Made by a program: the position numbers and the translations under genes. From positions 124,001 to 188,000 of the forward strand of contig JACQEZ010000007.1 in NCBI GenBank assembly GCA_016200325.1: a stretch of 64,000 nucleotides of DNA, read 5' to 3'. Positions 1 to 64,000 of the stretch are shown here, piece after piece. The first letter of the stretch is position 1. Each line of letters starts with the position of its first letter. The notes beneath the pieces are model-generated. The model had not been told where the DNA came from and searched no databases. It saw nothing but the letters and a program-made list of their open reading frames with translations. This DNA is from Candidatus Manganitrophaceae bacterium. Its GTDB lineage: Bacteria > Nitrospirota > Nitrospiria > SBBL01 > Manganitrophaceae.

Positions 1-1
1 C

Positions 2-1093
2 AATCTCTCCGGAACGGTCAGCCGGACCAATGAAACCATCTTTTTCGGGGCGATCGGCTTGAGCGGAACGTCCGACCCGATCGATCTGTTCGATGCGCGG
101 GTTCAGCTGACCCAAAATCTATTTAGCCTGAGCCTCATTCAGCAGTGGCGGGCCAGCAAAGTCGGGGCGAAGGCCGCCTCGCTCGATGCCGAGGTCAGTC
201 GGCGCGACACGATGGCGCTGATCGGCCTGCTCTATATGGAGGCGCTTCGCGCCGAGGCGGCGGTCAAGGCGAGCGAGGCCAACGTCGATCTCAGCCGGCA
301 GCTGCTGGCTCTGGCACGGGATCGAAAAGCGGCCGGTCTGGCGACCAACCTCGACGTGACCCGTGCGGAAGTCCAGCTGGAGAGCGAGAAGCAACGTCTC
401 CTGGTGGCGCAGAACCAGCAGGACCGGACGAAGTTAAATCTCCTCCGAAGCCTCGGAATCAGCCGGGAAGTCGCCCTCGTCCTGACCGATACCCTCACGC
501 TGGTGGAGGTGGATCGACAATCTCCTGCGGAGGCGCTCGTCGCGGCGCGGGCGCAGCGGGTGGAATTGCAGACGCAGGCGATGCGGGAGAAGTTTGCTTC
601 GCTCACTTTGCGATCGATTCGAAATGAGATTATTCCGTCGTTGAGGTTGAACGCGAACTACGGACGGATCGGGACCCGTTTCGATGACACGGTCAGCACC
701 CGGTTCGTCGGCCTCGTCTTGTCGGTCCCGATCTTCGAGGGGGGATCGCGCCAGGGCCGGATCTCGCAGAGCCTGAGCCGAATTCGCCAGGAGGAGATTC
801 GAACACGCGACCTCGTCCAACAGATCAACCTGGAAGTGCGCGATGCGCTCTTGACCCTCGCCTCCGCGAGACAGCAGGTTGCGGTCTCGGAGGTCGGTCT
901 TCAACTTGCCCTCAAAGAGCTGGAGCTGGCCCGCCAACGGTTTGAGGCCGGTTTTATCAATAACATCGAAGTGACCAATGCCCAGACCTCCGTCGTCCGC
1001 GCCCGGGACAATGAGATTGAAGCGCTGTTTAATTTTAACGCCGCCCGGATTAACCTGGCGCGGGCGAAAGGGGAGATTGATACCCTGAACTGA
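2..1093 (+). CDS. TolC-family outer-membrane efflux protein, 5' end outside window
   Basis: The reading frame is open to the left edge of the window, so the true start lies upstream and about 363 residues are seen. The protein is rich in long amphipathic heptad-like helices with two similar halves, typical of the outer-membrane efflux protein (OEP) repeat of TolC/OprM channels, which form the exit duct of RND, ABC or MFS tripartite pumps. A segment around the middle (LSVPIFEGGSRQGRI) matches the 'P-(I/L)-F-x-G-G' strand/turn common in this family. No inner-membrane pump or adaptor gene follows in the same direction; such partners, if any, would be upstream of the window. Substrate cannot be inferred. 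Confidence 0.88.
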   Translation, partial: NLSGTVSRTNETIFFGAIGLSGTSDPIDLFDARVQLTQNLFSLSLIQQWRASKVGAKAASLDAEVSRRDTMALIGLLYMEALRAEAAVKASEANVDLSRQLLALARDRKAAGLATNLDVTRAEVQLESEKQRLLVAQNQQDRTKLNLLRSLGISREVALVLTDTLTLVEVDRQSPAEALVAARAQRVELQTQAMREKFASLTLRSIRNEIIPSLRLNANYGRIGTRFDDTVSTRFVGLVLSVPIFEGGSRQGRISQSLSRIRQEEIRTRDLVQQINLEVRDALLTLASARQQVAVSEVGLQLALKELELARQRFEAGFINNIEVTNAQTSVVRARDNEIEALFNFNAARINLARAKGEIDTLN

Positions 1094-1292
1094 GGCGTAA
1101 AAACCGTCACTTGGACACTCAAGAGCCATGGCCACATATCCCGCTCAGTTAGAATTCCGCAGCGTTGTTAAATCGTACTACCGCCTCTCACGTTATCCTG
1201 CCGATAGGATTGGCCGAATGGCCCTTCTTCTATTCCGAATCGTCGTTTGTATTTGAGCTTTAATTCGCATTTCGGATGAGCCGTGATGAAAC

Positions 1293-1391
1293 AATAACGG
1301 CCGGTTTTATGAAGAAAGCTTTGACCGGCTGGACACGTACCTGAAAGAACTTCAAAAAAAAGAGAAGAAACATGGCCGAAAAAAGAAGTAA
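1293..1391 (+). pseudogene. ArsR-family regulator C-terminal remnant
   Basis: In frame with the stop at 1389-1391 the sequence reads RFYEESFDRLDTYLKEL, a typical C-terminal helix of ArsR-type winged-helix repressors that commonly precede and overlap AHSA1/SRPBCC genes. Here it overlaps the start of the AHSA1 gene by 20 bases, as intact pairs often do. Two adjacent TGA codons at 1284-1289 cut the frame just upstream, and no DNA-binding domain is recognisable in 1094-1290. I read this as the surviving tail of a degraded repressor. The assignment rests on a short stretch. Confidence 0.45.
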
Positions 1392-1905
1392 TCCAGAGGC
1401 GCAGGGGGAGCAGGGGGAGATAGAGCCGTTTGTAATCTCGCGGGTGTTCGATGCACCGCGCGATCTCGTTTGGAAGGCCTGGACCGAGGCGGACCGTCTC
1501 AAGGAATGGTTTGGACCGAAAGGTTTCACGATGGGAACCTGCAGGCTCGATTTTCGACCCGGCGGGACCTTTCACTACTCCATGCGGGGACCGGACGGCA
1601 AAGAGATGTGGGGCAAGTTCGTTTATCGCGAGATCGTCGCGCCGGAGCGGATCGTCCTCGTCAATTCCTTTTCGGATGAAAAGGGGGGAATCACCCGTCA
1701 CCCTTTCAGCGCCACCTGGCCGTTGGAAATGCTCTCGACGACGACGCTCGCCGAGCATCAGGGAAAGACGACCATGACGATACAGTGGCGCCCACTCCAT
1801 CCAACAGAGGCCGAGCTCAAAACCTTTGAAGCGGGTCGCAAGGGAATGGAGCAGGGCTGGACCGGCACCTTCGACCAGCTCGCTGAATACCTCGCGAAGG
1901 GATGA
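1372..1905 (+). CDS. SRPBCC/AHSA1 domain protein
   Basis: 177 residues. The N-terminal VFDAPRDLVWKAWTEADRLKEWFGPKG is the hallmark opening of the Activator-of-Hsp90 homology 1 (AHSA1) branch of the SRPBCC fold, a hydrophobic-cavity domain that binds small ligands. The protein is one full domain ending in a long C-terminal helix (EAGRKGMEQGWTGTFDQLAEYL). ATG at 1372 follows the purine-rich AGAGAAGAAAC. Such genes usually sit behind an ArsR regulator; only a remnant of one is seen here, so expression control may be lost or altered. Ligand unknown. Confidence 0.85.
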   Translation: MAEKRSNPEAQGEQGEIEPFVISRVFDAPRDLVWKAWTEADRLKEWFGPKGFTMGTCRLDFRPGGTFHYSMRGPDGKEMWGKFVYREIVAPERIVLVNSFSDEKGGITRHPFSATWPLEMLSTTTLAEHQGKTTMTIQWRPLHPTEAELKTFEAGRKGMEQGWTGTFDQLAEYLAKG

Positions 1906-2090
1906 GGTCTCCCGTGAAATCGTGAAGTGCGCCGACCCACGAAGGAGAAGCACAGATCTGCAAAAAAACAAAAAACTTGCCGAGCCTAATAATAGACTAA
2001 AGGAACCGGCATGATGACGCGAAAACATCGGACTCAAACCGCTGCTGACGTAGGGAGACAAGAGATCTTTATCACACGTGAGAAACTGGG

Positions 2091-3533
2091 ATGAGCGGGG
2101 TGACACAGACGGTTGACCACCGGAAGCGCTGGCTGGCACTGATGGTCCTCTGCCTTGGAGATCTGATGATCGTCCTCGACAGCACGATTGTGAATGTCGC
2201 CCTGCCGTCGATCCGGACCGATCTCGGATTCTCCGAGACGTCGCTCGCCTGGGTCGTGAATGCTTATCTCCTCACCTTCGGCGGGTTTCTCCTGCTCGGC
2301 GGTCGTCTGGGGGACCTCTTCGGCCGGCGCCGGCTCTTTCTGATCGGGATTGCCCTCTTTACCCTGGCATCGCTTGCTTGCGGCGTGGCAACCTCGCAGG
2401 CGTTCCTCATCGGGGCGCGGGCGGTGCAGGGGCTCGGCGGCGCCGTCCTTTCGGCGGTGGCCCTCTCCCTGATCACCGATCTCTTTGCCGAGCCGGCCGA
2501 CCGGGCTAAGGCGATGGGTTTTTTCGGATTTGTCTCGGCCGGCGGCGGATCGATCGGCGTCTTGATGGGGGGATTGCTCACTCACACGCTCGACTGGCAC
2601 TGGATTTTTCTGGTGAACCTCCCGATTGGGGTCGCCGTCTTCGTCCTCTGCTTTTTTTTGCTCCCCGCCGGGCCCGGCGCGGCGGCAGGCGGGCGCCTCG
2701 ATGTCGCCGGCGCCGTAACGGTGACCGCTTCCCTCATGCTTGCGGTCTACGCCATCGTGAACGGAAACGAGGTCGGTTGGAGGTCGGGCCGGACGATCGG
2801 GCTCCTTGCCGCGGCGTCGATGCTCTTGACGCTTTTTCTCTTGATCGAAGCCCGGGTCCGCTCACCGCTCATGCCGCTGGGGCTCTTCCGGCTCTGGAAC
2901 GTCACGGTGGCAAATGTCGTCAGCATTCTTTGGGCCGCCGCCATGTTCGCCTGGTTCTTCCTCTCCGCGCTCTATCTCCAGTCGGTGCTCGGATACAGCC
3001 CGATGCAGGTCGGTCTCTCCTTTTTGCCGGCCAACCTGATCATGGGTGCTTTCTCGCTCGGGCTTTCCGCGAAGCTCGTCACCCGTTTCGGCTTTAGGCC
3101 GCCATTGGCGGTCGGGATGCTGCTGGTGGCAGCCGGCCTGGCCCTCTTTGGGCTGACGCCGGTGGAGGGGGGCTTCGTTCGTTATGTCCTGCCCGGCATG
3201 ACCCTTCTCGGTCTCGGCGCCGGCATCGCGTTCAACCCGGTGCTGCTGGCCGCCCTGAGCGACGTTGCGCCGAGCGAGTCGGGGCTGGCCTCGGGGGTCG
3301 TCAATACCGCCTTCATGATGGGGGGAGCGCTCGGCCTGGCCGTCCTGGCCAGCATTGCCGCCGCGCGCACTGACTACCTGCTGGCTTCCGGCGACAGCCG
3401 CCTCGCCGCTCTCAATAGCGGCTATCATGCCGCATTCCTCGTCGGAGCGCTCTTCGCCTTGGCGGCGGTCGTTGCCGCCTCGCTTCTCCATCCGACGGCC
3501 GCAGCGATTTCAGGCAGCGTCGAGACCGCTTAA
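2091..3533 (+). CDS. MFS transporter, DHA2 (EmrB/QacA) type
   Basis: 480 residues with about 14 hydrophobic segments, the size and organisation of the drug:H+ antiporter-2 family. Family signatures are visible: LDSTIVNVALPSI in TM1, VNAYLLTFGGFLLLGGRLGDLFGRR (TM2 to loop 2-3, motif A), and the motif C-like GGGSIGVLMGG region in TM5. It should export amphipathic or cationic compounds using the proton gradient. It is preceded by about 185 bp with no gene and no dedicated regulator is adjacent, apart from the broken ArsR remnant two genes upstream. Substrate is not predictable from sequence. Confidence 0.92.
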   Translation: MSGVTQTVDHRKRWLALMVLCLGDLMIVLDSTIVNVALPSIRTDLGFSETSLAWVVNAYLLTFGGFLLLGGRLGDLFGRRRLFLIGIALFTLASLACGVATSQAFLIGARAVQGLGGAVLSAVALSLITDLFAEPADRAKAMGFFGFVSAGGGSIGVLMGGLLTHTLDWHWIFLVNLPIGVAVFVLCFFLLPAGPGAAAGGRLDVAGAVTVTASLMLAVYAIVNGNEVGWRSGRTIGLLAAASMLLTLFLLIEARVRSPLMPLGLFRLWNVTVANVVSILWAAAMFAWFFLSALYLQSVLGYSPMQVGLSFLPANLIMGAFSLGLSAKLVTRFGFRPPLAVGMLLVAAGLALFGLTPVEGGFVRYVLPGMTLLGLGAGIAFNPVLLAALSDVAPSESGLASGVVNTAFMMGGALGLAVLASIAAARTDYLLASGDSRLAALNSGYHAAFLVGALFALAAVVAASLLHPTAAAISGSVETA

Positions 3534-3617
3534 TCGGGCGGCTCCTGGGTGGATGCACAAGAGAGAGGGTCGGTAGATCGGTTTAAATTTCGGAGGAATC
3601 GGTGAGAGGATCTAGCA

Positions 3618-4790
3618 TTATGTCAGGGATCTTTTTGTTCCAAAAAAGAGGGTATCGAATAGCGCGGATGCTTTCTCCAATGAATAACTTAAGGCAAAAA
3701 CAAAGCAGAGATAGAGAAGGAAAAAGAGATAGAGCGGTTTTCGGAAGAGGATAAAATCGTAATAGACCATGAAGGGGAGATGAATCAGAAATATTTCGAA
3801 TGAGTACCGTCCCAACCAGATCAGGAATTTTGAACTTACCCCCAACGTGTCGATCAGAGAAGAGATCATGACCAATGCGATAATCATCGGGATCGGCTGA
3901 AGGGTAATGACCAAATATGTATAGATCTCAGAATTAATGAGATGGGATAACTTGTAGATGCCTATTCCGGAACAGTAGAGAGATAAGCAGATGCAGAGGG
4001 TCAGGAGATAGAGGCTCCGTGCTCTTTTGAAAAAAAGATCAAGAGCGCGCTTCATCTCTTTACTGTAAAGTCCGACGGCGACCGCGATTGGAAATACGAT
4101 GGTATGCCGAATCCAAAGGCCCATCACCGTCACGCTGGTCAATGAGGGAAAGTTCGAGATGATCCAGGTCGTTCCATAGGAGAGGGCCAGTAAAAGTGTA
4201 ACGCGCCCCGCGTTCTTGAGCGGGATTTTCGAGACCCAATAATAAAGAAGGTATAAATAGAGTATGTAGGTGATAAACCAGGCCGGCGAGTTCGGGGGAT
4301 TGGGTGTAATAATTCCTAGAAAATTCAGCGCGATCTTCGTTGCGCTATGCGTCTCCTTCCGAAGGACGAGATCCAACAGATAAAAGACGATCAGCGCGAT
4401 CCATGTTGCAGGAAGAACCCTTCGAATCCGCTTCAGAAGAAATGTTTTTTCTAAGCCGGTGAACCCATAGGTTTTTATCAATGCAATTCCCGAGATGAAC
4501 AGAAAGATGGTCACCGCCCAAGTTCCCGCCTCATCAAAGAAGTGATCCCCCTCCACACAAAATTGCCAAAAATGACCCAGGATCAACAGGAGGACTGCAA
4601 ACCCTCTTAAAAGAAGACCCGTTTCCGGCGTGAGAAACTCCGCGTCGAGAGCGGACTTTTTATCCCGTTGGTGCAAAACAAAGGAAGCAATGAGTACGAG
4701 TGTTAAAATACAGAGTAATGCAAGGAGGGCATCATAAACCGGTATTTGATTCTGACTGTTTAAATAGGTGACAAACACGTTTTCCCTCAA
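3618..4790 (-). CDS. Acyltransferase-3 family membrane protein
   Basis: 390 residues with about ten hydrophobic helices. After a first TM, the segment GLLLRGFAVLLLILGHFWQF has the conserved Arg and His spacing of the acyltransferase-3 / OpgC-NodX family, whose members O-acetylate or succinylate sugars, lipids or glycans at the inner membrane using acyl-CoA. Arg and Lys residues lie at the cytoplasmic helix ends. The gene is AT-richer than its neighbours and transcribed alone on the minus strand, which may point to later acquisition. The acceptor is unknown; no glycan locus is adjacent. Confidence 0.8.
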   Translation of the reverse strand: MRENVFVTYLNSQNQIPVYDALLALLCILTLVLIASFVLHQRDKKSALDAEFLTPETGLLLRGFAVLLLILGHFWQFCVEGDHFFDEAGTWAVTIFLFISGIALIKTYGFTGLEKTFLLKRIRRVLPATWIALIVFYLLDLVLRKETHSATKIALNFLGIITPNPPNSPAWFITYILYLYLLYYWVSKIPLKNAGRVTLLLALSYGTTWIISNFPSLTSVTVMGLWIRHTIVFPIAVAVGLYSKEMKRALDLFFKRARSLYLLTLCICLSLYCSGIGIYKLSHLINSEIYTYLVITLQPIPMIIALVMISSLIDTLGVSSKFLIWLGRYSFEIFLIHLPFMVYYDFILFRKPLYLFFLLYLCFVFALSYSLEKASALFDTLFFGTKRSLT

Positions 4791-5082
4791 TGCGCTGCTT
4801 CCGTATATGAATGCTGATCAGTGTTAGTGTAGCATGAAGTGCGCTTTAGCGCGGTAGGTATCCAAGCAAAGTTGATGCGGGAAACCTCTGAAAAGGATAT
4901 GCGATCGAATCGCGGTTGTGGCCGCTTTGATGGATCAAGCGATTGCAACCGAATCGGCCCTCTGCGGGTTGCGTCCTTCGGAAAGATTGTCTTAAAATTA
5001 AATCCGGTAAATATAGGGGCGATAAAAGGAGCGAGACGGCCCCGCTCATGAACTTGGAATCTCTCACAAAAGGTGTTGATCG

Positions 5083-6165
5083 GTGAAAGTTTTTCATTGT
5101 GACCATTGTCAGCAGTTGGTTTTCTTCGAGAACACCCGATGTGTCCAGTGTGATCGCCTATTGGCTTTTCTGCCCGACCTCGGCGTCGTTGGATCGCTCG
5201 ACCCCGCCGGCGGGAACCAATGGCGGTCGCCGCTTCCTGAAGCCGAGGGAAAGGGGTATCGCCTCTGCGCAAACTACAGTCAGGAAAGCGTCTGTAATTG
5301 GGCCGTCCCGTCCGACGACCCACATCCGTTCTGCCAATCGTGCCGGCTCACCCAGGTGATTCCGAACCTCTCCCAGCCGGGACACAAAGAGGCGTGGTTC
5401 AAGCTGGAGTCGGCGAAGCGGCGGCTCGTCTACAGCCTCGTGACGCTCGGATGTCCTATCAACAGTAAGAGCGACGACCCGGAACGGGGCCTCTCTTATC
5501 AGTTTTTAGCCGATCTGGAGACGCCGGGCGCCGATCCGGTCCTTACCGGCCATGCCGACGGCGTCATCACCATCAACGTGGCGGAGGCCGACGATGCAGA
5601 ACGGGAGCGGCGCCGGCAGCAGCTGCATGAGCCGTATCGTACCCTTCTTGGCCATTTTCGCCATGAGGTCGGTCACTATTATTGGGACCGGCTGGTTCAA
5701 AACAGCCCCCGGATCGACCCGTTTCGAAAATTATTTGGAGACGAGCGGAAGGATTACAAGCGGTCTCTCCAAGAATATTATCAGCAAGGTCCGCCGACCG
5801 ACTGGCAGCAGCGCTTTGTCAGCGCCTATGCCGGCGCCCACCCCTGGGAGGACTGGGCGGAAACCTGGGCGCATTACCTCCATATGACCGACACCCTTGA
5901 GACGGCGGCCGACTGCGGGCTGTCGCTCCGGCCGAAGCGCCCAAACGAGCCGGTGCTCAAGGCGACCTTTTCTCCGGCTCCTTCCGGGGAGTTTGATCAG
6001 TTGATCGACCACTGGTTCCCCTTAACCTACCTGCTCAATAACCTCAATCGCGGCCTTGGATTGCCGGATGGGTATCCCTTCGTTCTCTCCACCCCGGCGA
6101 TCGACAAGTTGCGGTTCGTTCATGAGACGATTCGTGCGACATCGATTACGACCGTTCAGCGGTAA
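5083..6165 (+). CDS. Zinc-ribbon putative zinc metallopeptidase (DUF2248-type)
   Basis: 360 residues. An N-terminal zinc ribbon has CDHC near residue 6 and CVQC near residue 20, followed by further Cys (LCANY, CNW, CQSCR) up to about residue 90. A metalloprotease core follows: H194-E-V-G-H198, with a downstream EDWAETWAHYLHM segment that can supply the third ligand. This arrangement is the conserved family annotated as putative zinc-binding metallopeptidase (zinc-ribbon_6 plus Peptidase_Mx-like). Length is normal and the catalytic HExxH is intact. Members often sit beside ATP-grasp/alpha-E/transglutaminase clusters, and here the gene lies 440 bp upstream of one on the same strand. No substrate is known to me. 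Confidence 0.85.
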   Translation: MKVFHCDHCQQLVFFENTRCVQCDRLLAFLPDLGVVGSLDPAGGNQWRSPLPEAEGKGYRLCANYSQESVCNWAVPSDDPHPFCQSCRLTQVIPNLSQPGHKEAWFKLESAKRRLVYSLVTLGCPINSKSDDPERGLSYQFLADLETPGADPVLTGHADGVITINVAEADDAERERRRQQLHEPYRTLLGHFRHEVGHYYWDRLVQNSPRIDPFRKLFGDERKDYKRSLQEYYQQGPPTDWQQRFVSAYAGAHPWEDWAETWAHYLHMTDTLETAADCGLSLRPKRPNEPVLKATFSPAPSGEFDQLIDHWFPLTYLLNNLNRGLGLPDGYPFVLSTPAIDKLRFVHETIRATSITTVQR

Positions 6166-6607
6166 CAGATCGCCGCTTTTTATGGCGTGTTTTACACAAA
6201 AATGTCGTTCAATGTCCCATTTTGGGATTCTCTATTTCGCCCGCTTTTTATTCTAGTTATCGAGGCGATAGGCATTTGTTTCTAAAAATCGATTGAATCG
6301 GGTGTGCTCAGCGTAAAAAAGCAACCTCTATCTATTGGGCATACAGTTTGCTCTTTTGAGAAGCAGCGGTGTCGCATTTGATTATGAGCAAGGGCGCTCT
6401 TCACTTCAGGGATGTGGGGGCGCTTTTTTATTTCCAAATCAGGATCCCTGCTTTTTCTCCTTTTACGATTGACAGAAAAAATCAATATTGCTACGTTGTG
6501 GATCTCTATCGCTGGAATAGATTCAGACCGCCGGCGGTTCCGGTTTAAAAGATTAAGATCGCTCCCCGACCCGGTCGGGCATTTCTTTTTGTATAAGGAC
6601 CTGGCTC
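6166..6607. other. 442-bp gene-free region upstream of ATP-grasp cluster
   Basis: AT-rich leader with no convincing reading frame. Two weak signals are noted: a sigma-54-like TTGGGCA-N6-TTTGCT with GG at 6338-6339 and GC at 6350-6351 (10-bp spacing), and a possible short hairpin (GGCGCT at 6388-6393 and about 6415-6420) followed by a T-run. Both could be chance. The cluster's promoter probably lies in this interval. Confidence 0.3.
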
Positions 6608-8059
6608 ATGAGCATTGATTGGAAGCGTTACGACCCCTGCGGTTTTTATGATGAGATGATCGATTTCCCCGGAGAGCCGCGCACCTTGGCGTCGGGGATG
6701 GTTGCCCATCTCCAGTCGCTCAGCTCCGACGAAATCCGCGCCCGTCAAAAGGCGGCCGAATCTGCGATCTTGGAAATGGGAATCACCTTTACGGTCTATA
6801 GTGAAGGGTCGAATATCGACCGTGCCTGGCCTTTCGACATCATTCCGCGGATTATCTCCCCGAAAGAGTGGAGCATGACCGAGGCGGGCCTGCAGCAACG
6901 GGTGCGTGCCCTCAATCTCTTCATCGGCGACCTTTACGGGAAGCAGCGGATTATCCGAGACGGCATTTTTCCGGCGGAGCTGCTCGCCCATTCCAAAAAT
7001 TTCCGCCGCGAATGTGTCGGCATCCAACCTCCCCGGGAGGTCTGGGCGCATATTTGCGGCAGCGACCTGATCCGCGACGAGCAGGGAACCTTCTACGTTC
7101 TCGAAGACAACCTCCGGGTGCCCTCCGGGGTCTCGTACATGCTGGAGAACCGGGTCCTGACCAAGCAGGTCTTCGGCGAATTGTTCGAAAATTATAGCAT
7201 TCAGCCGGTAGACGATTATCCAAGCCACCTCTTCGACATGCTCTCTTCGATCGCCCCGCACACCGATGAATTTCCAAAGATCGTCGTCCTCACCCCCGGG
7301 ATCTATAATTCGGCTTATTTCGAACACTCCTTCCTGGCGCAGCAAATGGGCGCGGAGTTGGTGAGCGGTCCCGATCTGGTCGTCGGCGACGATGACTGCG
7401 TCTACATGAGCACCATCGACGGCTGGCAGAAGGTCGATGTCATCTACCGCCGAATCGACGACCTCTTTCTCGATCCGGAGGTCTTCAACAAAGACTCGGT
7501 CCTCGGGGTGCCGGGCCTGATGCGTGCCTGGCGCAAGGGGAATGTGGGCCTGGCGAACGCACCGGGCGCGGGGGTGGCGGACGACAAAGTGGTCTACGCC
7601 TTTGTGCCGCAGATTATCCGATACTATCTCGGTGAAGAGCCGATCATCCCCAACGTCCCGACTTATGTTTGCCTGAATGACCAAGACCGCAAATATGTCC
7701 TCGATTCTCTCGATCAGCTGGTCGTGAAGCCGGCCAATGAATCGGGCGGGTACGGCATGCTGATCGGGCCGACCGCCAGCAAGAAAGAGCTGGCGGAGTT
7801 CGCCGAGCGGATCAAGGCCGACCCCCGCAACTATATCGCTCAACCGCTGATCAAGCTCTCCACGGTGCCGACCCTCTGCGAGGATCGTGTGGAGCCGCGT
7901 CATGTCGATCTGCGCCCGTTTATCCTGCAGGGGGAGCGGATGTATGTGACGCCGGGCGGACTGACCCGCGTCGCTTTGCGGAAAGGGTCGACGGTGGTGA
8001 ACTCCTCCCAGGGGGGCGGCAGCAAAGATACCTGGGTGGCGAATACGGAGGCGGTATGA
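6608..8059 (+). CDS. Circularly permuted type-2 ATP-grasp protein
   Basis: 483 residues, full length for the stand-alone DUF404/DUF407 ATP-grasp family. Visible motifs: VLEDNLRVPSGVSYMLENR (about 175-195), RRIDDLFLDP, the ATP-contacting LVVKPANESGGYGMLIG with its lysine and glycine-rich loop, HVDLRPFIL and a C-terminal NSSQGGGSKDTW. Members are predicted to form amide or peptide-like bonds with ATP and work with alpha-E and transglutaminase-like partners. The stop overlaps the ATG of the alpha-E gene by four bases, so the two are translationally coupled. All key residues look intact, in contrast to the second ATP-grasp copy at 12420-14957. The actual product is not known. Confidence 0.92.
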   Translation: MSIDWKRYDPCGFYDEMIDFPGEPRTLASGMVAHLQSLSSDEIRARQKAAESAILEMGITFTVYSEGSNIDRAWPFDIIPRIISPKEWSMTEAGLQQRVRALNLFIGDLYGKQRIIRDGIFPAELLAHSKNFRRECVGIQPPREVWAHICGSDLIRDEQGTFYVLEDNLRVPSGVSYMLENRVLTKQVFGELFENYSIQPVDDYPSHLFDMLSSIAPHTDEFPKIVVLTPGIYNSAYFEHSFLAQQMGAELVSGPDLVVGDDDCVYMSTIDGWQKVDVIYRRIDDLFLDPEVFNKDSVLGVPGLMRAWRKGNVGLANAPGAGVADDKVVYAFVPQIIRYYLGEEPIIPNVPTYVCLNDQDRKYVLDSLDQLVVKPANESGGYGMLIGPTASKKELAEFAERIKADPRNYIAQPLIKLSTVPTLCEDRVEPRHVDLRPFILQGERMYVTPGGLTRVALRKGSTVVNSSQGGGSKDTWVANTEAV

Positions 8060-9024
8060 TGCTCTCCCGGGTGGCGGAGCGGGTCTATTGGGTGGCGCGC
8101 TACATCGAACGCGCCGAGAACAGCGCGCGTCTCGTCAACGCCTGCACCCACCAAATGCTCGATCTTCCCAAGGGGCTGGCGCCCGGCTGGCGGCAGCTCG
8201 TCGAGATCATCGGCGGCGGTCCCGGTTTCGAAGAAAACTATCAGACCTACAACGAGCACAATACCGTCAGCTTTTTGGTCGCCGACCGCTTCAGCCCCAG
8301 CTCCATCCTCGCGTCGGTCTCCTCGGCCAGAGAGAACATGCGGACCACCCGCGAGCTGTTGCCGACCGAGGCCTGGCTCCATTGCAACGAGCTTTATTTG
8401 TACGTCAACACCCACTCGCGCGAGGGGGTGCCGCGCCGCGGCCGCCACGCTTTCTTAAAAGAGGTCATCTTTCGCTGCCAGCAATTAAGCGGTCTCCTGG
8501 CCGGCACCATGAGCCACGATGTCGCCTACGACCTGGTCTGCTTGGGACGCAATCTGGAACGGGCCGACATGACGTCGCGCATCGTCGACAGCGCCATCTC
8601 CATCCTGATGCCGGGCCGGCGGACACCCGATCGGTATGACTCCCTTCTCTGGGTAAACGTGCTCAAATCCTCGAGCGGCTATCAGATGTATCGCCAACAC
8701 ATGCGCGGCCGGGTGGAGGGGACCGGGGTGGTGAAGTTCCTGCTGCAGGATCGGTATTTCCCGCGCGCCGTCGCCCACACCGTCGCCGCGGCGGAGGTGA
8801 ATCTGCGAAATCTGCCGCGAAATGAGGCGCCGCTCGACCGTCTCTTGGTTTTGCGGGACCGGATCGATCGGGCCGACATCTATGAGATGAACTTTGTCGA
8901 AATGCATGAATTTATCGATCGGCTCCAGCTGACCCTCAATGAGATCCACAGCCAGATTTTTCATACCTGGTTCCATATTCAATACCCCATGCGCCGCGGC
9001 CAGACCCAAACGGCCAGGAGCTGA
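8056..9024 (+). CDS. Alpha-E domain protein (DUF403)
   Basis: 322 residues, almost all alpha-helical, beginning MLSRVAERVYWVARYIERAENSARLV, the signature of the alpha-E (DUF403) family. The E in YIERAE is the conserved acidic residue for which the domain is named. The domain is found nearly always next to, or fused with, the circularly permuted ATP-grasp, and its role (partner, scaffold or additional enzyme) is unresolved. Overlap with the preceding gene is ATGA, and the next gene starts 16 bp downstream, so it lies in the middle of an operon. The protein spans one complete domain. Confidence 0.92.
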   Translation: MMLSRVAERVYWVARYIERAENSARLVNACTHQMLDLPKGLAPGWRQLVEIIGGGPGFEENYQTYNEHNTVSFLVADRFSPSSILASVSSARENMRTTRELLPTEAWLHCNELYLYVNTHSREGVPRRGRHAFLKEVIFRCQQLSGLLAGTMSHDVAYDLVCLGRNLERADMTSRIVDSAISILMPGRRTPDRYDSLLWVNVLKSSSGYQMYRQHMRGRVEGTGVVKFLLQDRYFPRAVAHTVAAAEVNLRNLPRNEAPLDRLLVLRDRIDRADIYEMNFVEMHEFIDRLQLTLNEIHSQIFHTWFHIQYPMRRGQTQTARS

Positions 9025-9040
9025 TAAGGAGCTGAAATAG

Positions 9041-12000
9041 ATGGCCATCAGGGTCGCACTCAATCACGTAACGTCGTATCGGTATGACCGCCCGGTCCAC
9101 ATTTCTCCGCATGTCATCCGCCTGCGGCCGGCCGTCCATACGCGAACGCCGATCGAGGCCTATTCGCTCCGCATTCGTCCGGAGAAACATTTTATCAACT
9201 GGCAGCAGGACCCCTTCGGCAATTATATGGCGCGGGTCGTCTTCTTGGAGCCGGCCGACGAGCTCTCTCTCGAAGTGGATGTCGTCGCCGAGATGACGGT
9301 GATCAATCCGTTCGACTTTTTCATCGAGGCCGAGTCGGAATACTATCCGTTCGTCTACCCGCCGCAGCTGCGGAAAGAATTGGTTCCCTATTTCGAAACG
9401 GAGGAAGTGGGCCCGCTGCTGCAGCTCTGGCTGAAAAAGGTCAGCGCCGAACGGGAAAAGACGGTCGACTTCCTCGTCCGATTGAATCAATCGCTCCAGC
9501 GCGACATCGCCTACCAGGTCCGGATGGAAACCGGCATTCAAAGCTGTGAAGAGACGCTCGGCAAGGCGATCGGATCGTGTCGCGACAGCGCCTGGCTGCT
9601 GGTGCAGATCTTGCGCCATCTGGGACTCGCGGCCCGCTTTGTTTCCGGTTATCTCGTACAGTTGGTGCCCGATGTGAAGAGCCTCGACGGGCCGGCCGGT
9701 CCTTCGGCCGACTTTACCGATCTGCACGCCTGGGCCGAGGTCTACCTCCCGGGCGCCGGCTGGGTCGGGCTGGATGCCACCTCCGGTCTCTTCACCGGCG
9801 AAGGGCACATTCCGCTCGCCTGCACCCCCGACCCGGCCAGCGCCGCGCCGCTGACCGGTTACACCGATCCCTGTAAAGTCACCTTCCACCATCGGAACAG
9901 GGTCACGCGGATTCATGAAGACCCGCGCGTGACCAAGCCGTATCGCGAGGAGCAGTGGTCGGCGATCGTGGCCGTCGGCCGTAAGGTCGACGAAGCGCTG
10001 ACCGCACAGGATGTCCGCCTGACGATGGGGGGAGAGCCGACCTTCGTGTCGATCGACGAGACCAATTCGCCCGAATGGAACAGTGCCGCGCTCGGGGAGA
10101 ACAAACGTCTCCTCTCCGGCCAGCTGCTCCGCCGGCTGGCGGGACGATTTGCCCCCGGCGCCGCGCTCCATTGCGGCCAGGGAAAGTGGTATCCCGGGGA
10201 GCCGCTGCCGCGCTGGGCGCTCGGCTGCTTCTGGCGGAAAGATGGAAACCCGGTCTGGCGGCGCGCCGAGCTGCTCTCTCTCGGGGAGAAGGACCACGGC
10301 CATGGAATTAAGGAGGCGCACCGCTTCGCGCTGGCGCTGACCCGGCGACTCGGCGCCGATCCGGAACATCTGTCGCCCGGTTATGAGGACACGTTGTATC
10401 ACCTTTGGCGTGAGAGCGCCGTGCCGGTCAACCTCGACCCCCTCAAGGCGACCCTTCGCGATCCGCTGGAGCGCCGCTCCCTCGCCGGGATCTTGTCGCG
10501 CGGCCTCGACACACCGGTCGGGTATGTTCTTCCGCTCCATTGGGACCACGACAGTCAGGGATGGGAGAGCGCCCGGTGGACCTTCCGCCGCGAACAGCTC
10601 TTTTTGTTGCCGGGTGATTCCCCGATGGGGCTTCGGCTGCCGCTCGATTCCCTGCCGTGGGTCGCCAAAGAAGCGCGCGAAAAGCCGCGAGAGCGGAGCC
10701 TCTTCGAGCCCCCACCGCCGCTGAAAGAGTCCTATGGGAGCGGGGCCGGCCGCGGCAGGGGGGCGTCTTCCACCCCTCCGCCGGCGGCTGAGAGGGTGAA
10801 TGAGAACGAAACCGATCGAGCGGCTGCGGTGCCGCATACCGCTCTCTGTATCGAGCCGCGGGGGGGCGGCCTCCATCTCTTTTTGCCGCCGCTGGAATAT
10901 CTCGAGCATTATCTCGATCTGCTCGCTTCGATCGAGGAGACGGCGGGGGAGTTGGGCCTCCCGGTCGTGCTGGAAGGATATGATCCGCCCCGCGACCTCC
11001 GGCTGCAGCGGCTTCAGGTGACCCCCGATCCCGGCGTGATCGAGGTCAACATCCATCCCGCCCAATCGTGGGACGAGCTGGTCGCCCACACGACGGCGCT
11101 CTATGAAGAGGCCCGCCTCACCCGGCTCGGCACCGAGAAGTTCCTGCTCGACGGCCGGCACACCGGGACCGGCGGAGGCAACCATGTCACCCTCGGCGGG
11201 GCGACGCCGGCCGACAGCCCCGTCTTGCGGCGGCCCGATCTGCTGCGCAGTCTGGTGAGCTACTGGCAGCACCACCCGGGGCTCTCCTATCTCTTCTCCG
11301 GAATGTTCATCGGCCCGACGAGCCAGGCGCCCCGGGTCGACGAGGCGCGCGATGAGCTGTTGTATGAATTGGAAATCGCCTTTCAACAGATGCCGAAGGA
11401 GGGCGCACCCCCCCCTCCGTGGCTCGCCGATCGTCTGATGCGCCATCTGCTGGTCGATCTGACCGGCAACACCCATCGCGCGGAGTTCTGCATCGACAAG
11501 CTCTACTCTCCTGACTCGGCGCACGGCCGCCTCGGGCTGGTGGAGTTCCGCGCTTTCGAGATGCCGCCGCACAGCCGGATGAGCCTCGTGCAGATGTTGC
11601 TGCTGCGCGCGCTGGTCGCGCGCTTCTGGCGCACCCCCTATAAGAAGAAATTGGTCCGATGGGGAACGGAGCTCCATGATCGCTTCATGCTGCCGCACTA
11701 TGTTTGGGCCGACCTGGGAGACGTGATCGGGGAGTTGAATGAGGACGGTACCCCCTTTCAGGGCGAGTGGCTCGATCCATTTTTTGAGTTCCGCTTCCCC
11801 CACTACGGCACGGTGACGATCCGGGACATCCGGCTGGAGCTGCGGATGGCGCTGGAGCCGTGGCCGGTGTTGGGCGAGGAGGTGACCGCCGTCGGCACGG
11901 CGCGCTACGTCGACTCTTCGGTCGAGCGCCTCCAGGTCAAAGTGACCGGCCTTACCGACGGGCGGTATCTGGTCGCCTGCAACGGCCGGCGGGTTCCCTT

Positions 12001-12406
12001 ACATGGAACCGGGACCCACGGCGAATATGTCGCCGGCGTCCGCTATCGGGCCTGGCAGCCTCCTTCCGCGCTCCATCCGACGATCGGAATCCATGCGCCG
12101 CTGGTGTTCGATCTTATCGACAGTTGGAACGGGCGGTCGATCGGCGGCTGCACCTATCATGTCGATCACCCCGGCGGGCTCGGCTATACCGTCCTTCCGG
12201 TCAACGCTTACGAAGCCGAAGCGCGCCGCGCGACCCGGTTCTGGGGCTACGGTCACACCCCGGGCCCGCTGCAGCCGCTGCCCGACTTCGTTGCGCTGGG
12301 GCGGTTTTTCTCGGAAGGCGATCCCCCCGCCCCGATGGCTCCCCCGGCGGAGGAGCGCAATCGAGAATATCCCTACACGCTCGATTTGCGCCGGGCGCCG
12401 CTGTAG
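9041..12406 (+). CDS. Transglutaminase-like protein with C-terminal DUF2126
   Basis: 1121 residues. Residues 1-110 form the bacterial transglutaminase N-terminal beta domain. A papain-like transglutaminase core follows with the triad Cys180 (GSCRDSAW), His229 (LHAWAEV) and Asp245 (GLDATSG). From about residue 330 (LTMGGEPTFVS) to the end is the DUF2126 region, which also carries GGGNHVTLGG and HRAEFCIDKLYSP. The fusion is a recognised architecture; it may cleave or transfer gamma-glutamyl-like amides, but no substrate is known. A low-complexity, proline- and glycine-rich patch near 555-590 probably links subdomains. GGAGCTG precedes the ATG at 9041. It is the third gene of the cluster. Confidence 0.92.
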   Translation: MAIRVALNHVTSYRYDRPVHISPHVIRLRPAVHTRTPIEAYSLRIRPEKHFINWQQDPFGNYMARVVFLEPADELSLEVDVVAEMTVINPFDFFIEAESEYYPFVYPPQLRKELVPYFETEEVGPLLQLWLKKVSAEREKTVDFLVRLNQSLQRDIAYQVRMETGIQSCEETLGKAIGSCRDSAWLLVQILRHLGLAARFVSGYLVQLVPDVKSLDGPAGPSADFTDLHAWAEVYLPGAGWVGLDATSGLFTGEGHIPLACTPDPASAAPLTGYTDPCKVTFHHRNRVTRIHEDPRVTKPYREEQWSAIVAVGRKVDEALTAQDVRLTMGGEPTFVSIDETNSPEWNSAALGENKRLLSGQLLRRLAGRFAPGAALHCGQGKWYPGEPLPRWALGCFWRKDGNPVWRRAELLSLGEKDHGHGIKEAHRFALALTRRLGADPEHLSPGYEDTLYHLWRESAVPVNLDPLKATLRDPLERRSLAGILSRGLDTPVGYVLPLHWDHDSQGWESARWTFRREQLFLLPGDSPMGLRLPLDSLPWVAKEAREKPRERSLFEPPPPLKESYGSGAGRGRGASSTPPPAAERVNENETDRAAAVPHTALCIEPRGGGLHLFLPPLEYLEHYLDLLASIEETAGELGLPVVLEGYDPPRDLRLQRLQVTPDPGVIEVNIHPAQSWDELVAHTTALYEEARLTRLGTEKFLLDGRHTGTGGGNHVTLGGATPADSPVLRRPDLLRSLVSYWQHHPGLSYLFSGMFIGPTSQAPRVDEARDELLYELEIAFQQMPKEGAPPPPWLADRLMRHLLVDLTGNTHRAEFCIDKLYSPDSAHGRLGLVEFRAFEMPPHSRMSLVQMLLLRALVARFWRTPYKKKLVRWGTELHDRFMLPHYVWADLGDVIGELNEDGTPFQGEWLDPFFEFRFPHYGTVTIRDIRLELRMALEPWPVLGEEVTAVGTARYVDSSVERLQVKVTGLTDGRYLVACNGRRVPLHGTGTHGEYVAGVRYRAWQPPSALHPTIGIHAPLVFDLIDSWNGRSIGGCTYHVDHPGGLGYTVLPVNAYEAEARRATRFWGYGHTPGPLQPLPDFVALGRFFSEGDPPAPMAPPAEERNREYPYTLDLRRAPL

Positions 12407-12419
12407 ATGTCAATGTGTG

Positions 12420-14957
12420 ATGAGAATGCAGCGTAAAGAAACAGAGATCCCGCACTATCAGCCTTATATGGCCGGGTATGATGAAATGTGCATGCCCGAT
12501 GGGGAGGTCCGTCCGCATTGGGCCTATCTCGCGCGCGTGCTCGCCGGACTGAATCAAAGCGAGCTCGATCAGCGGCGGGCCGAAGCGAACCGGCTGCTGC
12601 GGGAAAACGGCGTCACCTATAATGTCTACGGGGATCCGGCGGGAGGCCAACGTCCCTGGCCGCTCGATCTCATCCCTTTTTTGATCCCGAGCGAGGAGTG
12701 GCGCCGGATCGAGTCGGGCCTCGCCCAGCGGGCCGAGGTGCTCAACCTTTTACTGCGCGATATTTACGGACCGCGCGACCTGATCCGCCGCGGCCTGCTG
12801 CCCTCCGAGCTGGTCTATGGCCACCCCGGCTTTCTCCGGCCCTGCTCTCCTTTGACCGGTCGCAAACCGCACGCGCTCATCCTCTATGCCGCCGATCTGG
12901 CGCGGGGCCCCGACGGCCGGATGTGGGTCTTGAGCGACCGGACTCAGGCGCCCTCCGGCACCGGCTATGCCCTGGAGAACCGGACGGTCCTGTCGCAGGT
13001 CTTCCCGAGTCTCTACCGCGATTCCCATGTCCATCGTCTCGCCGTCTTCTTTCGGGAGCTGCGGGCGAGCCTCGCCGGATATGCGCCGGCGGGGACCGAC
13101 GAGCCCCGCGTCGTCATCCTGACGCCGGGCCCGTTGAACGAAACCTATTTCGAGCATGCCTACCTCGCCAACTATCTCGGTTACAACCTCGTGCGGGGGG
13201 ACGACTTGATGGTGCGCAACGGACGGGTCTGGATCCGCTCGCTGAAACGGCTTGAGCAGGTCGACGTCATCTGGCGCCGTGTCGATGACACTTACTGCGA
13301 TCCGCTCGAGCTCCTTCCCGACTCCGATCTCGGTATTCCGGGCCTGGTGGAAGCGGTGCGGCAAGGCCATGTCACCGTCGTCAATCCGCTCGGCGCCAGC
13401 GTGCTGGAGAACCCCGCGCTCAATGCCTTTCTCCCCGGCATCGCACAATATTTTCTCGGTCAACCGCTGGAGCTGCCGACGGTGGCGACCTGGTGGTGCG
13501 GGAGAGCGCGGGAGCGCCGTCATGTGCTCGCCCATCTCGACCGGATGGTGGTCCGGACGATCCACCGGCGGGTGGGGGCCCGGCCGATCTACGGCCCCCT
13601 CCTAAGCAGTGAGGAGCGGCGGGAGGTCGCCCACCGGATCCAGACGCAGCCCCACCTCTATGTCGGCCAGGAACAGATCGCCCTCTCCTGCGCGCCGACC
13701 CTGGTGGAGGGAAAATTGGCGGCGCACCATGCGGTTCTCCGGGCCTTTCTCATCGCGCGGGATGACGGCTATGTCGTCATGCCGGGCGGCCTGACCCGGG
13801 TCGGCTCCTCGGGGGACAACCTGATCGTTTCGAACCAGGCCGGCGGCATCGCCAAAGACACCTGGATCATCGCGTCGGAGCCGGAGAAGCAGACCTCTCT
13901 GTTGCCGCCGGCGACCGCCGCAATCGTGTCGACGCAGCCGCCGTCGCTTCCCCCGCGCGCGGCGGACAATCTCTTCTGGTTCGCCCGTTATGCGGAGCGG
14001 GCCGAGCAGAGCATGCGCTTGATGCGGACGGTTCTGACCGCTTATCAGAGCAGCACCCGATTTGAAGAGCCGCACCATCCGGAAACGCTGGAAGCGCTGC
14101 GGCAAACCCTCAGTCGGGTCACCGGCCTCTTGCCGGGCGGGATGCCGGTGAGCGACTCCGCCTCGGAGCTCCTCGCAATCCTGGCCGATTCTCAGCTGCG
14201 CGGCGGGATTGCTTTCAATCTTAGGGTGATGTTGGAGGCGGCCCAGGGGGTCCGCGACCCTCTCTCCAGCGATGCCCGGCAGCTGGTCAACGACCTGCGG
14301 GAGCGGCTGACAACCCTTGAACGGCTTTCCCTCGACCAGCTCGTGGAAGCGGAGGAACATCTGAACCATCTGGTTACCGCGCTGGCGGGGTTGTCGGGTC
14401 TGGTCATGGAGAGCATGTTTCGGGGCGAGGCGTGGCTCTTTTGGGAGATCGGCCGCCGGCTGGAACGAGGACTATCACTGGTCTCGCTGTTGCGCGGCTC
14501 CCTCGTTCCGGCGCGACCCCGTCCGGTGGAGACGAACGTGCTGGAGGCGGTCCTCCGGACCTGCGACAACCTGATGGCTTATCGGCGCCTTCATAACGGC
14601 GCGCCGGAAGTCCTCCCCACCCTTGCCCTGTTGCTCCTGGATGAATTGAGCCCACGGTCGCTGAAATTTCAGCTCTCTCGCCTGGAGAAACATACCCTGG
14701 CGCTTCCCCGCGATTCCGACCCGCTCGAACTCAGCGAAGAGATCCGTTGCGTGCTGGAAGCGGCCGCTGCGATGCGACTTTTAGACCTCACGCTGCTGGC
14801 CTCGCCCGATCCGGCCATGGGGAGACGACAGGCACTCGATGAATTTCTTCGCCAAATCGAGCGTCTGCTGCGCGCCACTTCGGATGCCCTCAGCCGGGAC
14901 TACTTTACCGACGGCCGCGGTCCCCGGCAACTTCTCCGGGCGGAGATGCCGACATGA
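12420..14957 (+). CDS. ATP-grasp / alpha-E fusion protein
   Basis: 845 residues from the ATG at 12420 (a second ATG lies at 12426). The longer frame to the left overlaps the preceding gene in another frame and is not coding. Residues 1-490 are a second circularly permuted ATP-grasp; about 500-840 are a second alpha-E domain (LPPRAADNLFWFARYAERAEQSMRLM). Compared with the stand-alone copy, likely ATP/metal residues have changed: VLEDN is VLSDR, VVKPANESGGYG is VVRTIHRRVGAR and HVDLRPF is HAVLRAF. The fold is kept, so it may be a pseudoenzyme or use a different substrate. The stop overlaps the next gene's ATG by four bases. Confidence 0.92.
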   Translation: MRMQRKETEIPHYQPYMAGYDEMCMPDGEVRPHWAYLARVLAGLNQSELDQRRAEANRLLRENGVTYNVYGDPAGGQRPWPLDLIPFLIPSEEWRRIESGLAQRAEVLNLLLRDIYGPRDLIRRGLLPSELVYGHPGFLRPCSPLTGRKPHALILYAADLARGPDGRMWVLSDRTQAPSGTGYALENRTVLSQVFPSLYRDSHVHRLAVFFRELRASLAGYAPAGTDEPRVVILTPGPLNETYFEHAYLANYLGYNLVRGDDLMVRNGRVWIRSLKRLEQVDVIWRRVDDTYCDPLELLPDSDLGIPGLVEAVRQGHVTVVNPLGASVLENPALNAFLPGIAQYFLGQPLELPTVATWWCGRARERRHVLAHLDRMVVRTIHRRVGARPIYGPLLSSEERREVAHRIQTQPHLYVGQEQIALSCAPTLVEGKLAAHHAVLRAFLIARDDGYVVMPGGLTRVGSSGDNLIVSNQAGGIAKDTWIIASEPEKQTSLLPPATAAIVSTQPPSLPPRAADNLFWFARYAERAEQSMRLMRTVLTAYQSSTRFEEPHHPETLEALRQTLSRVTGLLPGGMPVSDSASELLAILADSQLRGGIAFNLRVMLEAAQGVRDPLSSDARQLVNDLRERLTTLERLSLDQLVEAEEHLNHLVTALAGLSGLVMESMFRGEAWLFWEIGRRLERGLSLVSLLRGSLVPARPRPVETNVLEAVLRTCDNLMAYRRLHNGAPEVLPTLALLLLDELSPRSLKFQLSRLEKHTLALPRDSDPLELSEEIRCVLEAAAAMRLLDLTLLASPDPAMGRRQALDEFLRQIERLLRATSDALSRDYFTDGRGPRQLLRAEMPT

Positions 14958-15841
14958 AATACCGGATCATCCACGCCACCACCTATACGTACGAGCAAGC
15001 CGTCATCAGCTGTCAAGACGAAGCGCACCTCATCCCTCGCAACAGCCCGGACCAACGCCGTCTTCGCTATCAGGTCGAGATCGATCCCAAGCCGGGCTGC
15101 CTTACCGAACGGGACGACTTCTTCGGCAATCGGGTCCTCTATTTCGCCATTGATGAGCCGCACGAGCGGCTGGTGGTCACCGCCACGAGCGAGGTGTCGG
15201 TGGAGGAGAAACCCGCTCTGAGCGCGTTGTATATCGGTGTGTCGTGGCAGGAGGGGGTGCGCCGCCTCCACGCAGAGCGGAGCGCCGCCCATCTGGAGGC
15301 ATGTCAATATCTGCCCGACTCGCCGATGATCACCATCACCCCCGAGATCCGGCGCTACGCGGCCCCCTCGTTTCGGAAAAACCGCCCGATGGCGGAGGTG
15401 GTGCACGATCTGATGGCGCGCATCCATCGCGATTTTACCTATGAGCCGGGGTCGACCACCGTCGCCACCCCCCTCTCGACCGTCTTGAAACACCGCCGGG
15501 GGGTCTGTCAGGATTTCTCCCACTTTGCGATCGCCTGTCTCCGCAGCCGCGGTATTCCGGCGCGCTATGTCTCCGGTTATCTCGAAACGATGCCGCTTCC
15601 CGGACAGACCAAGCTGCAGGGGGCCGATGCCTCGCACGCCTGGTTTTCCGCTTACGACTCGGCCTTCGGCTGGATCGATTATGATCCGACGAACAACCAG
15701 CTGCCGACCGTTCGCCACATCACGACCGCCTGGGGCCGCGATTATTCCGATGTGACCCCCCTCAAAGGGGTGATCTACGGCGGCGGCAAGCATCGTGCCG
15801 AGGTTGCGGTCGACGTGGTTGCCCTGTCGGCGACCCCCTAG
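14954..15841 (+). CDS. Transglutaminase-like cysteine protease family protein
   Basis: 295 residues. An N-terminal beta domain (MKYRIIHATTYTYEQAV) is followed by a transglutaminase-like core with Cys185 (RGVCQDFSHF), His228 (DASHAWF) and Asp244 (IDYDPTNN), the complete catalytic triad. This is the short-form partner commonly encoded after the ATP-grasp/alpha-E fusion. It is translationally coupled to that gene by ATGA overlap and is the last gene of the cluster. Proposed activity is amide-bond hydrolysis or transfer on a small peptide-like product or tagged protein; the substrate is unknown. Confidence 0.92.
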   Translation: MKYRIIHATTYTYEQAVISCQDEAHLIPRNSPDQRRLRYQVEIDPKPGCLTERDDFFGNRVLYFAIDEPHERLVVTATSEVSVEEKPALSALYIGVSWQEGVRRLHAERSAAHLEACQYLPDSPMITITPEIRRYAAPSFRKNRPMAEVVHDLMARIHRDFTYEPGSTTVATPLSTVLKHRRGVCQDFSHFAIACLRSRGIPARYVSGYLETMPLPGQTKLQGADASHAWFSAYDSAFGWIDYDPTNNQLPTVRHITTAWGRDYSDVTPLKGVIYGGGKHRAEVAVDVVALSATP

Positions 15842-16093
15842 CCAGACCGGACCTTTCAGCACGTTGCGTCGGGCCTCTTTCCTATTGTATCGACCTTGCG
15901 GATAGATCGATTCCGACCGCTCTATTCCCCTTTTTCCCATCCGCCCTCCGCCATTCATCTATTTTGATGTTTTCATGCAGTGCTTTGGTATCGATCTTTT
16001 CCAGCGGCTTGATTTTCAGATTTAAATGATGTGAATCTAGAGGAAGGACCAACCGGCGCAGGAAACAAGGGATCGGGCGAGAGGGGTAAAACG

Positions 16094-17302
16094 ATGTCGG
16101 GCGAATCAATGCGGATTCTCACGATCAACAGCGGCTCATCCAGTCTGAAGTTCGCCCTTTATCGGACCGGCTCCTCCGAAACGTTGCTGCAAGCGGGAAG
16201 GATCGAGCGGATCGGTCATCGCCCCGCGCTCTTTCGCGTTCGGGATGCTGCCGGCCAGACCTTGATTGACGAATCTCCTTCCATGCCGGATCATGACGCT
16301 GCATTGAACCGGCTCTTTGAGTGGTTGAAAAGCGGCGGCCCGGCGCCCGATTTAGAGGCCGTCGGACACCGGGTTGTCCATGGCGGAATGCAATACGATC
16401 GGCCCCATCGGATCACGTCGTCCCTCTGCGACGTGCTTGAAGCGCTGCGGCCGCTCGCGCCGGATCACCTTCCCCACGAGATCAAAGCGATCCGGTCGGT
16501 GGGGATCGCGTATCCCACGCTCCCTCAGGTCGCCTGTTTTGATACCGCTTTTCATCGGCAGATGCCTCCGAGCGCGCAGCACCCGGCCCTGCCGCGGGAG
16601 CTTTGGAAAGAGGGGGTCCTTCGCTACGGCTTTCACGGCCTCTCCTACGAGTACATCGTCGATGCGCTGAGGAGGGAACGAGGAAAAACGGCCGACGGCC
16701 GCCTCGTTATTGCCCATCTCGGAAATGGCGCGAGCATGGCGGCGGTCGATCATGGCAGAAGCGTCGATACCACGATGGGAATGACCCCCACCGGCGGACT
16801 GGTCATGAGCAGCCGCTCGGGCGATCTTGATCCGGGAATGCTCCTTTATCTTCTTCAGGAGAAAGGGATGAAGCCGGCTGAGGTCGATGAGATGGTCAAC
16901 CAGAAAAGCGGGCTGCTCGGAATCTCGGGAGCCTATTCAGATATGCAGGAGCTCCTCGATCGCGAGCAGGAAAATCCCCACGCCGCAGAGGCGGTCGCGC
17001 TCTTCTGCTACCAGGCGAAGAAGTTCTTGGGCGCGCTGGCCGCCGTTTTAGGGGGGGTTGAGACGCTTGTCTTTACCGGAGGGATCGGTGAGAACGCCCC
17101 CGCCGTTCGAGAGCGGATCTGCGCCGGAATGGGATTTTTGGGGATCGCGCTCGATCCGACGCGGAATCGGGCGAACGCTTCGGTGATCTCCCAAGAGGGG
17201 AGTCCGACGCAGGTCTTGGTGATGAAGACCAACGAAGAGCTGATGATCGCAAGACAGACGCATGCCCTGCTTCGCGGGGGAGAAACAAAGGAGACGGAAT
17301 AA
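16094..17302 (+). CDS. ackA: Acetate kinase
   Basis: 402 residues from ATG 16094, chosen because GAGAGGGG lies 6-8 bases upstream; the frame is open further left without a better ribosome site. It converts acetyl phosphate and ADP to acetate and ATP. Signatures: the N-terminal [42 protein letters not shown], the glycine-rich [11 protein letters not shown] and [17 protein letters not shown]. Length is standard. It is followed after two bases by zwf and then xfp; phosphoketolase makes acetyl phosphate, the substrate of this enzyme, so the operon forms a pathway. Confidence 0.95.
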
Positions 17303-17304
17303 AA

Positions 17305-18699
17305 ATGACAGATCTCGATTCTGATGCATTTGTTTTTTTCGGCGCCACGGGGGACTTGGCCTACAAGCAGATCTTCCCGGCCCTTCAGGCGATGATCCGG
17401 AGGGGGCATTTCAATATCCCGATTATCGGTGTCGCCAAATCGACCGAAGGGCTCGATGCCCTGCGGGCCCGCGCGCGGGAGAGCGTCGAGGAGCACGGCG
17501 GAGTCGACCGGCGCGCATTCGAGGTCCTTTCGTCCAAGCTCCAATTCGTCAATGGGGATTACAACGCGCCGGAGACCTTCCGTCAGCTGCGAAAGGCTTT
17601 GAACGGCGCGTCCCGGCCGCTCTATTACCTGGCGATCCCGCCCGATCTGTTTGCAACCGTCGCCCAAGGGCTGAGCCACTCGGGATGCGACACCGGCGCG
17701 CGCCTCGTCGTAGAGAAGCCGTTCGGCCGGGACCTCGCCTCGGCGCAGGCGCTCAGCCGGACGCTGCATCAGGCCTTCCCGGAATCGTCCGTTTTCCGGA
17801 TCGATCATTTTCTCGGCAAGGAGCCGGTCCAGAATCTCCTTTATTTCCGTTTTGCCAATTCATTCCTGGAGCCGATCTGGAACAGCAACTATGTGCGGAG
17901 TGTTCAGATTACGATGGCGGAGAACTTCGGCGTGCAGGGCCGCGGTTTTTTTTATGAGGAGGTCGGCGCGATCCGCGATGTCGTCCAAAACCATATCTTG
18001 GAGATCGTCGCGCTGCTGGCGATGGCGGCACCGAGCGGCCGTGATCCAGACGCGTTGCGGGACGAGAAGAAGCGGGCCTTTCGCGCGATGCGTCCGCTCG
18101 TGCCGACCGACGTCGTCCGCGGCCAATTCCGCGGCTACCGAAGCGAAAAAGGGGTGGCGCCCGATTCCCAGGTCGAGACCTTCGCCGCGATCAAGCTCTC
18201 TATCGACACCTGGCGATGGGCCGGGGTTCCCTTCTACATCCGGACCGGGAAGCGGATGGCGGTGACGGCGACCGAGGTCTTGGTCGAGCTCAAGCAGCCG
18301 CCCCTGGCCGTCTTCGATCCAATCAGCCAGGAGCATGCGAACTATTTTCGCTTCCGCCTCGGTCCCGATGTGTCGATCTCTCTCGGCGCCCGCGCCAAGC
18401 TGCCGGGAGAAGCGATGGTCGGGGAGGGGATCGAGCTGATCGTCCGGCAAGCCCCCGGCGATGAGATGACGCCGTACGAACGGCTCCTGGGCGACGCCCT
18501 CCGGGGGGATCGGATGCTCTTTGTCGACGAGGAGAGTGTGGAGGCGGCGTGGAATGTGGTCGATCCGATCCTGGGGAACGCGACGCCGGTCCATGAATAC
18601 GCGCCGGACAGCTGGGGGCCGGCGGAGGCCGATCGACTCATCGCGGGGGATGGCGGCTGGCACAACCCCCAGCCGTCGGCGGAAAAGCCGCCGGTCTAA
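17305..18699 (+). CDS. zwf: Glucose-6-phosphate 1-dehydrogenase
   Basis: 464 residues. It oxidises glucose-6-phosphate to 6-phosphogluconolactone with NAD(P)+. The Rossmann motif [16 protein letters not shown] is at the N-terminus, [11 protein letters not shown] follows, and the active-site signature RIDHFLGKE has the catalytic His168. It is shorter than the E. coli enzyme (about 490) but complete at both ends. It starts two bases after ackA and is followed at 48 bp by xfp. No 6-phosphogluconolactonase or 6-phosphogluconate dehydrogenase is beside it, so its product must be handled elsewhere. Confidence 0.95.
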
Positions 18700-18747
18700 G
18701 ACGAACTGCTTTCGCTGTTGTAGAAATAAATCAGGAGGAGAGCTGCC

Positions 18748-21156
18748 ATGAATAAATCGGCCACGCACCTGTCGGATACCGCCCTCGGAGAAACCCCCCT
18801 CTCTAGCGAAGCGCTTGACCGGATCGATGCCTACTGGCGCGCGTGCAACTATCTCTCCCTCGGGATGTTGTATCTCCAAGAAAATCCGCTGCTGCGGGAG
18901 CCGCTCAAGGCCGAGCATATCAAACGCCGCCTGGTCGGCCATTGGGGATCGGACCCCGGTCAGAGCTTTGTCTGGGTTCACCTCAATCGGCTGATCAAGA
19001 AAGACGACCTGAACATGATTTATCTCTCCGGCCCCGGACATGGCGCCCCGGCGGTGCTCGCAAATGCGTATCTCGAGGGGCGGTACTCCGAAGTCTATCC
19101 CGAGAAGAGCGAAGATCTGGAAGGGATGCGGCGGTTCTTCAAGGAATTTTCTTTTCCGGGCGGGGTCGGCAGCCATTGTACCCCCGAGACGCCCGGGTCC
19201 ATCCACGAAGGGGGCGAGCTCGGGTATAGTGTCTCGCACGCGTTCGGCGCCGCCTTCGACAATCCCGACCTGATCGCCGCGGTCGTCATCGGGGATGGTG
19301 AAGCCGAGACCGGGCCGCTGATGGGATCGCTCCACTCCAACAAATTTCTCAATCCGATTCGCGATGGCGCCGTCTTGCCGATCCTTCACTTAAACGGCTA
19401 CAAGATCGCCAACCCGACGGTCCTGGCGCGGATCTCGTCGGAGGAGCTGCATCAACTCTTTTCCGGGCTCGGCTGGAGCCCTTCCATTGTCGCGGGAGAA
19501 GATCCTCTGATCATGCACCAGAAAATGGCGGCGACGCTCGAAGCGTGCATTGGTCAAATTCGCTCTATTCAAGCGGAGGCGCGCCGGAGCGGCACCCCTA
19601 CCCGGCCGCGGTGGCCGATGATCGTCCTCCGGACCCCGAAAGGCTGGACCGCTCCCAAAGAATTAGACGGTCACAAGCTTGAAGGCTCCTGGCGGGCGCA
19701 CCAGATCCCGATCGCCGATGTCGCGACGAATTCGGCCCATCTCAAAATCCTGGAGGATTGGATGCGGAGCTACCGGCCGGAAGCGCTGTTCGATGAGAAG
19801 GGAAGGCTTGTGCCGGAGCTGAAGGCGCTCGCCCCCGCCGGCAATCGGAGAATGAGCGCCAATCCGCATGCGAACGGCGGGCTGCTGCGAAGAGCGCTTC
19901 AGCTTCCCGATTTTCGGAGCTATGCCGTAGCGGTCTCCCGGCCGGGCGCGCTGGAGGCCGCGCCGACCTACCTTCTCGGACAATTTCTGCGCGACGTGAT
20001 GCGCCGGAATACCGATAACTTCCGGCTCTTCGGGCCGGACGAAACGGCCTCCAACCGTCTGGAGGCGGTTTATGAAGCCACCAAGAAAACCTGGCTGGAG
20101 GATTACAGACCGGAGGATGCCGACGGGGGGGAGCTCTCTCCCGACGGCCGCGTGATGGAGATACTGAGCGAGCATACCCTCGAAGGGTGGGCGGAGGGGT
20201 ATGTCTTGACCGGCCGTCACGCCCTCTTTGCCTCTTATGAAGCCTTTCTCCATGTGATCGACTCGATGGTCAATCAGCATGCGAAGTGGCTGGAGAAATG
20301 TAAAACCGAGGTCGCCTGGCGCGCCTCCATCCCTTCGTTGAACTTCTTGGTCACCTCGACCGTCTGGCGGCAGGACCACAACGGCTTTACCCACCAGGAC
20401 CCCGGCTTTATCGATGTCGTCACCAATAAAAGCGCGACGGTCACCCGGATCTATCTCCCGCCCGACGCGAACTGCCTTTTGAGCACGGCCGATCACTGTT
20501 TGAGGAGCGTCGATTATATCAATCTGATCGTGGCCGACAAACAGTCCCATCTGCAATATCTCGACATGGAAGCGGCCGTAAAGCATTGCGAAAAGGGGGT
20601 CGGCGTCTGGTCCTGGGCGAGCAATGATCAGGGGGGCGAGCCGGAGGTCGTCATGGCGAGCGCAGGGGATATCGTCACCGCGGAAGCGCTGGCGGCCACC
20701 GCCCTTCTGCGCGAGAAGTTCCCCGATCTAAAGATCCGCTTCGTGAACGTCGTCGACCTCTTCCGGCTCCAGCCCGACACCGAGCACCCGCATGGGCTAT
20801 CGGACGACGACTTCGATACCCTCTTTACGACCGATCAGCCGGTGATCTTTGCCTTTCACGGCTATCCCGCGCTCATCCACAAGCTCGCCTATCGCCGCGC
20901 CAACCACGACAACATGCATGTGCACGGCTACAAGGAAAAGGGGAGCATCAATACCCCGCTCGGGCTGATGATCCTAAACCAGGTCGACCGATTCAGCCTG
21001 GCGATCGACGCGATTAATCGGGTTCCCCGATTACAGGCCTCCGGCGCTTCCGTAAAAACCTGGCTGGAAGACCAAATTCGTCAGAATCTCGATTACATCA
21101 ACGGATACGGCATCGACCAGGAGGAGATCCGGAAATGGAAGTGGCCCGGTGTGTAG
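18748..21156 (+). CDS. xfp: Phosphoketolase (xylulose-5-P / fructose-6-P)
   Basis: 802 residues, normal for the family. It is thiamine-diphosphate dependent and cleaves xylulose-5-phosphate (and often fructose-6-phosphate) with phosphate to acetyl phosphate. Signatures visible: [26 protein letters not shown], the TPP/Mg site GDGEAETGP, and the C-terminal [20 protein letters not shown] lies upstream of ATG 18748. With acetate kinase two genes upstream it provides one ATP per acetyl phosphate, a shunt seen in several autotrophs and heterofermenters. Direction here (sugar catabolism or glycogen turnover) cannot be decided. Confidence 0.96.
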
Positions 21157-21163
21157 CGGACGG

Positions 21164-21847
21164 CTATTGTGAAGCGGGGCGCAATAAGGCGGCGAGGTCG
21201 TAGTCGATCAGGTCGGAAATTTGATCGATCGTAATGTCCGCCGTGGGATAAGCGGCGGTCACTTGCGGGTCGAGCGCGTAATGTCCCTGGCGCGGCCAGA
21301 CGGTCGTCAGTTTTTCCTTCCAGATCTTTTTCATTGCCGTCAAAATCCGTAGCTTATCATCGACCATAATATAATGATGCGCGGGAAAACGGCGCTCAAC
21401 GTCATCCAACATCTCTTCTTTGTGGATGTAGATCAGCACCCGCCCTTCGGTCGCCTCCCAAAGCCCCGCGCGCTGCACTTTCCGCGGCTGGAAGACGACA
21501 TCTCCATCCGACAGGATGACCGTCGGACCCCATACCCGCAGACGCTCCAGGACGTCGAGCGCGCCGGGGTAGAGTCGATTCGCAAAGGGGTAGTCGACCA
21601 GGAACGACGAAACGAGAAGGAGCCGCGGGTCACACTTCGCTTCGAGCCGATAGCGCTGTAAGGCGCCGAGATAATCGGCATAACCGAGCTCGGCGCGCAG
21701 CGCTTCGAAGATCGCACGGTACCGATCCCGGTTCTCCGCCCCGAATGCGCGTTCGAGGTGGTTCAGCAGATCGTCATTGACCCGGTCGTTGTTGAGCAGG
21801 GTGTTGTCGACATCGAAAAGAAAAACCACCTGATTCGGCTGTCTCAT
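21164..21847 (-). CDS. HAD-superfamily hydrolase
   Basis: 227 residues with the HAD motifs: nucleophile FLFDVDNTLL (Asp12, Asp14), motif II ILSDGDVVF, a lysine region near RKVQRAG, and motif IV MVDDKLRI. A helical cap domain lies between motif I and II (about residues 20-100). It is a cytoplasmic phosphatase or phosphotransferase; the substrate is unclear. It is convergent with xfp, the two ends being only 7 bp apart, so it is likely not part of that operon. It is oriented away from mobA across a 190-bp intergenic region. Confidence 0.88.
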   Translation of the reverse strand: MRQPNQVVFLFDVDNTLLNNDRVNDDLLNHLERAFGAENRDRYRAIFEALRAELGYADYLGALQRYRLEAKCDPRLLLVSSFLVDYPFANRLYPGALDVLERLRVWGPTVILSDGDVVFQPRKVQRAGLWEATEGRVLIYIHKEEMLDDVERRFPAHHYIMVDDKLRILTAMKKIWKEKLTTVWPRQGHYALDPQVTAAYPTADITIDQISDLIDYDLAALLRPASQ

Positions 21848-21978
21848 CTCACCTTTCCATCATCTCTTCCGCCATCGTCTTCCGCAGCACCGAGAGAGAT
21901 CTCTTGCGTTAAGCCGAATGTATCAAGAGTGACCCCCCATAAACAACGGAAAAAACGATCGGTTCTTGTTTAGCCGGT

Positions 21979-22008
21979 TTGACTCAGCCAAATTAAATCC
22001 CATAAAAT
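21979..22008 (+). promoter_or_regulatory. Candidate sigma-70 promoter for mobA
   Basis: TTGACT at 21979-21984 and TAAAAT at 22003-22008 are separated by 18 bp. The predicted start lies about 25 bases before the mobA ATG at 22040. It is the best match in the divergent HAD/mobA spacer. Confidence 0.42.
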
Positions 22009-22039
22009 AATTCTAACCAGATTAAGTGAAGGTGGATAC

Positions 22040-22633
22040 ATGAGAAGCGCGCCATCCATAGGGGGAATCTGCCTCGCCGGTGGGCTCGGCCGGCGCATCG
22101 GCGGCCGGTTCAAGGCCTTTCTTCCCCTTCAAGAAGAGAGGATCTTTGATCGGCTCTATCGACTGCTCTCCTCCCTCTTTGACGAGATCGTGGTCGTCAC
22201 CGATCGGTCGGAGGCCTTTGCTCCTTTTGAGGTGAAGGCGGTCTCCGATCGTCTGAGAGGAATCGGACCGCTCGGCGGGATCGATGCCGGATTGAGATCG
22301 CTGAAAAGCGATAAAGGATTCGTTGTCGCATCCGATATGCCGGGGCTCTCCGCCGATGCGATTCGGTGGATGATGGCGCAGAGCGGCCCCGAAGAGGTCT
22401 TGGCGCCGGTATTTCAAGGCCGGCCGCAGCCGCTGCATGCCATTTATGCGGTTGGATGCGCGCCGCAGATCGAGCCGTTTGCTGCCCGGGGTGGAAGGGC
22501 GCTCCACCGTTTTCTCTCTGAGGTTCGGACCACTTATCTCCCCCCAGAGGCCTTTCCCGCTGAAATCGATCTGAGCCGGGCTTTTTTCAACGTCAACACC
22601 CCTGAGGATCTGGAGGGGTGGCAGCGCCGCTGA
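22040..22633 (+). CDS. mobA: Molybdenum cofactor guanylyltransferase
   Basis: 197 residues. MobA attaches GMP to molybdopterin to make the guanine dinucleotide cofactor (MGD). Family marks: the N-terminal nucleotide loop GICLAGGLGRRIGGRFKAFLPL, GPLGGIDAGL, VASDMPGL with the metal-binding Asp, APVFQGRPQPLHAIYA and the C-terminal FFNVNTPEDL. It sits directly upstream (66 bp, same strand) of a molybdopterin oxidoreductase that should need bis-MGD, so the pair is a cofactor-plus-apoenzyme unit. Confidence 0.92.
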   Translation: MRSAPSIGGICLAGGLGRRIGGRFKAFLPLQEERIFDRLYRLLSSLFDEIVVVTDRSEAFAPFEVKAVSDRLRGIGPLGGIDAGLRSLKSDKGFVVASDMPGLSADAIRWMMAQSGPEEVLAPVFQGRPQPLHAIYAVGCAPQIEPFAARGGRALHRFLSEVRTTYLPPEAFPAEIDLSRAFFNVNTPEDLEGWQRR

Positions 22634-22699
22634 TTTTGTTCGGCCTCTCCTCGGGACCGAACGACCGGTTCCGTTTGAAATGGGTGATGAGGGATCAAG

Positions 22700-25567
22700 A
22701 TGAAGCAGACACGGGACAGCATTGCAGATGTTTGGGGTCCTCGGACGCCGTATCGTGGAAGCTGGCCGGTCCGGGTCGATGAGCATCTCGTCGAGGCGCC
22801 GGAGCGCTGGGTGCAGTCGGCTTGTGTCCTCTGCTCCAATGGATGTGCGCTGGACATCGGCGTAAAAGGGGGGAAGATTGTCGGCGTCCGGGGGAGGGGA
22901 GCCGACCGGGTGAACCACGGCCGGCTTGGCCCGAAAGGATTGCATGGCTGGGTGGCGAACAGCAGTGCCGACCGGTTGACCCGGCCGCTGATTCGAAAAG
23001 AGGGCCACCTGCAAGAAGCCTCCTGGGAGGAGGCGATGGCGTTGATCGTCCGGCGCTCGAAAGAGATCCGCGATCAGCATACCAGCGGCGCCATCGGTTT
23101 TTACACGAGCGGACAGCTCTTTTTGGAAGAGTATTATACCCTCGGCGTCATCGGGAAGGCGGGCCTCGGCACACCGCACATGGATGGGAATACCCGGCTC
23201 TGCACGGCGACGGCGGCCGCGGCCCTCAAAGAGAGCTTCGGCTCCGACGGACAGCCCGGCTCTTACACCGACCTCGATACAACCGATGCGATCTTCGATG
23301 TCGGACACAACATGGCGGAGCAGCAGACGGTCCTCTACATGCGGCTTCTCGATCGGCGGCGCGGGCCGAATCCCCCTAAATTCGTCATCATTGATCCTCG
23401 GGCGATTCCCGCCGCCAAAGAGGCCGATGTCCATCTGCAGCTGAAGGTCGGGAGCAATGTGGCGGTGATGAACGGCCTGCTCCATCTGATTATCAAAAAT
23501 AAATGGATCGACTCGGGATACATCGGGGCGCATACGATCGGCTTTGACGACCTCGAGAAGACGGTGCAGGCCTGGACCCCGGCGCGGGTGGAGCAAATTT
23601 CCACCGTGCCGGCCAAGAAACTCCAAGAAGCAGCCGAGATTCTCGGGACGGCGCCGACCCTCGTCTCGGCCGTCCTCCAGGGGTTTTACCAATCGATGCA
23701 GGCGACCGCCGCATCGTGCCAGGTGAACAACCTCCATCTGATCCGAGGATTGATCGGGCGCCCCGGCTGCGGCATCTATCAGATGAACGGCCAGCCGACG
23801 GCGCAGAACACCCGGGAGTGCGGCGCCGACGGCGATCTGCCGGCGTTTCGAAATTGGGACAACCCGAAGCATATCGACGAGCTCGCCCGTCTTTGGAACG
23901 TCGATCGGGGGATCATTCCGCACTGGACCCCGCCGACCCACGCGATGCAGATCTTCCGATACGCCGAGCAGGGATCTATTAAAATGCTCTGGATCAGCGC
24001 CACCAACCCGGCGGTTTCCCTGCCCGACCTGTCTCGCGTCCGGCCTATCTTAAAGAAAGAGGGGCTCTTCGTCGTCGTTCAGGATGCTTTTATGACCGAG
24101 ACCGCCGCGCTGGCCGATGTCGTCCTCCCGGCGGCGATCTGGGGGGAGAAGACCGGCTGCTTTACCAATGTCGATCGGACCGTTCATCTTTCTCAAAGGG
24201 CGATCAAGCCGCCGGGTGAGGCGCGGGCCGACCTCGATATTTTCCTCGATTATGCGCGGCGAATGGATTTTCGCGACAAAGACGGCGCGCCGCTGATTAA
24301 ATGGAAGACACCCGAAGAGGCTTTCAATGCCTGGAGAGAGTGCACGCGGGGCCGCCCCTGCGACTACACCGGAATCAGCTATGCCAAGCTGACCGGCGGG
24401 TCGGGGATTCAGTGGCCCTGCAACGAGGAGCACCCCGACGGCGCCACCCATCTTTACGCCGGAGGAGTATTTGCCACCGATCCGGAGCAATGTGAAACCT
24501 ACGGGCATGACCTGCTGACCGGGGGGGCGGTGACACCGGAGAAGTATCGCGCCAAGGAGCCGAATGGGCGGGCGTTTATCAAACCGGCGGAATATCTTCC
24601 CCCGCACGAAGCGCCCGATGAAGCGTATCCCTTCTGGTTGACGACCGGCCGGATCATCTACCATTTTCACACCCGGACGAAGACCGGCCGCTCCAAGGCG
24701 CTGAACGATGCGGCGCCCGACGGCTTCGTCGAGATCGCGCCGACCGATGCCGAGCGGCTGGGGATTCAAGAGGGAGATTGGCTGGAGGTGACCTCCCGCC
24801 GAGGAAGGGTTCAGGAGCGGGCCCGGATCACCGGCATTCATCCGGGGCACCTCTTTATTCCTTTTCATTATGGATATTGGGACGAGCCGGGCCGACCGCG
24901 CGCCGCCAATGAATTAACCCTTACCGAGTGGGACCCGGTCAGCAAGCAGCCGCAATTCAAGTATGCCGCGGTCCAGATTCGGAAAATCGAACCGCCGGGG
25001 GAAGGAAAGCCAGAGGGCATCATCGGCAAAGCGGCCTCGGCGATCAAAGAATCGGCGAAGGAGATCAAGGAGACCTTGACGCCCGACCTGTCTAAGCGGG
25101 ACGAACAAGGGCTGCATGTCGGCAATTACCTCGGCCTGCTTCATGGCAGCGAAGGGCAGCTCGCGCAGGCATTGTTGACCGTCGCGGAGCACCATCGCGA
25201 CGAGCCCGATGTCCATTCTGAATGCAAGCTGCTCGCCGCTTGGTCTCATCAACACACCGCGGCGCTCCGTCCATTGGTACAGCGGTATGGCGAGGAGAAA
25301 AGCAGCGCGCCGGAGAATCTTCAGAAAGCGCTCTTTCATGGGCCTCGGACCGGCGGGATCGGCCTGCTGCGCGACCTGCATGACCTCTGGCTGCTCGCCA
25401 ATGAGGTCCATCTCTGTTGGACCGTTCTGCTGCAGGCGGCCAGGGCGCTCCATGATGAGGAGTTGAAATCGGTCTGCAAGAAGCTCGACGGCGAGACCGA
25501 GCGGCAGATCGCCTGGCTGCTGACCCGAATCAAGCAGGCCGCCGCCCAAGCGCTCGCGGTGAAATAA
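22700..25567 (+). CDS. Molybdopterin oxidoreductase, nitrate-reductase-like, with C-terminal helical fusion
   Basis: 955 residues; no Tat signal is seen at the N-terminus, so likely cytoplasmic. An iron-sulfur motif Cys42-x2-Cys45-x3-Cys49 is present, but the usual fourth cysteine (GRLCxKG) is Gly77 in GRLGPKG. The likely molybdenum ligand is Cys168 in NTRLCTATAA, as in NapA/NasA and formate dehydrogenases. Further cofactor segments are GRPGCGIYQMNGQPTAQNTREC, SATNPAVSLPD and the C-terminal MGD domain near ANELTLTEWDP. After a charged linker (about 770-800) there is a His/Glu-rich helical bundle to the end. Substrate (nitrate, formate or other) is not decided; mobA precedes it and an HPP-family gene follows. 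Confidence 0.88.
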   Translation: MKQTRDSIADVWGPRTPYRGSWPVRVDEHLVEAPERWVQSACVLCSNGCALDIGVKGGKIVGVRGRGADRVNHGRLGPKGLHGWVANSSADRLTRPLIRKEGHLQEASWEEAMALIVRRSKEIRDQHTSGAIGFYTSGQLFLEEYYTLGVIGKAGLGTPHMDGNTRLCTATAAAALKESFGSDGQPGSYTDLDTTDAIFDVGHNMAEQQTVLYMRLLDRRRGPNPPKFVIIDPRAIPAAKEADVHLQLKVGSNVAVMNGLLHLIIKNKWIDSGYIGAHTIGFDDLEKTVQAWTPARVEQISTVPAKKLQEAAEILGTAPTLVSAVLQGFYQSMQATAASCQVNNLHLIRGLIGRPGCGIYQMNGQPTAQNTRECGADGDLPAFRNWDNPKHIDELARLWNVDRGIIPHWTPPTHAMQIFRYAEQGSIKMLWISATNPAVSLPDLSRVRPILKKEGLFVVVQDAFMTETAALADVVLPAAIWGEKTGCFTNVDRTVHLSQRAIKPPGEARADLDIFLDYARRMDFRDKDGAPLIKWKTPEEAFNAWRECTRGRPCDYTGISYAKLTGGSGIQWPCNEEHPDGATHLYAGGVFATDPEQCETYGHDLLTGGAVTPEKYRAKEPNGRAFIKPAEYLPPHEAPDEAYPFWLTTGRIIYHFHTRTKTGRSKALNDAAPDGFVEIAPTDAERLGIQEGDWLEVTSRRGRVQERARITGIHPGHLFIPFHYGYWDEPGRPRAANELTLTEWDPVSKQPQFKYAAVQIRKIEPPGEGKPEGIIGKAASAIKESAKEIKETLTPDLSKRDEQGLHVGNYLGLLHGSEGQLAQALLTVAEHHRDEPDVHSECKLLAAWSHQHTAALRPLVQRYGEEKSSAPENLQKALFHGPRTGGIGLLRDLHDLWLLANEVHLCWTVLLQAARALHDEELKSVCKKLDGETERQIAWLLTRIKQAAAQALAVK

Positions 25568-25642
25568 AAAGATCAAAAGAGAGGGTGATTAGAAAATGAA
25601 AACCGAGAGGTTATCAGAGAACAGCGGCGGCAGGGGGCGCCG

Positions 25643-26165
25643 GTGAAAAAGGGGGTTGCCGCCCTTCCCGATCTGGTCTGGGCCCCGGTCGGCGCGGCCG
25701 TTCTGACCCTGATCGTCGGCCTTGCAGGGTTGGCGGTGGGTCAGCCGTGGCTCTTTCCGAGCCTGGGGCCGACCGCTTTTTTGCAGGTGGAATATCCGGA
25801 GCTTCCCTCTTCCCGCTTTTACAACACGGTGGTCGGCCACCTGGTCGGATTGGCGGCCGGCGTGGTGGCGGTGGTTCTGCTCCATGCCGGCGCGGCCCCG
25901 CCGGTCCTCTCGACAGGAGCGCTTACGCCGGTTCGCGTACGGCGCGGCCGTACTCGCCACCGGACTGATGTTGCTCGGCGTCCTCTTGCTGCGGGCCTCT
26001 CATCCCCCCGCCGCAGCAACGACCCTGCTGGTGGCCCTCGGCGGATTCAAGGTCTCCCTGCATACACTCACCGTGGTTGTCTCCGGCGTTTTAATCGTCG
26101 CGCTGGTGGGGGAGGGGCTCCGGCGCCTCCGTCTCGGAAGCCATTTATTTAGAGGAAAGGGCTGA
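25643..26165 (+). pseudogene. HPP-family membrane protein, frameshifted
   Basis: Two frames together encode one HPP-domain protein of about 170 residues with four hydrophobic helices. The first (from GTG 25643) gives LVWAPVGAAVLTLIVGLAGL to VLSTGALTP. The second continues with FAYGAAVLATGLMLLGVLLL and the family signature SHPPAAATTLLVALGG, to the stop at 26163-26165. The switch lies in about 25920-25945 and needs +1 (or -2). An ATG at 25596 with a good ribosome site is in the second frame but stops at 25644-25646, so a second, compensating shift near the G-run is possible. Some HPP proteins have been linked to nitrite transport, which would suit the neighbouring reductase. Sequencing error is an alternative. 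Confidence 0.72.
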
Positions 26166-26410
26166 TTCAGGCCGTTTGCTCTTCCGGACGCCGGCGACGC
26201 GGCACGGACCTTCCTGTCCCTCGGTCTCCTCCCTTTGATGTCCGTCCGCTTCAATTCACTCTCCGAACGCCTTATCCCTTCGTATGATTTTGTTGCCCGA
26301 TCCCGTTTCTCTACAATGGAAGAGGCGTCTCCAATAGGTGCGTCCTCTCAGAACGGTCGATCCCGTTGCGAAGAGGACGAAAAATAGGGATCTCATGAAG
26401 AGGGCGATTG

Positions 26411-26674
26411 ATGTACAAACCGGATGAGGACAAAACGGATAGAAGAACGATTCATCGACCTCTCCCTCGGACGGCGCGCAAGCCGCTGGGGTTAGGTGTG
26501 ATTACGGGGGCGGCGGCCGATGATCCGGCCGCCATCGGCGTCTTTGCCAGTGCAGGCGCGAAGATCGGCCAGAGACAAATAATAATGCAAATATCCTTCC
26601 ATAATGAGCTCCGGCAAAATCGAGGTGAAGCGGGGGCTTGTAAACCCCGGTCCGATTATCTATCATTAGGATAA
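26411..26674 (+). pseudogene. Nramp-type metal transporter N-terminal remnant
   Basis: The ORF contains LGVITGAAADDPAAIGVFAS followed by AGAKIG, matching the first helix of Nramp/MntH Mn2+/Fe2+ transporters (typically GxxTGAADDDPSGIxTYSQAGAxFG). After AGAKIG the similarity ends and the next 34 residues are unlike any Nramp helix; the other ten or so transmembrane segments are absent. I read it as a truncated, probably non-functional 5' fragment. It lies between the broken HPP gene and a response regulator, in a stretch that seems to be decaying. Confidence 0.55.
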
Positions 26675-27534
26675 TGAATGATGATCCTAAAATAAATATT
26701 TTAATCGTCGACGATCATCCTGAGAATTTGCTCGCTCTGGAAGCCACCTTGGAATCCCCCTCGTATCATTTAATCAGGGCGAGTTCCGGACAGGAAGCGT
26801 TAAGGCAGGCGAGAAGTTACAACTTCGCCGTCATCCTGATGGATGTGCAGATGCCGGGCCTCGACGGATTTGCCACCGCAAGACTGATCAGAGAGTTAAA
26901 AAACGCCGAGCACACCCCCGTTATTTTTATGAGCGCCATTCATAAGGCCCACCAGCATATCTACAAGGGGTACTCGGCCGGCGCGGTCGACTATCTCTTC
27001 ACCCCTTTTGATCCAGATATCGTCCGATCAAAAGTGGCCGTCTTCGTCGATCTGTTTAAAAAAAGCGAGCAGATCGCACAGCAAGCGCATCTCTTGCAGC
27101 AGCGGGAGCAGAGTAACTTACTAGAGTTGGATCTGGCGATCGAGCGGCGCCGGAACTTGGCCGAGGCGATGCCGCTGATCGTCTTTACCGCCCGGCCGGA
27201 TGGGACGATTGATTACATCAATCAAAAGTGGTTTACCTATACGGGGCTCACCTTTAAAGAGAGTGTGGGGTGGGAGTGGACGAAGGCGATCCACCCGGAC
27301 GATCTTCAAAAATGTCTGGATCGATTGACGGAGAGCATCCGGATCGGAGGGGGGGCCGACATGCGATGTCGGCTGAGAAACAAAGAAGCGGTCTACCGCT
27401 GGCACCTCATTCAAACGACCCCCGAGCGGGACCCCTCAGGGGAGATCATCGCCTGGCTCGGCTCCGCGCTCGACATCCATGATCAGAACCAGGAAGGGGA
27501 GAGGCCTGTAGAAAAGAGTGAAGCGTCTCCATGA
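26674..27534 (+). CDS. Response regulator with PAS domain
   Basis: 286 residues. A receiver domain fills residues 6-125 (ILIVDDHPENLL; phospho-acceptor Asp57 in ILMDVQMPGLDG; conserved Ser/Thr at FMSA; Lys replaced by Thr in LFTPFDP, where Lys is normally found). A coiled coil (about 128-165) leads to a PAS domain (about 165-270, LIVFTARPDGTIDYINQKW) ending with a PAC-like segment (ERDPSGEIIAWLGSALDIHD). There is no output domain, so it may act by protein contact or as a truncated kinase sensor. The receiver Lys-to-Thr change is unusual and could alter phosphorylation dynamics. Confidence 0.85.
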   Translation: MNDDPKINILIVDDHPENLLALEATLESPSYHLIRASSGQEALRQARSYNFAVILMDVQMPGLDGFATARLIRELKNAEHTPVIFMSAIHKAHQHIYKGYSAGAVDYLFTPFDPDIVRSKVAVFVDLFKKSEQIAQQAHLLQQREQSNLLELDLAIERRRNLAEAMPLIVFTARPDGTIDYINQKWFTYTGLTFKESVGWEWTKAIHPDDLQKCLDRLTESIRIGGGADMRCRLRNKEAVYRWHLIQTTPERDPSGEIIAWLGSALDIHDQNQEGERPVEKSEASP

Positions 27535-27554
27535 AATTGGACTTTCCCAAAGGA

Positions 27555-27938
27555 CTAGATCGTTCTTTCGAATAATCTCCCGAGAAGAAACGAAAGCTCC
27601 CAGTCGTCAAACGGCTTTTTCAAATAATCCGATGCCCCCATCTTAACCGCTTGCACAATCGTGCCGGTCTGCCCAATGGCAGAGAGAACGATAATCGGCA
27701 CCGTCTTATCGATCTCCCTTATTTTTCGAAGCGTCTCGAAGCCATCCACCCTCGGCATCATAATATCCAAAATAACGGCATCCGGGGAGACCTTCTGCTT
27801 GATCTGGGCGAGCGCCTCCTCTCCGCCGGAAGCCAAGCAGACGGCGTATCCCTCCGAAGAGAGCAGGTCGGCCAAGTAGTGCCGAATGGACGGATCATCA
27901 TCGACGACCAAGATCATTTTTTTCTGCTCGGATTCCAT
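27555..27938 (-). CDS. Single-domain response regulator
   Basis: 127 residues consisting of one receiver domain: acidic pair in LVVDDDPSIRH, phospho-acceptor Asp58 (VILDIMMPRVDG), conserved Ser (VLSAIG) and Lys (YLKKPFDDWEL). There is no output domain, as in CheY-like or relay proteins. It is convergent with the REC-PAS gene (20 bp apart), and no kinase is adjacent, so its partner is orphan. Confidence 0.88.
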   Translation of the reverse strand: MESEQKKMILVVDDDPSIRHYLADLLSSEGYAVCLASGGEEALAQIKQKVSPDAVILDIMMPRVDGFETLRKIREIDKTVPIIVLSAIGQTGTIVQAVKMGASDYLKKPFDDWELSFLLGRLFERTI

Positions 27939-28340
27939 ATGAATGGCTGCTCCCGGTTGGATAAAGATCGTTTATCGTTTCTTCTCTTGGCGTTCCGCCG
28001 CCTGAATGAATCGGCAACGTTCGATCGGTGAATTCATTTGTCCTAGAATCTACCCAGCTAAAATAGCGTATCATATCTCGACGCCTCGACGGAAACAAGA
28101 AAATATCGATTCAAGAGGGCCGGAATATTTGTTAACGGGGCTGGAGCCCGAGGAGCCAACCCGTTTATTATGACCCGCCCGATTCCGCGTTCAAGCGCGT
28201 GAACGGATCACTTGGTTTGAAAGGTTGATTTGGGTATGCGTTTGATCGAGGAAAGGGGACCCTGCCAGAGGTGCTGGAGATCAATACAAATGAAAAGAAG
28301 GAATCAGGGAGGAACCTCTGAGACTGTATCGTTGACCGGG
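27939..28340. other. 402-bp gene-free region with inverted repeat
   Basis: No coding frame is convincing. It holds a GC-rich hairpin (listed separately at 28134-28165) and a run of mixed sequence. The region is upstream of the minus-strand response regulator (start 27938) and downstream of the gene at 28341-28676, so the promoter for the regulator should lie near its left edge. Confidence 0.3.
28134..28165. repeat. Inverted repeat / hairpin
   Basis: AACGGGGCT at 28134-28142 pairs with AGCC-A-ACCCGTT at 28154-28165 around an 11-base loop, with one bulge. It is followed on the plus strand by TTATTATG rather than a strong T-run. It could be a weak terminator or a structured leader. Confidence 0.35.
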
Positions 28341-28676
28341 TTATACGCTTCGGATGATCATCTGCCGTAAACCGGTTGTGAGATTGATCAGGACGCCTTT
28401 GTTTTCAAGGTATTCTAAACAGTTGAGCATCTCTTTTGTCTGAGAGAGTTTCTCTCGAAGGTCGCTGGTGTCACTCCCTTTTTGAAAACGATTCGGAAAC
28501 AAACGTCGTGCTTCCCGGATGATTCTAGCTTCATCGATCGTTCTCGATTCTCTCCAGACGACCTCGACAAAATCATAAAATCGGCATGCGTCGTGTGGAT
28601 GCGTCGGGGGGGTGTTCCACCATTCGGGTCGGAGCCACTTCTCAAGCGCCATTTCGATGTTCCGTGTGAATTTCAC
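28341..28676 (-). CDS. Hypothetical protein
   Basis: 111 residues, not recognised. It is rich in Trp and charged residues at the N-terminus (KWLRPEWWNTPP), followed by two helical stretches (ESRTIDEARIIREARRLF; DLREKLSQTKEMLNCLEYLENKGVL). No signal peptide or membrane segment is seen, so it is probably cytoplasmic. It is divergent from the large BTAD regulator across about 205 bp, an arrangement often used by a regulator and its target, but nothing else ties them. Confidence 0.55.
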   Translation of the reverse strand: MKFTRNIEMALEKWLRPEWWNTPPTHPHDACRFYDFVEVVWRESRTIDEARIIREARRLFPNRFQKGSDTSDLREKLSQTKEMLNCLEYLENKGVLINLTTGLRQMIIRSV

Positions 28677-28882
28677 CTGTTACCCTCCGAACGATTTCCA
28701 GAGATTATACCATAAAAGGATACGATGTCGATCGACTCCTCGGAGATTGCAGAGGGGACCTGCGGGTCCTTTCCCCTCCGGAGGGCTCTTGCCTCCGCGT
28801 CCAGATCCCGGCCTCGGCTTGCGATGCCATTGAAATTTTATCGGGGGAAGGATTATGATGCTGCAATGTCGATGGAGTGGAG

Positions 28883-31800
28883 ATGGAACCCTCTTTTTCA
28901 AAGGGGCAACCCCGAACAGAGCGCATTGGCCCCGGCCTTCTTCTGCAGATAAACCTTCTGGGACCGTTTCAGATATTGCTTGATGGAAGGTCTGTTCCCG
29001 CCAAGGTGTGGGACCGCCGTCAGACCCCCTCGCTGCTGAAGCTGCTCCTCACCGCACCCGGAAAAGCCTTTTCGTCTCAAGAGATCATCGATCACCTCTG
29101 GCCGACCCTGACGCCCGAGGCCGCAGCCAAGAGTCTGCGGGCAACGGTGAGCAAGCTGCGCAAGGTTCTGGAGCCCGATCTTCTCCAGGGGCGCCTTTCC
29201 AAATATATCGAGACCGGCGCCGCCGGTTATACCTGGGTCGGCTCGGCGTCTGTCTTGGATACCGATGCGGTCCGCGCCGCGCTCGAAGAGGGAAAGGCGA
29301 ACCGGCAGGCCCATCGGTGGGAGGAGGCGCGGGCCGACTATCAACGCGCCCTGTCCTATTTTCGCGGGGAGTTTCTCTCCGACGAGCCGGAGAGTGATTG
29401 GACCGTTGCGCCCCGTCAGCATTGGCGCGCGGTTCAACAGGCCCTCCTCTTTTCAAAGGGGGAATGCCACCTTTCGCTCGGCCAGTACGCTTCGGCGATT
29501 GAGAGTTTTCAGGCGATGGTCGAAAAGGACCGATGCCATGAGGAAGCCTATCGGCAGTTAATGCTCTGTCATTATTTGAGCGGACACTTCAATGAGGTGG
29601 CCCTCCTTTTTCGGCAATGCGGTCAGGCGATGAAGGAAGAACTGGGGGTCGAGCCCTCGGAGGAGACGGCTCGGCTCTATGAGCAAATTCTCCGGCGGCG
29701 CGTTCCCGGAATCGATAAAACACCCCGGTCGCCGCTTCCGATCAAAAAGCCTCCTTATTCTTTAGGAAGGATGGCGTTTATCGGTCGAAAAGAAGAGGTC
29801 GGGGTCATTGCCTCCTACATCGAAGAGGCTTTGAATCGGAAAGGGGGGATCATCGCGCTCGGCGGAGCACCGGGGATCGGGAAGACGCGGCTTGCGGAGG
29901 AGATGCTCCTCTATGCCCGAAGCCGCTCCTGCTTGACCGCGGGAGGGCGATGTTACTCGCCGCAGTGGCGACGGCCGTATGAGCCGTTCGCCGAAATTTT
30001 TCGACAGATTCTGAAAGGGCCGGGCCGGGATGCGCTTCTGGCCCTCTCTCCCTTTTGGCTTGCCTGTGCATCCCAGATCGTTCCGGAGCTTGCCGCGCCG
30101 AAGGATGGACCGATCCCGCCGGCAGTCCCTCTCGATCAAGAGAAACAGCGCCTCTTTGAAGCAGTCATCCGCTTGCTGATCGATTTCTCGATCCAACATC
30201 CGCTTGTTCTCCTGTTCGATGACCTCCATTGGGCCGACGATGAAACATTGCAGCTCCTTCACTATTTTGTCCATCAAATTTCGAGCGAGCCGATTCTGAT
30301 CTTGATGACCTATCGGGCGGAGGAGGGAGCTTCCAACCGTTTCTTGGTTCAGTTGCTGACCGCCCTCCAGCGGCTCTCTTCCCGGAATCTGGTCCTCCCC
30401 GAGCTTCCGACCGAGTCGCTGCTTACCTTGTTTCGGAAGATGAGTCCGAAAGAACAACTCCCTCCGGGGATGGAGCAGCTGGCGCTCCGCATTCACCGAG
30501 AGGCGCAGGGAAACCCGCTCTTTATGGTGGAGCTCCTTCAATCACTTCTTGAAAAAGGGATCTTTAAAGTAAATAACCGTGGAAAGTGGATCGACACCCA
30601 GGAAGAGGGGAAGTCGGTCGCCTCACACCACTGGGAGATCCCTCGCGGGATTCGGCAGGTGATCCGTTCCCGGTTGGAGCGAATTGCGCCCGACCGGAAG
30701 CTTGCCCTGGAAATGATTTCCACGTTAAGCCAAGGGTTTTCTCAACACTTTTTGGAAAAGGTGCTCGAAGGAGAAAAAGGGAGCGCCTCGGAAATTTTAG
30801 ACGCGCTGATGAGGCTCGGGTTTGTTCAAGAGGAGCCTCAGGTCAAAGGGATCTATCGATTCGCTCATGAAAATATCCGGCAGACGATTTATGAAACGTT
30901 AACATCGGGGCGGAAGAAAGACTTCCATTTAAGAATCGGAGAGACCTTAGAAACGCTCGGCGGAGCAGATCGCCCGCTCCAGGCGCTGGCGCACCATTTT
31001 TTCATGGCGGAGGCCTGGAGCCGGGCCTATCCGTATACCATGCAAGCCGCCGAGGGGGCGCAGCGCACCTATGCTTTCGGCTCGGCCCTCCTCTTGCTCG
31101 ATCAAGCCGAGCAGATCTTAACGTTGCACGGTGCCGGTTTTCTGATCCCGTCGGACCTCCTGCGGGAGAAGCTCAGACTTTTGCAAATTAAAGATCATGT
31201 TTTAGACGGGCAAGGGGATCTTAAGAAAAGAGAGAAGGTCGTGGCCGAGCGGGTGCGGTTAGCGAGGAGCCTCTCCGATCCGGTGGAGCTCGCCTCAGCC
31301 TATCTGGCCCTCTGCGGTCTTCATGAAGCGAGCCGAGGATGGTCCGAAGCGTCCGATCTTGCAAAACAGGCGTTGGCGCTGTATGAAACCGAAAAGGACA
31401 GAGGGGGAATGGCGAGGGGGTATCGCGAGCTCGGGTATATCTATTGGCAATCGAATCAATTTGAGAAGGCGCTGGTGGCGAATCAAAAGGCGCTTGCACT
31501 CCATGAGGAGACGGAAAACGTCAGCGGTGTCGCCGGTGATCTACACAACCTGGGGCAGGTTTATACCAGCATGGGAGATTTTGAGAAAGGGCTGGAATAT
31601 TATCGGAAGGCGCGAAGTGCGTTCGAAAAGGTGGGCGGACACCAATCCCGCACGCTGAATATTTTTTCGAGGATCGCCCGACTGACCGGCAATTTAGACG
31701 ATGCCCTCTCCAGCACGCTGCAGGCGATTGAGTCGGCCCATGAGGTGGGGCATCACTTTGGCGAGTGGCACTATCTGATGAATGCCGCCTCGCTCTGGTT

Positions 31801-32656
31801 TACGATGGGGAAGCGCGATCGTGCGCTCGAGGCATACCGCTCGTCTATTGAAGCGATAAAAAAAACGGGGGGGAACCCCGGCTGCATCGGACACTCTCTG
31901 CGCGGAATGGGGATTGTTTATAAAGAGGAGGGGAGTGCCGATCAGGCGGCCGCCTGCTTTACAGACGCCGCCGCCCTCCTTTTGGAGTCGGGGGAGCTGC
32001 CGGCCTGGGCCGAGGTCTGCCGGCGTCTCGGCGAATTAATGATGGAGGCCTTCCAACAAGGGGAAAAAGCGCTCCACTATTACCGGAGCGCCCTCTCTCA
32101 TTACCGAAAAGAAGGGCCGTCGGAGGCGATTGCCCCGCTTCTAAACCGGATCGGCTATGCCGCCTGGAGCTGTGGCCGATCGGAAGAGGCGATTCCGTTC
32201 TACCTTGAAGCGCTGGAGTCGGCCCGAGAGAAAGGGGACCGTGCCATGATCGGGGCGACACTCGCCCAGCTCGGCGTCGTCTACCGGGAGACCGGCCGAT
32301 TTCAAAAGTCGCTCGAATGCACCCTGCAAGCGCAGCTCGTCGCCCAATCGCTTGCAGATCGTGCTGCGGAAGGATATATTGCATCGAGCCTCTGCGAAAC
32401 CTATCTTTCGCTGGGGAAACTTCCGGAGGCCGAAGCGGCCGCCCGGGCGGCGCTGGCGCTCCGCTCCGGTTCTCGCTCCGATTTCGGAGCGGCGCAGGAA
32501 GATCCCTGGGCCCACTTTCGCCTCGGAAAGGTCCTCCTTCGGGGAAAGAAGAAATCGGAAGGACGGCTCCATTTGGACAGAGCCCAATCGTTGGCCGAAA
32601 CGTCGGGCGACCGGGCGCTTCTCGAAGAGATCGCGGCACTTAAATCGAAAGCTTAA
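28883..32656 (+). CDS. Large BTAD / AAA ATPase / TPR transcriptional regulator
   Basis: 1257 residues from ATG 28883 (GGAG five bases upstream; a GTG two codons earlier is possible). Order: an OmpR-like winged helix at about 15-105 (INLLGPFQILLDGRSVPAKVWDR), a bacterial transcriptional activation domain (BTAD) of TPR-like helices at about 110-270, a STAND-type ATPase at about 300-560 with Walker A GGAPGIGKT (near residue 327) and Walker B LVLLFDDLHWADD, then many tetratricopeptide repeats from about 700 to 1240. This resembles SARP/MalT-like activators that respond to a ligand or protein bound to the TPR array. A DUF4242-like gene follows 17 bp after the stop and is probably co-transcribed; the effector is unknown. 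Confidence 0.9.
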   Translation: MEPSFSKGQPRTERIGPGLLLQINLLGPFQILLDGRSVPAKVWDRRQTPSLLKLLLTAPGKAFSSQEIIDHLWPTLTPEAAAKSLRATVSKLRKVLEPDLLQGRLSKYIETGAAGYTWVGSASVLDTDAVRAALEEGKANRQAHRWEEARADYQRALSYFRGEFLSDEPESDWTVAPRQHWRAVQQALLFSKGECHLSLGQYASAIESFQAMVEKDRCHEEAYRQLMLCHYLSGHFNEVALLFRQCGQAMKEELGVEPSEETARLYEQILRRRVPGIDKTPRSPLPIKKPPYSLGRMAFIGRKEEVGVIASYIEEALNRKGGIIALGGAPGIGKTRLAEEMLLYARSRSCLTAGGRCYSPQWRRPYEPFAEIFRQILKGPGRDALLALSPFWLACASQIVPELAAPKDGPIPPAVPLDQEKQRLFEAVIRLLIDFSIQHPLVLLFDDLHWADDETLQLLHYFVHQISSEPILILMTYRAEEGASNRFLVQLLTALQRLSSRNLVLPELPTESLLTLFRKMSPKEQLPPGMEQLALRIHREAQGNPLFMVELLQSLLEKGIFKVNNRGKWIDTQEEGKSVASHHWEIPRGIRQVIRSRLERIAPDRKLALEMISTLSQGFSQHFLEKVLEGEKGSASEILDALMRLGFVQEEPQVKGIYRFAHENIRQTIYETLTSGRKKDFHLRIGETLETLGGADRPLQALAHHFFMAEAWSRAYPYTMQAAEGAQRTYAFGSALLLLDQAEQILTLHGAGFLIPSDLLREKLRLLQIKDHVLDGQGDLKKREKVVAERVRLARSLSDPVELASAYLALCGLHEASRGWSEASDLAKQALALYETEKDRGGMARGYRELGYIYWQSNQFEKALVANQKALALHEETENVSGVAGDLHNLGQVYTSMGDFEKGLEYYRKARSAFEKVGGHQSRTLNIFSRIARLTGNLDDALSSTLQAIESAHEVGHHFGEWHYLMNAASLWFTMGKRDRALEAYRSSIEAIKKTGGNPGCIGHSLRGMGIVYKEEGSADQAAACFTDAAALLLESGELPAWAEVCRRLGELMMEAFQQGEKALHYYRSALSHYRKEGPSEAIAPLLNRIGYAAWSCGRSEEAIPFYLEALESAREKGDRAMIGATLAQLGVVYRETGRFQKSLECTLQAQLVAQSLADRAAEGYIASSLCETYLSLGKLPEAEAAARAALALRSGSRSDFGAAQEDPWAHFRLGKVLLRGKKKSEGRLHLDRAQSLAETSGDRALLEEIAALKSKA

Positions 32657-32673
32657 ACAGAGAGGGGGGTATT

Positions 32674-32937
32674 ATGCCGAAATTTATTATTGAAAGAACC
32701 GTCGGAAAGCTGACCGAGGCGCAAGTGACCGAAGCGTTCGGGCGGGCGCAGGCCGCACTGACCCAGCTTCCGCAGGTGAAATGGATTCGCACCTACTATG
32801 CCGACGCCGAAGGCAAAATGTATTGCGAATACGAAGCGCCTCATATCGATATGATTTATGAGCATGCGCGGCTGGCGAAGATCCCCGCCGACTCGGTCCG
32901 GATGGTCACCGAGCTGCAGCCGGCGATGTTCCGCTGA
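32674..32937 (+). CDS. DUF4242-family small protein
   Basis: 87 residues beginning MPKFIIERTVGKLTEAQVTEA, a ferredoxin-like alpha/beta fold of the DUF4242 family. A structurally studied member from Streptomyces is described as nickel-binding; whether this one binds metal is unknown. It has one cysteine (MYCEYEAP) and several His/Glu residues. AGAGGGGGG precedes the ATG and the gene follows the BTAD regulator by 17 bp, implying joint transcription. A distant paralogue with the same MPKF start lies at 33448. Confidence 0.8.
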   Translation: MPKFIIERTVGKLTEAQVTEAFGRAQAALTQLPQVKWIRTYYADAEGKMYCEYEAPHIDMIYEHARLAKIPADSVRMVTELQPAMFR

Positions 32938-33225
32938 TGACGGGCGGGTCGGCCGGTCTTGTCTTGCGGCGGGTGTAAGTGTTAAGCGTCGGCCTTCTAT
33001 GATTTGAAGGAAGGCACGGATTCATCGATGATTCCTTGGCTTAAATTTTTAAGTGTTGCCTCCCATTTTATCTCTGTTCCGTCTGGCGGGAATTTACTTC
33101 CTCCGGCACCTTGAAGCCTTCCTCCCTCAATACATGCGACCCATTGAACGGCTGGCTGTCCGTCCGTCCATAATCAGCGCCTCAGTTCGATAGGGACGCT
33201 GATTTCCCTGAAAGTTCCTTTTCAT

Positions 33226-33390
33226 TTACTCCAAGCGCGCACGGCGTTTCTTCTTCAGATGATCAAATACCCCAGCTATTGCATCTTTCTCTTTTCGACG
33301 AACCTCTCCGGTAGGACATTTACAGACAGCGATTTTTGCTTCCAATCCGGCGACCGCAACATTTCCGCAACCTCCCTTTGTTAAAGTCAC
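33226..33390 (-). CDS. Possible small protein with CxC motif
   Basis: 54 residues from GTG 33390, running to TAA at 33226-33228. The sequence is protein-like throughout: VTLTKGGCGNVAVAGLEAKI, then a CKCP motif (Cys-x-Cys), and a basic tail (FDHLKKKRRARLE). An in-frame stop lies shortly upstream, so the start choice is limited to this GTG. No good ribosome site is seen. It is divergent from the gene at 33448 and fills part of an otherwise empty 510-bp gap. I do not recognise the family; chance cannot be excluded. Confidence 0.35.
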   Translation of the reverse strand: MTLTKGGCGNVAVAGLEAKIAVCKCPTGEVRRKEKDAIAGVFDHLKKKRRARLE

Positions 33391-33447
33391 CCCATCGAAC
33401 AGAGAACTCTAAAATGTCTGTTCGACCACAGAAAGGGGGTGAGAATC

Positions 33448-33708
33448 ATGCCGAAGTTTGTCGCAACCTGGGCCGCTACGCCCGACGCGGTTCAGCAAAC
33501 CATCAAGCGCCTTCCGGAGCGGGCCGATCTGGGCAATGGAATCCGTCAGTATGCCCATTTCTTCTCCGGAAGCGGGAAGATGTGCTGTGTCTTCGAGGCG
33601 CCGAATGAAATGGCGATCGAGCGCTTTCTGAAAGAGAAGCAGCCGAATGATCTCTATCGGGTCGATTACGAGTGGGATCGCGCCACGGGGAAATTCATTG
33701 AAGGATAA
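33448..33708 (+). CDS. Small DUF4242-like protein
   Basis: 86 residues from ATG 33448, chosen because AAAGGGGG ends eight bases upstream. It starts MPKFVATWAATPDAVQQTI and has the alternating strand/helix layout of a dimeric alpha-beta barrel, with MCCVFEAPNE resembling MYCEYEAP of the preceding DUF4242 gene. I infer it is a diverged paralogue. The two-cysteine patch (CC) is notable. It is followed 59 bp later by a secreted protein gene on the same strand. Confidence 0.7.
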   Translation: MPKFVATWAATPDAVQQTIKRLPERADLGNGIRQYAHFFSGSGKMCCVFEAPNEMAIERFLKEKQPNDLYRVDYEWDRATGKFIEG

Positions 33709-33767
33709 ACAAATCGGATCGGTCCTGGTTGAACGCCGGGCGGATCTACAAAATAATGGAGGATGAA

Positions 33768-34376
33768 ATGAAAAAGAAAATCATGTTTGCGTCCATCACG
33801 GTTCTGATACTCGGCTTGACCACGTTGGGAATGGCTGACGAAGGGCACAAAATGGTAGCGCCGGCAACAGGAGGAATCCGAGCGGCGTCGAAGGAGGAGC
33901 AAATGAAGGTTGCGCTCAGCGCGGCGCCGGCGCCGATTGCGCAGGGAGCGAGCGTAATGGTCTACGGTGAAGAGGGAAAGTTGGTCGAGGCCAAAAAGGG
34001 GACGAACGGTTTTACCTGCATTCCGGACATCAGCGGGCTGCCGACCCCCGATCCGATCTGCAACGATCCGGCCGGCACCCAGTGGTTCAACGATATGCTG
34101 AGCGGCGCCCCCAAGCCGACGAACACCCTCCCCGGGATCTCCTACATGGCGAGCGGGGGATGGCATTTTGAGAAAGAGGGAAAGGTTGTGATGCAAGACG
34201 GCCACGGCGTCAAGAAAGTTCAAGAGCCGCCCCACTGGATGTTCCTCTGGCCGTTCGATCAGAAAACGACCGGTCTCCCTCAGCTTCCGACCAACGCATT
34301 GGGGACCTATGTGATGTTTGAGGGAACGCCGTATGCGCACTTGATGGTTTATCAGAATCCGAAGGGAATTCAATAA
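33768..34376 (+). CDS. Secreted protein of unknown function
   Basis: 202 residues from ATG 33768 (GGAGG five bases upstream). An N-terminal signal peptide (KKKIMFASITVLILGLTTLGMADE) is likely cleaved near residue 22-23. The mature part carries GFTCIPDISGLPTPDPICND with two cysteines, a QWFNDML segment and a C-terminal GTYVMFEGTPYAHLMVY, a pattern I associate with a conserved, uncharacterised exported family. No enzymatic motif is visible. It lies after the two DUF4242-like genes. Likely periplasmic. Confidence 0.75.
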   Translation: MKKKIMFASITVLILGLTTLGMADEGHKMVAPATGGIRAASKEEQMKVALSAAPAPIAQGASVMVYGEEGKLVEAKKGTNGFTCIPDISGLPTPDPICNDPAGTQWFNDMLSGAPKPTNTLPGISYMASGGWHFEKEGKVVMQDGHGVKKVQEPPHWMFLWPFDQKTTGLPQLPTNALGTYVMFEGTPYAHLMVYQNPKGIQ

Positions 34377-34483
34377 GCCGCTTCTTTCTTCAAATTTCTT
34401 CAAAGCATGGGCCCGCCGCTCACCGCGTTATGAAGCGCGAGGGCGGCGGGCCAAGTCGTTTAGGAGCGCTCTGGAGGGACCCT

Positions 34484-36301
34484 TTAAGGGAAGAAGATAG
34501 AGGGGGGGATTAGTTTTGAAATATGATAATTCGAATCACCTTCAATCGTTGCACACGATCCCAGAACGGACCCGTCGGCCAGTTGCGTGAAGTTCGCACG
34601 GTGCGGATCCCCGCTCTGGAAAATCAGCGTCTCATTTTGCCATGTATATCCGTTATCATACGAAAGTCTGATATAGAGGCTTCTGGTTCCAAGCGCAGGT
34701 GGAGGGGCGCTTGTATTGGAGCCGACCGAATAGGAGAGAACAAGATGGCCGTTCTCGAGCCGTAGGAGGTTCGCGTCGTTCACGCTCGGAGCGCCGACAT
34801 TTCCTCGAATGTCTGTTGCTGCACTCCAGGTCGATCCTTTGTCGATGGATCGGACCATCTGCACACCGCTAAAATTTCCGGTATTCATGAAGGAGACCAG
34901 CAGATCACCGGTAATGGTCTCGGCGATCGACGGATCTCTCAGGATGTCGGGTTGATTCGACAGGATCATCTCGCCGCTCCAGGTATTGCCGCCGTCGATG
35001 CTTCGGCGCCCGACGATATTTCCGTTATTGCTATAGGTCAGATAGAGGTCTCCCGTCGACAGCCGCTTTAGATCCGGATGGGGATCGTTCCCGGTCTGGG
35101 TTGCAATGGTTGTCGGAGGGCCCCAGGTTTTTCCGCGATCAACGGATTTCTTTGTCCGGACATTCGCGCCTGCACCATAGACGATCAGGAGTGTCCGATT
35201 CGGATCGGTGAGCTGTGTGAAGGCTCCTTCATAAATATCGATTCCCGACTCTTGGGCCACCGTGACCTGGGTTGCCGCCGGAAAGTTCGCTGCTCCCGCT
35301 ATAGATCGAACCAACTTGTAATCAAATTCGGCGGAATCTTCATTCGTAGTGAATCCCAGAAGGAGGTCGCCATTGTCGAGCTGAAACGGTTTCGGATGGG
35401 AGTAACGGTGAATTCCGTCGACGATGGGAGCCGCAGTCCACGGTTCGGCGGCCGTTACAGACAGCTTCATTTGAGAGGTCCCGATGGCGCCCTGGTTATC
35501 GGTGACGCTGAGCGTGACCGTAAAGGTTCCGGCAACAGGATAAATATGATCAATAATGGCACCGCTTGCGGTGGTCCCGTCCCCTAAATTCCAGCGATAA
35601 GAAGTCAGCGTGCCATCGGGATCGGAAGAAGCAGATCCGTCAAGATGGGCGATGAAAGGGGCCATTCCCGATGGAGGATCGGCAGTGATGCGAGCCGAGG
35701 GAGGCCGGTTCGGGGACGAAGCAGGGGAGGCTTTGAAATTATCAAAGTAGGTGGTTTTAGACGCGTTCGTATGGGAGCGAATCCCGCTAAAGCTGCCTGT
35801 ACTCAGCGTGCGATCGACCGCCGTAATTGCAGGGGTCCCCTCTCCGTCAAAATAGGCGGAGATCGCCGTCCCCTTTACCACAAGGAGCAGGCGGTAGAAG
35901 GTGTTGTACGTTAATATCCGGCCGGCCATTCCCAAGCGTGTATAAACGCCATTGCTCTTTTTAAACAGTGCAATGCTTCCCAAGGCGGGATTTAATTGAA
36001 GATAATAAAAGTTATTTGCGTCAAACCAACGCGCCATGAGCCCGCACTCATTGCCGGCCGCGGTCACTTTGCAATCGACCGCCACCTGCTGGTCGATACC
36101 GAGGGACGAAGTGAAATAGGCCTCTTGATCCTTCTTATTCTTATTTCGAATTTGATGATCAAAAAGTTCAAAATTAGGAAGGTATTCGCTCCAGTTTGAA
36201 CCGAGGCTCGGACTGTTCGGTCTGTCAAAGAGATCCTCGGCCGCATACGCAGGCAGAGTGATGAGCAGCACGGAGAAAGCCCAGAGGAACATTCGATTCA
36301 T
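34484..36301 (-). CDS. Secreted PKD / sialidase-like (BNR repeat) protein
   Basis: 605 residues. A signal peptide (MNRMFLWAFSVLLITLPAYA) is followed by a beta-rich LamG-like module (about 22-195), a PKD domain (about 200-285; LDGSASSDPDGTLTSYRWNL, YPVAGTFTVTLSVTDN) and a sialidase-like six-bladed propeller (about 290-600). Four Asp-box motifs are visible: SVDRGKTW, SIDGGNTW, SIDKGSTW and SYDNGYTW. It should bind or hydrolyse extracellular glycans, but the catalytic Arg triad was not resolved by eye, so activity is open. It stands alone, AT-richer than the sigma-factor operon beside it, which would be consistent with transfer. Confidence 0.85.
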   Translation of the reverse strand: MNRMFLWAFSVLLITLPAYAAEDLFDRPNSPSLGSNWSEYLPNFELFDHQIRNKNKKDQEAYFTSSLGIDQQVAVDCKVTAAGNECGLMARWFDANNFYYLQLNPALGSIALFKKSNGVYTRLGMAGRILTYNTFYRLLLVVKGTAISAYFDGEGTPAITAVDRTLSTGSFSGIRSHTNASKTTYFDNFKASPASSPNRPPSARITADPPSGMAPFIAHLDGSASSDPDGTLTSYRWNLGDGTTASGAIIDHIYPVAGTFTVTLSVTDNQGAIGTSQMKLSVTAAEPWTAAPIVDGIHRYSHPKPFQLDNGDLLLGFTTNEDSAEFDYKLVRSIAGAANFPAATQVTVAQESGIDIYEGAFTQLTDPNRTLLIVYGAGANVRTKKSVDRGKTWGPPTTIATQTGNDPHPDLKRLSTGDLYLTYSNNGNIVGRRSIDGGNTWSGEMILSNQPDILRDPSIAETITGDLLVSFMNTGNFSGVQMVRSIDKGSTWSAATDIRGNVGAPSVNDANLLRLENGHLVLSYSVGSNTSAPPPALGTRSLYIRLSYDNGYTWQNETLIFQSGDPHRANFTQLADGSVLGSCATIEGDSNYHISKLIPPSIFFP

Positions 36302-36446
36302 CAGATCCCCTCTTAAGAAGATTGATTTCGTTTGCTCTTCCGTGAGCAGGAGAAAGACGAATGGATGAGAACTCTGTTCAAGTGGCAGGTAGGCCAGTAG
36401 ATCAAGTAATATTGCTGAATTATTCCCTGGTGCCCTTTAAGAAGTC

Positions 36447-36487
36447 AATAAAAATCCTCAACCCGCCGACGCGTTCGCGCGCGGGTT
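36447..36487 (-). terminator. Rho-independent terminator of sigma-factor operon
   Basis: On the minus strand AACCCGC (36487-36481) pairs with GCGGGTT (36466-36460), followed by GAGGATTTTTATTG. It abuts the stop codon of the sigma factor gene and has a T-rich tail. Confidence 0.55.
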
Positions 36488-37746
36488 CATGGTTCGGCGG
36501 GCAGTTCGCTGAGTCGTCGTTCGAGGAACCGCCGCTCCGCCCCCTGCTGCGTGAGACCGAGCGCCCTTTGATAGGACGCCCGGGCTTCTTCCGTCCTCCC
36601 CAGCCGTCGGCAGAGATCGGCCCGCGCCGAGTGCGCCAGGTGGTAATCGCGCAGATCGCCCTCTGCCAACAGGGCGTCGACCAGGGCGAGACCGGCTGCG
36701 GGGCCGTCGCGCATCGCCACCGCGACGGCGCGGTTCAGCGCGATCACCGGCGACGGCTCCACCCGCATCAGCACTTCATAGAGTCCGACGATTTGCGCCC
36801 AGTCGGTCGCCGCAGTGCTCGGTGCCTCGGCATGGACCGCCGCGATCGCCGCTTGGAGAGAGTAAGGACCGAACCGGCGCGACGACAGGGCCTGCTCTAC
36901 CAAGCGAATCCCCTCGGCGATCTGATCCCGATTCCAGAGCGAGCGGTCTTGTTTATCTAACAGGATCAGGTCCCCTTCTCGGGAGGTCCGGGCCGCGCGC
37001 CGCGATTCCTGCAGCAGCATCAGCGCCAGCAGGCCGATCGCCTCGGGCTCCGGCAGCAGGGCGACGAGGAGTCTTCCCAGTCGGATCGCCTCTCCCGAGA
37101 GGTCGTGCCGGGTCAGCGAGGCGCCGGAGGAGGCCGAGTAGCCTTCATTAAAAACCAGATAGATCACCCGGAGGACGGCGTCGAGCCGGTCCGGCAGCTC
37201 GCGCTGCGACGGCACCTGATAGGGGATGTGGGCGTCGTGAATTTTCCGCTTGGCACGGACGATCCGCTGGGCGACGGTGGGGGGGGTGGTGAGGAAGGCG
37301 CGGGCGATCTCCTCCGTGGTCAGGCCGCAGACCTCCCGCAAGGTGAGCGCCACCTGGGCATCCGAGGCGAGGGCGGGGTGGCAACAGGTGAAGACCAGAC
37401 GAAGCCGGTCGTCCTCCACCGCCTCCTCATTCCATCCCGAGGTGTCGTTCGCTGCAGCGGCGAGTCGGTTTGCGATCTCACCGAGCGATGCATCGAAGCG
37501 GGCGCGGCGGCGCATCGCATCAATCGCTTTGAAGCGGCCGGTCGAAATGAGCCACGCCGCCGGATTCTTCGGCACCCCCTCCCGCTGCCACTGCTCGACC
37601 GCCGCGATGAAGGCGTCGTGCATCGCCTCTTCGGCCAGCTCGAAGTCGCCGAGCAGCCGAATGAGGGTGGCGAGGACGCGACGCGAGTCGGAGCGGTAGA
37701 TATCGTCTACCGTGCCGCGTATATCATCGGCTGCACCTTCGCTCAT
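36487..37746 (-). CDS. ECF42-like RNA polymerase sigma factor with C-terminal TPR-like extension
   Basis: 419 residues from ATG at 37746; a longer frame to 37806 overlaps the upstream gene. Sigma-70 region 2 spans about 10-80 (LIRLLGDFELAEEAMHDAFIAAVEQW), region 4 about 110-170 (LREVCGLTTEEIARAFLTTPPTVAQRIVRAKRKI). A 240-residue helical C-terminal extension resembles tetratricopeptide repeats (ALNRAVAVAMRDGPAAGLAL). This layout and the neighbouring DGPF proteins fit the ECF42 group, known to lack a classical anti-sigma factor; the extension is thought to regulate activity. It starts 25 bp after a YCII gene in the same operon. Confidence 0.9.
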   Translation of the reverse strand: MSEGAADDIRGTVDDIYRSDSRRVLATLIRLLGDFELAEEAMHDAFIAAVEQWQREGVPKNPAAWLISTGRFKAIDAMRRRARFDASLGEIANRLAAAANDTSGWNEEAVEDDRLRLVFTCCHPALASDAQVALTLREVCGLTTEEIARAFLTTPPTVAQRIVRAKRKIHDAHIPYQVPSQRELPDRLDAVLRVIYLVFNEGYSASSGASLTRHDLSGEAIRLGRLLVALLPEPEAIGLLALMLLQESRRAARTSREGDLILLDKQDRSLWNRDQIAEGIRLVEQALSSRRFGPYSLQAAIAAVHAEAPSTAATDWAQIVGLYEVLMRVEPSPVIALNRAVAVAMRDGPAAGLALVDALLAEGDLRDYHLAHSARADLCRRLGRTEEARASYQRALGLTQQGAERRFLERRLSELPAEP

Positions 37747-37771
37747 CCGTAAACGATCCGGTGTTCGGTCA

Positions 37772-38128
37772 TCATATTTCTTGAAAATCGATCGCGCGGA
37801 CCTCAACCGAGCCGCCGAGAGGGAGGGTCGGGATGCGGTTCGCGATCCCGACCGCTTCGTCGAGATCTTGACACTCGATCAAGTGATAGCCGCCGAGCTG
37901 CTCTTTGGTCTCCGCGAACGGACCGTCGGTGATCGCCGGCTTGCCGTTCTTTTTCCGAATTGTAACGGCGGTCGCGCTCGGCCGCAGCTTCGCGCCGGCC
38001 TGGAGATGGCCGCTCTTCACCAGATCCTGCAGCAACGTGTGGTAGTCCTTCATGACCTTGTCCCGCTCCGCTTCCGGAATCTTCTCCCACTTTGCCTCAT
38101 CGAAGCAACACATCAGCAGATATTGCAT
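37772..38128 (-). CDS. YCII / DGPF-domain protein
   Basis: 118 residues beginning MQYLLMCCFDEAKWEKI with the signature TDGPFAETKEQLGGYHLIEC (DGPF motif) and a C-terminal region typical of YCII-related proteins, which have a dimeric ferredoxin-like fold. In other bacteria DGPF genes are targets of ECF42-type sigma factors. It lies directly upstream of the sigma factor gene. A good ribosome site (AAGGAGGAG) precedes the ATG. Chemical role unknown. Confidence 0.88.
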   Translation of the reverse strand: MQYLLMCCFDEAKWEKIPEAERDKVMKDYHTLLQDLVKSGHLQAGAKLRPSATAVTIRKKNGKPAITDGPFAETKEQLGGYHLIECQDLDEAVGIANRIPTLPLGGSVEVRAIDFQEI

Positions 38129-38382
38129 TGCGCTCCTCCTTATGGAAGGTCACAAACCGGAACTTTGAATCCGCCATCCTCCGCTGGCATTTAATTTTTT
38201 ATCAGGAGCACGATCGACTCCCCGCGCGTTCACGATTCGGATTCAAAGCGGTGTGACCCGGTGGATTTTATCACCTTCGATCGGCCGATTCAATTTCTTG
38301 AGATCGCGAACCATAAAAATGGGGTGATTTTTTGCGATTTTGGCATCTCGATCTCCTTCTCGGCGGATCATTTCTTAGAGAA

Positions 38383-38763
38383 TTATTTCTTTGCTTTTTC
38401 CCAAAGGGTGATGGCATTTCCTTCCGGATCGGTGAAATCGGCCATAAAGCCCCACTCTCCGATGGCATGTTTGGGGGTCGCGATCTTCCCGCCGGCTTTC
38501 TCGATCGCCTGAAGCGTCTGGTCGATCGATTCGGTCTCCACGCCGAATGACGGCTGGTCGTTTTTGGATTTCCGTTTGTAGAAACCGCCGTTGATGCCGC
38601 CGAGCTCGGTCGGATTTTGATCTTCATCGATCGCCGTTGTAAACGCCATCGCCCCTTTGTCCTCCCAGACCTCCACCTTCCAATCGAAGACCGTCTCATA
38701 AAATGTTTTTGCCTTGCTCATATCCGAAGCGGGAATTTCAAAAAAGACCACTTTGTTCTTCAT
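38383..38763 (-). CDS. VOC-family (glyoxalase-fold) protein
   Basis: 126 residues with the beta-alpha-beta-beta-beta vicinal-oxygen-chelate pattern: KVVFFEIPASDMSKAKTFYETVF at the start and FMADFTDPEGNAITLWEKA at the end. Such proteins bind metal and isomerise, cleave or sequester small electrophiles. It sits in the DGPF/sigma cluster, 63 bp below the next YCII gene. ATG 38763 follows AAAGGAGGAT. Substrate not known. Confidence 0.85.
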   Translation of the reverse strand: MKNKVVFFEIPASDMSKAKTFYETVFDWKVEVWEDKGAMAFTTAIDEDQNPTELGGINGGFYKRKSKNDQPSFGVETESIDQTLQAIEKAGGKIATPKHAIGEWGFMADFTDPEGNAITLWEKAKK

Positions 38764-38826
38764 GATGGATCCTCCTTTGTGAGTGATTGCTCCGCTTGCT
38801 AAATAGGGTCTCGAATGCCGCCGTTC

Positions 38827-39207
38827 TTATTGGGCGTCCCGATAGCGGCCGTTTTCTTTCAGCGCTTCCTCGATCGGCCGGACCTCGATACTTCCCAATC
38901 GCGCCGACGGCCATTGGGAGGCGACCTGGATCGCCTCGTTCAGGTCCCGCGCCTCGATCAGGAAAAAGCCGCCGAGCTGCTCCTTGGTTTCGGCGAAGGG
39001 GCCGTCGGTGATCGAGACTTTGCCGTTGCGGACCCGCACGGTGCTGGCGGTCTGACTGCTTTGGAGCGCCTCCGCGGAGATCATCTGGCCTTTGTTGCGG
39101 AGCGCCTCGACATAGTCCAGCGTCTCCCGTCGGAGGAGGTCCCACTCGCTCCTCGACAAGATGTTGAGCTTGTTCTCTTCTTCGTAGGCGAGACAGAGAT
39201 ATTTCAT
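38827..39207 (-). CDS. YCII / DGPF-domain protein
   Basis: 126 residues; MKYLCLAYEEENKLNIL and TDGPFAETKEQLGGFFLIEA (DGPF). It closely resembles the product at 37772-38128 in the central motif, so the two look like tandem duplicates. A ribosome site AAGGAGGA is present. It lies 60 bp below the first gene of the cluster. Confidence 0.87.
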   Translation of the reverse strand: MKYLCLAYEEENKLNILSRSEWDLLRRETLDYVEALRNKGQMISAEALQSSQTASTVRVRNGKVSITDGPFAETKEQLGGFFLIEARDLNEAIQVASQWPSARLGSIEVRPIEEALKENGRYRDAQ

Positions 39208-39267
39208 CGTTCCTCCTTGTTACGGGTATACGGGCCAGGCCGCTTTCATGATCTCGTGCGATGACGT

Positions 39268-39678
39268 TTACTTTGGAAGGTCCATTTTCTGAAACCGCTC
39301 CACCGCTTCGCTGGGGGCGAAGTCTTCCAGCTCGAAGAACCGGCGGACCTCGATTTCGGCCTCTGTCCCTTCGCCGTGCGGATTGGGGAAGCGTTTGGCC
39401 CACGCGATCGCCTCTTCTTTTGATTTCACCCGGATGATCGTATAGCCGGCGATCAGCTCTTTCGCCTCGGTGAACGGTCCATCGACCACGGTCCGCTTGG
39501 CTCCGGAATATTTCACCTTAAACCCCTTGGAGCTGGCCTGCAACCCGGAGGCATCGACGAGGATCCCGGCCTTCACCAGCTCCTCGTGGTAGGCCGCCAT
39601 GGCGGCGATCAGTTTCTCCTCCGGCATCACGCCCGCTTCGCTCTCTTTGCTCGCCTTCACAATCATCATATATCTCAT
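39268..39678 (-). CDS. YCII / DGPF-domain protein, first gene of the cluster
   Basis: 136 residues; MRYMMIVKASKESEAGVMPE and VDGPFTEAKELIAGYTIIRV (DGPF). It differs more from the other two copies. It is the promoter-proximal gene, with AAAGGAGGA before the ATG and the candidate ECF-type promoter at 39737-39762. All three DGPF copies keep the DGPF-x-E core. Confidence 0.88.
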   Translation of the reverse strand: MRYMMIVKASKESEAGVMPEEKLIAAMAAYHEELVKAGILVDASGLQASSKGFKVKYSGAKRTVVDGPFTEAKELIAGYTIIRVKSKEEAIAWAKRFPNPHGEGTEAEIEVRRFFELEDFAPSEAVERFQKMDLPK

Positions 39679-39736
39679 CTTCGTTCCTCCTTTGGGTTGG
39701 GGTTGGGAGCCTCCACGCTACCGTTTACATAAGATA

Positions 39737-39762
39737 GTCGTCCGGCGGGGCCAAAATCGACA
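39737..39762 (-). promoter_or_regulatory. Candidate ECF42-type promoter
   Basis: Reading the minus strand, TGTCGA (39762-39757) is followed after 16 bp by CGAC (39740-39737). A TGTCGA -35 and a CGA/TC -10 is what I recall as the motif assigned to ECF42 sigma factors. The predicted start lies about 50 bases before the first DGPF gene, and a cognate sigma factor is encoded at the end of the same cluster. Confidence 0.55.
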
Positions 39763-40150
39763 TGGAACCGATAAAATTCTTCCAAAAGTCGCCGCGGCTT
39801 GCGTTCCGCTTCTAACGGTCGGGTGGGACGAAGGGGACCTTGTTAAGAATTCTGTTCATTAAAAGAGCGTTCTCCTTTTAAAATCAAAGAGAAGAGGGAA
39901 TGGGAGGGCATTCCAGCTGTTGCCCTCCGGGTGATCTCCTCGGCCGATCGGTCTTTTTCCGCCGGCTCAAATCTAGTAATTCTGCTCAAAACATGTTTTA
40001 ATATCGGATTGGAAACGGCTGTTTTGAAGCAACCCGCCGCTGCGACATGAATAGAGACCGGCGGGTCTTCACAAACGATGACTTCTAAATTCCAAGGATG
40101 GTTGGCAAAGGATAATTTGCGAATAATATGATTGATAGGTTAATAAATAG

Positions 40151-41185
40151 ATGACGAAAGTTGAATCAAAGAAACCGACCCGTAAGAAAAAAACGACGGC
40201 TTCCAAAGTAAAAACTCAAGCGCTGCTGGTGATTAATCAGGCGCCGATTAAGAAGAAGGCGCTGAGCGAGTTCAAGCAATCGAGAAAAGCATTATTGAAG
40301 ATCCGCGCACAGCTGGATCATCATTTGAATGTGGTGCGACCTTCCTATTTGCGATGGGTCACCCATATTGCCGGAAATAAAATGCAACGGATGAATGAGC
40401 TGAAGCGGCTGATTAAAGAGAAAGCGGGCCTGTTGCAGCGGATTGAAGAGCTGATTTATGAAGAATATCTCTCTCCTCGCAGCGCCTATGAATATGCCGA
40501 GGAAGAGCAAGCGAGAGCCCGTGCTCGGGAGGAGGGCCGCAAGGACGAGGAGGAACCGTTCAGCACGGAGCAGGAACAAGAAGAGGCCTTCGAGGAGAGA
40601 GGCGCATTCGACGGGCGTGATGCCGGTTGGGGCCCCGGGAGCAACGGGGAGGAGGGGCCGGGGAGCGCTCCCGAGATCGATTCGGACTCGGATCGGCCCG
40701 AGGTTGAAAAAAAGGTAAACCGCACCCATCAGATCGTCAGCCTCTATCGGAAGATGGCGCGCCTTCTCCACCCCGATACGGCGGTCCAGCTGAATGAGGC
40801 CGCTCGGGAGCTCTGGAGAGAGGTCGTCGAGGCCTACCAGCATAAAGATCTGGCTCGGCTTGAGAAGCTCTGGATCTCCGTCCAGTTACTCTCCGATCCG
40901 AAAGGGGAGGGCATCGCCCTCTCCGATTTGAAGCAACTGACCGCACACCTCAATAACGAGATTGAGGATTTAAAGGACAAAATGCGGGAGTTGGCACGAA
41001 CCGATCCTTCCTGGCGTTTTGAGGGTAAAGATCGCGGCGAGCTCGCCTCGGGCATCCTCTCGGATCTTGTGGTGGGGGAGAGAGAGCTGTTATTGATCCT
41101 CGGTAAGATTGAAATGAAACTTGGGCAATATCAGACCTGGGGCCGATCCCGGACGCGCAACCGGCAGCCGTCCTACTCTAAATGA
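40151..41185 (+). CDS. J-domain-like protein with charged coiled-coil
   Basis: 344 residues. The first 30 are lysine-rich (TRKKKTTASKVKT), then helices to about 115, an acidic low-complexity linker (about 116-185, EEEQARARAREEGRKDEEEP), and a J-domain-like segment about 190-235: IVSLYRKMARLLHPDTA with HPD at 207-209, then ELWREVVEAYQHKD. DnaJ-type J domains stimulate Hsp70 ATPase through HPD. The rest (250-344) is helical. Homologues are often annotated only as hypothetical. No DnaK gene is adjacent. Confidence 0.75.
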   Translation: MTKVESKKPTRKKKTTASKVKTQALLVINQAPIKKKALSEFKQSRKALLKIRAQLDHHLNVVRPSYLRWVTHIAGNKMQRMNELKRLIKEKAGLLQRIEELIYEEYLSPRSAYEYAEEEQARARAREEGRKDEEEPFSTEQEQEEAFEERGAFDGRDAGWGPGSNGEEGPGSAPEIDSDSDRPEVEKKVNRTHQIVSLYRKMARLLHPDTAVQLNEAARELWREVVEAYQHKDLARLEKLWISVQLLSDPKGEGIALSDLKQLTAHLNNEIEDLKDKMRELARTDPSWRFEGKDRGELASGILSDLVVGERELLLILGKIEMKLGQYQTWGRSRTRNRQPSYSK

Positions 41186-41276
41186 GGCCGATTCGACAGG
41201 GATCTCCTATCCCCGTCGGAGGCTGATCTCCAAAGGTCGATTCGGTTCTCGATCCTCTTCCTCTCGGCAAATGAAA

Positions 41277-41636
41277 TTATCTGACGGCTGATGAAGTCAT
41301 TTCTGTTAAAGTCTCGACGTATCGATAGAGGATTGGGTGATTGCGCTTCATCTCATCAAAGCGGATTCCGATCCCAAAATCTCCTCTGCGCTGCAGAGGG
41401 CCGACCCAGACAATCTCGCCTTCAATCAATTCTGTGAGCGTATGATAGCCGTTCAGCAGTGAAAGCCGTACCGAGACGAGGTCTCCTCTTCGGAAGAGCT
41501 TCCTCCGATAGCAAATTCCAATTCCGTGTGTTGAGATGTCTCTGATGAGGGCTCGGATCTCTTCCGAGCGTTCTTGAAGGGTCAGGCGGGCGATGGAGGT
41601 GATTGGAATTCTTTGATGCGTTCTTCTCTCTTCCAT
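41277..41636 (-). CDS. PilZ-domain protein
   Basis: 119 residues consisting of one PilZ domain: RRTHQRIPI (the RxxxR c-di-GMP site at the N-terminus) and RDISTHGIGI (the D/NxSxxG motif). It should bind cyclic di-GMP. Later genes in the window (two REC-GGDEF-EAL proteins) make and break that messenger, so it is a plausible local receptor. It has no effector domain. Confidence 0.87.
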   Translation of the reverse strand: MEERRTHQRIPITSIARLTLQERSEEIRALIRDISTHGIGICYRRKLFRRGDLVSVRLSLLNGYHTLTELIEGEIVWVGPLQRRGDFGIGIRFDEMKRNHPILYRYVETLTEMTSSAVR

Positions 41637-42036
41637 AGGAGACTTTCACAGTATGAAATGGAGCGCTTCTCGCTTCTATGGAAGACTAAGGTAGCAGGGA
41701 TTTTATCTTTGTCAATGACGGTAGGATTCAGAAAGAAAGATGCGTTGAGCGTCCGTATTTTTCCGGCAGGCCCACCACGAGGTGGAAGAAGAGAAGGCGA
41801 GAGGACAAAGGATCCTTCGGCCGCGACCATGAGCGCTCCCCCGCCGAAATCTCCGCCGCCGCAATGCACGCTCTCTTCTGGACGGCGGTTCTCAATGGGA
41901 TCCTCCCCCCTCTCTTCCTCAAATTAATGATGTTAAGATGCACGAAGCCGCAAGGTGATGGGAGCGCCGCCGATCGGTTCACTGCGAGCTTCTGCCCCTG
42001 GTCCTAATAGGGAGAATGGGGACCTCTATTGTTCAT
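41637..42036. other. 400-bp region without convincing gene
   Basis: Several short frames are open but none has protein-like composition together with a ribosome site. The minus-strand PilZ gene starts at the left edge and the lipoprotein gene ends at the right, so the region should hold the promoter of the former. Confidence 0.3.
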
Positions 42037-42348
42037 TTAACGAGATCCTTGACTGAATTCAGGATGTTCTTGTTCGAGCTGTTGGATGATCTGCTTCCCT
42101 TCTTGTATTTTTCCCTCTCCTTTGTCAGCGTCTGCTTTTCCCCTTGCCATCAGGTTCTCCGCCTCCTGCTGCTCGTGTTCTCCTTGTTTCACCTGCGCTT
42201 CTCCGGACCTAATGAGGTTGTTGCCCTTATCCCATTCGGTGGCAGTGTTGCGTGCTTGGTCGGCAAACGTCGACTCTTGTCTGCTGGTGGCACACCCGGC
42301 AGCGAGGAAAAGAATAAATGCTCCCGCTAAATAGGTGATTCCTTTCAT
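42037..42348 (-). CDS. Small lipoprotein
   Basis: 103 residues. Signal peptide with lipobox LAAGC (Cys19). The mature chain is a highly charged helix (EHEQQEAENLMARGKADADKGEGKIQEG) predicted to form a coiled coil. It is likely anchored in a membrane as a structural or spacer protein. AGGAAGA precedes the ATG. No specific family is recognised. Confidence 0.75.
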   Translation of the reverse strand: MKGITYLAGAFILFLAAGCATSRQESTFADQARNTATEWDKGNNLIRSGEAQVKQGEHEQQEAENLMARGKADADKGEGKIQEGKQIIQQLEQEHPEFSQGSR

Positions 42349-42493
42349 CGTTCTTCCTCCAATCGTTGAAATGAACTCCGGTCTGTTGCTGCACTTTGAA
42401 AAGCGTCAGATCGTTCGGAGCTCTCGTCCCTCCCTCCTCATCTTTGAGGCAGGGAGCCGTACCGTTACTGGACTGAAAAGTGATTGAGGAAAA

Positions 42494-42646
42494 TCAGCGC
42501 CCTTCCCAGATAGCGTCAAAGGAGTCGGAGAATCCGAAGTCTTCTTCCGAGTCTCGATAATCGCGTCTGGACTCTTTCGTCAGGCGGTGATAGCGTCTGG
42601 AACTGCGGTTCTCTTCATCATCTTCGCAGAAGATCTTATCTTCCAT
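42494..42646 (-). CDS. Small acidic/basic hypothetical protein
   Basis: 50 residues from ATG 42646, preceded by AGGAGG with eight bases of spacing; upstream codons in the same frame lack such a site. The sequence is highly charged, with an acidic start (MEDKIFCEDDEENRSS), a basic middle (RRYHRLTKESRRDYR) and an acidic tail (DSEEDFGFSDSFD). It is probably disordered. No function is proposed. Confidence 0.5.
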   Translation of the reverse strand: MEDKIFCEDDEENRSSRRYHRLTKESRRDYRDSEEDFGFSDSFDAIWEGR

Positions 42647-43028
42647 CTGAATCTCCTCCTGATAGGTTTTTTTAACGTGAGTGCTTACAGTTGATGGGAT
42701 TACAATACGCAAAATAGGTGCCGGGTCGAGATTGAGCTTTATCGAATCGGTGTCGCAATAAAACAGCCCTGTTTCCCCCTCACGCTATAAGTCGTCTCTG
42801 AGACTTTAAGAAAAACCTTGCACTTTTCGCGCAGAAATGTATCCGCTGTTACATCTCGTTGCTCCGATATCAAGCCGGTTTTTTAGATAAATATATTTAG
42901 TGTACTTACTATGTAGATCGCCATTACATTGTAATTACGCGCGATTAACGCTATTTATCGTTTTTTATATTTATAATTGGTTCTGCTGGAGCAGCAATAC
43001 AGCCGGCTTAATGCAGTCGGCTGACTAT

Positions 43029-43044
43029 TGTGATCTTTATCACA
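43029..43044 (+). promoter_or_regulatory. CRP-type operator upstream of response regulator
   Basis: TGTGATCTTTATCACA is a perfect TGTGA-N6-TCACA palindrome, the CRP/FNR-family consensus. It ends 33 bases before the ATG at 43078. A second palindrome, TTATCACAGTGATAA at 43037-43051, overlaps it, so two dimers could compete. No CRP gene is in the window. Confidence 0.6.
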
Positions 43045-43077
43045 GTGATAAGATGAGGGGGATGTGGAGGAAAGAGA

Positions 43078-43575
43078 ATGGGATATAAAATTTTGGCTGT
43101 CGACGACAATAAGGACATGATTGCCATTCTCTCTTTATTACTGAATAAGGAAGGCTATCAGGTGATCACCGCCATGGATGGGCTCGAGGCAATTCAGAGG
43201 GCTGAGCAGGAGCAGCCTGCGCTGATTTTGCTGGATGTGATGATTCCTAAAAAAGACGGGTTTGAAGTATGTCGGGCGATTAAAGAGAACGCCAGAACAA
43301 AGGAGATCCCGGTCATTTTTATCACCGCCAAGATCGATCTCGCTACGCATCGGCAAGGCTTGGCCTTAGGCGGATGTGAATATCTCACCAAGCCGCTGAA
43401 TCCAAGAGAGATCTTACAGACGGTGAAGAAGCACCTTCCTTCTGAGCCTCCTCTGTCTTCCGGGGTCCCGGCGATCTCTGTCGTGCAGGGGGTTGCCGCC
43501 TTTCTTTCAGCTTGTATTGCGGCGGTGCAGCACTTCTTATTGATATCGCCAAACGACCTGGAGACCTATACCTAG
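43078..43575 (+). CDS. Response regulator with hydrophobic C-terminal tail
   Basis: 165 residues. A receiver fills 1-122 (ILAVDDNKDM; phospho-acceptor Asp53 in LLDVMIPKKDG; conserved Thr in FITAK and Lys in YLTKPLN). A 40-residue tail (SGVPAISVVQGVAAFLSACI, then AAVQHFLLISP) is hydrophobic and not a known output domain; it may bind a membrane or partner. It starts with AGGAAAGAG upstream and lies behind a CRP-type box. Confidence 0.87.
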   Translation: MGYKILAVDDNKDMIAILSLLLNKEGYQVITAMDGLEAIQRAEQEQPALILLDVMIPKKDGFEVCRAIKENARTKEIPVIFITAKIDLATHRQGLALGGCEYLTKPLNPREILQTVKKHLPSEPPLSSGVPAISVVQGVAAFLSACIAAVQHFLLISPNDLETYT

Positions 43576-43685
43576 TGAAGGAAAGGGCGAGAGGATCTGA
43601 AGCAGATGATCAAGGCCAGCCGGATCCCGCACGCAGTGGGAAAATACATGGTGTGATGGAATAGGTAGGAAAAGAGTCATCCGTC

Positions 43686-43739
43686 TTGGCAGGCCAGCTG
43701 CTCCGCTCGAATTTGATGACTTCGCAGCCGGCCTGCCAA
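43686..43739. repeat. Long inverted repeat / terminator-like hairpin
   Basis: TTGGCAGGCCAGCTGC (43686-43701) pairs with GCAGCCGGCCTGCCAA (43724-43739) with one mismatch and a 22-base spacer. There is no T-run, so it may work as a factor-aided terminator or stabilise the 3' end of the response-regulator mRNA. Confidence 0.4.
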
Positions 43740-43834
43740 TTCTAGAGAAGAGACGTCGATCCTGTAGATTTAATTCTCAGAGAAGTGTTTTAAATCGGAA
43801 TCAGAGCGATATCCGCTCTGCCGCCGTTGTTGCA

Positions 43835-43857
43835 TAGGCAGGCAGTCTGCTTGCCTA
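43835..43857. repeat. Hairpin downstream of XRE gene
   Basis: TAGGCAGGC and GCTTGCCTA pair with one G-T wobble around AGTCT. It lies 19 bp beyond the 3' end of the minus-strand XRE gene; a transcription terminator is possible though the T-tract is missing. Confidence 0.32.
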
Positions 43858-43876
43858 CATCTCTCTATGATGGGTA

Positions 43877-44173
43877 TCAGGCTCTTTTTCTACCGGCCTG
43901 ATTTTTCCTTCCACTGCTCTGGCCGCTGCCCTGGCCATTTCTGCCGGCCATATTTTCTCTGCCTTGTTTCCCTGTGAGCAACCAGTCGGTGCTAACCCGG
44001 CCCATCCGAGCAATCCGTACCAGCAGATCGGGTGAGGGGATTCTTCCACGCTCATAGCGACTGATGTAGTTTTGTTTTTTTACGCCAATCGCCTCCGCAA
44101 ATTCGGTCTGCGTTCGCTTGCCGCGCACCGAGCGGATTCGCTCACCTACTTCCATCGGGGAAATCTTTTTCAT
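43877..44173 (-). CDS. XRE-family helix-turn-helix regulator
   Basis: 98 residues. A Cro/CI-type HTH spans about 9-65 (VGERIRSVRGKRTQTEFAEA and NYISRYERGRIPSPDLLVRI). The C-terminal 30 residues are Gly/Arg/Gln-rich (GRENMAGRNGQGSGQSSGRK) and probably disordered, a little unusual for XRE. ATG 44173 follows GGAGGCGAAC. It may act on its own 320-bp upstream region, which contains tandem repeats. Target unknown. Confidence 0.82.
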   Translation of the reverse strand: MKKISPMEVGERIRSVRGKRTQTEFAEAIGVKKQNYISRYERGRIPSPDLLVRIARMGRVSTDWLLTGKQGRENMAGRNGQGSGQSSGRKNQAGRKRA

Positions 44174-44242
44174 TGTTCGCCTCCATGCATGATTAATAAT
44201 GACTTCCGATCATCATTTCAACTGATACAAAGAATGTATGTT

Positions 44243-44280
44243 AAGTCAAGAAGAGAAGTCAAGAAGAGAAGTCAAGAGAG
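44243..44280 (+). repeat. 13-bp tandem repeat
   Basis: AAGTCAAGAAGAG occurs twice in direct tandem (44243-44268), followed by an almost complete third copy to 44280. It lies in the 320-bp gap upstream of the XRE gene and downstream of the gene ending at 44494, where no gene is visible. Confidence 0.6.
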
Positions 44281-44493
44281 GTATCTCCTGATCACATCAA
44301 CGGGTGGCAGGAGATCGGATCGGTTGATTCATTGTGATGAAGCAAACCGTAAACTCTCTTACTCTCAGTGGATATCGTTTCAGGGGGTGTGGTCAGAACG
44401 AACCCGTTCTTGCTGTCGTTACGCGTCATCCCTTCGTTAGGGAGAAACGAACAGAGGGAGGTATTTTTCAATTTCTGACGACATCCAAAATCG

Positions 44494-46206
44494 TTATGTC
44501 CAAAATTGCCCGACTTTAAAGATCTCTTTCATCTCGTCGGCAGGCACCGGTTTGCTGCAGACGTAGCCTTGTATCTCGTCACATTTTAGAGAGCGTAAAG
44601 ATTCGAGTTGGTCTAAATTCTCCACCGCCTCCGCGATGACCTTCATCTTTAGACTGTGGGCCAATGTGATGATGGCGGTGACGATCGCAACATGATCCAG
44701 ATCGGTTGCAACATTACGGACAAAATTTCGTTCGATTTTGAGGCTGCTGATCGGGAAGCGACTTAGATAACCTAATGGGGAGTGGCCGGTTCCGAATCCA
44801 TCGATTGAGATTTTTACCCCCCTTCCATTCAATTCCCGCAGGGTGATCACAGTGGCTTCGGCGTTTTTCATAACCACGGTCTCCGTCAGCTCCAATTCCA
44901 GGTATTGAGGGTCGAGATCGGTTTCATCAATAACCTTGAAAATCGTGTCGATCAAATTCTGCTGGTGAAATTGACGAACCGAGAGGTTAACCGCGATCCG
45001 TATGGGAGGCAGTCCTACCGCTTGCCAAGTTTTATTTTGAACGCAGGCGGTCCGCAGCACCCACTCTCCGATTGGGACAATGAGCCCTGTTTCCTCAGCG
45101 AAAGGAATAAATTCTAATGGGGGGATTAAGCCCAGTTCCGGATGTTCCCACCGAACCAATGCCTCCACTCCAACGATCTTTCCCGTGGCCAAATCGACCT
45201 TCGGTTGGTAATGCAGCCGGAATTCTTTCCGCTCGATCGCCCGCTGCAGATCGGTTTCCCGTATCGGCTTGTGGGAGACCTTGGGAACGAACTCCGGGGA
45301 ATAAAATTGAAAACTGTTTTTCCCTTGCTCCTTTACGCGATACATGGCGGCGTCGGCATTCTTCAGCAGGGTCTCAACATCTTCCCCATCATTCGGGTAG
45401 AGGGCGATGCCAATGCTGGCCGAGATAGAAAACGCCTGTTCTTCGATCTGGATCGGCTTCGACAATTCTTGCAGAATTTTTTGGACGATTTTTGGGACAT
45501 CTTCCGGCACTGCGATATCGGTTAGGATTAAGACGAACTCGTCTCCTCCCAAACGGGCCACTGTATCTCCATCCCGGACACACAGATTCAGTTTTTCTGC
45601 AACGGTCTTAAGTAGTTGATCGCCGACCGCGTGTCCCATGGTGTCGTTGATCACTTTAAACCGGTCCAGGTCGAGGAATAGGAGGGCGACCAAGCGTTTA
45701 TTCCAAGGGGCTCGCAATAAGGTCTGCTGAAGGCGGTCGGTGAATAGGAAGCGATTCGGCAGGTTCGTCAAAGGATCATGATCAGCCAAATAGTTGATAA
45801 TTTTTTCAGTTTGTTTTTGCTCCCGACGCATTTGAGCATGGTGCAATTCCCGCTCGATGGCCGGTTTAAGCCGCATCAGGTTATCTTTTAAAATACAATC
45901 ATGTGCCCCTTCTCTCATGAGCGCGACGGCGGTCTCCTCCCCGATGGAGCCGGATACAATAATAAACGGGACGTCTAGTTCGCTGTTTTGGACCAGCTTT
46001 AAGGCGGCATGTGCGTCGAAGCGAGGCATGAAGTAATCGGAAAGGACAAGGTCCCACTGCTGTCGCTCAAGCGCAGCGCTCATCGTTTCAACGGTATCGA
46101 CCCGTTCAAACTCCGGTTCATATTCTCCTTGCCGCAGGGTTTGCAAGAGCAGTGTCGTATCTTCTTCCGAATCTTCAACGATCAAGACACGAAGAGGGAT
46201 GCCCAT
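44494..46206 (-). CDS. Response regulator with GGDEF and EAL domains
   Basis: 570 residues. Receiver 4-125 (phospho-Asp57, LVLSDYFMP), GGDEF about 140-300, EAL about 315-560. The diguanylate cyclase site GGDEF (220-224) is intact and preceded by an RxxD inhibitory site (RDGD 211-214). In the EAL domain, EAL, NLS and ELTE are kept, but the metal-binding DDFGTG motif reads IDGFGTG (Gly470 for Asp), so phosphodiesterase activity is doubtful. It is predicted mainly to synthesise c-di-GMP. It is divergent from its paralogue at 46918-48630 over 711 bp. Confidence 0.93.
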
Positions 46207-46376
46207 ATGGAGCCCGTTGGTTTCGAGAAAGATTTATTGAAGGTAAGCCGATGGCGCTCGGTTGCCATACGGCATCTCTCTTTGAGAGCTTCAAGGCGAG
46301 CAATACAACCTGCCTCATCGTAATCGCAGCGATACCAATACCGAAATAGTAAAGAGGAATGGTCGATCTCTGTCAT
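46182..46376 (-). CDS. Possible small protein overlapping RR-GGDEF-EAL start
   Basis: 64 residues from ATG 46376; the stop overlaps the ATG of the downstream response-regulator gene by 25 bases. Composition is protein-like with three cysteines ([20 protein letters not shown], then C). No ribosome site is clear and no family is recognised. It may be a leader or translationally coupled protein; chance remains possible. Confidence 0.32.
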
Positions 46377-46917
46377 AAAAAACCCGAGATTCCTATTTGG
46401 AATCGTCGGGTAATTCGAGTCCAACCAGAGTTCATGGTAGGACCTGCGCCAGCACGGAAGAGAGTGTCTTCAACCTCCAGTATCCCTTCTATTATGATGA
46501 TGTTTGAAACCGAAAAATGATTCCTCTCAGGCTCCGATATCTGTGCCAGTCTATACCGAATAAAAATTAACTTGTCAAGGTTAATATTGCTGTAGGAATA
46601 AGATATTAGTTATTTCTTAGCTATAACTTCTGCCTACTTGACGTCGTAAGATTTTTTGAAACCTTACCTAGAAGTCGGTGGTATCTATTAAATAAAGAGC
46701 AGCGCGCATGCACCTTTAACAGTACGTTTTATCTTTGATTCTTATTTCAGGGGTAGGTGCTATAATTAATTCATACTATATTAGTATATCCCCGCACTTG
46801 GAATCAGCGGACCGCTATCTGTAGATCCCTCCTGCATAACTGGGAAACATTATTACGAAGTTACGGTTCTCGATTTTTCCGTTTCACGCTTGATAGAGAA
46901 TGGAAGGAGCGTTTCTG
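46377..46917. other. Divergent regulatory region between two c-di-GMP genes
   Basis: 540 bp of AT-rich sequence. It contains TTAAC-N8-GTTAA (46567-46584), a perfect palindrome ATACTATATTAGTAT (46773-46787) and, just before it, CTATAATT that resembles a -10 element for the plus-strand gene. These could be operators, but no protein can be named. Confidence 0.35.
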
Positions 46918-48630
46918 ATGGGTGAGATGATTCGGGTCTTGATCATTGAAGATTCTCAAGAGGATGTGGAACTGTTGGTCGCAGAGCTGATCAAGGGGGG
47001 GTATGATCCTACCTTCCTGGTCGTGGATACCGCAGAGAAGATGGACGAAGCATTGGACCGACAGTCCTGGGATATCGTTTTTTCCGATTACAGCATGCCG
47101 CATTTCAACGGCGCCCAAGCATTGGTGCTATTAAAAAAAAGAAATCCCGATCTGCCGTTTATATTCGTCTCCGGGACAATTGGAGAGGATTTGGCGGTCG
47201 CGGCGATGAGGAAAGGTGCCAATGACTACTTTATCAAAGGAAATTTGAAGCGCTTGGTCCCAATGGTGGAGCGAGAACTGGATCAGGTCCGATTGCGTCG
47301 AGATCACCGCCAGTCCGAGGAGATGGTGAAACACTTGGCGTATCATGACGCATTGACCGCCCTTCCTAACCGGACACTCCTCCAGGAACGACTGCAAGCG
47401 GCCATTGTCGCTGCCGAGGTCGGACAATATCCGATGGCCCTCTTGCTGATGGATTTGAATCGATTTAAGGAAATTAACGATACCCTCGGACATCATCGGG
47501 GGGATTTCCTCTTACAGCAGGTCGGCCTGCTACTATCCAATATCTTATTTGAACCGAATCTCGTCGCGAGGCTCGGCGGAGACGAGTTTGCAGTCCTCCT
47601 GCCGAAACTGACAGACAAAGAAGAGGTCCACGCGGTCGCTCATAAAGTGCTCCAAGCTTTGGAAAGACCGATGATAGTCGAGGATCTGCCCATCGGGGTA
47701 GAGACCGGGATCGGAATTGCGATCTATCCCGATCATGGCGCAAATGCTGAAATGCTGCTGCAGCGAGCCGACGTAGCGATGTATATCGCTAAAGAAACCG
47801 GAAGTGGCTATACGATTTATGAAGATAAGCTAAACCAATACAGCCCCCGTCGGCTTGTCCTTCTGGGAGAGTTGCGGCAAGCCATTGAAAGGAACGAGCT
47901 GCTGTTGCACTTCCAGCCTAAAGTAGACCTTCAGGCGCGCCGTGTGGTCGGCGTGGAGGCACTCGCCCGTTGGCAGCATCCGGAACACGGCTTTATTCCA
48001 CCGAATGAATTTGTCATTCCTGCAGAGAAAAGTGGATTAATCAAACCTTTTACTCAGTGGGTTCTGAATGCCGCACTTCGACAGTGCTATTCCTGGCAAC
48101 AGCAAGGGATCGAGATCAACGTCGCCGTCAACCTGTCACGGCGGAACCTCCAAGATCCGCAGATGCCGGACCTCATTGCAGAGATGTTATCGGCCTATCA
48201 CCTTGAACCGACCTGTCTGGGATTGGAGATTACAGAAAGCGCCATCATGGCAGATCCCGCAAATGCAGTGGAAGTACTAAACCGCTTAAGCAGGATGGGA
48301 ATTAAGATTTCGATCGATGACTTCGGTACCGGCTATTCATCCCTGTCTTCCCTGACGGAGCTACCGGTCAGCGCGCTTAAAATCGATAAATCCTTCATTT
48401 TAGGTATGGCTCAAAATAAGAATGCCATGATTGTGCGCTCGACGATTGGATTAGCCCATCATCTTGGCCTCAATGTCGTCGCCGAGGGGGTAGAGAGCGG
48501 TGTCCTATTGGAGAAGCTCACTGCCTTCGGTTGTGATGAAGCGCAAGGCTACTTTATCAGCCGGCCGATTCCCGCAGAGGAGTTGACCCGTTGGTTGGGT
48601 GAATCCTCGTGGCGATCAAAATGGCGTTAA
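46918..48630 (+). CDS. Response regulator with GGDEF and EAL domains
   Basis: 570 residues from ATG 46918 (AAGGAG eight bases upstream; ATG 46900 would add six residues). Receiver with Asp57 (IVFSDYSMP), GGDEF (220-224) and EAL domain. Here the EAL domain is complete (EALARW, NLSRRN, ITESAI, IDDFGTGYSSL, KIDKSF, AEGVE), whereas the GGDEF I-site RxxD is replaced by FEPN (211-214), so product inhibition is probably lost. It resembles the minus-strand paralogue in length and domain order. It probably degrades c-di-GMP, with the cyclase possibly active or GTP-sensing. Followed by the TonB operon. Confidence 0.93.
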   Translation: MGEMIRVLIIEDSQEDVELLVAELIKGGYDPTFLVVDTAEKMDEALDRQSWDIVFSDYSMPHFNGAQALVLLKKRNPDLPFIFVSGTIGEDLAVAAMRKGANDYFIKGNLKRLVPMVERELDQVRLRRDHRQSEEMVKHLAYHDALTALPNRTLLQERLQAAIVAAEVGQYPMALLLMDLNRFKEINDTLGHHRGDFLLQQVGLLLSNILFEPNLVARLGGDEFAVLLPKLTDKEEVHAVAHKVLQALERPMIVEDLPIGVETGIGIAIYPDHGANAEMLLQRADVAMYIAKETGSGYTIYEDKLNQYSPRRLVLLGELRQAIERNELLLHFQPKVDLQARRVVGVEALARWQHPEHGFIPPNEFVIPAEKSGLIKPFTQWVLNAALRQCYSWQQQGIEINVAVNLSRRNLQDPQMPDLIAEMLSAYHLEPTCLGLEITESAIMADPANAVEVLNRLSRMGIKISIDDFGTGYSSLSSLTELPVSALKIDKSFILGMAQNKNAMIVRSTIGLAHHLGLNVVAEGVESGVLLEKLTAFGCDEAQGYFISRPIPAEELTRWLGESSWRSKWR

Positions 48631-48731
48631 AATAAAAACCGGTTTGGTTAGAGTTAGGAATTCATAAGAATCCAAGTCAGCAAGAAAAAGGTTTGATGGA
48701 ATAATCTCGAATGGGAGGTGATACTAAATTG

Positions 48732-50837
48732 ATGAGTGACTTAAAACAGAAGTCCCAATTCATAAGCAGGGAGGTAGGGGATAACAAAAGCAATCTCCTG
48801 GGACGCTTTCTGGCGATAGGAGTCACATTTACTGCAGCACTCATCGGGCTCGGTTCGCCGGCCTGGGCGGAAAATATCTCACAACCTTTAGAGGTCCGCG
48901 GGTCGCTTACGGATTTAAGTTTAGAGGAGTTAATGAACGTGGAGGTCGTTACCTACTCCAAGAGCCCTCAGAAATGGTTTGATACCCCCGCGGCCGTTTA
49001 TGTCATCACCCAAGAGGACATCCGCCGCTCCGGGGTGACCAACATCCCGGAGGCGCTGCGGATGGCCCCCGGGGTAGAAGTCTACCGGGTCAACGCTAAC
49101 CAGTGGGTCGTTGGCATCCGCGGCTTTACCAGCCTCACCGGCCGGCTCTCTCCTTCTCTACTCGTCTTGATCGATGGCAGAAGTGTCTACTCGCCCCTTC
49201 TGGCCGGGGTCTTCTGGGAGGTGCAGGATCTGCTGCTGGAAGATGTTGAGAGGATCGAGGTCATCCGGGGGCCGGGCGGAACACTCTGGGGGGCCAATGC
49301 GGTCAACGGTGTCATTAATATCATCACCAAGCATTCGAAGGAGACCCAAGGGGGATTGGCGACCCTAGGGGCCGGGACGGAGGAGCGGGACTTCGCCGGG
49401 GTTCGATATGGGGGTGCGGTCGGGGAGCGCCTCCATTACCGCGTTTATGGAAAGTTCTTTAACCGGGATGCGGCGTTTCATCCCACCGGGGATGCCTTCG
49501 ACGACTGGCGGATGGCGCAGGGAGGATTTCGGGCCGATCTCGATCTGCCGGAGCGGAATACGGTGACGATTCAAGGGGATCTTTATTCGGGTAAGGCCGG
49601 GCAGCGGACGACGATCACGACCTATCGGCCGCCCTCTGCGCAAACGATGGAGAAAGACGCCGATCTCTCCGGAGGGAACCTCTCCTTCCGTTTGGACCAT
49701 CTGCAGAGCGCGCAATCGGATTGGACATTCAAGTCCTATTACGACCGTACCCGCCGGCGGACGTCGACCTTTCAGGACGATGAGAACACCCTCGACCTTG
49801 AATTGCGAAACCGCTTTCTTCTCGCCGCAGGTCACGAACTGATTTGGGGGATCGGCTATCGGCTCATCTCCGATGATTTCACCGGGGCTTCTACCACCGT
49901 GTTCGACCCCGCGCAGCGCACCGATGCCCTCTACAGCGCTTTCGCGCAATATCAGTGGGCGCTGGTCCAAGAGCAACTCTTCCTCACCCTGGGGTCTAAG
50001 TTCGAACACAACGACTATAGCGGGGTTGAGGTACAACCGAGCGGACGGCTGCTCTGGAAATTTCGCCCTGACCAGGCGGTCTGGACCTCCATTGCCCGGG
50101 CGGTGAGGACCCCTTCACGCTTGGAGCACGACTCATCGCTGACCGGGTTGACGAATCCGAATGCCACCCCGCCGACCTTCATCCGGCTTATCGGAGAGGA
50201 TGCCTTATTCGACTCGGAGAAGGTCATCGCCTATGAGGTCGGATACCGCACCCAGCCGATCCATCGGCTCTCCTTTGATGTCGCCGCATTTTATAATCAG
50301 TACTCAGACCTCCTCAGTCTGCAGGCCGGGGCCCCCTTCACCGAATCGATCCCGCCCGATCCGGACCGGGTGATCTTCCCGTTTTTTTTCGAGAACCGGG
50401 TGAAAGGTCATACCTACGGAGTGGAATTGATGTCCGACTGGCAGGTGCGGGAGTGGTGGAGAGTCAATCTGATGTATACCTTCCTCCAGATCAACCTGAC
50501 CCAAACCTCCGGCGCGGTCGATCCGCTGAGGATTGTCGCGTCGACCGAGGGGACCAATCCCCATCATCAAGCGGGGCTGCGCTCTTTGATGACACTGCCG
50601 GGGAACGTGGAGCTCGATTGGTTTCTCCGATACATCGACAAGCTCCCGAGCCAGGCGATCAAACGATATTATAATCTCGATCTCCATCTTGGCTGGCATC
50701 CGACGAAGTGGATCGAATTGGCGCTGGTCGGCCAGAACCTGCTCGACAACCATCATCCCGAATTCGGAGGCGGCAGCGCCGGAATCGCAGAGATCCAACG
50801 GGGCGTTTACGGAAAGGTGACGGCCCAGTGGCAATGA
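48732..50837 (+). CDS. TonB-dependent outer-membrane receptor
   Basis: 701 residues from ATG 48732 (GGGAGGTG upstream; an ATG at 48711 is possible). A signal peptide (GVTFTAALIGLGSPAWAE) is followed by LTDLSLEELMNVEVVTYSKS, where a TonB-box would sit, the plug domain (about 60-190; PAAVYVITQEDIRRSGVTNI, IRGPGGTLWGANAVNGVINI) and a C-terminal beta-barrel. It should take up a large or scarce ligand with ExbBD-TonB energy. The stop overlaps the next gene's ATG (ATGA). Its partners, YfiR and a kinase, suggest signalling as well as uptake; the ligand is unknown. Confidence 0.93.
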   Translation: MSDLKQKSQFISREVGDNKSNLLGRFLAIGVTFTAALIGLGSPAWAENISQPLEVRGSLTDLSLEELMNVEVVTYSKSPQKWFDTPAAVYVITQEDIRRSGVTNIPEALRMAPGVEVYRVNANQWVVGIRGFTSLTGRLSPSLLVLIDGRSVYSPLLAGVFWEVQDLLLEDVERIEVIRGPGGTLWGANAVNGVINIITKHSKETQGGLATLGAGTEERDFAGVRYGGAVGERLHYRVYGKFFNRDAAFHPTGDAFDDWRMAQGGFRADLDLPERNTVTIQGDLYSGKAGQRTTITTYRPPSAQTMEKDADLSGGNLSFRLDHLQSAQSDWTFKSYYDRTRRRTSTFQDDENTLDLELRNRFLLAAGHELIWGIGYRLISDDFTGASTTVFDPAQRTDALYSAFAQYQWALVQEQLFLTLGSKFEHNDYSGVEVQPSGRLLWKFRPDQAVWTSIARAVRTPSRLEHDSSLTGLTNPNATPPTFIRLIGEDALFDSEKVIAYEVGYRTQPIHRLSFDVAAFYNQYSDLLSLQAGAPFTESIPPDPDRVIFPFFFENRVKGHTYGVELMSDWQVREWWRVNLMYTFLQINLTQTSGAVDPLRIVASTEGTNPHHQAGLRSLMTLPGNVELDWFLRYIDKLPSQAIKRYYNLDLHLGWHPTKWIELALVGQNLLDNHHPEFGGGSAGIAEIQRGVYGKVTAQWQ

Positions 50838-51403
50838 AAAATGGATCGTCTCTGAGAAAGATCCTGATCTCAATCTTATTGATTGGAGTTACTGTATTCC
50901 TCCCGATTCAAGCAACTCCCTCTTCTCCCAATGAATATCAGGTCAAGGCGGCCTTTCTTTACAATTTTGCCAAATTCGTCGAGTGGCCCCAGGAAGCCAT
51001 TGCAGGGGGCCAGCCCTTTGTGATTGGGATTCTGGGACAGGATCCTTTCGGGAACGAGCTTGATGAGGCGGTGGCGGGCAAGACCGTTAGAGAAAAAAAG
51101 ATTACGGTCAAGCGGTTTTCGAAGATCGAAGAAGCCATCCATTGTCACCTTCTCTTCATTAGCAATTCGGAGGATCAAAACCTGGCCCAGATCCTAAGGC
51201 GGCTTGAGGGCGCGCCGGTCCTGACCGTCAGCGACATGGGGCAATTTGCCGAAAAAGGAGGCGTCATTCAATTGGTGACAGATCAGAACAAGATTCATTT
51301 TGCGATCAATATGGCTGCGGCCGAACGGGTTGGATTAAAACCGAGTTCTCAGCTGCTGAAATTATCTCGAATCATAACCGGAACGACGCAGAACAGGGAG
51401 TGA
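50834..51403 (+). CDS. YfiR-family (DUF4154) periplasmic protein
   Basis: 189 residues from ATG 50834, four bases overlapping the receptor gene. Signal peptide (KILISILLIGVTVFLPIQA), then the YfiR signature EYQVKAAFLYNFAKFVEWP and FVIGILGQDPFG. In Pseudomonas, YfiR is a periplasmic repressor of the CHASE8 cyclase YfiN. Here the downstream sensor kinase has a CHASE8-like periplasmic part, so YfiR probably controls it. Its start and position indicate translational coupling. Confidence 0.9.
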   Translation: MKNGSSLRKILISILLIGVTVFLPIQATPSSPNEYQVKAAFLYNFAKFVEWPQEAIAGGQPFVIGILGQDPFGNELDEAVAGKTVREKKITVKRFSKIEEAIHCHLLFISNSEDQNLAQILRRLEGAPVLTVSDMGQFAEKGGVIQLVTDQNKIHFAINMAAAERVGLKPSSQLLKLSRIITGTTQNRE

Positions 51404-51406
51404 TCT

Positions 51407-52942
51407 TTGATTCGGGCATTTCGGGGTCTTTCGATACGCCAGAAGTTAATCCGAATGAGCATGTTGGTCAGCACTGCGGCTTTATTGCTGGCCAGTCTGG
51501 GATTTATTGTCTATGAGTTGATTACCTATCGAGATACCATGGTTCAGAATTTTTCTACCCAGGCTGAAATTATTGGAATTAACACAGTCTCCGCGTTGGT
51601 TTTCAATGACCCGCAGGCCGCAACTGAAACGATAGCCGCGTTACGTGTTAAACCAAATATTATGTCGGCTGCAATTTATACGGCGGACGGCAAGCTGTTC
51701 GCAAAATATGTGCGGAACGACGGAGCGACGGTTTTTCAAATGCCGGAACAGATCTCGGAGCAAAGGGAAGATTATCGTTTCGAGTCAGATCATCTTCTCC
51801 TGTCTCGGCCAATCATTTCTGAAGGCAAACAGATCGGGATGGTTCACATTCAGTCCGATCTCAAGGAAATAGATGTCCGCCTGAAGCGATATGCTCTCAT
51901 CACAATGGGCGTCCTTGCAATCTCCCTGCTGGCTGCTTATCGGATCTCCTCCAAACTGCAAGAGATTATTTCTCACCCTCTTCTTCATCTGGCTCAAACA
52001 GCGAAAACCGTCTCCGAAGAGAAAAACTATTCTGTGCGTGCGGTGGCGGAAAACCAGGACGAGATCGGTCAATTGGTGCTGACTTTCAACGAGATGTTGA
52101 CCCAAATACAAATGAGAGATGACACGTTATCGAGGGCTCACAATGAATTGGAACAAAGAGTGACGGAGCGGACGCTAGAATTAAAAGAGGAAATCACAGA
52201 GCGCCAGAGAGCGCAAGAAGAAATGCGCAAACTCAATACACAACTGGAAGCGGCGAATAAAGAGCTGGAGGCCTTCAGCTATTCGGTTTCGCATGACCTG
52301 CGCGCCCCGCTGCGGCACATCAACGGATTTGTCGAACTGCTTAAAATGCATGAAGGGACGCGGCTGGGTGAAAAGAGTCAGCACTACATGAATACGATCA
52401 TGAACTCAGCGAAACGAATGGGTGATCTCGTTGACGACCTGCTGGTCTTCTCAAGGATGGGGAAGTCGGAGATGCGCGTCGGGAAGGTGGATCTTGATCA
52501 CCTTACTGAAGAGGTAATCAAAGATTTACAACCGGAGATCGGGGCGCGAGAGATTACCTGGAAAATTGCGAGCCTGCCGGAGGTGGAAGGGGATGTGACG
52601 ATGCTTCGTCAGGTCTGCGTCAATCTGATCGGCAATGCAATAAAGTATACCCGTACCCGCGCGCAGGCCCAGATAGAAATCGGGTACACGCCGGAGAAAG
52701 AAGAACATGTATTTTTTATTCGGGATAATGGCGTTGGGTTTGATCCGCAGTTCGCTGGAAAACTCTTTGGCGTTTTCCAGCGCTTGCACCGCTCGGACGA
52801 ATTCGAAGGAACAGGCATCGGATTGGCGAATGTCCGTCGGATTGTCCACCGTCATGGCGGCCGGACCTGGGCAGAAGGTCGGGTCGATGGCGGTGCGGTT
52901 TTTAGCTTTTCTTTGCCGAAGAGAGGGGAGAAGCCGGAATGA
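51407..52942 (+). CDS. Sensor histidine kinase with CHASE8-like input
   Basis: 511 residues from TTG 51407 (GGGAG six bases upstream). TM1 about 18-38, periplasmic CHASE8-like domain 40-160 (TVSALVFNDPQAATETIAAL), TM2 about 163-180, HAMP 180-235, a coiled coil, then HisKA with phospho-His296 (SYSVSHDLRAPLRH) and HATPase_c with N-box (CVNLIGNAIKYT), DNGVGFD and GTGIGLANVRRIV. The input domain resembles that of YfiN/TpbB, but the output is a kinase. ATGA overlap with the next gene, a response regulator, marks a cognate pair. Confidence 0.93.
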   Translation: MIRAFRGLSIRQKLIRMSMLVSTAALLLASLGFIVYELITYRDTMVQNFSTQAEIIGINTVSALVFNDPQAATETIAALRVKPNIMSAAIYTADGKLFAKYVRNDGATVFQMPEQISEQREDYRFESDHLLLSRPIISEGKQIGMVHIQSDLKEIDVRLKRYALITMGVLAISLLAAYRISSKLQEIISHPLLHLAQTAKTVSEEKNYSVRAVAENQDEIGQLVLTFNEMLTQIQMRDDTLSRAHNELEQRVTERTLELKEEITERQRAQEEMRKLNTQLEAANKELEAFSYSVSHDLRAPLRHINGFVELLKMHEGTRLGEKSQHYMNTIMNSAKRMGDLVDDLLVFSRMGKSEMRVGKVDLDHLTEEVIKDLQPEIGAREITWKIASLPEVEGDVTMLRQVCVNLIGNAIKYTRTRAQAQIEIGYTPEKEEHVFFIRDNGVGFDPQFAGKLFGVFQRLHRSDEFEGTGIGLANVRRIVHRHGGRTWAEGRVDGGAVFSFSLPKRGEKPE

Positions 52943-53394
52943 GTGAGATCAAGAGAGTTTTGTTGGCCGAGGACAATGCGGAGGATGTCGAGCTGACGCT
53001 GGAGGCGCTTTCCGAATATAATCTTGCAAACGAAGTGGTGGTGGTTCGGGACGGTGCCGAGGCATTAGACTATCTTTTTTGCCGCGGATCATTTAAGGCA
53101 CGCCCCATTGGAAATCCCGCCGTGATCCTTCTCGATATTAAAATGCCAAAGATGGATGGGTTGGAGGTACTTAGAACCATCAAGGGGGATGAAAAACTGA
53201 GATTGATTCCCGTGGTGATGCTGACTTCATCGCGCGAGGAGCCCGACCTGGCGGAGAGTTATAAACTCGGTGTAAACGCCTATGTTGTTAAACCTGTGAA
53301 CTTTCAAGCGTTCGTCAAAGCGGTCAAGCAGCTGGGCATTTTTTGGGTGCTTCTGAATGAACCGGCCCCCGGCAGTCCAAAGAAAACAAATTAA
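52939..53394 (+). CDS. Response regulator, Rcp1-like
   Basis: 151 residues, single receiver: acidic patch EDNAEDVELT, phospho-Asp66 (ILLDIKMPKMDG), Thr (MLTSSREE) and Lys (VVKPVNFQAF). The insertion around YLFCRGSFKARPIGN is typical of Rcp1-type regulators that pair with bacteriophytochrome-like kinases. It overlaps the kinase stop by four bases. With no output domain it probably relays phosphate or binds another protein. Confidence 0.92.
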   Translation: MSEIKRVLLAEDNAEDVELTLEALSEYNLANEVVVVRDGAEALDYLFCRGSFKARPIGNPAVILLDIKMPKMDGLEVLRTIKGDEKLRLIPVVMLTSSREEPDLAESYKLGVNAYVVKPVNFQAFVKAVKQLGIFWVLLNEPAPGSPKKTN

Positions 53395-53567
53395 AAAAGA
53401 CTGCGAGGCGTCCTACGATGCTGGGTATCATTACTATCGGTTCATTCGGGTTACCACGACCTACGTTTTGTATCCACCTTTACCCTTTGTTTGCCTCATC
53501 AGTACGACTGAAAGGGCCTCCGTGTTTCCCTCCACTTTAACCTTCTGACGGTTTATCCCAGACCGAA

Positions 53568-53595
53568 TTGACGCCTGATACCAATATAGTATAAT
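53568..53595 (+). promoter_or_regulatory. Strong sigma-70-like promoter
   Basis: TTGACG (53568-53573) and a perfect TATAAT (53590-53595) with a 16-bp spacer. The expected start near 53602 would transcribe the gene at 53682. Confidence 0.5.
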
Positions 53596-53681
53596 TAGGC
53601 GGCGATGTTGTGATTTAACCCGCCAGAGCGGTCCCTGATACGTGCGACTATCGGATATTTTTATAGCAGAAAGGCTTCGGT

Positions 53682-54176
53682 TTGAGCGATCAGTGGCAAA
53701 AAGAGCTCCTTGCATTTATTGTCGAACGAACCCATCTCTCGACGTTGCGAGTAGAGCGCATCCTGGAAATCCACACCCCCGAGGTTTTTCCTCCGCCTTT
53801 AGATGACGTGCTGCAAGCCATCTTATTAGGGCAAAAACTTACGGAAGAGGGGACGAGCCTGCTTACTCAGTTTGGTGCACTGAATTCCTTGGCACAGTAT
53901 GAATCGGAATTGACTGAAGAGAAGATGCTTCAAATGGATGCAATCTTGGATCGAGGAAGAATCCCGGATGCTGCGCTGGATGATGTCCCGCCGGCCTTTT
54001 TAGAATATTCTGATATCATCGATAAAATTTCTTCTCAGACAGATGAGAATGAGGATACCATCCATCAAGTGCATCGCGCTTATCTAGACTACATATTGAT
54101 TCAGACCGGTAACCCTGATACGGTTATTCCCTTCCTAAAGTATTATCTGGCCGCGATTGGAAAACACAAACCCTAA
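53682..54176 (+). CDS. Hypothetical protein
   Basis: 164 residues from TTG 53682 (AGAAAGG upstream). Mostly alpha-helical, acidic; no signal peptide, cysteine or membrane segment. HTPEVFPPPLDDVLQAILLG and ALDDVPPAFLEYSDIIDKIS are the least generic parts. No family recognised. It is monocistronic with its own promoter-like sequence, downstream of the kinase/regulator pair. Confidence 0.6.
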   Translation: MSDQWQKELLAFIVERTHLSTLRVERILEIHTPEVFPPPLDDVLQAILLGQKLTEEGTSLLTQFGALNSLAQYESELTEEKMLQMDAILDRGRIPDAALDDVPPAFLEYSDIIDKISSQTDENEDTIHQVHRAYLDYILIQTGNPDTVIPFLKYYLAAIGKHKP

Positions 54177-54415
54177 GATACAATTCTTCTACACTGATGA
54201 TTGCGCCAAGATAAGTAGGGTTTTATTGTTTTCCTTCTAGAGAAGCAGATCCAACAGAGATTAAAAAATCGCAAGCGTCTTTTCTAAATCCACAGCTTTT
54301 CGAGCGGTCTGCTCTGCTGCCGTATCTTCCGCCTGAAAAGGGGGCTATCGCATCTCTCGTTCACTCGCAAATGTCGCTTAAACGCACTGAGTCCAGTGGC
54401 GATCTATTCCCATTC

Positions 54416-54445
54416 TTGATCCTGACATCGCCAATAGGGTATATT
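54416..54445 (+). promoter_or_regulatory. Possible promoter of LuxR-type gene
   Basis: TTGATC (54416-54421) and TATATT (54440-54445) with an 18-bp spacer, about 48 bases before the ATG at 54500 if transcription starts near 54452. Moderate match only. Confidence 0.35.
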
Positions 54446-54499
54446 CGAAGTATAAATATTCTGGGTGGTTTGGATGTGCTTTTGACAGGAGGTCATTCT

Positions 54500-54754
54500 A
54501 TGCGGGCTGATACAAGCGATCAAAAGAGCGCTGTTTCGACTGAATGGTTGCCGCGTGCGTTAACAAAACGGGAGAAGGAGGTCATACAGCTGATTGCCGA
54601 GGGATTAAAGAGTCGAGAGATCGCGGAGAAACTCAATCTATCGGCAAAAACGGTGGATACTCATCGGGCCCATATCATGGACAAGCTGGGGCTCACCAAT
54701 ATTGCACAATTGATTTGTTATGCAATCCAAAAAGGGTTCGTAACGGTAGATTAA
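54500..54754 (+). CDS. LuxR/NarL-type HTH protein without receiver
   Basis: 84 residues from ATG 54500, with AGGAGG seven bases upstream. The region LTKREKEVIQLIAEGLKSREIA, then KTVDTHRAHIMDKLGLTN, is a complete GerE/LuxR DNA-binding domain. No receiver or other sensing domain precedes it, so it is a stand-alone DNA-binder that might be regulated by level or by a partner. Its gene is followed by a strong bidirectional hairpin. Confidence 0.82.
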   Translation: MRADTSDQKSAVSTEWLPRALTKREKEVIQLIAEGLKSREIAEKLNLSAKTVDTHRAHIMDKLGLTNIAQLICYAIQKGFVTVD

Positions 54755-54840
54755 CTCAACCGATGGTTCCCGGTCGGAAGATGTCCGCGAGAGGTTTTGC
54801 GTTCGTTTTTCTACCTTTCTCGATATTCGGAATTTCGACA

Positions 54841-54890
54841 TTTAATAAAAGAGGGACAGTCCATTTAGGATCTGTCCCTCTTTTATTAAA
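54841..54890. terminator. Bidirectional rho-independent terminator
   Basis: A perfect 19-bp inverted repeat: TTTAATAAAAGAGGGACAG at 54841-54859 and its complement at 54872-54890, with a 12-base loop. The A/T ends give T-runs on both strands, so it can stop transcription both of the LuxR-type gene and of the minus-strand genes to the right. Confidence 0.8.
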
Positions 54891-54903
54891 TCAGAATGAT
54901 GGT

Positions 54904-55062
54904 TTACTTTACCAAGCGATGTAGCTTCTCATGCTCGAATACTGAACGGGATAGAAGGAACTCGGCTACGGTGAGGCCGATACGGATGAGCTTGAATTCT
55001 CCGGCGCGGAGTGTTCCGAGGTTACTTTCTCTTCTCTCTTTTTTCTCCTCCGATTTGACCAT
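54904..55062 (-). CDS. Possible small protein downstream of outer-membrane gene
   Basis: 52 residues from ATG 55062. The sequence is protein-like: a basic/acidic start (VKSEEKKERRESNLG), then AGEFKLIRIGLTVAEFLLSR and FEHEKLHRLVK. An in-frame stop is 5 codons upstream, and no clear ribosome site is seen. It lies immediately before the 54841-54890 terminator on this strand. It could be a short gene or a leftover of a longer one. Confidence 0.35.
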   Translation of the reverse strand: MVKSEEKKERRESNLGTLRAGEFKLIRIGLTVAEFLLSRSVFEHEKLHRLVK

Positions 55063-55216
55063 GCCGGTGAGACCTCACGCGAGTTCACCCGACTGAACTC
55101 CTCATTCCTTCGTAATTCCTTCCACAATTTGGGTGTTCGAAAAGGCTCTCCGCGTAAAAGCGCCTGTTCCGCCCCTTTGAGCATCGTTCGGACTGCGGAG
55201 TTGATCATCAATTTAT

Positions 55217-56761
55217 TTATGGCCGCCCCAGTGTTCCCCAACCAATCTGCTGTGTGAAACGTGCTTGAATGATCCGGCTTCGAATCGGATTGTACTGCAC
55301 GTGGTAACTCGCTTCGATATCGGCTTTCCAGGGGAGGGGAAATCGAACGCCGACCCCGCTGCTCGCGTTCGGATTGGATTCCTCGAAGGGTTCGTGGTTA
55401 CTTTTTACGATGGGGAACTCCGACCAGAGGATCCCATTAAATGGAAGGCGAAGACGGCCTCCGGAAGAGATCATGAATCCGTTTTCAACAGAAGGGGTTC
55501 CCGAAAATTGTTTCCGATACTCCTCTCCTCGTATCCATATATTCGAGCCGAGATAAAGTGGGAAAGCGAGCGAAAGCTCTCCTGTGTCACGCCTCCGCTC
55601 TGCGGGAAGTGGGTCTCCTTTGTTTCCTTTTCGGTAGCCCGCATGAGTGTCGATTCCCCAAAAAGCCTTGGAAAGTTCGATTTGATAAAATTCAGTCGCG
55701 CTATCCTCGGCCGTGGCTCTTCCAATCAGCGAGTGGTCTCTCTCTCCATAAGTGATGGAGAGGACCGGGAGGGTGGAGAATGCCCATTTCATTCCAATCT
55801 GCCATTGAGAGGTGCGCCAGGTCGGCGCCGCGAGGTCATGGTTGATATTATTTTCAAAGACCTCGCCGCTTCCGTTAAAAGTGATGAAGGACACCGGGGT
55901 TACGGAGAAGGCGGTGAAGAATCCCTCTTGGTCATTCTCAAAGGCCCAGACCGGAAGGAAGAACGTCGGCGTAATTCGGCGATATTGTGTCTCGAAAGAA
56001 AACATGCCGCCCCGATAGAGTGGACCGACACGTAACAAAGTACCGTCCGTGACCTGCTGGCCCGGCACTGGATCTGATTCCAGCATTCCGTATTCCGCCA
56101 AAAGGTGAAAGCCGGCAGCGACATTCAGATCGATTTCGCTTAAGAGAAGTCGACCTCTCTGCAAAGGGGTGAAAAGAGATGGGCCGTCCTGGTTAAGCTG
56201 GATCGCAGTCGTACCGAGGACGATCTTATGGGTAAAAGAATAAACCTTCAACGCGATTCCGGAGATAAGTTCATCATATAAGATTGCCTCAGATGGGAGG
56301 ATCTTACTCGGATCAGCAAGGTGTCCAGCGAAGAAGATTCCATCCCACCCTTTGCCCGATATCATTAAAGCTCCTCCTCTGAAAGAGAGGGGCTGTCGCA
56401 TTTGATAGGAAAATGTCTGGTCAAGACGATGCATGGAGAGAAAACGGTTCCCGCCGCTGGCATCGACCGTCACAACGCTCGAAGGAGGCTCCTGCCGTTC
56501 TTCGGACCGGCGTTCCAGATCGGTTCTATTCAAATTATTTGACGGATTGGGTTGGCCGGGCGGTGTGAGGTCTTGCAATAGATCAGGGCGGCTGTTCGAG
56601 GTTGAGAGCTCAAGAGGAGGAATAGAGGGGGTAACATCTTCCTGGCGATGCTCTACGGCCGGCGTCAAAAGGGCGACATCCTCGGCGAGCGTAACGCCTT
56701 TCCAGACGGTACAAAACAGGGAAAAACCAATGATCAACAAAACAGATCGCCAACGCGCCAT
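55217..56761 (-). CDS. Predicted outer-membrane beta-barrel protein
   Basis: 514 residues from ATG 56761, chosen because a signal peptide (ARWRSVLLIIGFSLFCTVWK) starts there; ATG 56848 and a TTG at 56911 are open in the same frame. A Pro/Ser/Glu-rich linker (about 28-95) leads into a long chain of alternating hydrophobic strands with aromatic girdle residues (SIGRATAEDSATEFYQIELS-like) ending in RFTQQIGWG, as in porin-like barrels. Function unknown; no family recognised. GC and codon use do not stand out. Confidence 0.7.
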   Translation of the reverse strand: MARWRSVLLIIGFSLFCTVWKGVTLAEDVALLTPAVEHRQEDVTPSIPPLELSTSNSRPDLLQDLTPPGQPNPSNNLNRTDLERRSEERQEPPSSVVTVDASGGNRFLSMHRLDQTFSYQMRQPLSFRGGALMISGKGWDGIFFAGHLADPSKILPSEAILYDELISGIALKVYSFTHKIVLGTTAIQLNQDGPSLFTPLQRGRLLLSEIDLNVAAGFHLLAEYGMLESDPVPGQQVTDGTLLRVGPLYRGGMFSFETQYRRITPTFFLPVWAFENDQEGFFTAFSVTPVSFITFNGSGEVFENNINHDLAAPTWRTSQWQIGMKWAFSTLPVLSITYGERDHSLIGRATAEDSATEFYQIELSKAFWGIDTHAGYRKGNKGDPLPAERRRDTGELSLAFPLYLGSNIWIRGEEYRKQFSGTPSVENGFMISSGGRLRLPFNGILWSEFPIVKSNHEPFEESNPNASSGVGVRFPLPWKADIEASYHVQYNPIRSRIIQARFTQQIGWGTLGRP

Positions 56762-57539
56762 TACCAAACCTGGAGTCAATTGCAGTCCGGATTTGCCGTT
56801 CCGCAGATACCGATTTCTTTGGGTCGAATGTCGGTTATGGGAGCCCATTAAGAACCCGAGGAAGGAAAATTCATAGCGGTCTTCTCCGAGACGAGGGCTC
56901 CAGCAGCACAAGATGATATTGGATATAGTACCAGATGGCCTCGTTCAGTCAACTAGATAGCTAATGATAGATAGAAAAATCTCTCATGAATTCGGCATAA
57001 ATAATATGAAAGTAGGGAAAAGGAGAAAGACCAGGTTCAGCTGAAGATGCAGGTTCACTAAGGAATGGATCAGAATTGAATTATTTAAAGATCGGATCTG
57101 AATCTTAGAATTTGTAACGGTCATTATTACCGATCCCATTTCAGCCAATACGGAGCTGGTTATCGGAAATTTCAGTCGGCCCGGTGGCATGTGTTGATGG
57201 GGCTTCTACCCGTGGGCCGACCGAGATACTTTTACCTCGCTTGCGAGCACAACGGATGGCGTGAGTTTCTCAACGTCGTTCAACCTTCCTAAAATCCGCC
57301 GCCTGGTTTTGCTGATTTCTGGAAGTATCGCCTCGGCCACATCCAGCATGCCAGAGATGTCAGTTTCAGGGAAAGGAGTGGTTCCGTAGCCAACCGGTCT
57401 CGACTAAAGGCGCAAGAGACAGAGATGTAAGATGCCCTCCTTTGGGGGGATTGCGCGGATTGGACGTATACCTATATAGTATTAAATCTGATCTGGGAAA
57501 GAGTGCTCTGAACCATTACATTAACAAGGAGAATTGGAA
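56762..57539. other. 778-bp gap between divergent genes
   Basis: No assured gene. On the minus strand 57206-57403 is open (66 codons; only an internal ATG) and its translation looks protein-like, e.g. ETDISGMLDVAEAILPEISK, with end AHG; it may be a remnant. A GTATAC core is at about 57464, but without the flanks of the operators further right. The promoter for the PEP-CTERM gene should be near 57470-57520. Confidence 0.3.
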
Positions 57540-58295
57540 ATGAAAAAAATAACAGCTCGCCTGATACCGGCCCTTTTTGCGGTGATGATTCTCGCGGGGA
57601 CCGTCCGGTCTGCTTTCGCCATCCCTTCATTGCAACTCGACATCTTGGGCGGCACGTACGATTCCTCTACTCAAACGATTGTGTCCTCCAGTCCCTCATT
57701 TAAACTCTATGCTTATTTGATTCCAGACAGTAAGGCTTTGCTGACCGATACTTATTTTATCTCCGTTGCGATGACTCCCCAAATCGGACCGGTCGGTGTC
57801 GATGTGGGCTCATTTCAATTGAACGGAAACACGGTTCTCGCGACTGCCGACATGGTTTACGGAACTCCTCCGATCGACAGTTATACGCAGGCCTCCGACC
57901 CGGGAGATTTGTCGACGCATAGTATTTACCCTACCTACTTCCAGCAATATGCTTTTAATTTCGACTCAAATGATCGGACAACGGGATACGACACTCAGAT
58001 AAACACGGGAGTGGGACCAACGCCTAATTCTTCCGGCGAGATGTATTTCCATGAGTTTGATGTGGACACCACGTCTCTGGCTGCTCCCTACAGCGTACAT
58101 TTCGATTTATATAGCACGCAGAGCGGAAATAATGCCGCGAGCGATACCGATATTAATCAGTTTGCACCGTTCTCTCATGATGCGGAAAGCTGCATCAATT
58201 GCCGGTCTACTTCTGTTCCTGAGCCGACCACAATGCTTCTGGTCGGAGCGGGGATGCTGGGTATGGTTGTCTATAGAAGAAAACTTTTGGCCTAG
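57540..58295 (+). CDS. PEP-CTERM sorting-domain protein
   Basis: 251 residues from ATG 57540 with AAGGAGA upstream. Signal peptide (KKITARLIPALFAVMILAGT), a beta-rich middle without known domain, and the C-terminal PEP-CTERM signature VPEPTTMLLVGAGMLGMVVY followed by RRKLLA, recognised by exosortase in EPS-forming bacteria. The mature protein is therefore expected at the cell surface or in the matrix. No exosortase gene is in the window. There is one C-x2-C (CINC) near residue 215. Confidence 0.92.
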   Translation: MKKITARLIPALFAVMILAGTVRSAFAIPSLQLDILGGTYDSSTQTIVSSSPSFKLYAYLIPDSKALLTDTYFISVAMTPQIGPVGVDVGSFQLNGNTVLATADMVYGTPPIDSYTQASDPGDLSTHSIYPTYFQQYAFNFDSNDRTTGYDTQINTGVGPTPNSSGEMYFHEFDVDTTSLAAPYSVHFDLYSTQSGNNAASDTDINQFAPFSHDAESCINCRSTSVPEPTTMLLVGAGMLGMVVYRRKLLA

Positions 58296-58735
58296 GTTTT
58301 TCCAAGAGGTTCGCATACGGAAGCGATCGACTCTTATAAAATGAGTTCTGGATTTAAAGAGCCGATCATATTGTCTAATTCGCAATCCGCTATCCTTTTG
58401 AAGTTTGCTGAAAACTGCCATTAATTGAGAGGGGCGTCGGAGACAATCCGACGGCCCAATATCTTGATCCTCCTCAATTAATCGCCCCGAATGGAACGTC
58501 TTTTGGTTCGTTGCTGCTACTATTGCGGTGGATACTCCCGTCCGCATCCAGACGCATAAGAGCTTCAGATCTAATTGCCGGATCCGAGAAAACGGATGGC
58601 GATTCGCAGATCACTCAAGCGCAACGCTGGATAAGCGGAGTTGAACGGCCTCTTCACATTTCATCGTTTTTCATCGTTCGGACGGGAACCGTTTTCGATC
58701 ACATTTTCTTTTGAAGATGGGTCACCCGGATCGAT
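58296..58735. other. 440-bp gap with nested inverted repeats
   Basis: It contains an inner stem CGTCGGA/TCCGACG (58435-58441 and 58447-58453) flanked by an outer one, TTAATTGAG (58421-58429) with CTCAATTAA (58473-58481). This can end transcription of the PEP-CTERM gene or that of the minus-strand gene to the right. No gene seen otherwise. Confidence 0.4.
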
Positions 58736-59722
58736 TTATTCCTTCTGATCACCTTCGTTGGGTCTTTTATCCTGAGGTTCTTCGCCGGGCGGACGTTGTC
58801 GAAATGGATGGGTATGCATGAGGTGTTCTTCCGGCAAGGCCTCTGGCCCGATTCGAAACTTTTCCTGGCTCTCGTAAATGGGACGCTTTACCTCTCCGGC
58901 GTCAAACTCGAAATTGAGGGTCACCGCTCCATTGGCCGGCACGGTGATCTGCTTCTCGATCGGCTTAAAATGAGGATGCCACGCAACCACCTTGTAGGTT
59001 CCCGGAGGGAGCCGATCAATCTTAAACTCGCCGTCCTTTTTCGTGTTCGTATAGTAGGGATTGTCCACGACAAATGCCCAGCTTTGCATGAATTCGTGCA
59101 TCCCGCAGATCATCTGCGAGATCCTTCTTCCTCGGGTAAAGTTCAGCTTTCCCCCCGCATCCTTCGCGCCCGGAGGGAGTGGAACGTTTAAAATAATATT
59201 CCCTTTCTCGTTCTGAAAGACTTGGATGTTGTGAATAATCGGATCGTAATTCTGAACTGAAATCGCCTGATGGTTTTCAAGAACGGTCACCAGGGGATGT
59301 TCATGGTGGAGCTTTCCATCTTCATCCTTCACATACTTGTCATTGAAAGCGGCTTCGGCAGGGTGAAACATACAGTCTTCCGTCACCCATTTCGCGTTGA
59401 CGTGAGGAAACGGTTTTCCTTTTTTGACCTGCTCTACGGCCACCACGGAGTCCTTGAGCCCACCGTCTGTTCCGACATAGAATTCCTCCAGCAGAACATT
59501 TCCCTGGCCATCTGAGATCCTTTTGCAAAATGCTCCAAAAGGATAGAGAACCAGAGGAAAAACGCGTGGGGGAGGGATCTCTCCTTTCAAGGTCACTCTG
59601 CCGATAAGGGTGCCGCCACCTTTGACATCCATTTCCTCATAACCAAACGCCATAGGTATCCCAGAAAGACCCGCCAGCCCCAGAAAGAGAACTCCTAAAC
59701 TCAATCGATAAAACCTCTTCAT
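58736..59722 (-). CDS. Secreted cupredoxin-like protein with carboxypeptidase-regulatory domain
   Basis: 328 residues. Signal peptide (about 1-27, LGVLFLGLAGLSGIPMAFG). From about 30 there is a beta-sandwich, the likely type-1 copper ligands being His164 (IIHNIQVF) and Cys206, His209 and Met212 in MICGMHEFMQSW. From about 222 a CarboxypepD_reg-like beta domain (FKIDRLPPGTYKVVAWHPHF). A His/Pro-rich charged tail ends the chain. The set is reminiscent of periplasmic electron-carrier or metal-binding proteins; methylamine-utilisation-like annotation is common. One of the palindromic operators (59883-59900) is 160 bp upstream. Confidence 0.8.
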   Translation of the reverse strand: MKRFYRLSLGVLFLGLAGLSGIPMAFGYEEMDVKGGGTLIGRVTLKGEIPPPRVFPLVLYPFGAFCKRISDGQGNVLLEEFYVGTDGGLKDSVVAVEQVKKGKPFPHVNAKWVTEDCMFHPAEAAFNDKYVKDEDGKLHHEHPLVTVLENHQAISVQNYDPIIHNIQVFQNEKGNIILNVPLPPGAKDAGGKLNFTRGRRISQMICGMHEFMQSWAFVVDNPYYTNTKKDGEFKIDRLPPGTYKVVAWHPHFKPIEKQITVPANGAVTLNFEFDAGEVKRPIYESQEKFRIGPEALPEEHLMHTHPFRQRPPGEEPQDKRPNEGDQKE

Positions 59723-59882
59723 GACCGCCTCTCCTCAATTTAGAAATAAAACCGATTCAAGAGACATCCTCCCCGTGCCCTCTTTACGACCTGAGACGGA
59801 TCTCAACCTGTAAACATACATACCCATTTCCTCAGACACCGTCCGGCTTCTAAAGCTTGGCCCATGGCGATCTAAAGTCGAC

Positions 59883-59900
59883 TATTATGTATACAAAATA
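59883..59900. promoter_or_regulatory. TGTATACA operator, site 1
   Basis: TATTATGTATACAAAATA: an 18-bp near-palindrome with one mismatch, containing the 13-mer TGTATACAAAATA. It lies 160 bp upstream of the minus-strand cupredoxin-like gene. Confidence 0.6.
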
Positions 59901-60185
59901 TATAGATTAAAAATAGTCCTATTGGAATTCGATGTCAAGTGCGATTGCTTACGTGTTCTTATCAGAAGGCCCTCTCAGGCCGCCGTGGGACCAGACAGGA
60001 GCCTCCCTGAGTACTGAGCTGGGTTGCAATGGTTTGGAACGGAAAGGCGGAGACCCACCGCCGAATGTTACGTTGAGATCGATCTGACACGGGGCCGCCT
60101 CTGTCGCAGCAGGTAAGCCCCGGGTGATGGTCTCCAGAATCTACCACCGATAATGAACCAGATCATTTTTGTCTCTTGCTTTTAT

Positions 60186-60203
60186 TCTTTTGTACACATA
60201 ATA
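60186..60203. promoter_or_regulatory. TGTATACA-like operator, site 2a (variant)
   Basis: TCTTTTGTACACATAATA: same layout with TGTACACA in the core. Its core is 15 bp from that of site 2b, so two dimers could bind cooperatively upstream of the CBS gene. Confidence 0.45.
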
Positions 60204-60218
60204 TATGTATACATAATA
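60201..60218. promoter_or_regulatory. TGTATACA operator, site 2b
   Basis: ATATATGTATACATAATA; core TATGTATACATA is a perfect palindrome, and the right half is the shared TGTATACATAATA. It is about 100 bp upstream of the CBS protein gene. Confidence 0.6.
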
Positions 60219-60317
60219 TTAATCCTATTAGAGGAGCTCGTTAATTAATTCCGTAAATGAACGCCAACCGGGAGAAGGCTTAAAAAGCCGAACCTATCGT
60301 CATAAGGAGGAATGGAG

Positions 60318-60719
60318 ATGAAGCCGAAGTTTGAGACAGTGGGACAAATTAGGAAAGGAAATACGCATATCGCCTATGAAAATCAATCCGCTTTTGATAT
60401 CGCCATGGAATTGCTTGGGAGTCACTATACCGGCATGCCGGTGTTGGACAAGGAGGACCGGGTCATCGGGGTGGTGACGATACAAGACCTGATCCGAGCT
60501 CTTCCGGGGGCACGCAAATTAGAAGAGATTAGGGTGGGTGAAATCATGACCCGGTCACCGTTGGTCATTGACGATGATACCCCGTTGGAGAAAGCAGGCC
60601 AGATGCTTGTAGACGGAACGCTCCCTCGGCTCTGCGTCGTCCACAAGGGGAAATTGCTTGGCACCATCACCGGACATGACCTGTTACGGGCATGGATAGG
60701 CTTGCCCCCGGCAATGTAA
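60318..60719 (+). CDS. Tandem CBS-domain protein
   Basis: 133 residues from ATG 60318, because AAGGAGG sits seven bases before it (the ATG at 60312 is too close). Two CBS motifs are present: TGMPVLDKEDRVIGVVTIQD and LPRLCVVHKGKLLGTITGHD. They form a Bateman module which binds adenosine nucleotides or other ligands to sense energy state. No enzyme domain is fused. Two palindromic operators lie upstream. Confidence 0.9.
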   Translation: MKPKFETVGQIRKGNTHIAYENQSAFDIAMELLGSHYTGMPVLDKEDRVIGVVTIQDLIRALPGARKLEEIRVGEIMTRSPLVIDDDTPLEKAGQMLVDGTLPRLCVVHKGKLLGTITGHDLLRAWIGLPPAM

Positions 60720-60729
60720 TCGGGGACTT

Positions 60730-60790
60730 CCGAATCGTCTTCCCTGTGGCTGGTATAAACCTTGCCTGCCACAGGGATCTTCCGATTCGG
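60730..60790 (+). terminator. Long hairpin after CBS gene
   Basis: CCGAATCG (60730-60737) pairs with CGATTCGG (60783-60790), and CCCTGTGGC (60742-60750) with GCCACAGGG (60768-60776), separated by small bulges. It starts 11 bp after the stop codon, so it probably ends transcription, although no T-run follows. Confidence 0.55.
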
Positions 60791-61197
60791 GTTGAGTTAA
60801 TTCAAAATAAGGCCAATCAGACCTCGCTGCTCTTTCTGATTTCTTAAAGGGATGAATCCCCGCAATGATACCCATCATCGTGAACGGAAACCTCTTGCCT
60901 TGAATGCGCACCGCTGGATTCTGAAGCAAGTTCTAGCATCCTCTTGGCAAGGACCCAATCCCGGTCTGCCGGGGTCATTACGGTAATGTATTGGCGATCT
61001 CCTGACCTCGATTTCGGTCTTGGACATCACCGGCGAGTGGAACGGCATAGGCTTCTCGAGGTCGTGGTCAGATTAAATGTTGTCATGCCCGGAGCGCTGT
61101 ATTTTCGATTAAATATTCGGGAATGACGGCCTAAGAAAACCCGCTCAGCTCGATAAACCCGCTACCGATATATAGATATTCTCTTGACTATCGCAAT
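60791..61197. other. Gap between CBS gene and ClC remnant
   Basis: No recognised gene. On the minus strand, a 45-codon frame (start ATG about 60994) reads MTPADRDWVLAKRMLELASE; it lacks a good ribosome site and is not recognised. The sequence may hold decayed material. Confidence 0.25.
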
Positions 61198-61215
61198 CGT
61201 TTTGTATACATAATA
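61198..61215. promoter_or_regulatory. TGTATACA operator, site 3
   Basis: CGTTTTGTATACATAATA; the 13-mer TGTATACATAATA is the same as in site 2b. The nearest downstream item is the ClC-channel remnant at 61526. Confidence 0.55.
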
Positions 61216-61525
61216 ACGCGCTATCCCTTCAAGCCACGAGCCACACATGAGGTAAATCTCTGATCAAAGCGGTCTTCATCTGTTTTGTTCCGGATTAAAT
61301 GGCGCGGTCTGATTTGCCTGGTAGAACTTGTCCTTAAATATATCTTAAGCAGGTGTATACGCCGAGATTTGCAAAAGTATTTTTTATTTTCTGATTCGAA
61401 CTGCTTCTTGTATAATACTGACGCGGGGTTAAGAAGACGTTGCTCGGGAGGGCCGGTTGCTCAGCTTCCATCCGTCGGGAGATTTGATCGATCTGTCTCT
61501 TCAGATATAGCGCGTTGAAGGATTC

Positions 61526-61841
61526 ATGGTTTATAAAAATAAATGGCGCAGCGTCGGATCGGGGGGAAGCGCCGGGATGGTAATATCGATTTTTTATCGG
61601 GGCGGCTTCAGGAGATCTTTGGGGGCACGAGGAAGCGTCTGCCGCCGGTGGGGCGATGGCCATCTTAGCAAGAGCGACGAATATCCCCATCGCCGCTTCA
61701 ATCATGCCAATCGAGTTCTTCGGCCCGCTCATTGCCGCTTGGGCCGCTGTCGCGCGTGTGGCGAGCTTTCTCATCACGGAAGATCGGAGCGTCTACCCCA
61801 CCCGGATCATCGGGGCCGCTCCGGTTTTTATCTTCTTTTAA
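61526..61841 (+). pseudogene. ClC-type chloride channel C-terminal remnant
   Basis: Two frames carry pieces of one ClC channel: SVGSGGSAGMVI (frame of 61526), then after a frame change EASAAGGAMAILARATNIPI, AASIMPIEFFGPLIAAWAAV, and TEDRSVYPTRIIG to a stop at 61839-61841. ClC proteins have the matching GSGGSxGxFxPS and (N)xPIAASIMxxELFGP segments. Start, most helices and the reading frame are lost. It lies just downstream of operator site 3. Confidence 0.6.
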
Positions 61842-61903
61842 GGAAGAGCGGCCCCCATCGAAAGTAAATGGGCTTCGTTCTGAAAAGAGACCGGAGCATC
61901 GGA

Positions 61904-62320
61904 ATGAAAGGGAGTGTCCGTTTGGTCGATGAATCAATCTCAGACAATGTAAAGCGCTTTATCGGAGGTTATATTGATTCTGTCGAGTTATTGGAGATTC
62001 TCTTGCTGCTCCGTGGCAGTCCAGGACGCGAATGGGACCCCGTTTCTGTTAGCCGAGAGCTCAGGAGTAATCCGAACTCAGTGACCATGCGTCTGAATCA
62101 TCTCTGCACGCGGGGACTGCTGTTGATGAAAGAGTCGCCGTCTCCTCTCTACTTCTACAAACCCAAGACAGAGGAGTTGGATCTGGTGGTTAAAGAATTG
62201 GCCGAAGCCTATCGGATGCGTCCGACGCGCGTCATCGAATTTATCTTCTCTAAACAGGCTGATATGTTGCGTGATTTTTCAGATGCGTTTAAGTTCAGAA
62301 AGGACGATAAAAATGGCTGA
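61904..62320 (+). CDS. Winged-helix DNA-binding protein
   Basis: 138 residues from ATG 61904 with GGAG seven bases upstream (61868 would add 12 residues). The central part, SVELLEILLLLRGSPGREWD with VSRELRSNPNSVTMRLNHLC and GLLLMKESPSPLYFYKPKTE, fits a winged helix-turn-helix with a beta wing. The C-terminal helix (VVKELAEAYRMRPTRVIEFI) may dimerise. It overlaps the next gene by 8 bases, so it is co-transcribed with two small membrane proteins. It is a candidate for the TGTATACA operator, though that is only a neighbourhood argument. Confidence 0.75.
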   Translation: MKGSVRLVDESISDNVKRFIGGYIDSVELLEILLLLRGSPGREWDPVSVSRELRSNPNSVTMRLNHLCTRGLLLMKESPSPLYFYKPKTEELDLVVKELAEAYRMRPTRVIEFIFSKQADMLRDFSDAFKFRKDDKNG

Positions 62321-62570
62321 GATCGTTTACGTCCTCTCTGCGCTTACAAGCCTGACCTGTGCCCTGCTGCTGCTGAAGGGCTATTTGAGAAGCCACACAC
62401 GGTTATTATTCTGGAGTAGTCTCTGTTTCTTCGGTTTAGCGGCAAACAATATCATTCTTTTCGTCGATTTGGTCATTGTTCCTGAAATAGATTTATCAAT
62501 ATTGAGGTTGGCGGTGGCCCTTCTCGGACTGATCGTGCTTCTTTACGGTCTGATCTGGGATACCGCATAG
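62313..62570 (+). CDS. Small membrane protein, DUF5985-like
   Basis: 85 residues from ATG 62313 with three hydrophobic helices (IVYVLSALTSLTCALLLLKG, LFWSSLCFFGLAANNIILFV, LAVALLGLIVLLYGLIWD). The overall plan is that of DUF5985-type proteins, which come in adjacent pairs. It starts inside the end of the winged-helix gene and is followed after 12 bp by a second such protein. Role unknown. Confidence 0.75.
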   Translation: MAEIVYVLSALTSLTCALLLLKGYLRSHTRLLFWSSLCFFGLAANNIILFVDLVIVPEIDLSILRLAVALLGLIVLLYGLIWDTA

Positions 62571-62582
62571 GGGGAAGAAAAG

Positions 62583-62846
62583 ATGATACAATTTTTGTCC
62601 GGTGCGATTATGATGGCCTGCTGCGTCGTAGGACTCTTTTTTCTTCGCTTTTGGAGAGATACGCGAGATCGTCTTTTTATCACCTTTGCCGTAGCGTTCT
62701 ATTTGCTGGCGGTTGAACGGATCGTGATATTATTGATGAAAAGTCAATACGAATTCTCCGGTTATCTTTATATGATCCGCTTCTTTGCATTCCTTCTCAT
62801 TTTGTGGGCGATTCTCGATAAGAATCGTTTAAAAAACAGCTCATAA
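62583..62846 (+). CDS. Small membrane protein, DUF5985 type
   Basis: 87 residues, three helices. QFLSGAIMMACCVVGLFFLR followed by FWRDTRDRLFITFAVAFYLL is the characteristic DUF5985 start. It forms a pair with the preceding gene (GGGGGAAGAAAAG before the ATG). The two may form a heteromeric membrane unit. It ends the winged-helix operon; nothing further follows on this strand for 540 bp. Confidence 0.8.
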   Translation: MIQFLSGAIMMACCVVGLFFLRFWRDTRDRLFITFAVAFYLLAVERIVILLMKSQYEFSGYLYMIRFFAFLLILWAILDKNRLKNSS

Positions 62847-62970
62847 GCCACTCGAATTCTCACCTTAACTTAGAATGCAGCACGAGGATGCCTATCTCTT
62901 CTTCCCGTCTATTTTAAGTGATCAATAATAGCCTCTGGAGCAGCCGCCTATCAGCAGGATAGGGTTGAGC

Positions 62971-63201
62971 TCAGCAAGCTGGTCCAGCAAGCGACACTCT
63001 ATCTTCAAAAGAGAAGCCGATAAGAGGCAAGGCAATACGATCTTCCATTCGGATACAATCCGTTCCAGGCCCATCCTCAATCTCGAACCGGATCATCGAA
63101 TGCACAACTGGAAATAAAAATCGTTCTAACGGATCCTCTCCTGATCTGACGTGATGAATCAATCTTGGGTCAAATGGGTTTAGATGAAGTGGACGGTGCA
63201 T
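62971..63201 (-). CDS. Possible small protein, divergent from 63389 gene
   Basis: 76 residues from ATG 63201. The translation is protein-like (NPFDPRLIHHVRSGEDPLER, RFEIEDGPGTDCIRMEDRIA) and has no membrane segment. Ribosome site is poor. It is interesting mainly because the operators at 63257-63287 lie between it and the plus-strand gene at 63389, as would suit a divergent pair. I do not recognise it. Confidence 0.38.
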   Translation of the reverse strand: MHRPLHLNPFDPRLIHHVRSGEDPLERFLFPVVHSMIRFEIEDGPGTDCIRMEDRIALPLIGFSFEDRVSLAGPAC

Positions 63202-63256
63202 TACATAACACGTCCTATTTACTCGTGGCCCTTGACATCTAAATCTAAAAGAGGAT

Positions 63257-63274
63257 ACTTATGTATATAAACTT
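63257..63274. promoter_or_regulatory. TGTATACA-like operator, site 4a (variant)
   Basis: ACTTATGTATATAAACTT: the TGTATATA core is one base away from TGTATACA. Its core is 13 bp from that of site 4b, so a double arrangement like sites 2a/2b is possible. Confidence 0.4.
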
Positions 63275-63287
63275 TGTATACAAAATA
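63270..63287. promoter_or_regulatory. TGTATACA operator, site 4b
   Basis: AACTTTGTATACAAAATA; TTTGTATACAAA is a perfect palindrome, and the right half is TGTATACAAAATA as in site 1. It is about 100 bp upstream of the gene at 63389. Confidence 0.58.
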
Positions 63288-63388
63288 AATGCGCTGAATT
63301 TTATAAGCTGTCATGAAGACATTCTATCGATCGGTCCTAGAGGACCTTTTCTCGGATATCACCAGGTTTTCAAAATTCCGGAGGATGG

Positions 63389-63652
63389 ATGCACCCTAAA
63401 AGAAGGTATAAATGGACGTCGAGGGAAGAGAAATTGATTATCGTTTATTTAATTGAAATTGTTTTAACCGTCATTTTGCTTAATTGGTACATCCATTCGG
63501 GCAACGATTTTAGATTGTTTAGACTCCTGGAGGGTCTCTATCGGACGAATCAACTGGATGCGAAAGACAATACAATATCAAAAAATAAATCAGGTGAAGC
63601 GGATCTTATTTCATCTAAAAATAAACCTCAGTTTGCTGCTGGACAACCTTAA
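63389..63652 (+). CDS. Small single-pass membrane protein
   Basis: 87 residues from ATG 63389 with GGAGG upstream. A basic start (HPKRRYKWTSREEK) is followed by one transmembrane helix (LIIVYLIEIVLTVILLNWYI) and a polar tail, so it should be anchored N-in, C-out. No family recognised. It lies below operator site 4. Confidence 0.5.
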   Translation: MHPKRRYKWTSREEKLIIVYLIEIVLTVILLNWYIHSGNDFRLFRLLEGLYRTNQLDAKDNTISKNKSGEADLISSKNKPQFAAGQP

Positions 63653-63857
63653 TTTATCTCCCTTCACCCTTCAACGAATCTGCGGTCTGATGGATATATG
63701 GCCCGGCGGGTCGGCGAAAAGGGCTGCGATCTGTCGAGGAGTTTCGTTTGAGGAGAAGGCCGTAAAAATAGAAGTGTTCATCAGGCGGTTGGAGATTGTT
63801 TAAGTTCATTTTGCCACGAAATGAACAGAAGAGGTGGAAACTCGGATTTGATATAAA

Positions 63858-64000
63858 ATGAATAGAAGTGAGCAACAGGAATCGCCGCGAATGAATGTCG
63901 ATATTTGGCCTCAAACCGAATCTGCAATCATTCGTTACGGGGCCTCTATCCTCGCCAGCCTGATCGGATTTTTAATTTCCTATTTTTTATTTCCCCTCTT
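63858..64000 (+). CDS. Probable membrane sensor kinase, N-terminal part, 3' end outside window
   Basis: Starts at ATG 63858 (or ATG 63891) and is open to the window edge (47 codons). After a polar start there is a hydrophobic segment AIIRYGASILASLIGFLISY, ending FLFPL, which resembles the first helices of DUF4118/KdpD-type histidine kinases (IRYGxAxLAVALALLLR). The rest lies outside the window, so the call is tentative. Confidence 0.45.
   Translation, partial: MNRSEQQESPRMNVDIWPQTESAIIRYGASILASLIGFLISYFLFPL

Follow-up and report, generated by a model that had tools for sequence, protein, structure and literature searches.

Within the DMSO reductase family, DorA, TorA and BisC are enzymes without an iron-sulfur cluster. 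In those relatives of nitrate reductase and DMSO reductase that have been studied, the proximal cluster is reported to go in before the molybdenum cofactor and to enable the insertion of the latter (PMC5123574). In the solved arsenite oxidase AioA, a C-C-C-Ser motif binds a [3Fe-4S] cluster, and AioA is called the sole member of the superfamily with such a cluster in an excerpt of a PLoS One paper of 2013 (PMC3758308). The open-licence literature in PubMed Central yielded no description of the family considered here, in which the cluster site holds either three cysteines or none. Mycobacterium smegmatis NasN (MSMEG_4206, 1351 aa) and MSMEG_2237/6816 (760 and 720 aa) were considered as known members by description only, as given in PMC7816997, and are not claimed as such.

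The window analysed is a stretch of 64,000 nt from Candidatus Manganitrophaceae bacterium (Nitrospirota; GCA_016200325.1, JACQEZ010000007.1, positions 124,001-188,000 of the forward strand). At 22700..25567 on its + strand, on which the mobA and HPP genes described below also lie, an intact frame of 955 aa encodes a molybdopterin (Mo-bisMGD type) oxidoreductase, with a NapA/NasA-like core fused to a ferritin-like tail. PF04879, PF00384 and PF01568 each score above cut-off in a Pfam search of the protein, and the latter two place it in the DMSO reductase (Mo-bisMGD) superfamily. The full-length AlphaFold model has a mean pLDDT of 89.7 from 51 aligned rows, with a low-confidence linker at residues ~768-805 (25001..25114), and its best structural matches are the Desulfovibrio NapA entries 2v45 and 2nap (TM-score 0.92-0.93 by target). 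No apparent twin-arginine export signal was seen at the N-terminus by eye. The cluster cysteines C42-x2-C45-x3-C49 (residues 42-50; 22823..22849), which define alignment columns 42, 45 and 49, are followed by GRLGPKG (residues 74-80; 22919..22939), where Gly77 occupies the place expected of the fourth cysteine. Cys168, the Mo ligand by homology, and the family-specific Thr169 (23201..23206) align with Cys140-Met141 of DdNapA; Arg372 (23813..23815) aligns with DdNapA Arg354, which we take to be the pocket arginine of the nitrate reductase type. The numbering of a first-pass annotation of the locus was correct, the alignment giving C42, C45, C49, G77, K79 and C168, and it was right that the Mo ligand is intact.

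With NapA, NasA and NasC the enzyme shares the fold (2v45, 2nap), the Mo-Cys, Arg372, Gln365 and the C-x2-C-x3-C motif, but it differs in having Gly for the fourth Cys, Thr for the Met after the Mo-Cys, and, as a tail or partner, a ferritin-like domain. The 955-aa protein stays below the NCBIfam cut-off of every nitrate reductase, formate dehydrogenase and arsenite oxidase model. It scores 429.9 of 1100 and 358.6 of 1000 bits with the NasC and NasA models (NF047855 and NF041323), 343.3 of 930.55 with the NapA model TIGR01706, from whose four-Cys pattern it also departs at Gly77, and 160.8 of 359.05 with the AioA model TIGR02693, having Cys168 where AioA has Ala. The score with the formate dehydrogenase alpha model TIGR01591 is 501.4 of 666.25 bits, and Thr169 replaces the His that follows the Mo-Cys or SeCys of that enzyme.

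Relatives were collected from a scan of genome contigs, from which the best 80 of 289 were kept; altogether 113 loci were gathered, and the ORFs long enough at both ends for alignment numbered 102, including two copies of the query. The proposal that the enzyme represents a distinct branch held up. In an 80-row tree of the 'quick' type, built with the motif columns excluded, 59 rows form one clade against 21 canonical four-Cys rows with an SH-aLRT of 100, and a second tree of 48 rows (LG+G4 without a mixture model) gives the same separation at 100/100. The tree program flags the joining of the long rows L088 and L122 as unsafe. The clade thus stands apart from the canonical four-Cys enzymes and not among the standard nitrate reductases, a placement which the first-pass annotation had named as evidence against its proposal. 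Moreover, it has fixed residues of its own. Directly after the Mo-Cys, 59/59 family rows have Thr, compared with Met in 17/21 and His in 4/21 canonical rows. Arg372 is likewise fixed in 59/59 and found in 17/21 canonical rows, the four with His after the Mo-Cys carrying Ser or Cys instead; before GQ, 4/21 canonical rows have Arg and the family Asn or Ala. Further family-specific fixed positions include W12, P17, W22, W84, T171, H203, L326, Y330 and G378.

The missing fourth cysteine is a conserved trait of these enzymes. C42, C45, C49, G77 and G80 are present in 29/29 three-Cys rows of the first sample, and Gly77 recurs in 11/11 further distinct loci, hence in 40/40 distinct three-Cys loci; these final counts of distinct loci omit the truncated L042, L048, L050, L052 and L053, outgroups outside the tree, and further matches in the actinobacterial class for which no locus was retrieved. 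The observation is biologically real; what it marks is a new variant within a superfamily already known and not a system of a new type. It had been said that most relatives read GRLCxKG at this place, which is true of distant ones (Cys in 21/21 canonical rows) but not of close ones, where Gly, Asp or Glu is found.

It had further been argued that a cluster here would need a non-Cys ligand or become [3Fe-4S], and as a constraint this stands, given the AioA precedent and the lack of any replacement-like Cys elsewhere. Every column was scanned for a Cys that the three-Cys group has and the zero-Cys group described below lacks, and outside 42, 45 and 49 no column had a Cys fixed throughout the three-Cys rows and confined to them. 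C548, C554, C574 and C598 were discarded as substitutes since they are equally common in the zero-Cys group, as were columns 197, 325 and 487, in which Cys occurs in 21-41% of three-Cys rows (and in no zero-Cys row). A fourth Cys supplied by another region is rejected on the aligned sequences. Three Cys ligands make it probable that the cluster is [3Fe-4S], or else a [4Fe-4S] in which a single iron can exchange, and the three-Cys family becomes a candidate second [3Fe-4S] case in the superfamily. Like AioA it has three cluster Cys and a non-Cys residue at the fourth position; AioA, however, has Ser there, no Cys as Mo ligand, a Rieske partner and a separate branch. Four aligned AioA rows from the window's phylum, where AioA was found in 9/295 sampled genomes, read C-C-C-Ser with Ala at the Mo-ligand position. 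In a tree including these rows, also of the 'quick' type, AioA sits on a long branch of its own, apart from the three-Cys/zero-Cys clade, so that the loss of the fourth Cys looks independent of AioA, although the length of that branch (3.03) makes its placement unsure.

The residues beyond the linker had been recognized as a helical bundle, and the AlphaFold model agrees, with helices at 802-831, 836-863, 885-917 and 920-953 after a linker at 768-804. The tail (residues 802-955; 25103..25564) modelled alone gives a ferritin-like bundle with a pLDDT of 88.4 (33 rows). Its highest Z, 18.4, is with apo-bacterioferritin (148 aligned, rmsd 3.2), while YciF 2gs4 reaches 17.7 (rmsd 2.5, 150 aligned), to be read against a typical best Z of 14 for five largely helical models that lack a clear match; the best Foldseek match has an E of 1.3e-3, and none passed 0.001. 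Because helical bundles can score high, the assignment concerns the fold only, and it is by predicted fold that the tail belongs to the ferritin-like superfamily. The fold is common to YciF/YciE (DUF892) and the DUF2383 ferritin-like stress proteins, from which the query tail differs by having no ExxH, hence not the two of a diiron site, and identity is 8-14% among the structural matches listed. The query tail misses the DUF892 cut-off (PF05974; 9.9 of 23.7 bits), and among the tails searched 7/33 match DUF2383 (best 2.7e-5) and 1/33 DUF892. At least two ExxH anywhere in the sequence are found in 10/57 tails, and conserved tail positions include E818, H832, D892, Q912, Q936 and W939 but no pair of ExxH motifs.

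Most relatives encode the tail in an ORF of its own immediately after the core gene. A tail was found at 55/56 family loci of the first sample, the exception being the truncated L051, as well as at L087, and at 33/34 loci of a later sample. Besides the query and the zero-Cys L046, the members with core and tail fused include alphaproteobacterial, acidobacterial and planctomycete ones; fusions in several lineages suggest that the tail has been fused repeatedly and is physically associated with the core. No tail was detected near L088 and Staphylococcus L122, both of them C-C-C-Gly, so Gly77 need not depend on the tail and the two traits are separable. The supposition that the branch has an electron partner of its own was not borne out, the tail being ferritin-like, usually an adjacent gene, and in the query devoid of ExxH. 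At the sensitivity of the scans made, no recurring electron-transfer neighbour emerged among the gene clusters of 56 loci, many of which are out-of-frame shadows of real genes, and ten scanned neighbours shared no electron-transfer gene, one (at L016) being a pyridine-nucleotide oxidoreductase.

The reading that we prefer, at a probability of about 0.5, is a soluble bis-MGD oxidoreductase for an oxyanion, most likely reducing nitrate to nitrite, with a three-Cys [3Fe-4S] or site-differentiated cluster and a ferritin-like partner. Such an enzyme would derive from NasA/NapA-like nitrate reductases, and its substrate, a small oxyanion, would be reduced or interconverted at a molybdenum with a Cys ligand. 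The proximal cluster, held by three Cys, would probably be [3Fe-4S], or else a [4Fe-4S] of which one iron can exchange, and the C-terminal bundle may act as a subunit dedicated to docking or stability rather than as a classical electron-transfer module; this role, like the electron donor, is a matter of inference. In favor of nitrate are NapA as the best fold match, Arg372 in 59/59 rows and neighbouring HPP genes of the nitrite type. Against it, the cut-off is missed with every curated nitrate reductase model, NirB is above cut-off in just 14/27 genomes or records (in the window's genome the match is partial and below it), and most loci have no HPP beside them. Some hosts may therefore simply assimilate nitrate, but this is not the general case. 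In addition, Thr169 stands where 17/21 canonical rows have Met, so the pocket differs from that of a proven nitrate reductase.

In the window, mobA, the enzyme gene and an HPP gene are aligned in a row on the + strand. The adjacency of mobA had been pointed out before, and is real: a MobA-like NTP transferase gene for MGD synthesis (22040..22633; PF12804) ends 66 bases upstream of the enzyme gene. As part of a conserved module it was dismissed, tblastn having found mobA at only three other gathered loci, one of which (L054) belongs to the family. Farther upstream, at 16031-21156, are frames in a row that presumably encode acetate kinase-like, glucose-6-phosphate dehydrogenase-like and phosphoketolase-like proteins. 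Downstream lies a gene for an HPP-family membrane protein (TM_HPP; 25619..26165), broken in the assembly by a frame shift near 25905-25927; it is read in two frames, so that either the gene is broken or the assembly is in error. At 12/64 distinct sources searched, including the window and the partial L025, the tail is followed by an HPP gene in the same orientation. At L053 this gene lies ~1.6 kb farther on, at L120 a formate/nitrite transporter gene intervenes, and in Gloeothece (L185) HPP is also downstream, the core and tail being in unannotated or short frames. Any HPP was found in 11/27 genomes or records, and beside the family enzyme in six of them (G000, G117, G302, G303, G315 and W01). 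The Arabidopsis HPP protein AtNITR2;1 transports nitrite, according to an excerpt of PMC4137279. Genes for FNT and SLAC1 anion channels occur near other family loci, and an anion-channel-like gene adjoins the tail in a cluster of five Bacteroidota loci, the one scanned being SLAC1. Just upstream of the Curtobacterium member, at L184:2934-4613, there is a second molybdopterin-dependent oxidoreductase, as annotated.

For the cluster, an alternative that we regard as possible, though clearly the less probable one, is an ordinary [4Fe-4S], whose fourth iron would be held by water, a main-chain or side-chain ligand, or the tail. Site-differentiated [4Fe-4S] clusters with three Cys are known from other families. 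The tail, however, is not a required ligand, as the three-Cys members L088 and L122 have none that is detectable, and AioA, with the same three-Cys pattern, holds [3Fe-4S] according to the excerpt cited above (PMC3758308). It is doubtful, and less probable again, that the enzyme mainly oxidises (for example, nitrite to nitrate) or detoxifies oxyanions in aerobic, stress-exposed bacteria by means of a [3Fe-4S] cluster of high potential, like that of arsenite oxidase. The cluster of AioA has a potential of +270 mV, as an excerpt of PMC3758308 gives it; HPP and FNT are transporters of the nitrite/formate type, and hosts include Deinococcus, Hymenobacter, Rubrobacter, Modestobacter and Methylobacterium. 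Nevertheless, no cytochrome or Rieske partner gene recurs near the enzyme in the clusters examined, and the tree does not make AioA its closest relative. A formate dehydrogenase or other C1 enzyme of the FdhF type is unlikely. TIGR01591 is the top-scoring NCBIfam model (501 bits), the best PDB sequence match is FdhF of HDCR, and in Halomonas fdhD and fdhF lie downstream of the family gene; yet that score is under the cut-off (666), the Mo-Cys is followed by Thr instead of His, Asn or Ala stands where 4/21 canonical rows have Arg, and the tree groups the family with NasA/NapA-like rows, apart from the His rows. A sequencing error or decaying gene is highly improbable, for although the neighbouring HPP gene is frameshifted and a derived group of four loci has lost active-site residues, the 955-codon frame is intact, and the identical residues of 40/40 three-Cys loci already contradict it.

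The picture of a three-Cys branch, which the first-pass annotation had drawn correctly, overlooked a clade nested within it that is devoid of all four cluster cysteines. This actinobacterial subgroup has His45, Asp49 and Asp80 in 57/57 loci and keeps the Mo-Cys in all. The residue pattern was defined on a first sample, in which 30/30 zero-Cys rows have His at 45, Asp at 49 and Asp at 80, position 42 being Ser in 20, Thr in 7 and Ala in 3, and position 77 Asp in 15 and Gly in 15. It was then tried on later loci, which after removal of six duplicates comprised 42 distinct new ones. Of these, 11 were three-Cys and without exception C-C-C-G-G, 27 were zero-Cys and without exception His-Asp-Asp80, and the remaining 4 made up another class, X. 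Three-Cys and zero-Cys states occur without intermediates among the sampled family, and only at columns 45, 49 and 80 does each group have a fixed residue (>=93%) that differs from that of the other. As 185/765 columns are invariant across the 30 zero-Cys rows, invariance alone is not rare, and what stands out is the coordinated switch at the cluster pocket. The zero-Cys rows form one clade with an SH-aLRT of 95 in the 80-row tree and 91 in that with AioA rows, and an unresolved fork in the 48-row tree, so that a single origin is likely, not proven. DorA, TorA and BisC also have no cluster Cys; unlike them, this subgroup keeps Cys at Mo and has the fixed His45/Asp49/Asp80.

Class X comprises four actinomycete loci (L168-L171), ~50% identical to the query, with S-G-D/E at 42, 45 and 49, R79, E80, A169 and L372, Gly at the Mo-ligand position in 2/4, and 18/47 superfamily-invariant columns changed. 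Three of its rows nest inside the zero-Cys rows beside Planobispora L028 (100/98 in the 48-row tree), and a tail gene is still near its loci. To judge from these residues, class X proteins look unable to bind the molybdenum cofactor any longer; having intact frames, they are likely a non-catalytic offshoot retained with the ferritin-like partner. Tentatively, and with odds well below even, the lineage may be one of stepwise cluster replacement, from four Cys to three Cys and Gly, then to the actinobacterial His45/Asp49/Asp80 site (often with Asp77), which would occupy the cluster pocket and either bind a non-sulfur metal or act as a charge network in the structural role of the cluster, and finally to a Mo-less form, with the same ferritin-like partner throughout. 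With three-Cys, His/Asp and Mo-less states in one clade beside four-Cys relatives, one can ask directly if electron transfer requires the cluster, if folding does, or if neither does, and the significance of the zero-Cys clade would rise if His45/Asp49/Asp80 hold metal.

The family is widespread, not rare, and little studied. At a threshold of E 1e-200 or better, and with the centre genome counted in each group, members are present in 48/296 sampled genomes of the Modestobacter class (one actinobacterial class), 4/296 of the Spirosoma phylum and 3/289 of the Methylobacterium class. In the window's phylum, 26/198 genomes match at E 1e-100, three of which (G000, G117 and G169) are in the family by motif. 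Several plasmid records annotate a member simply as 'nitrate reductase'; the plasmid copies of Halomonas sulfidaeris (L180) and Rhodococcus rhodochrous (L179), with fragment or no annotation, may be broken. A contig titled Vibrio cholerae strain 35D (L053) carries an Arthrobacter-like copy, which is probably assembly contamination, and a MAG labelled Methanomicrobiales archaeon (L019) has a fused core-tail gene, through either transfer or misbinning.
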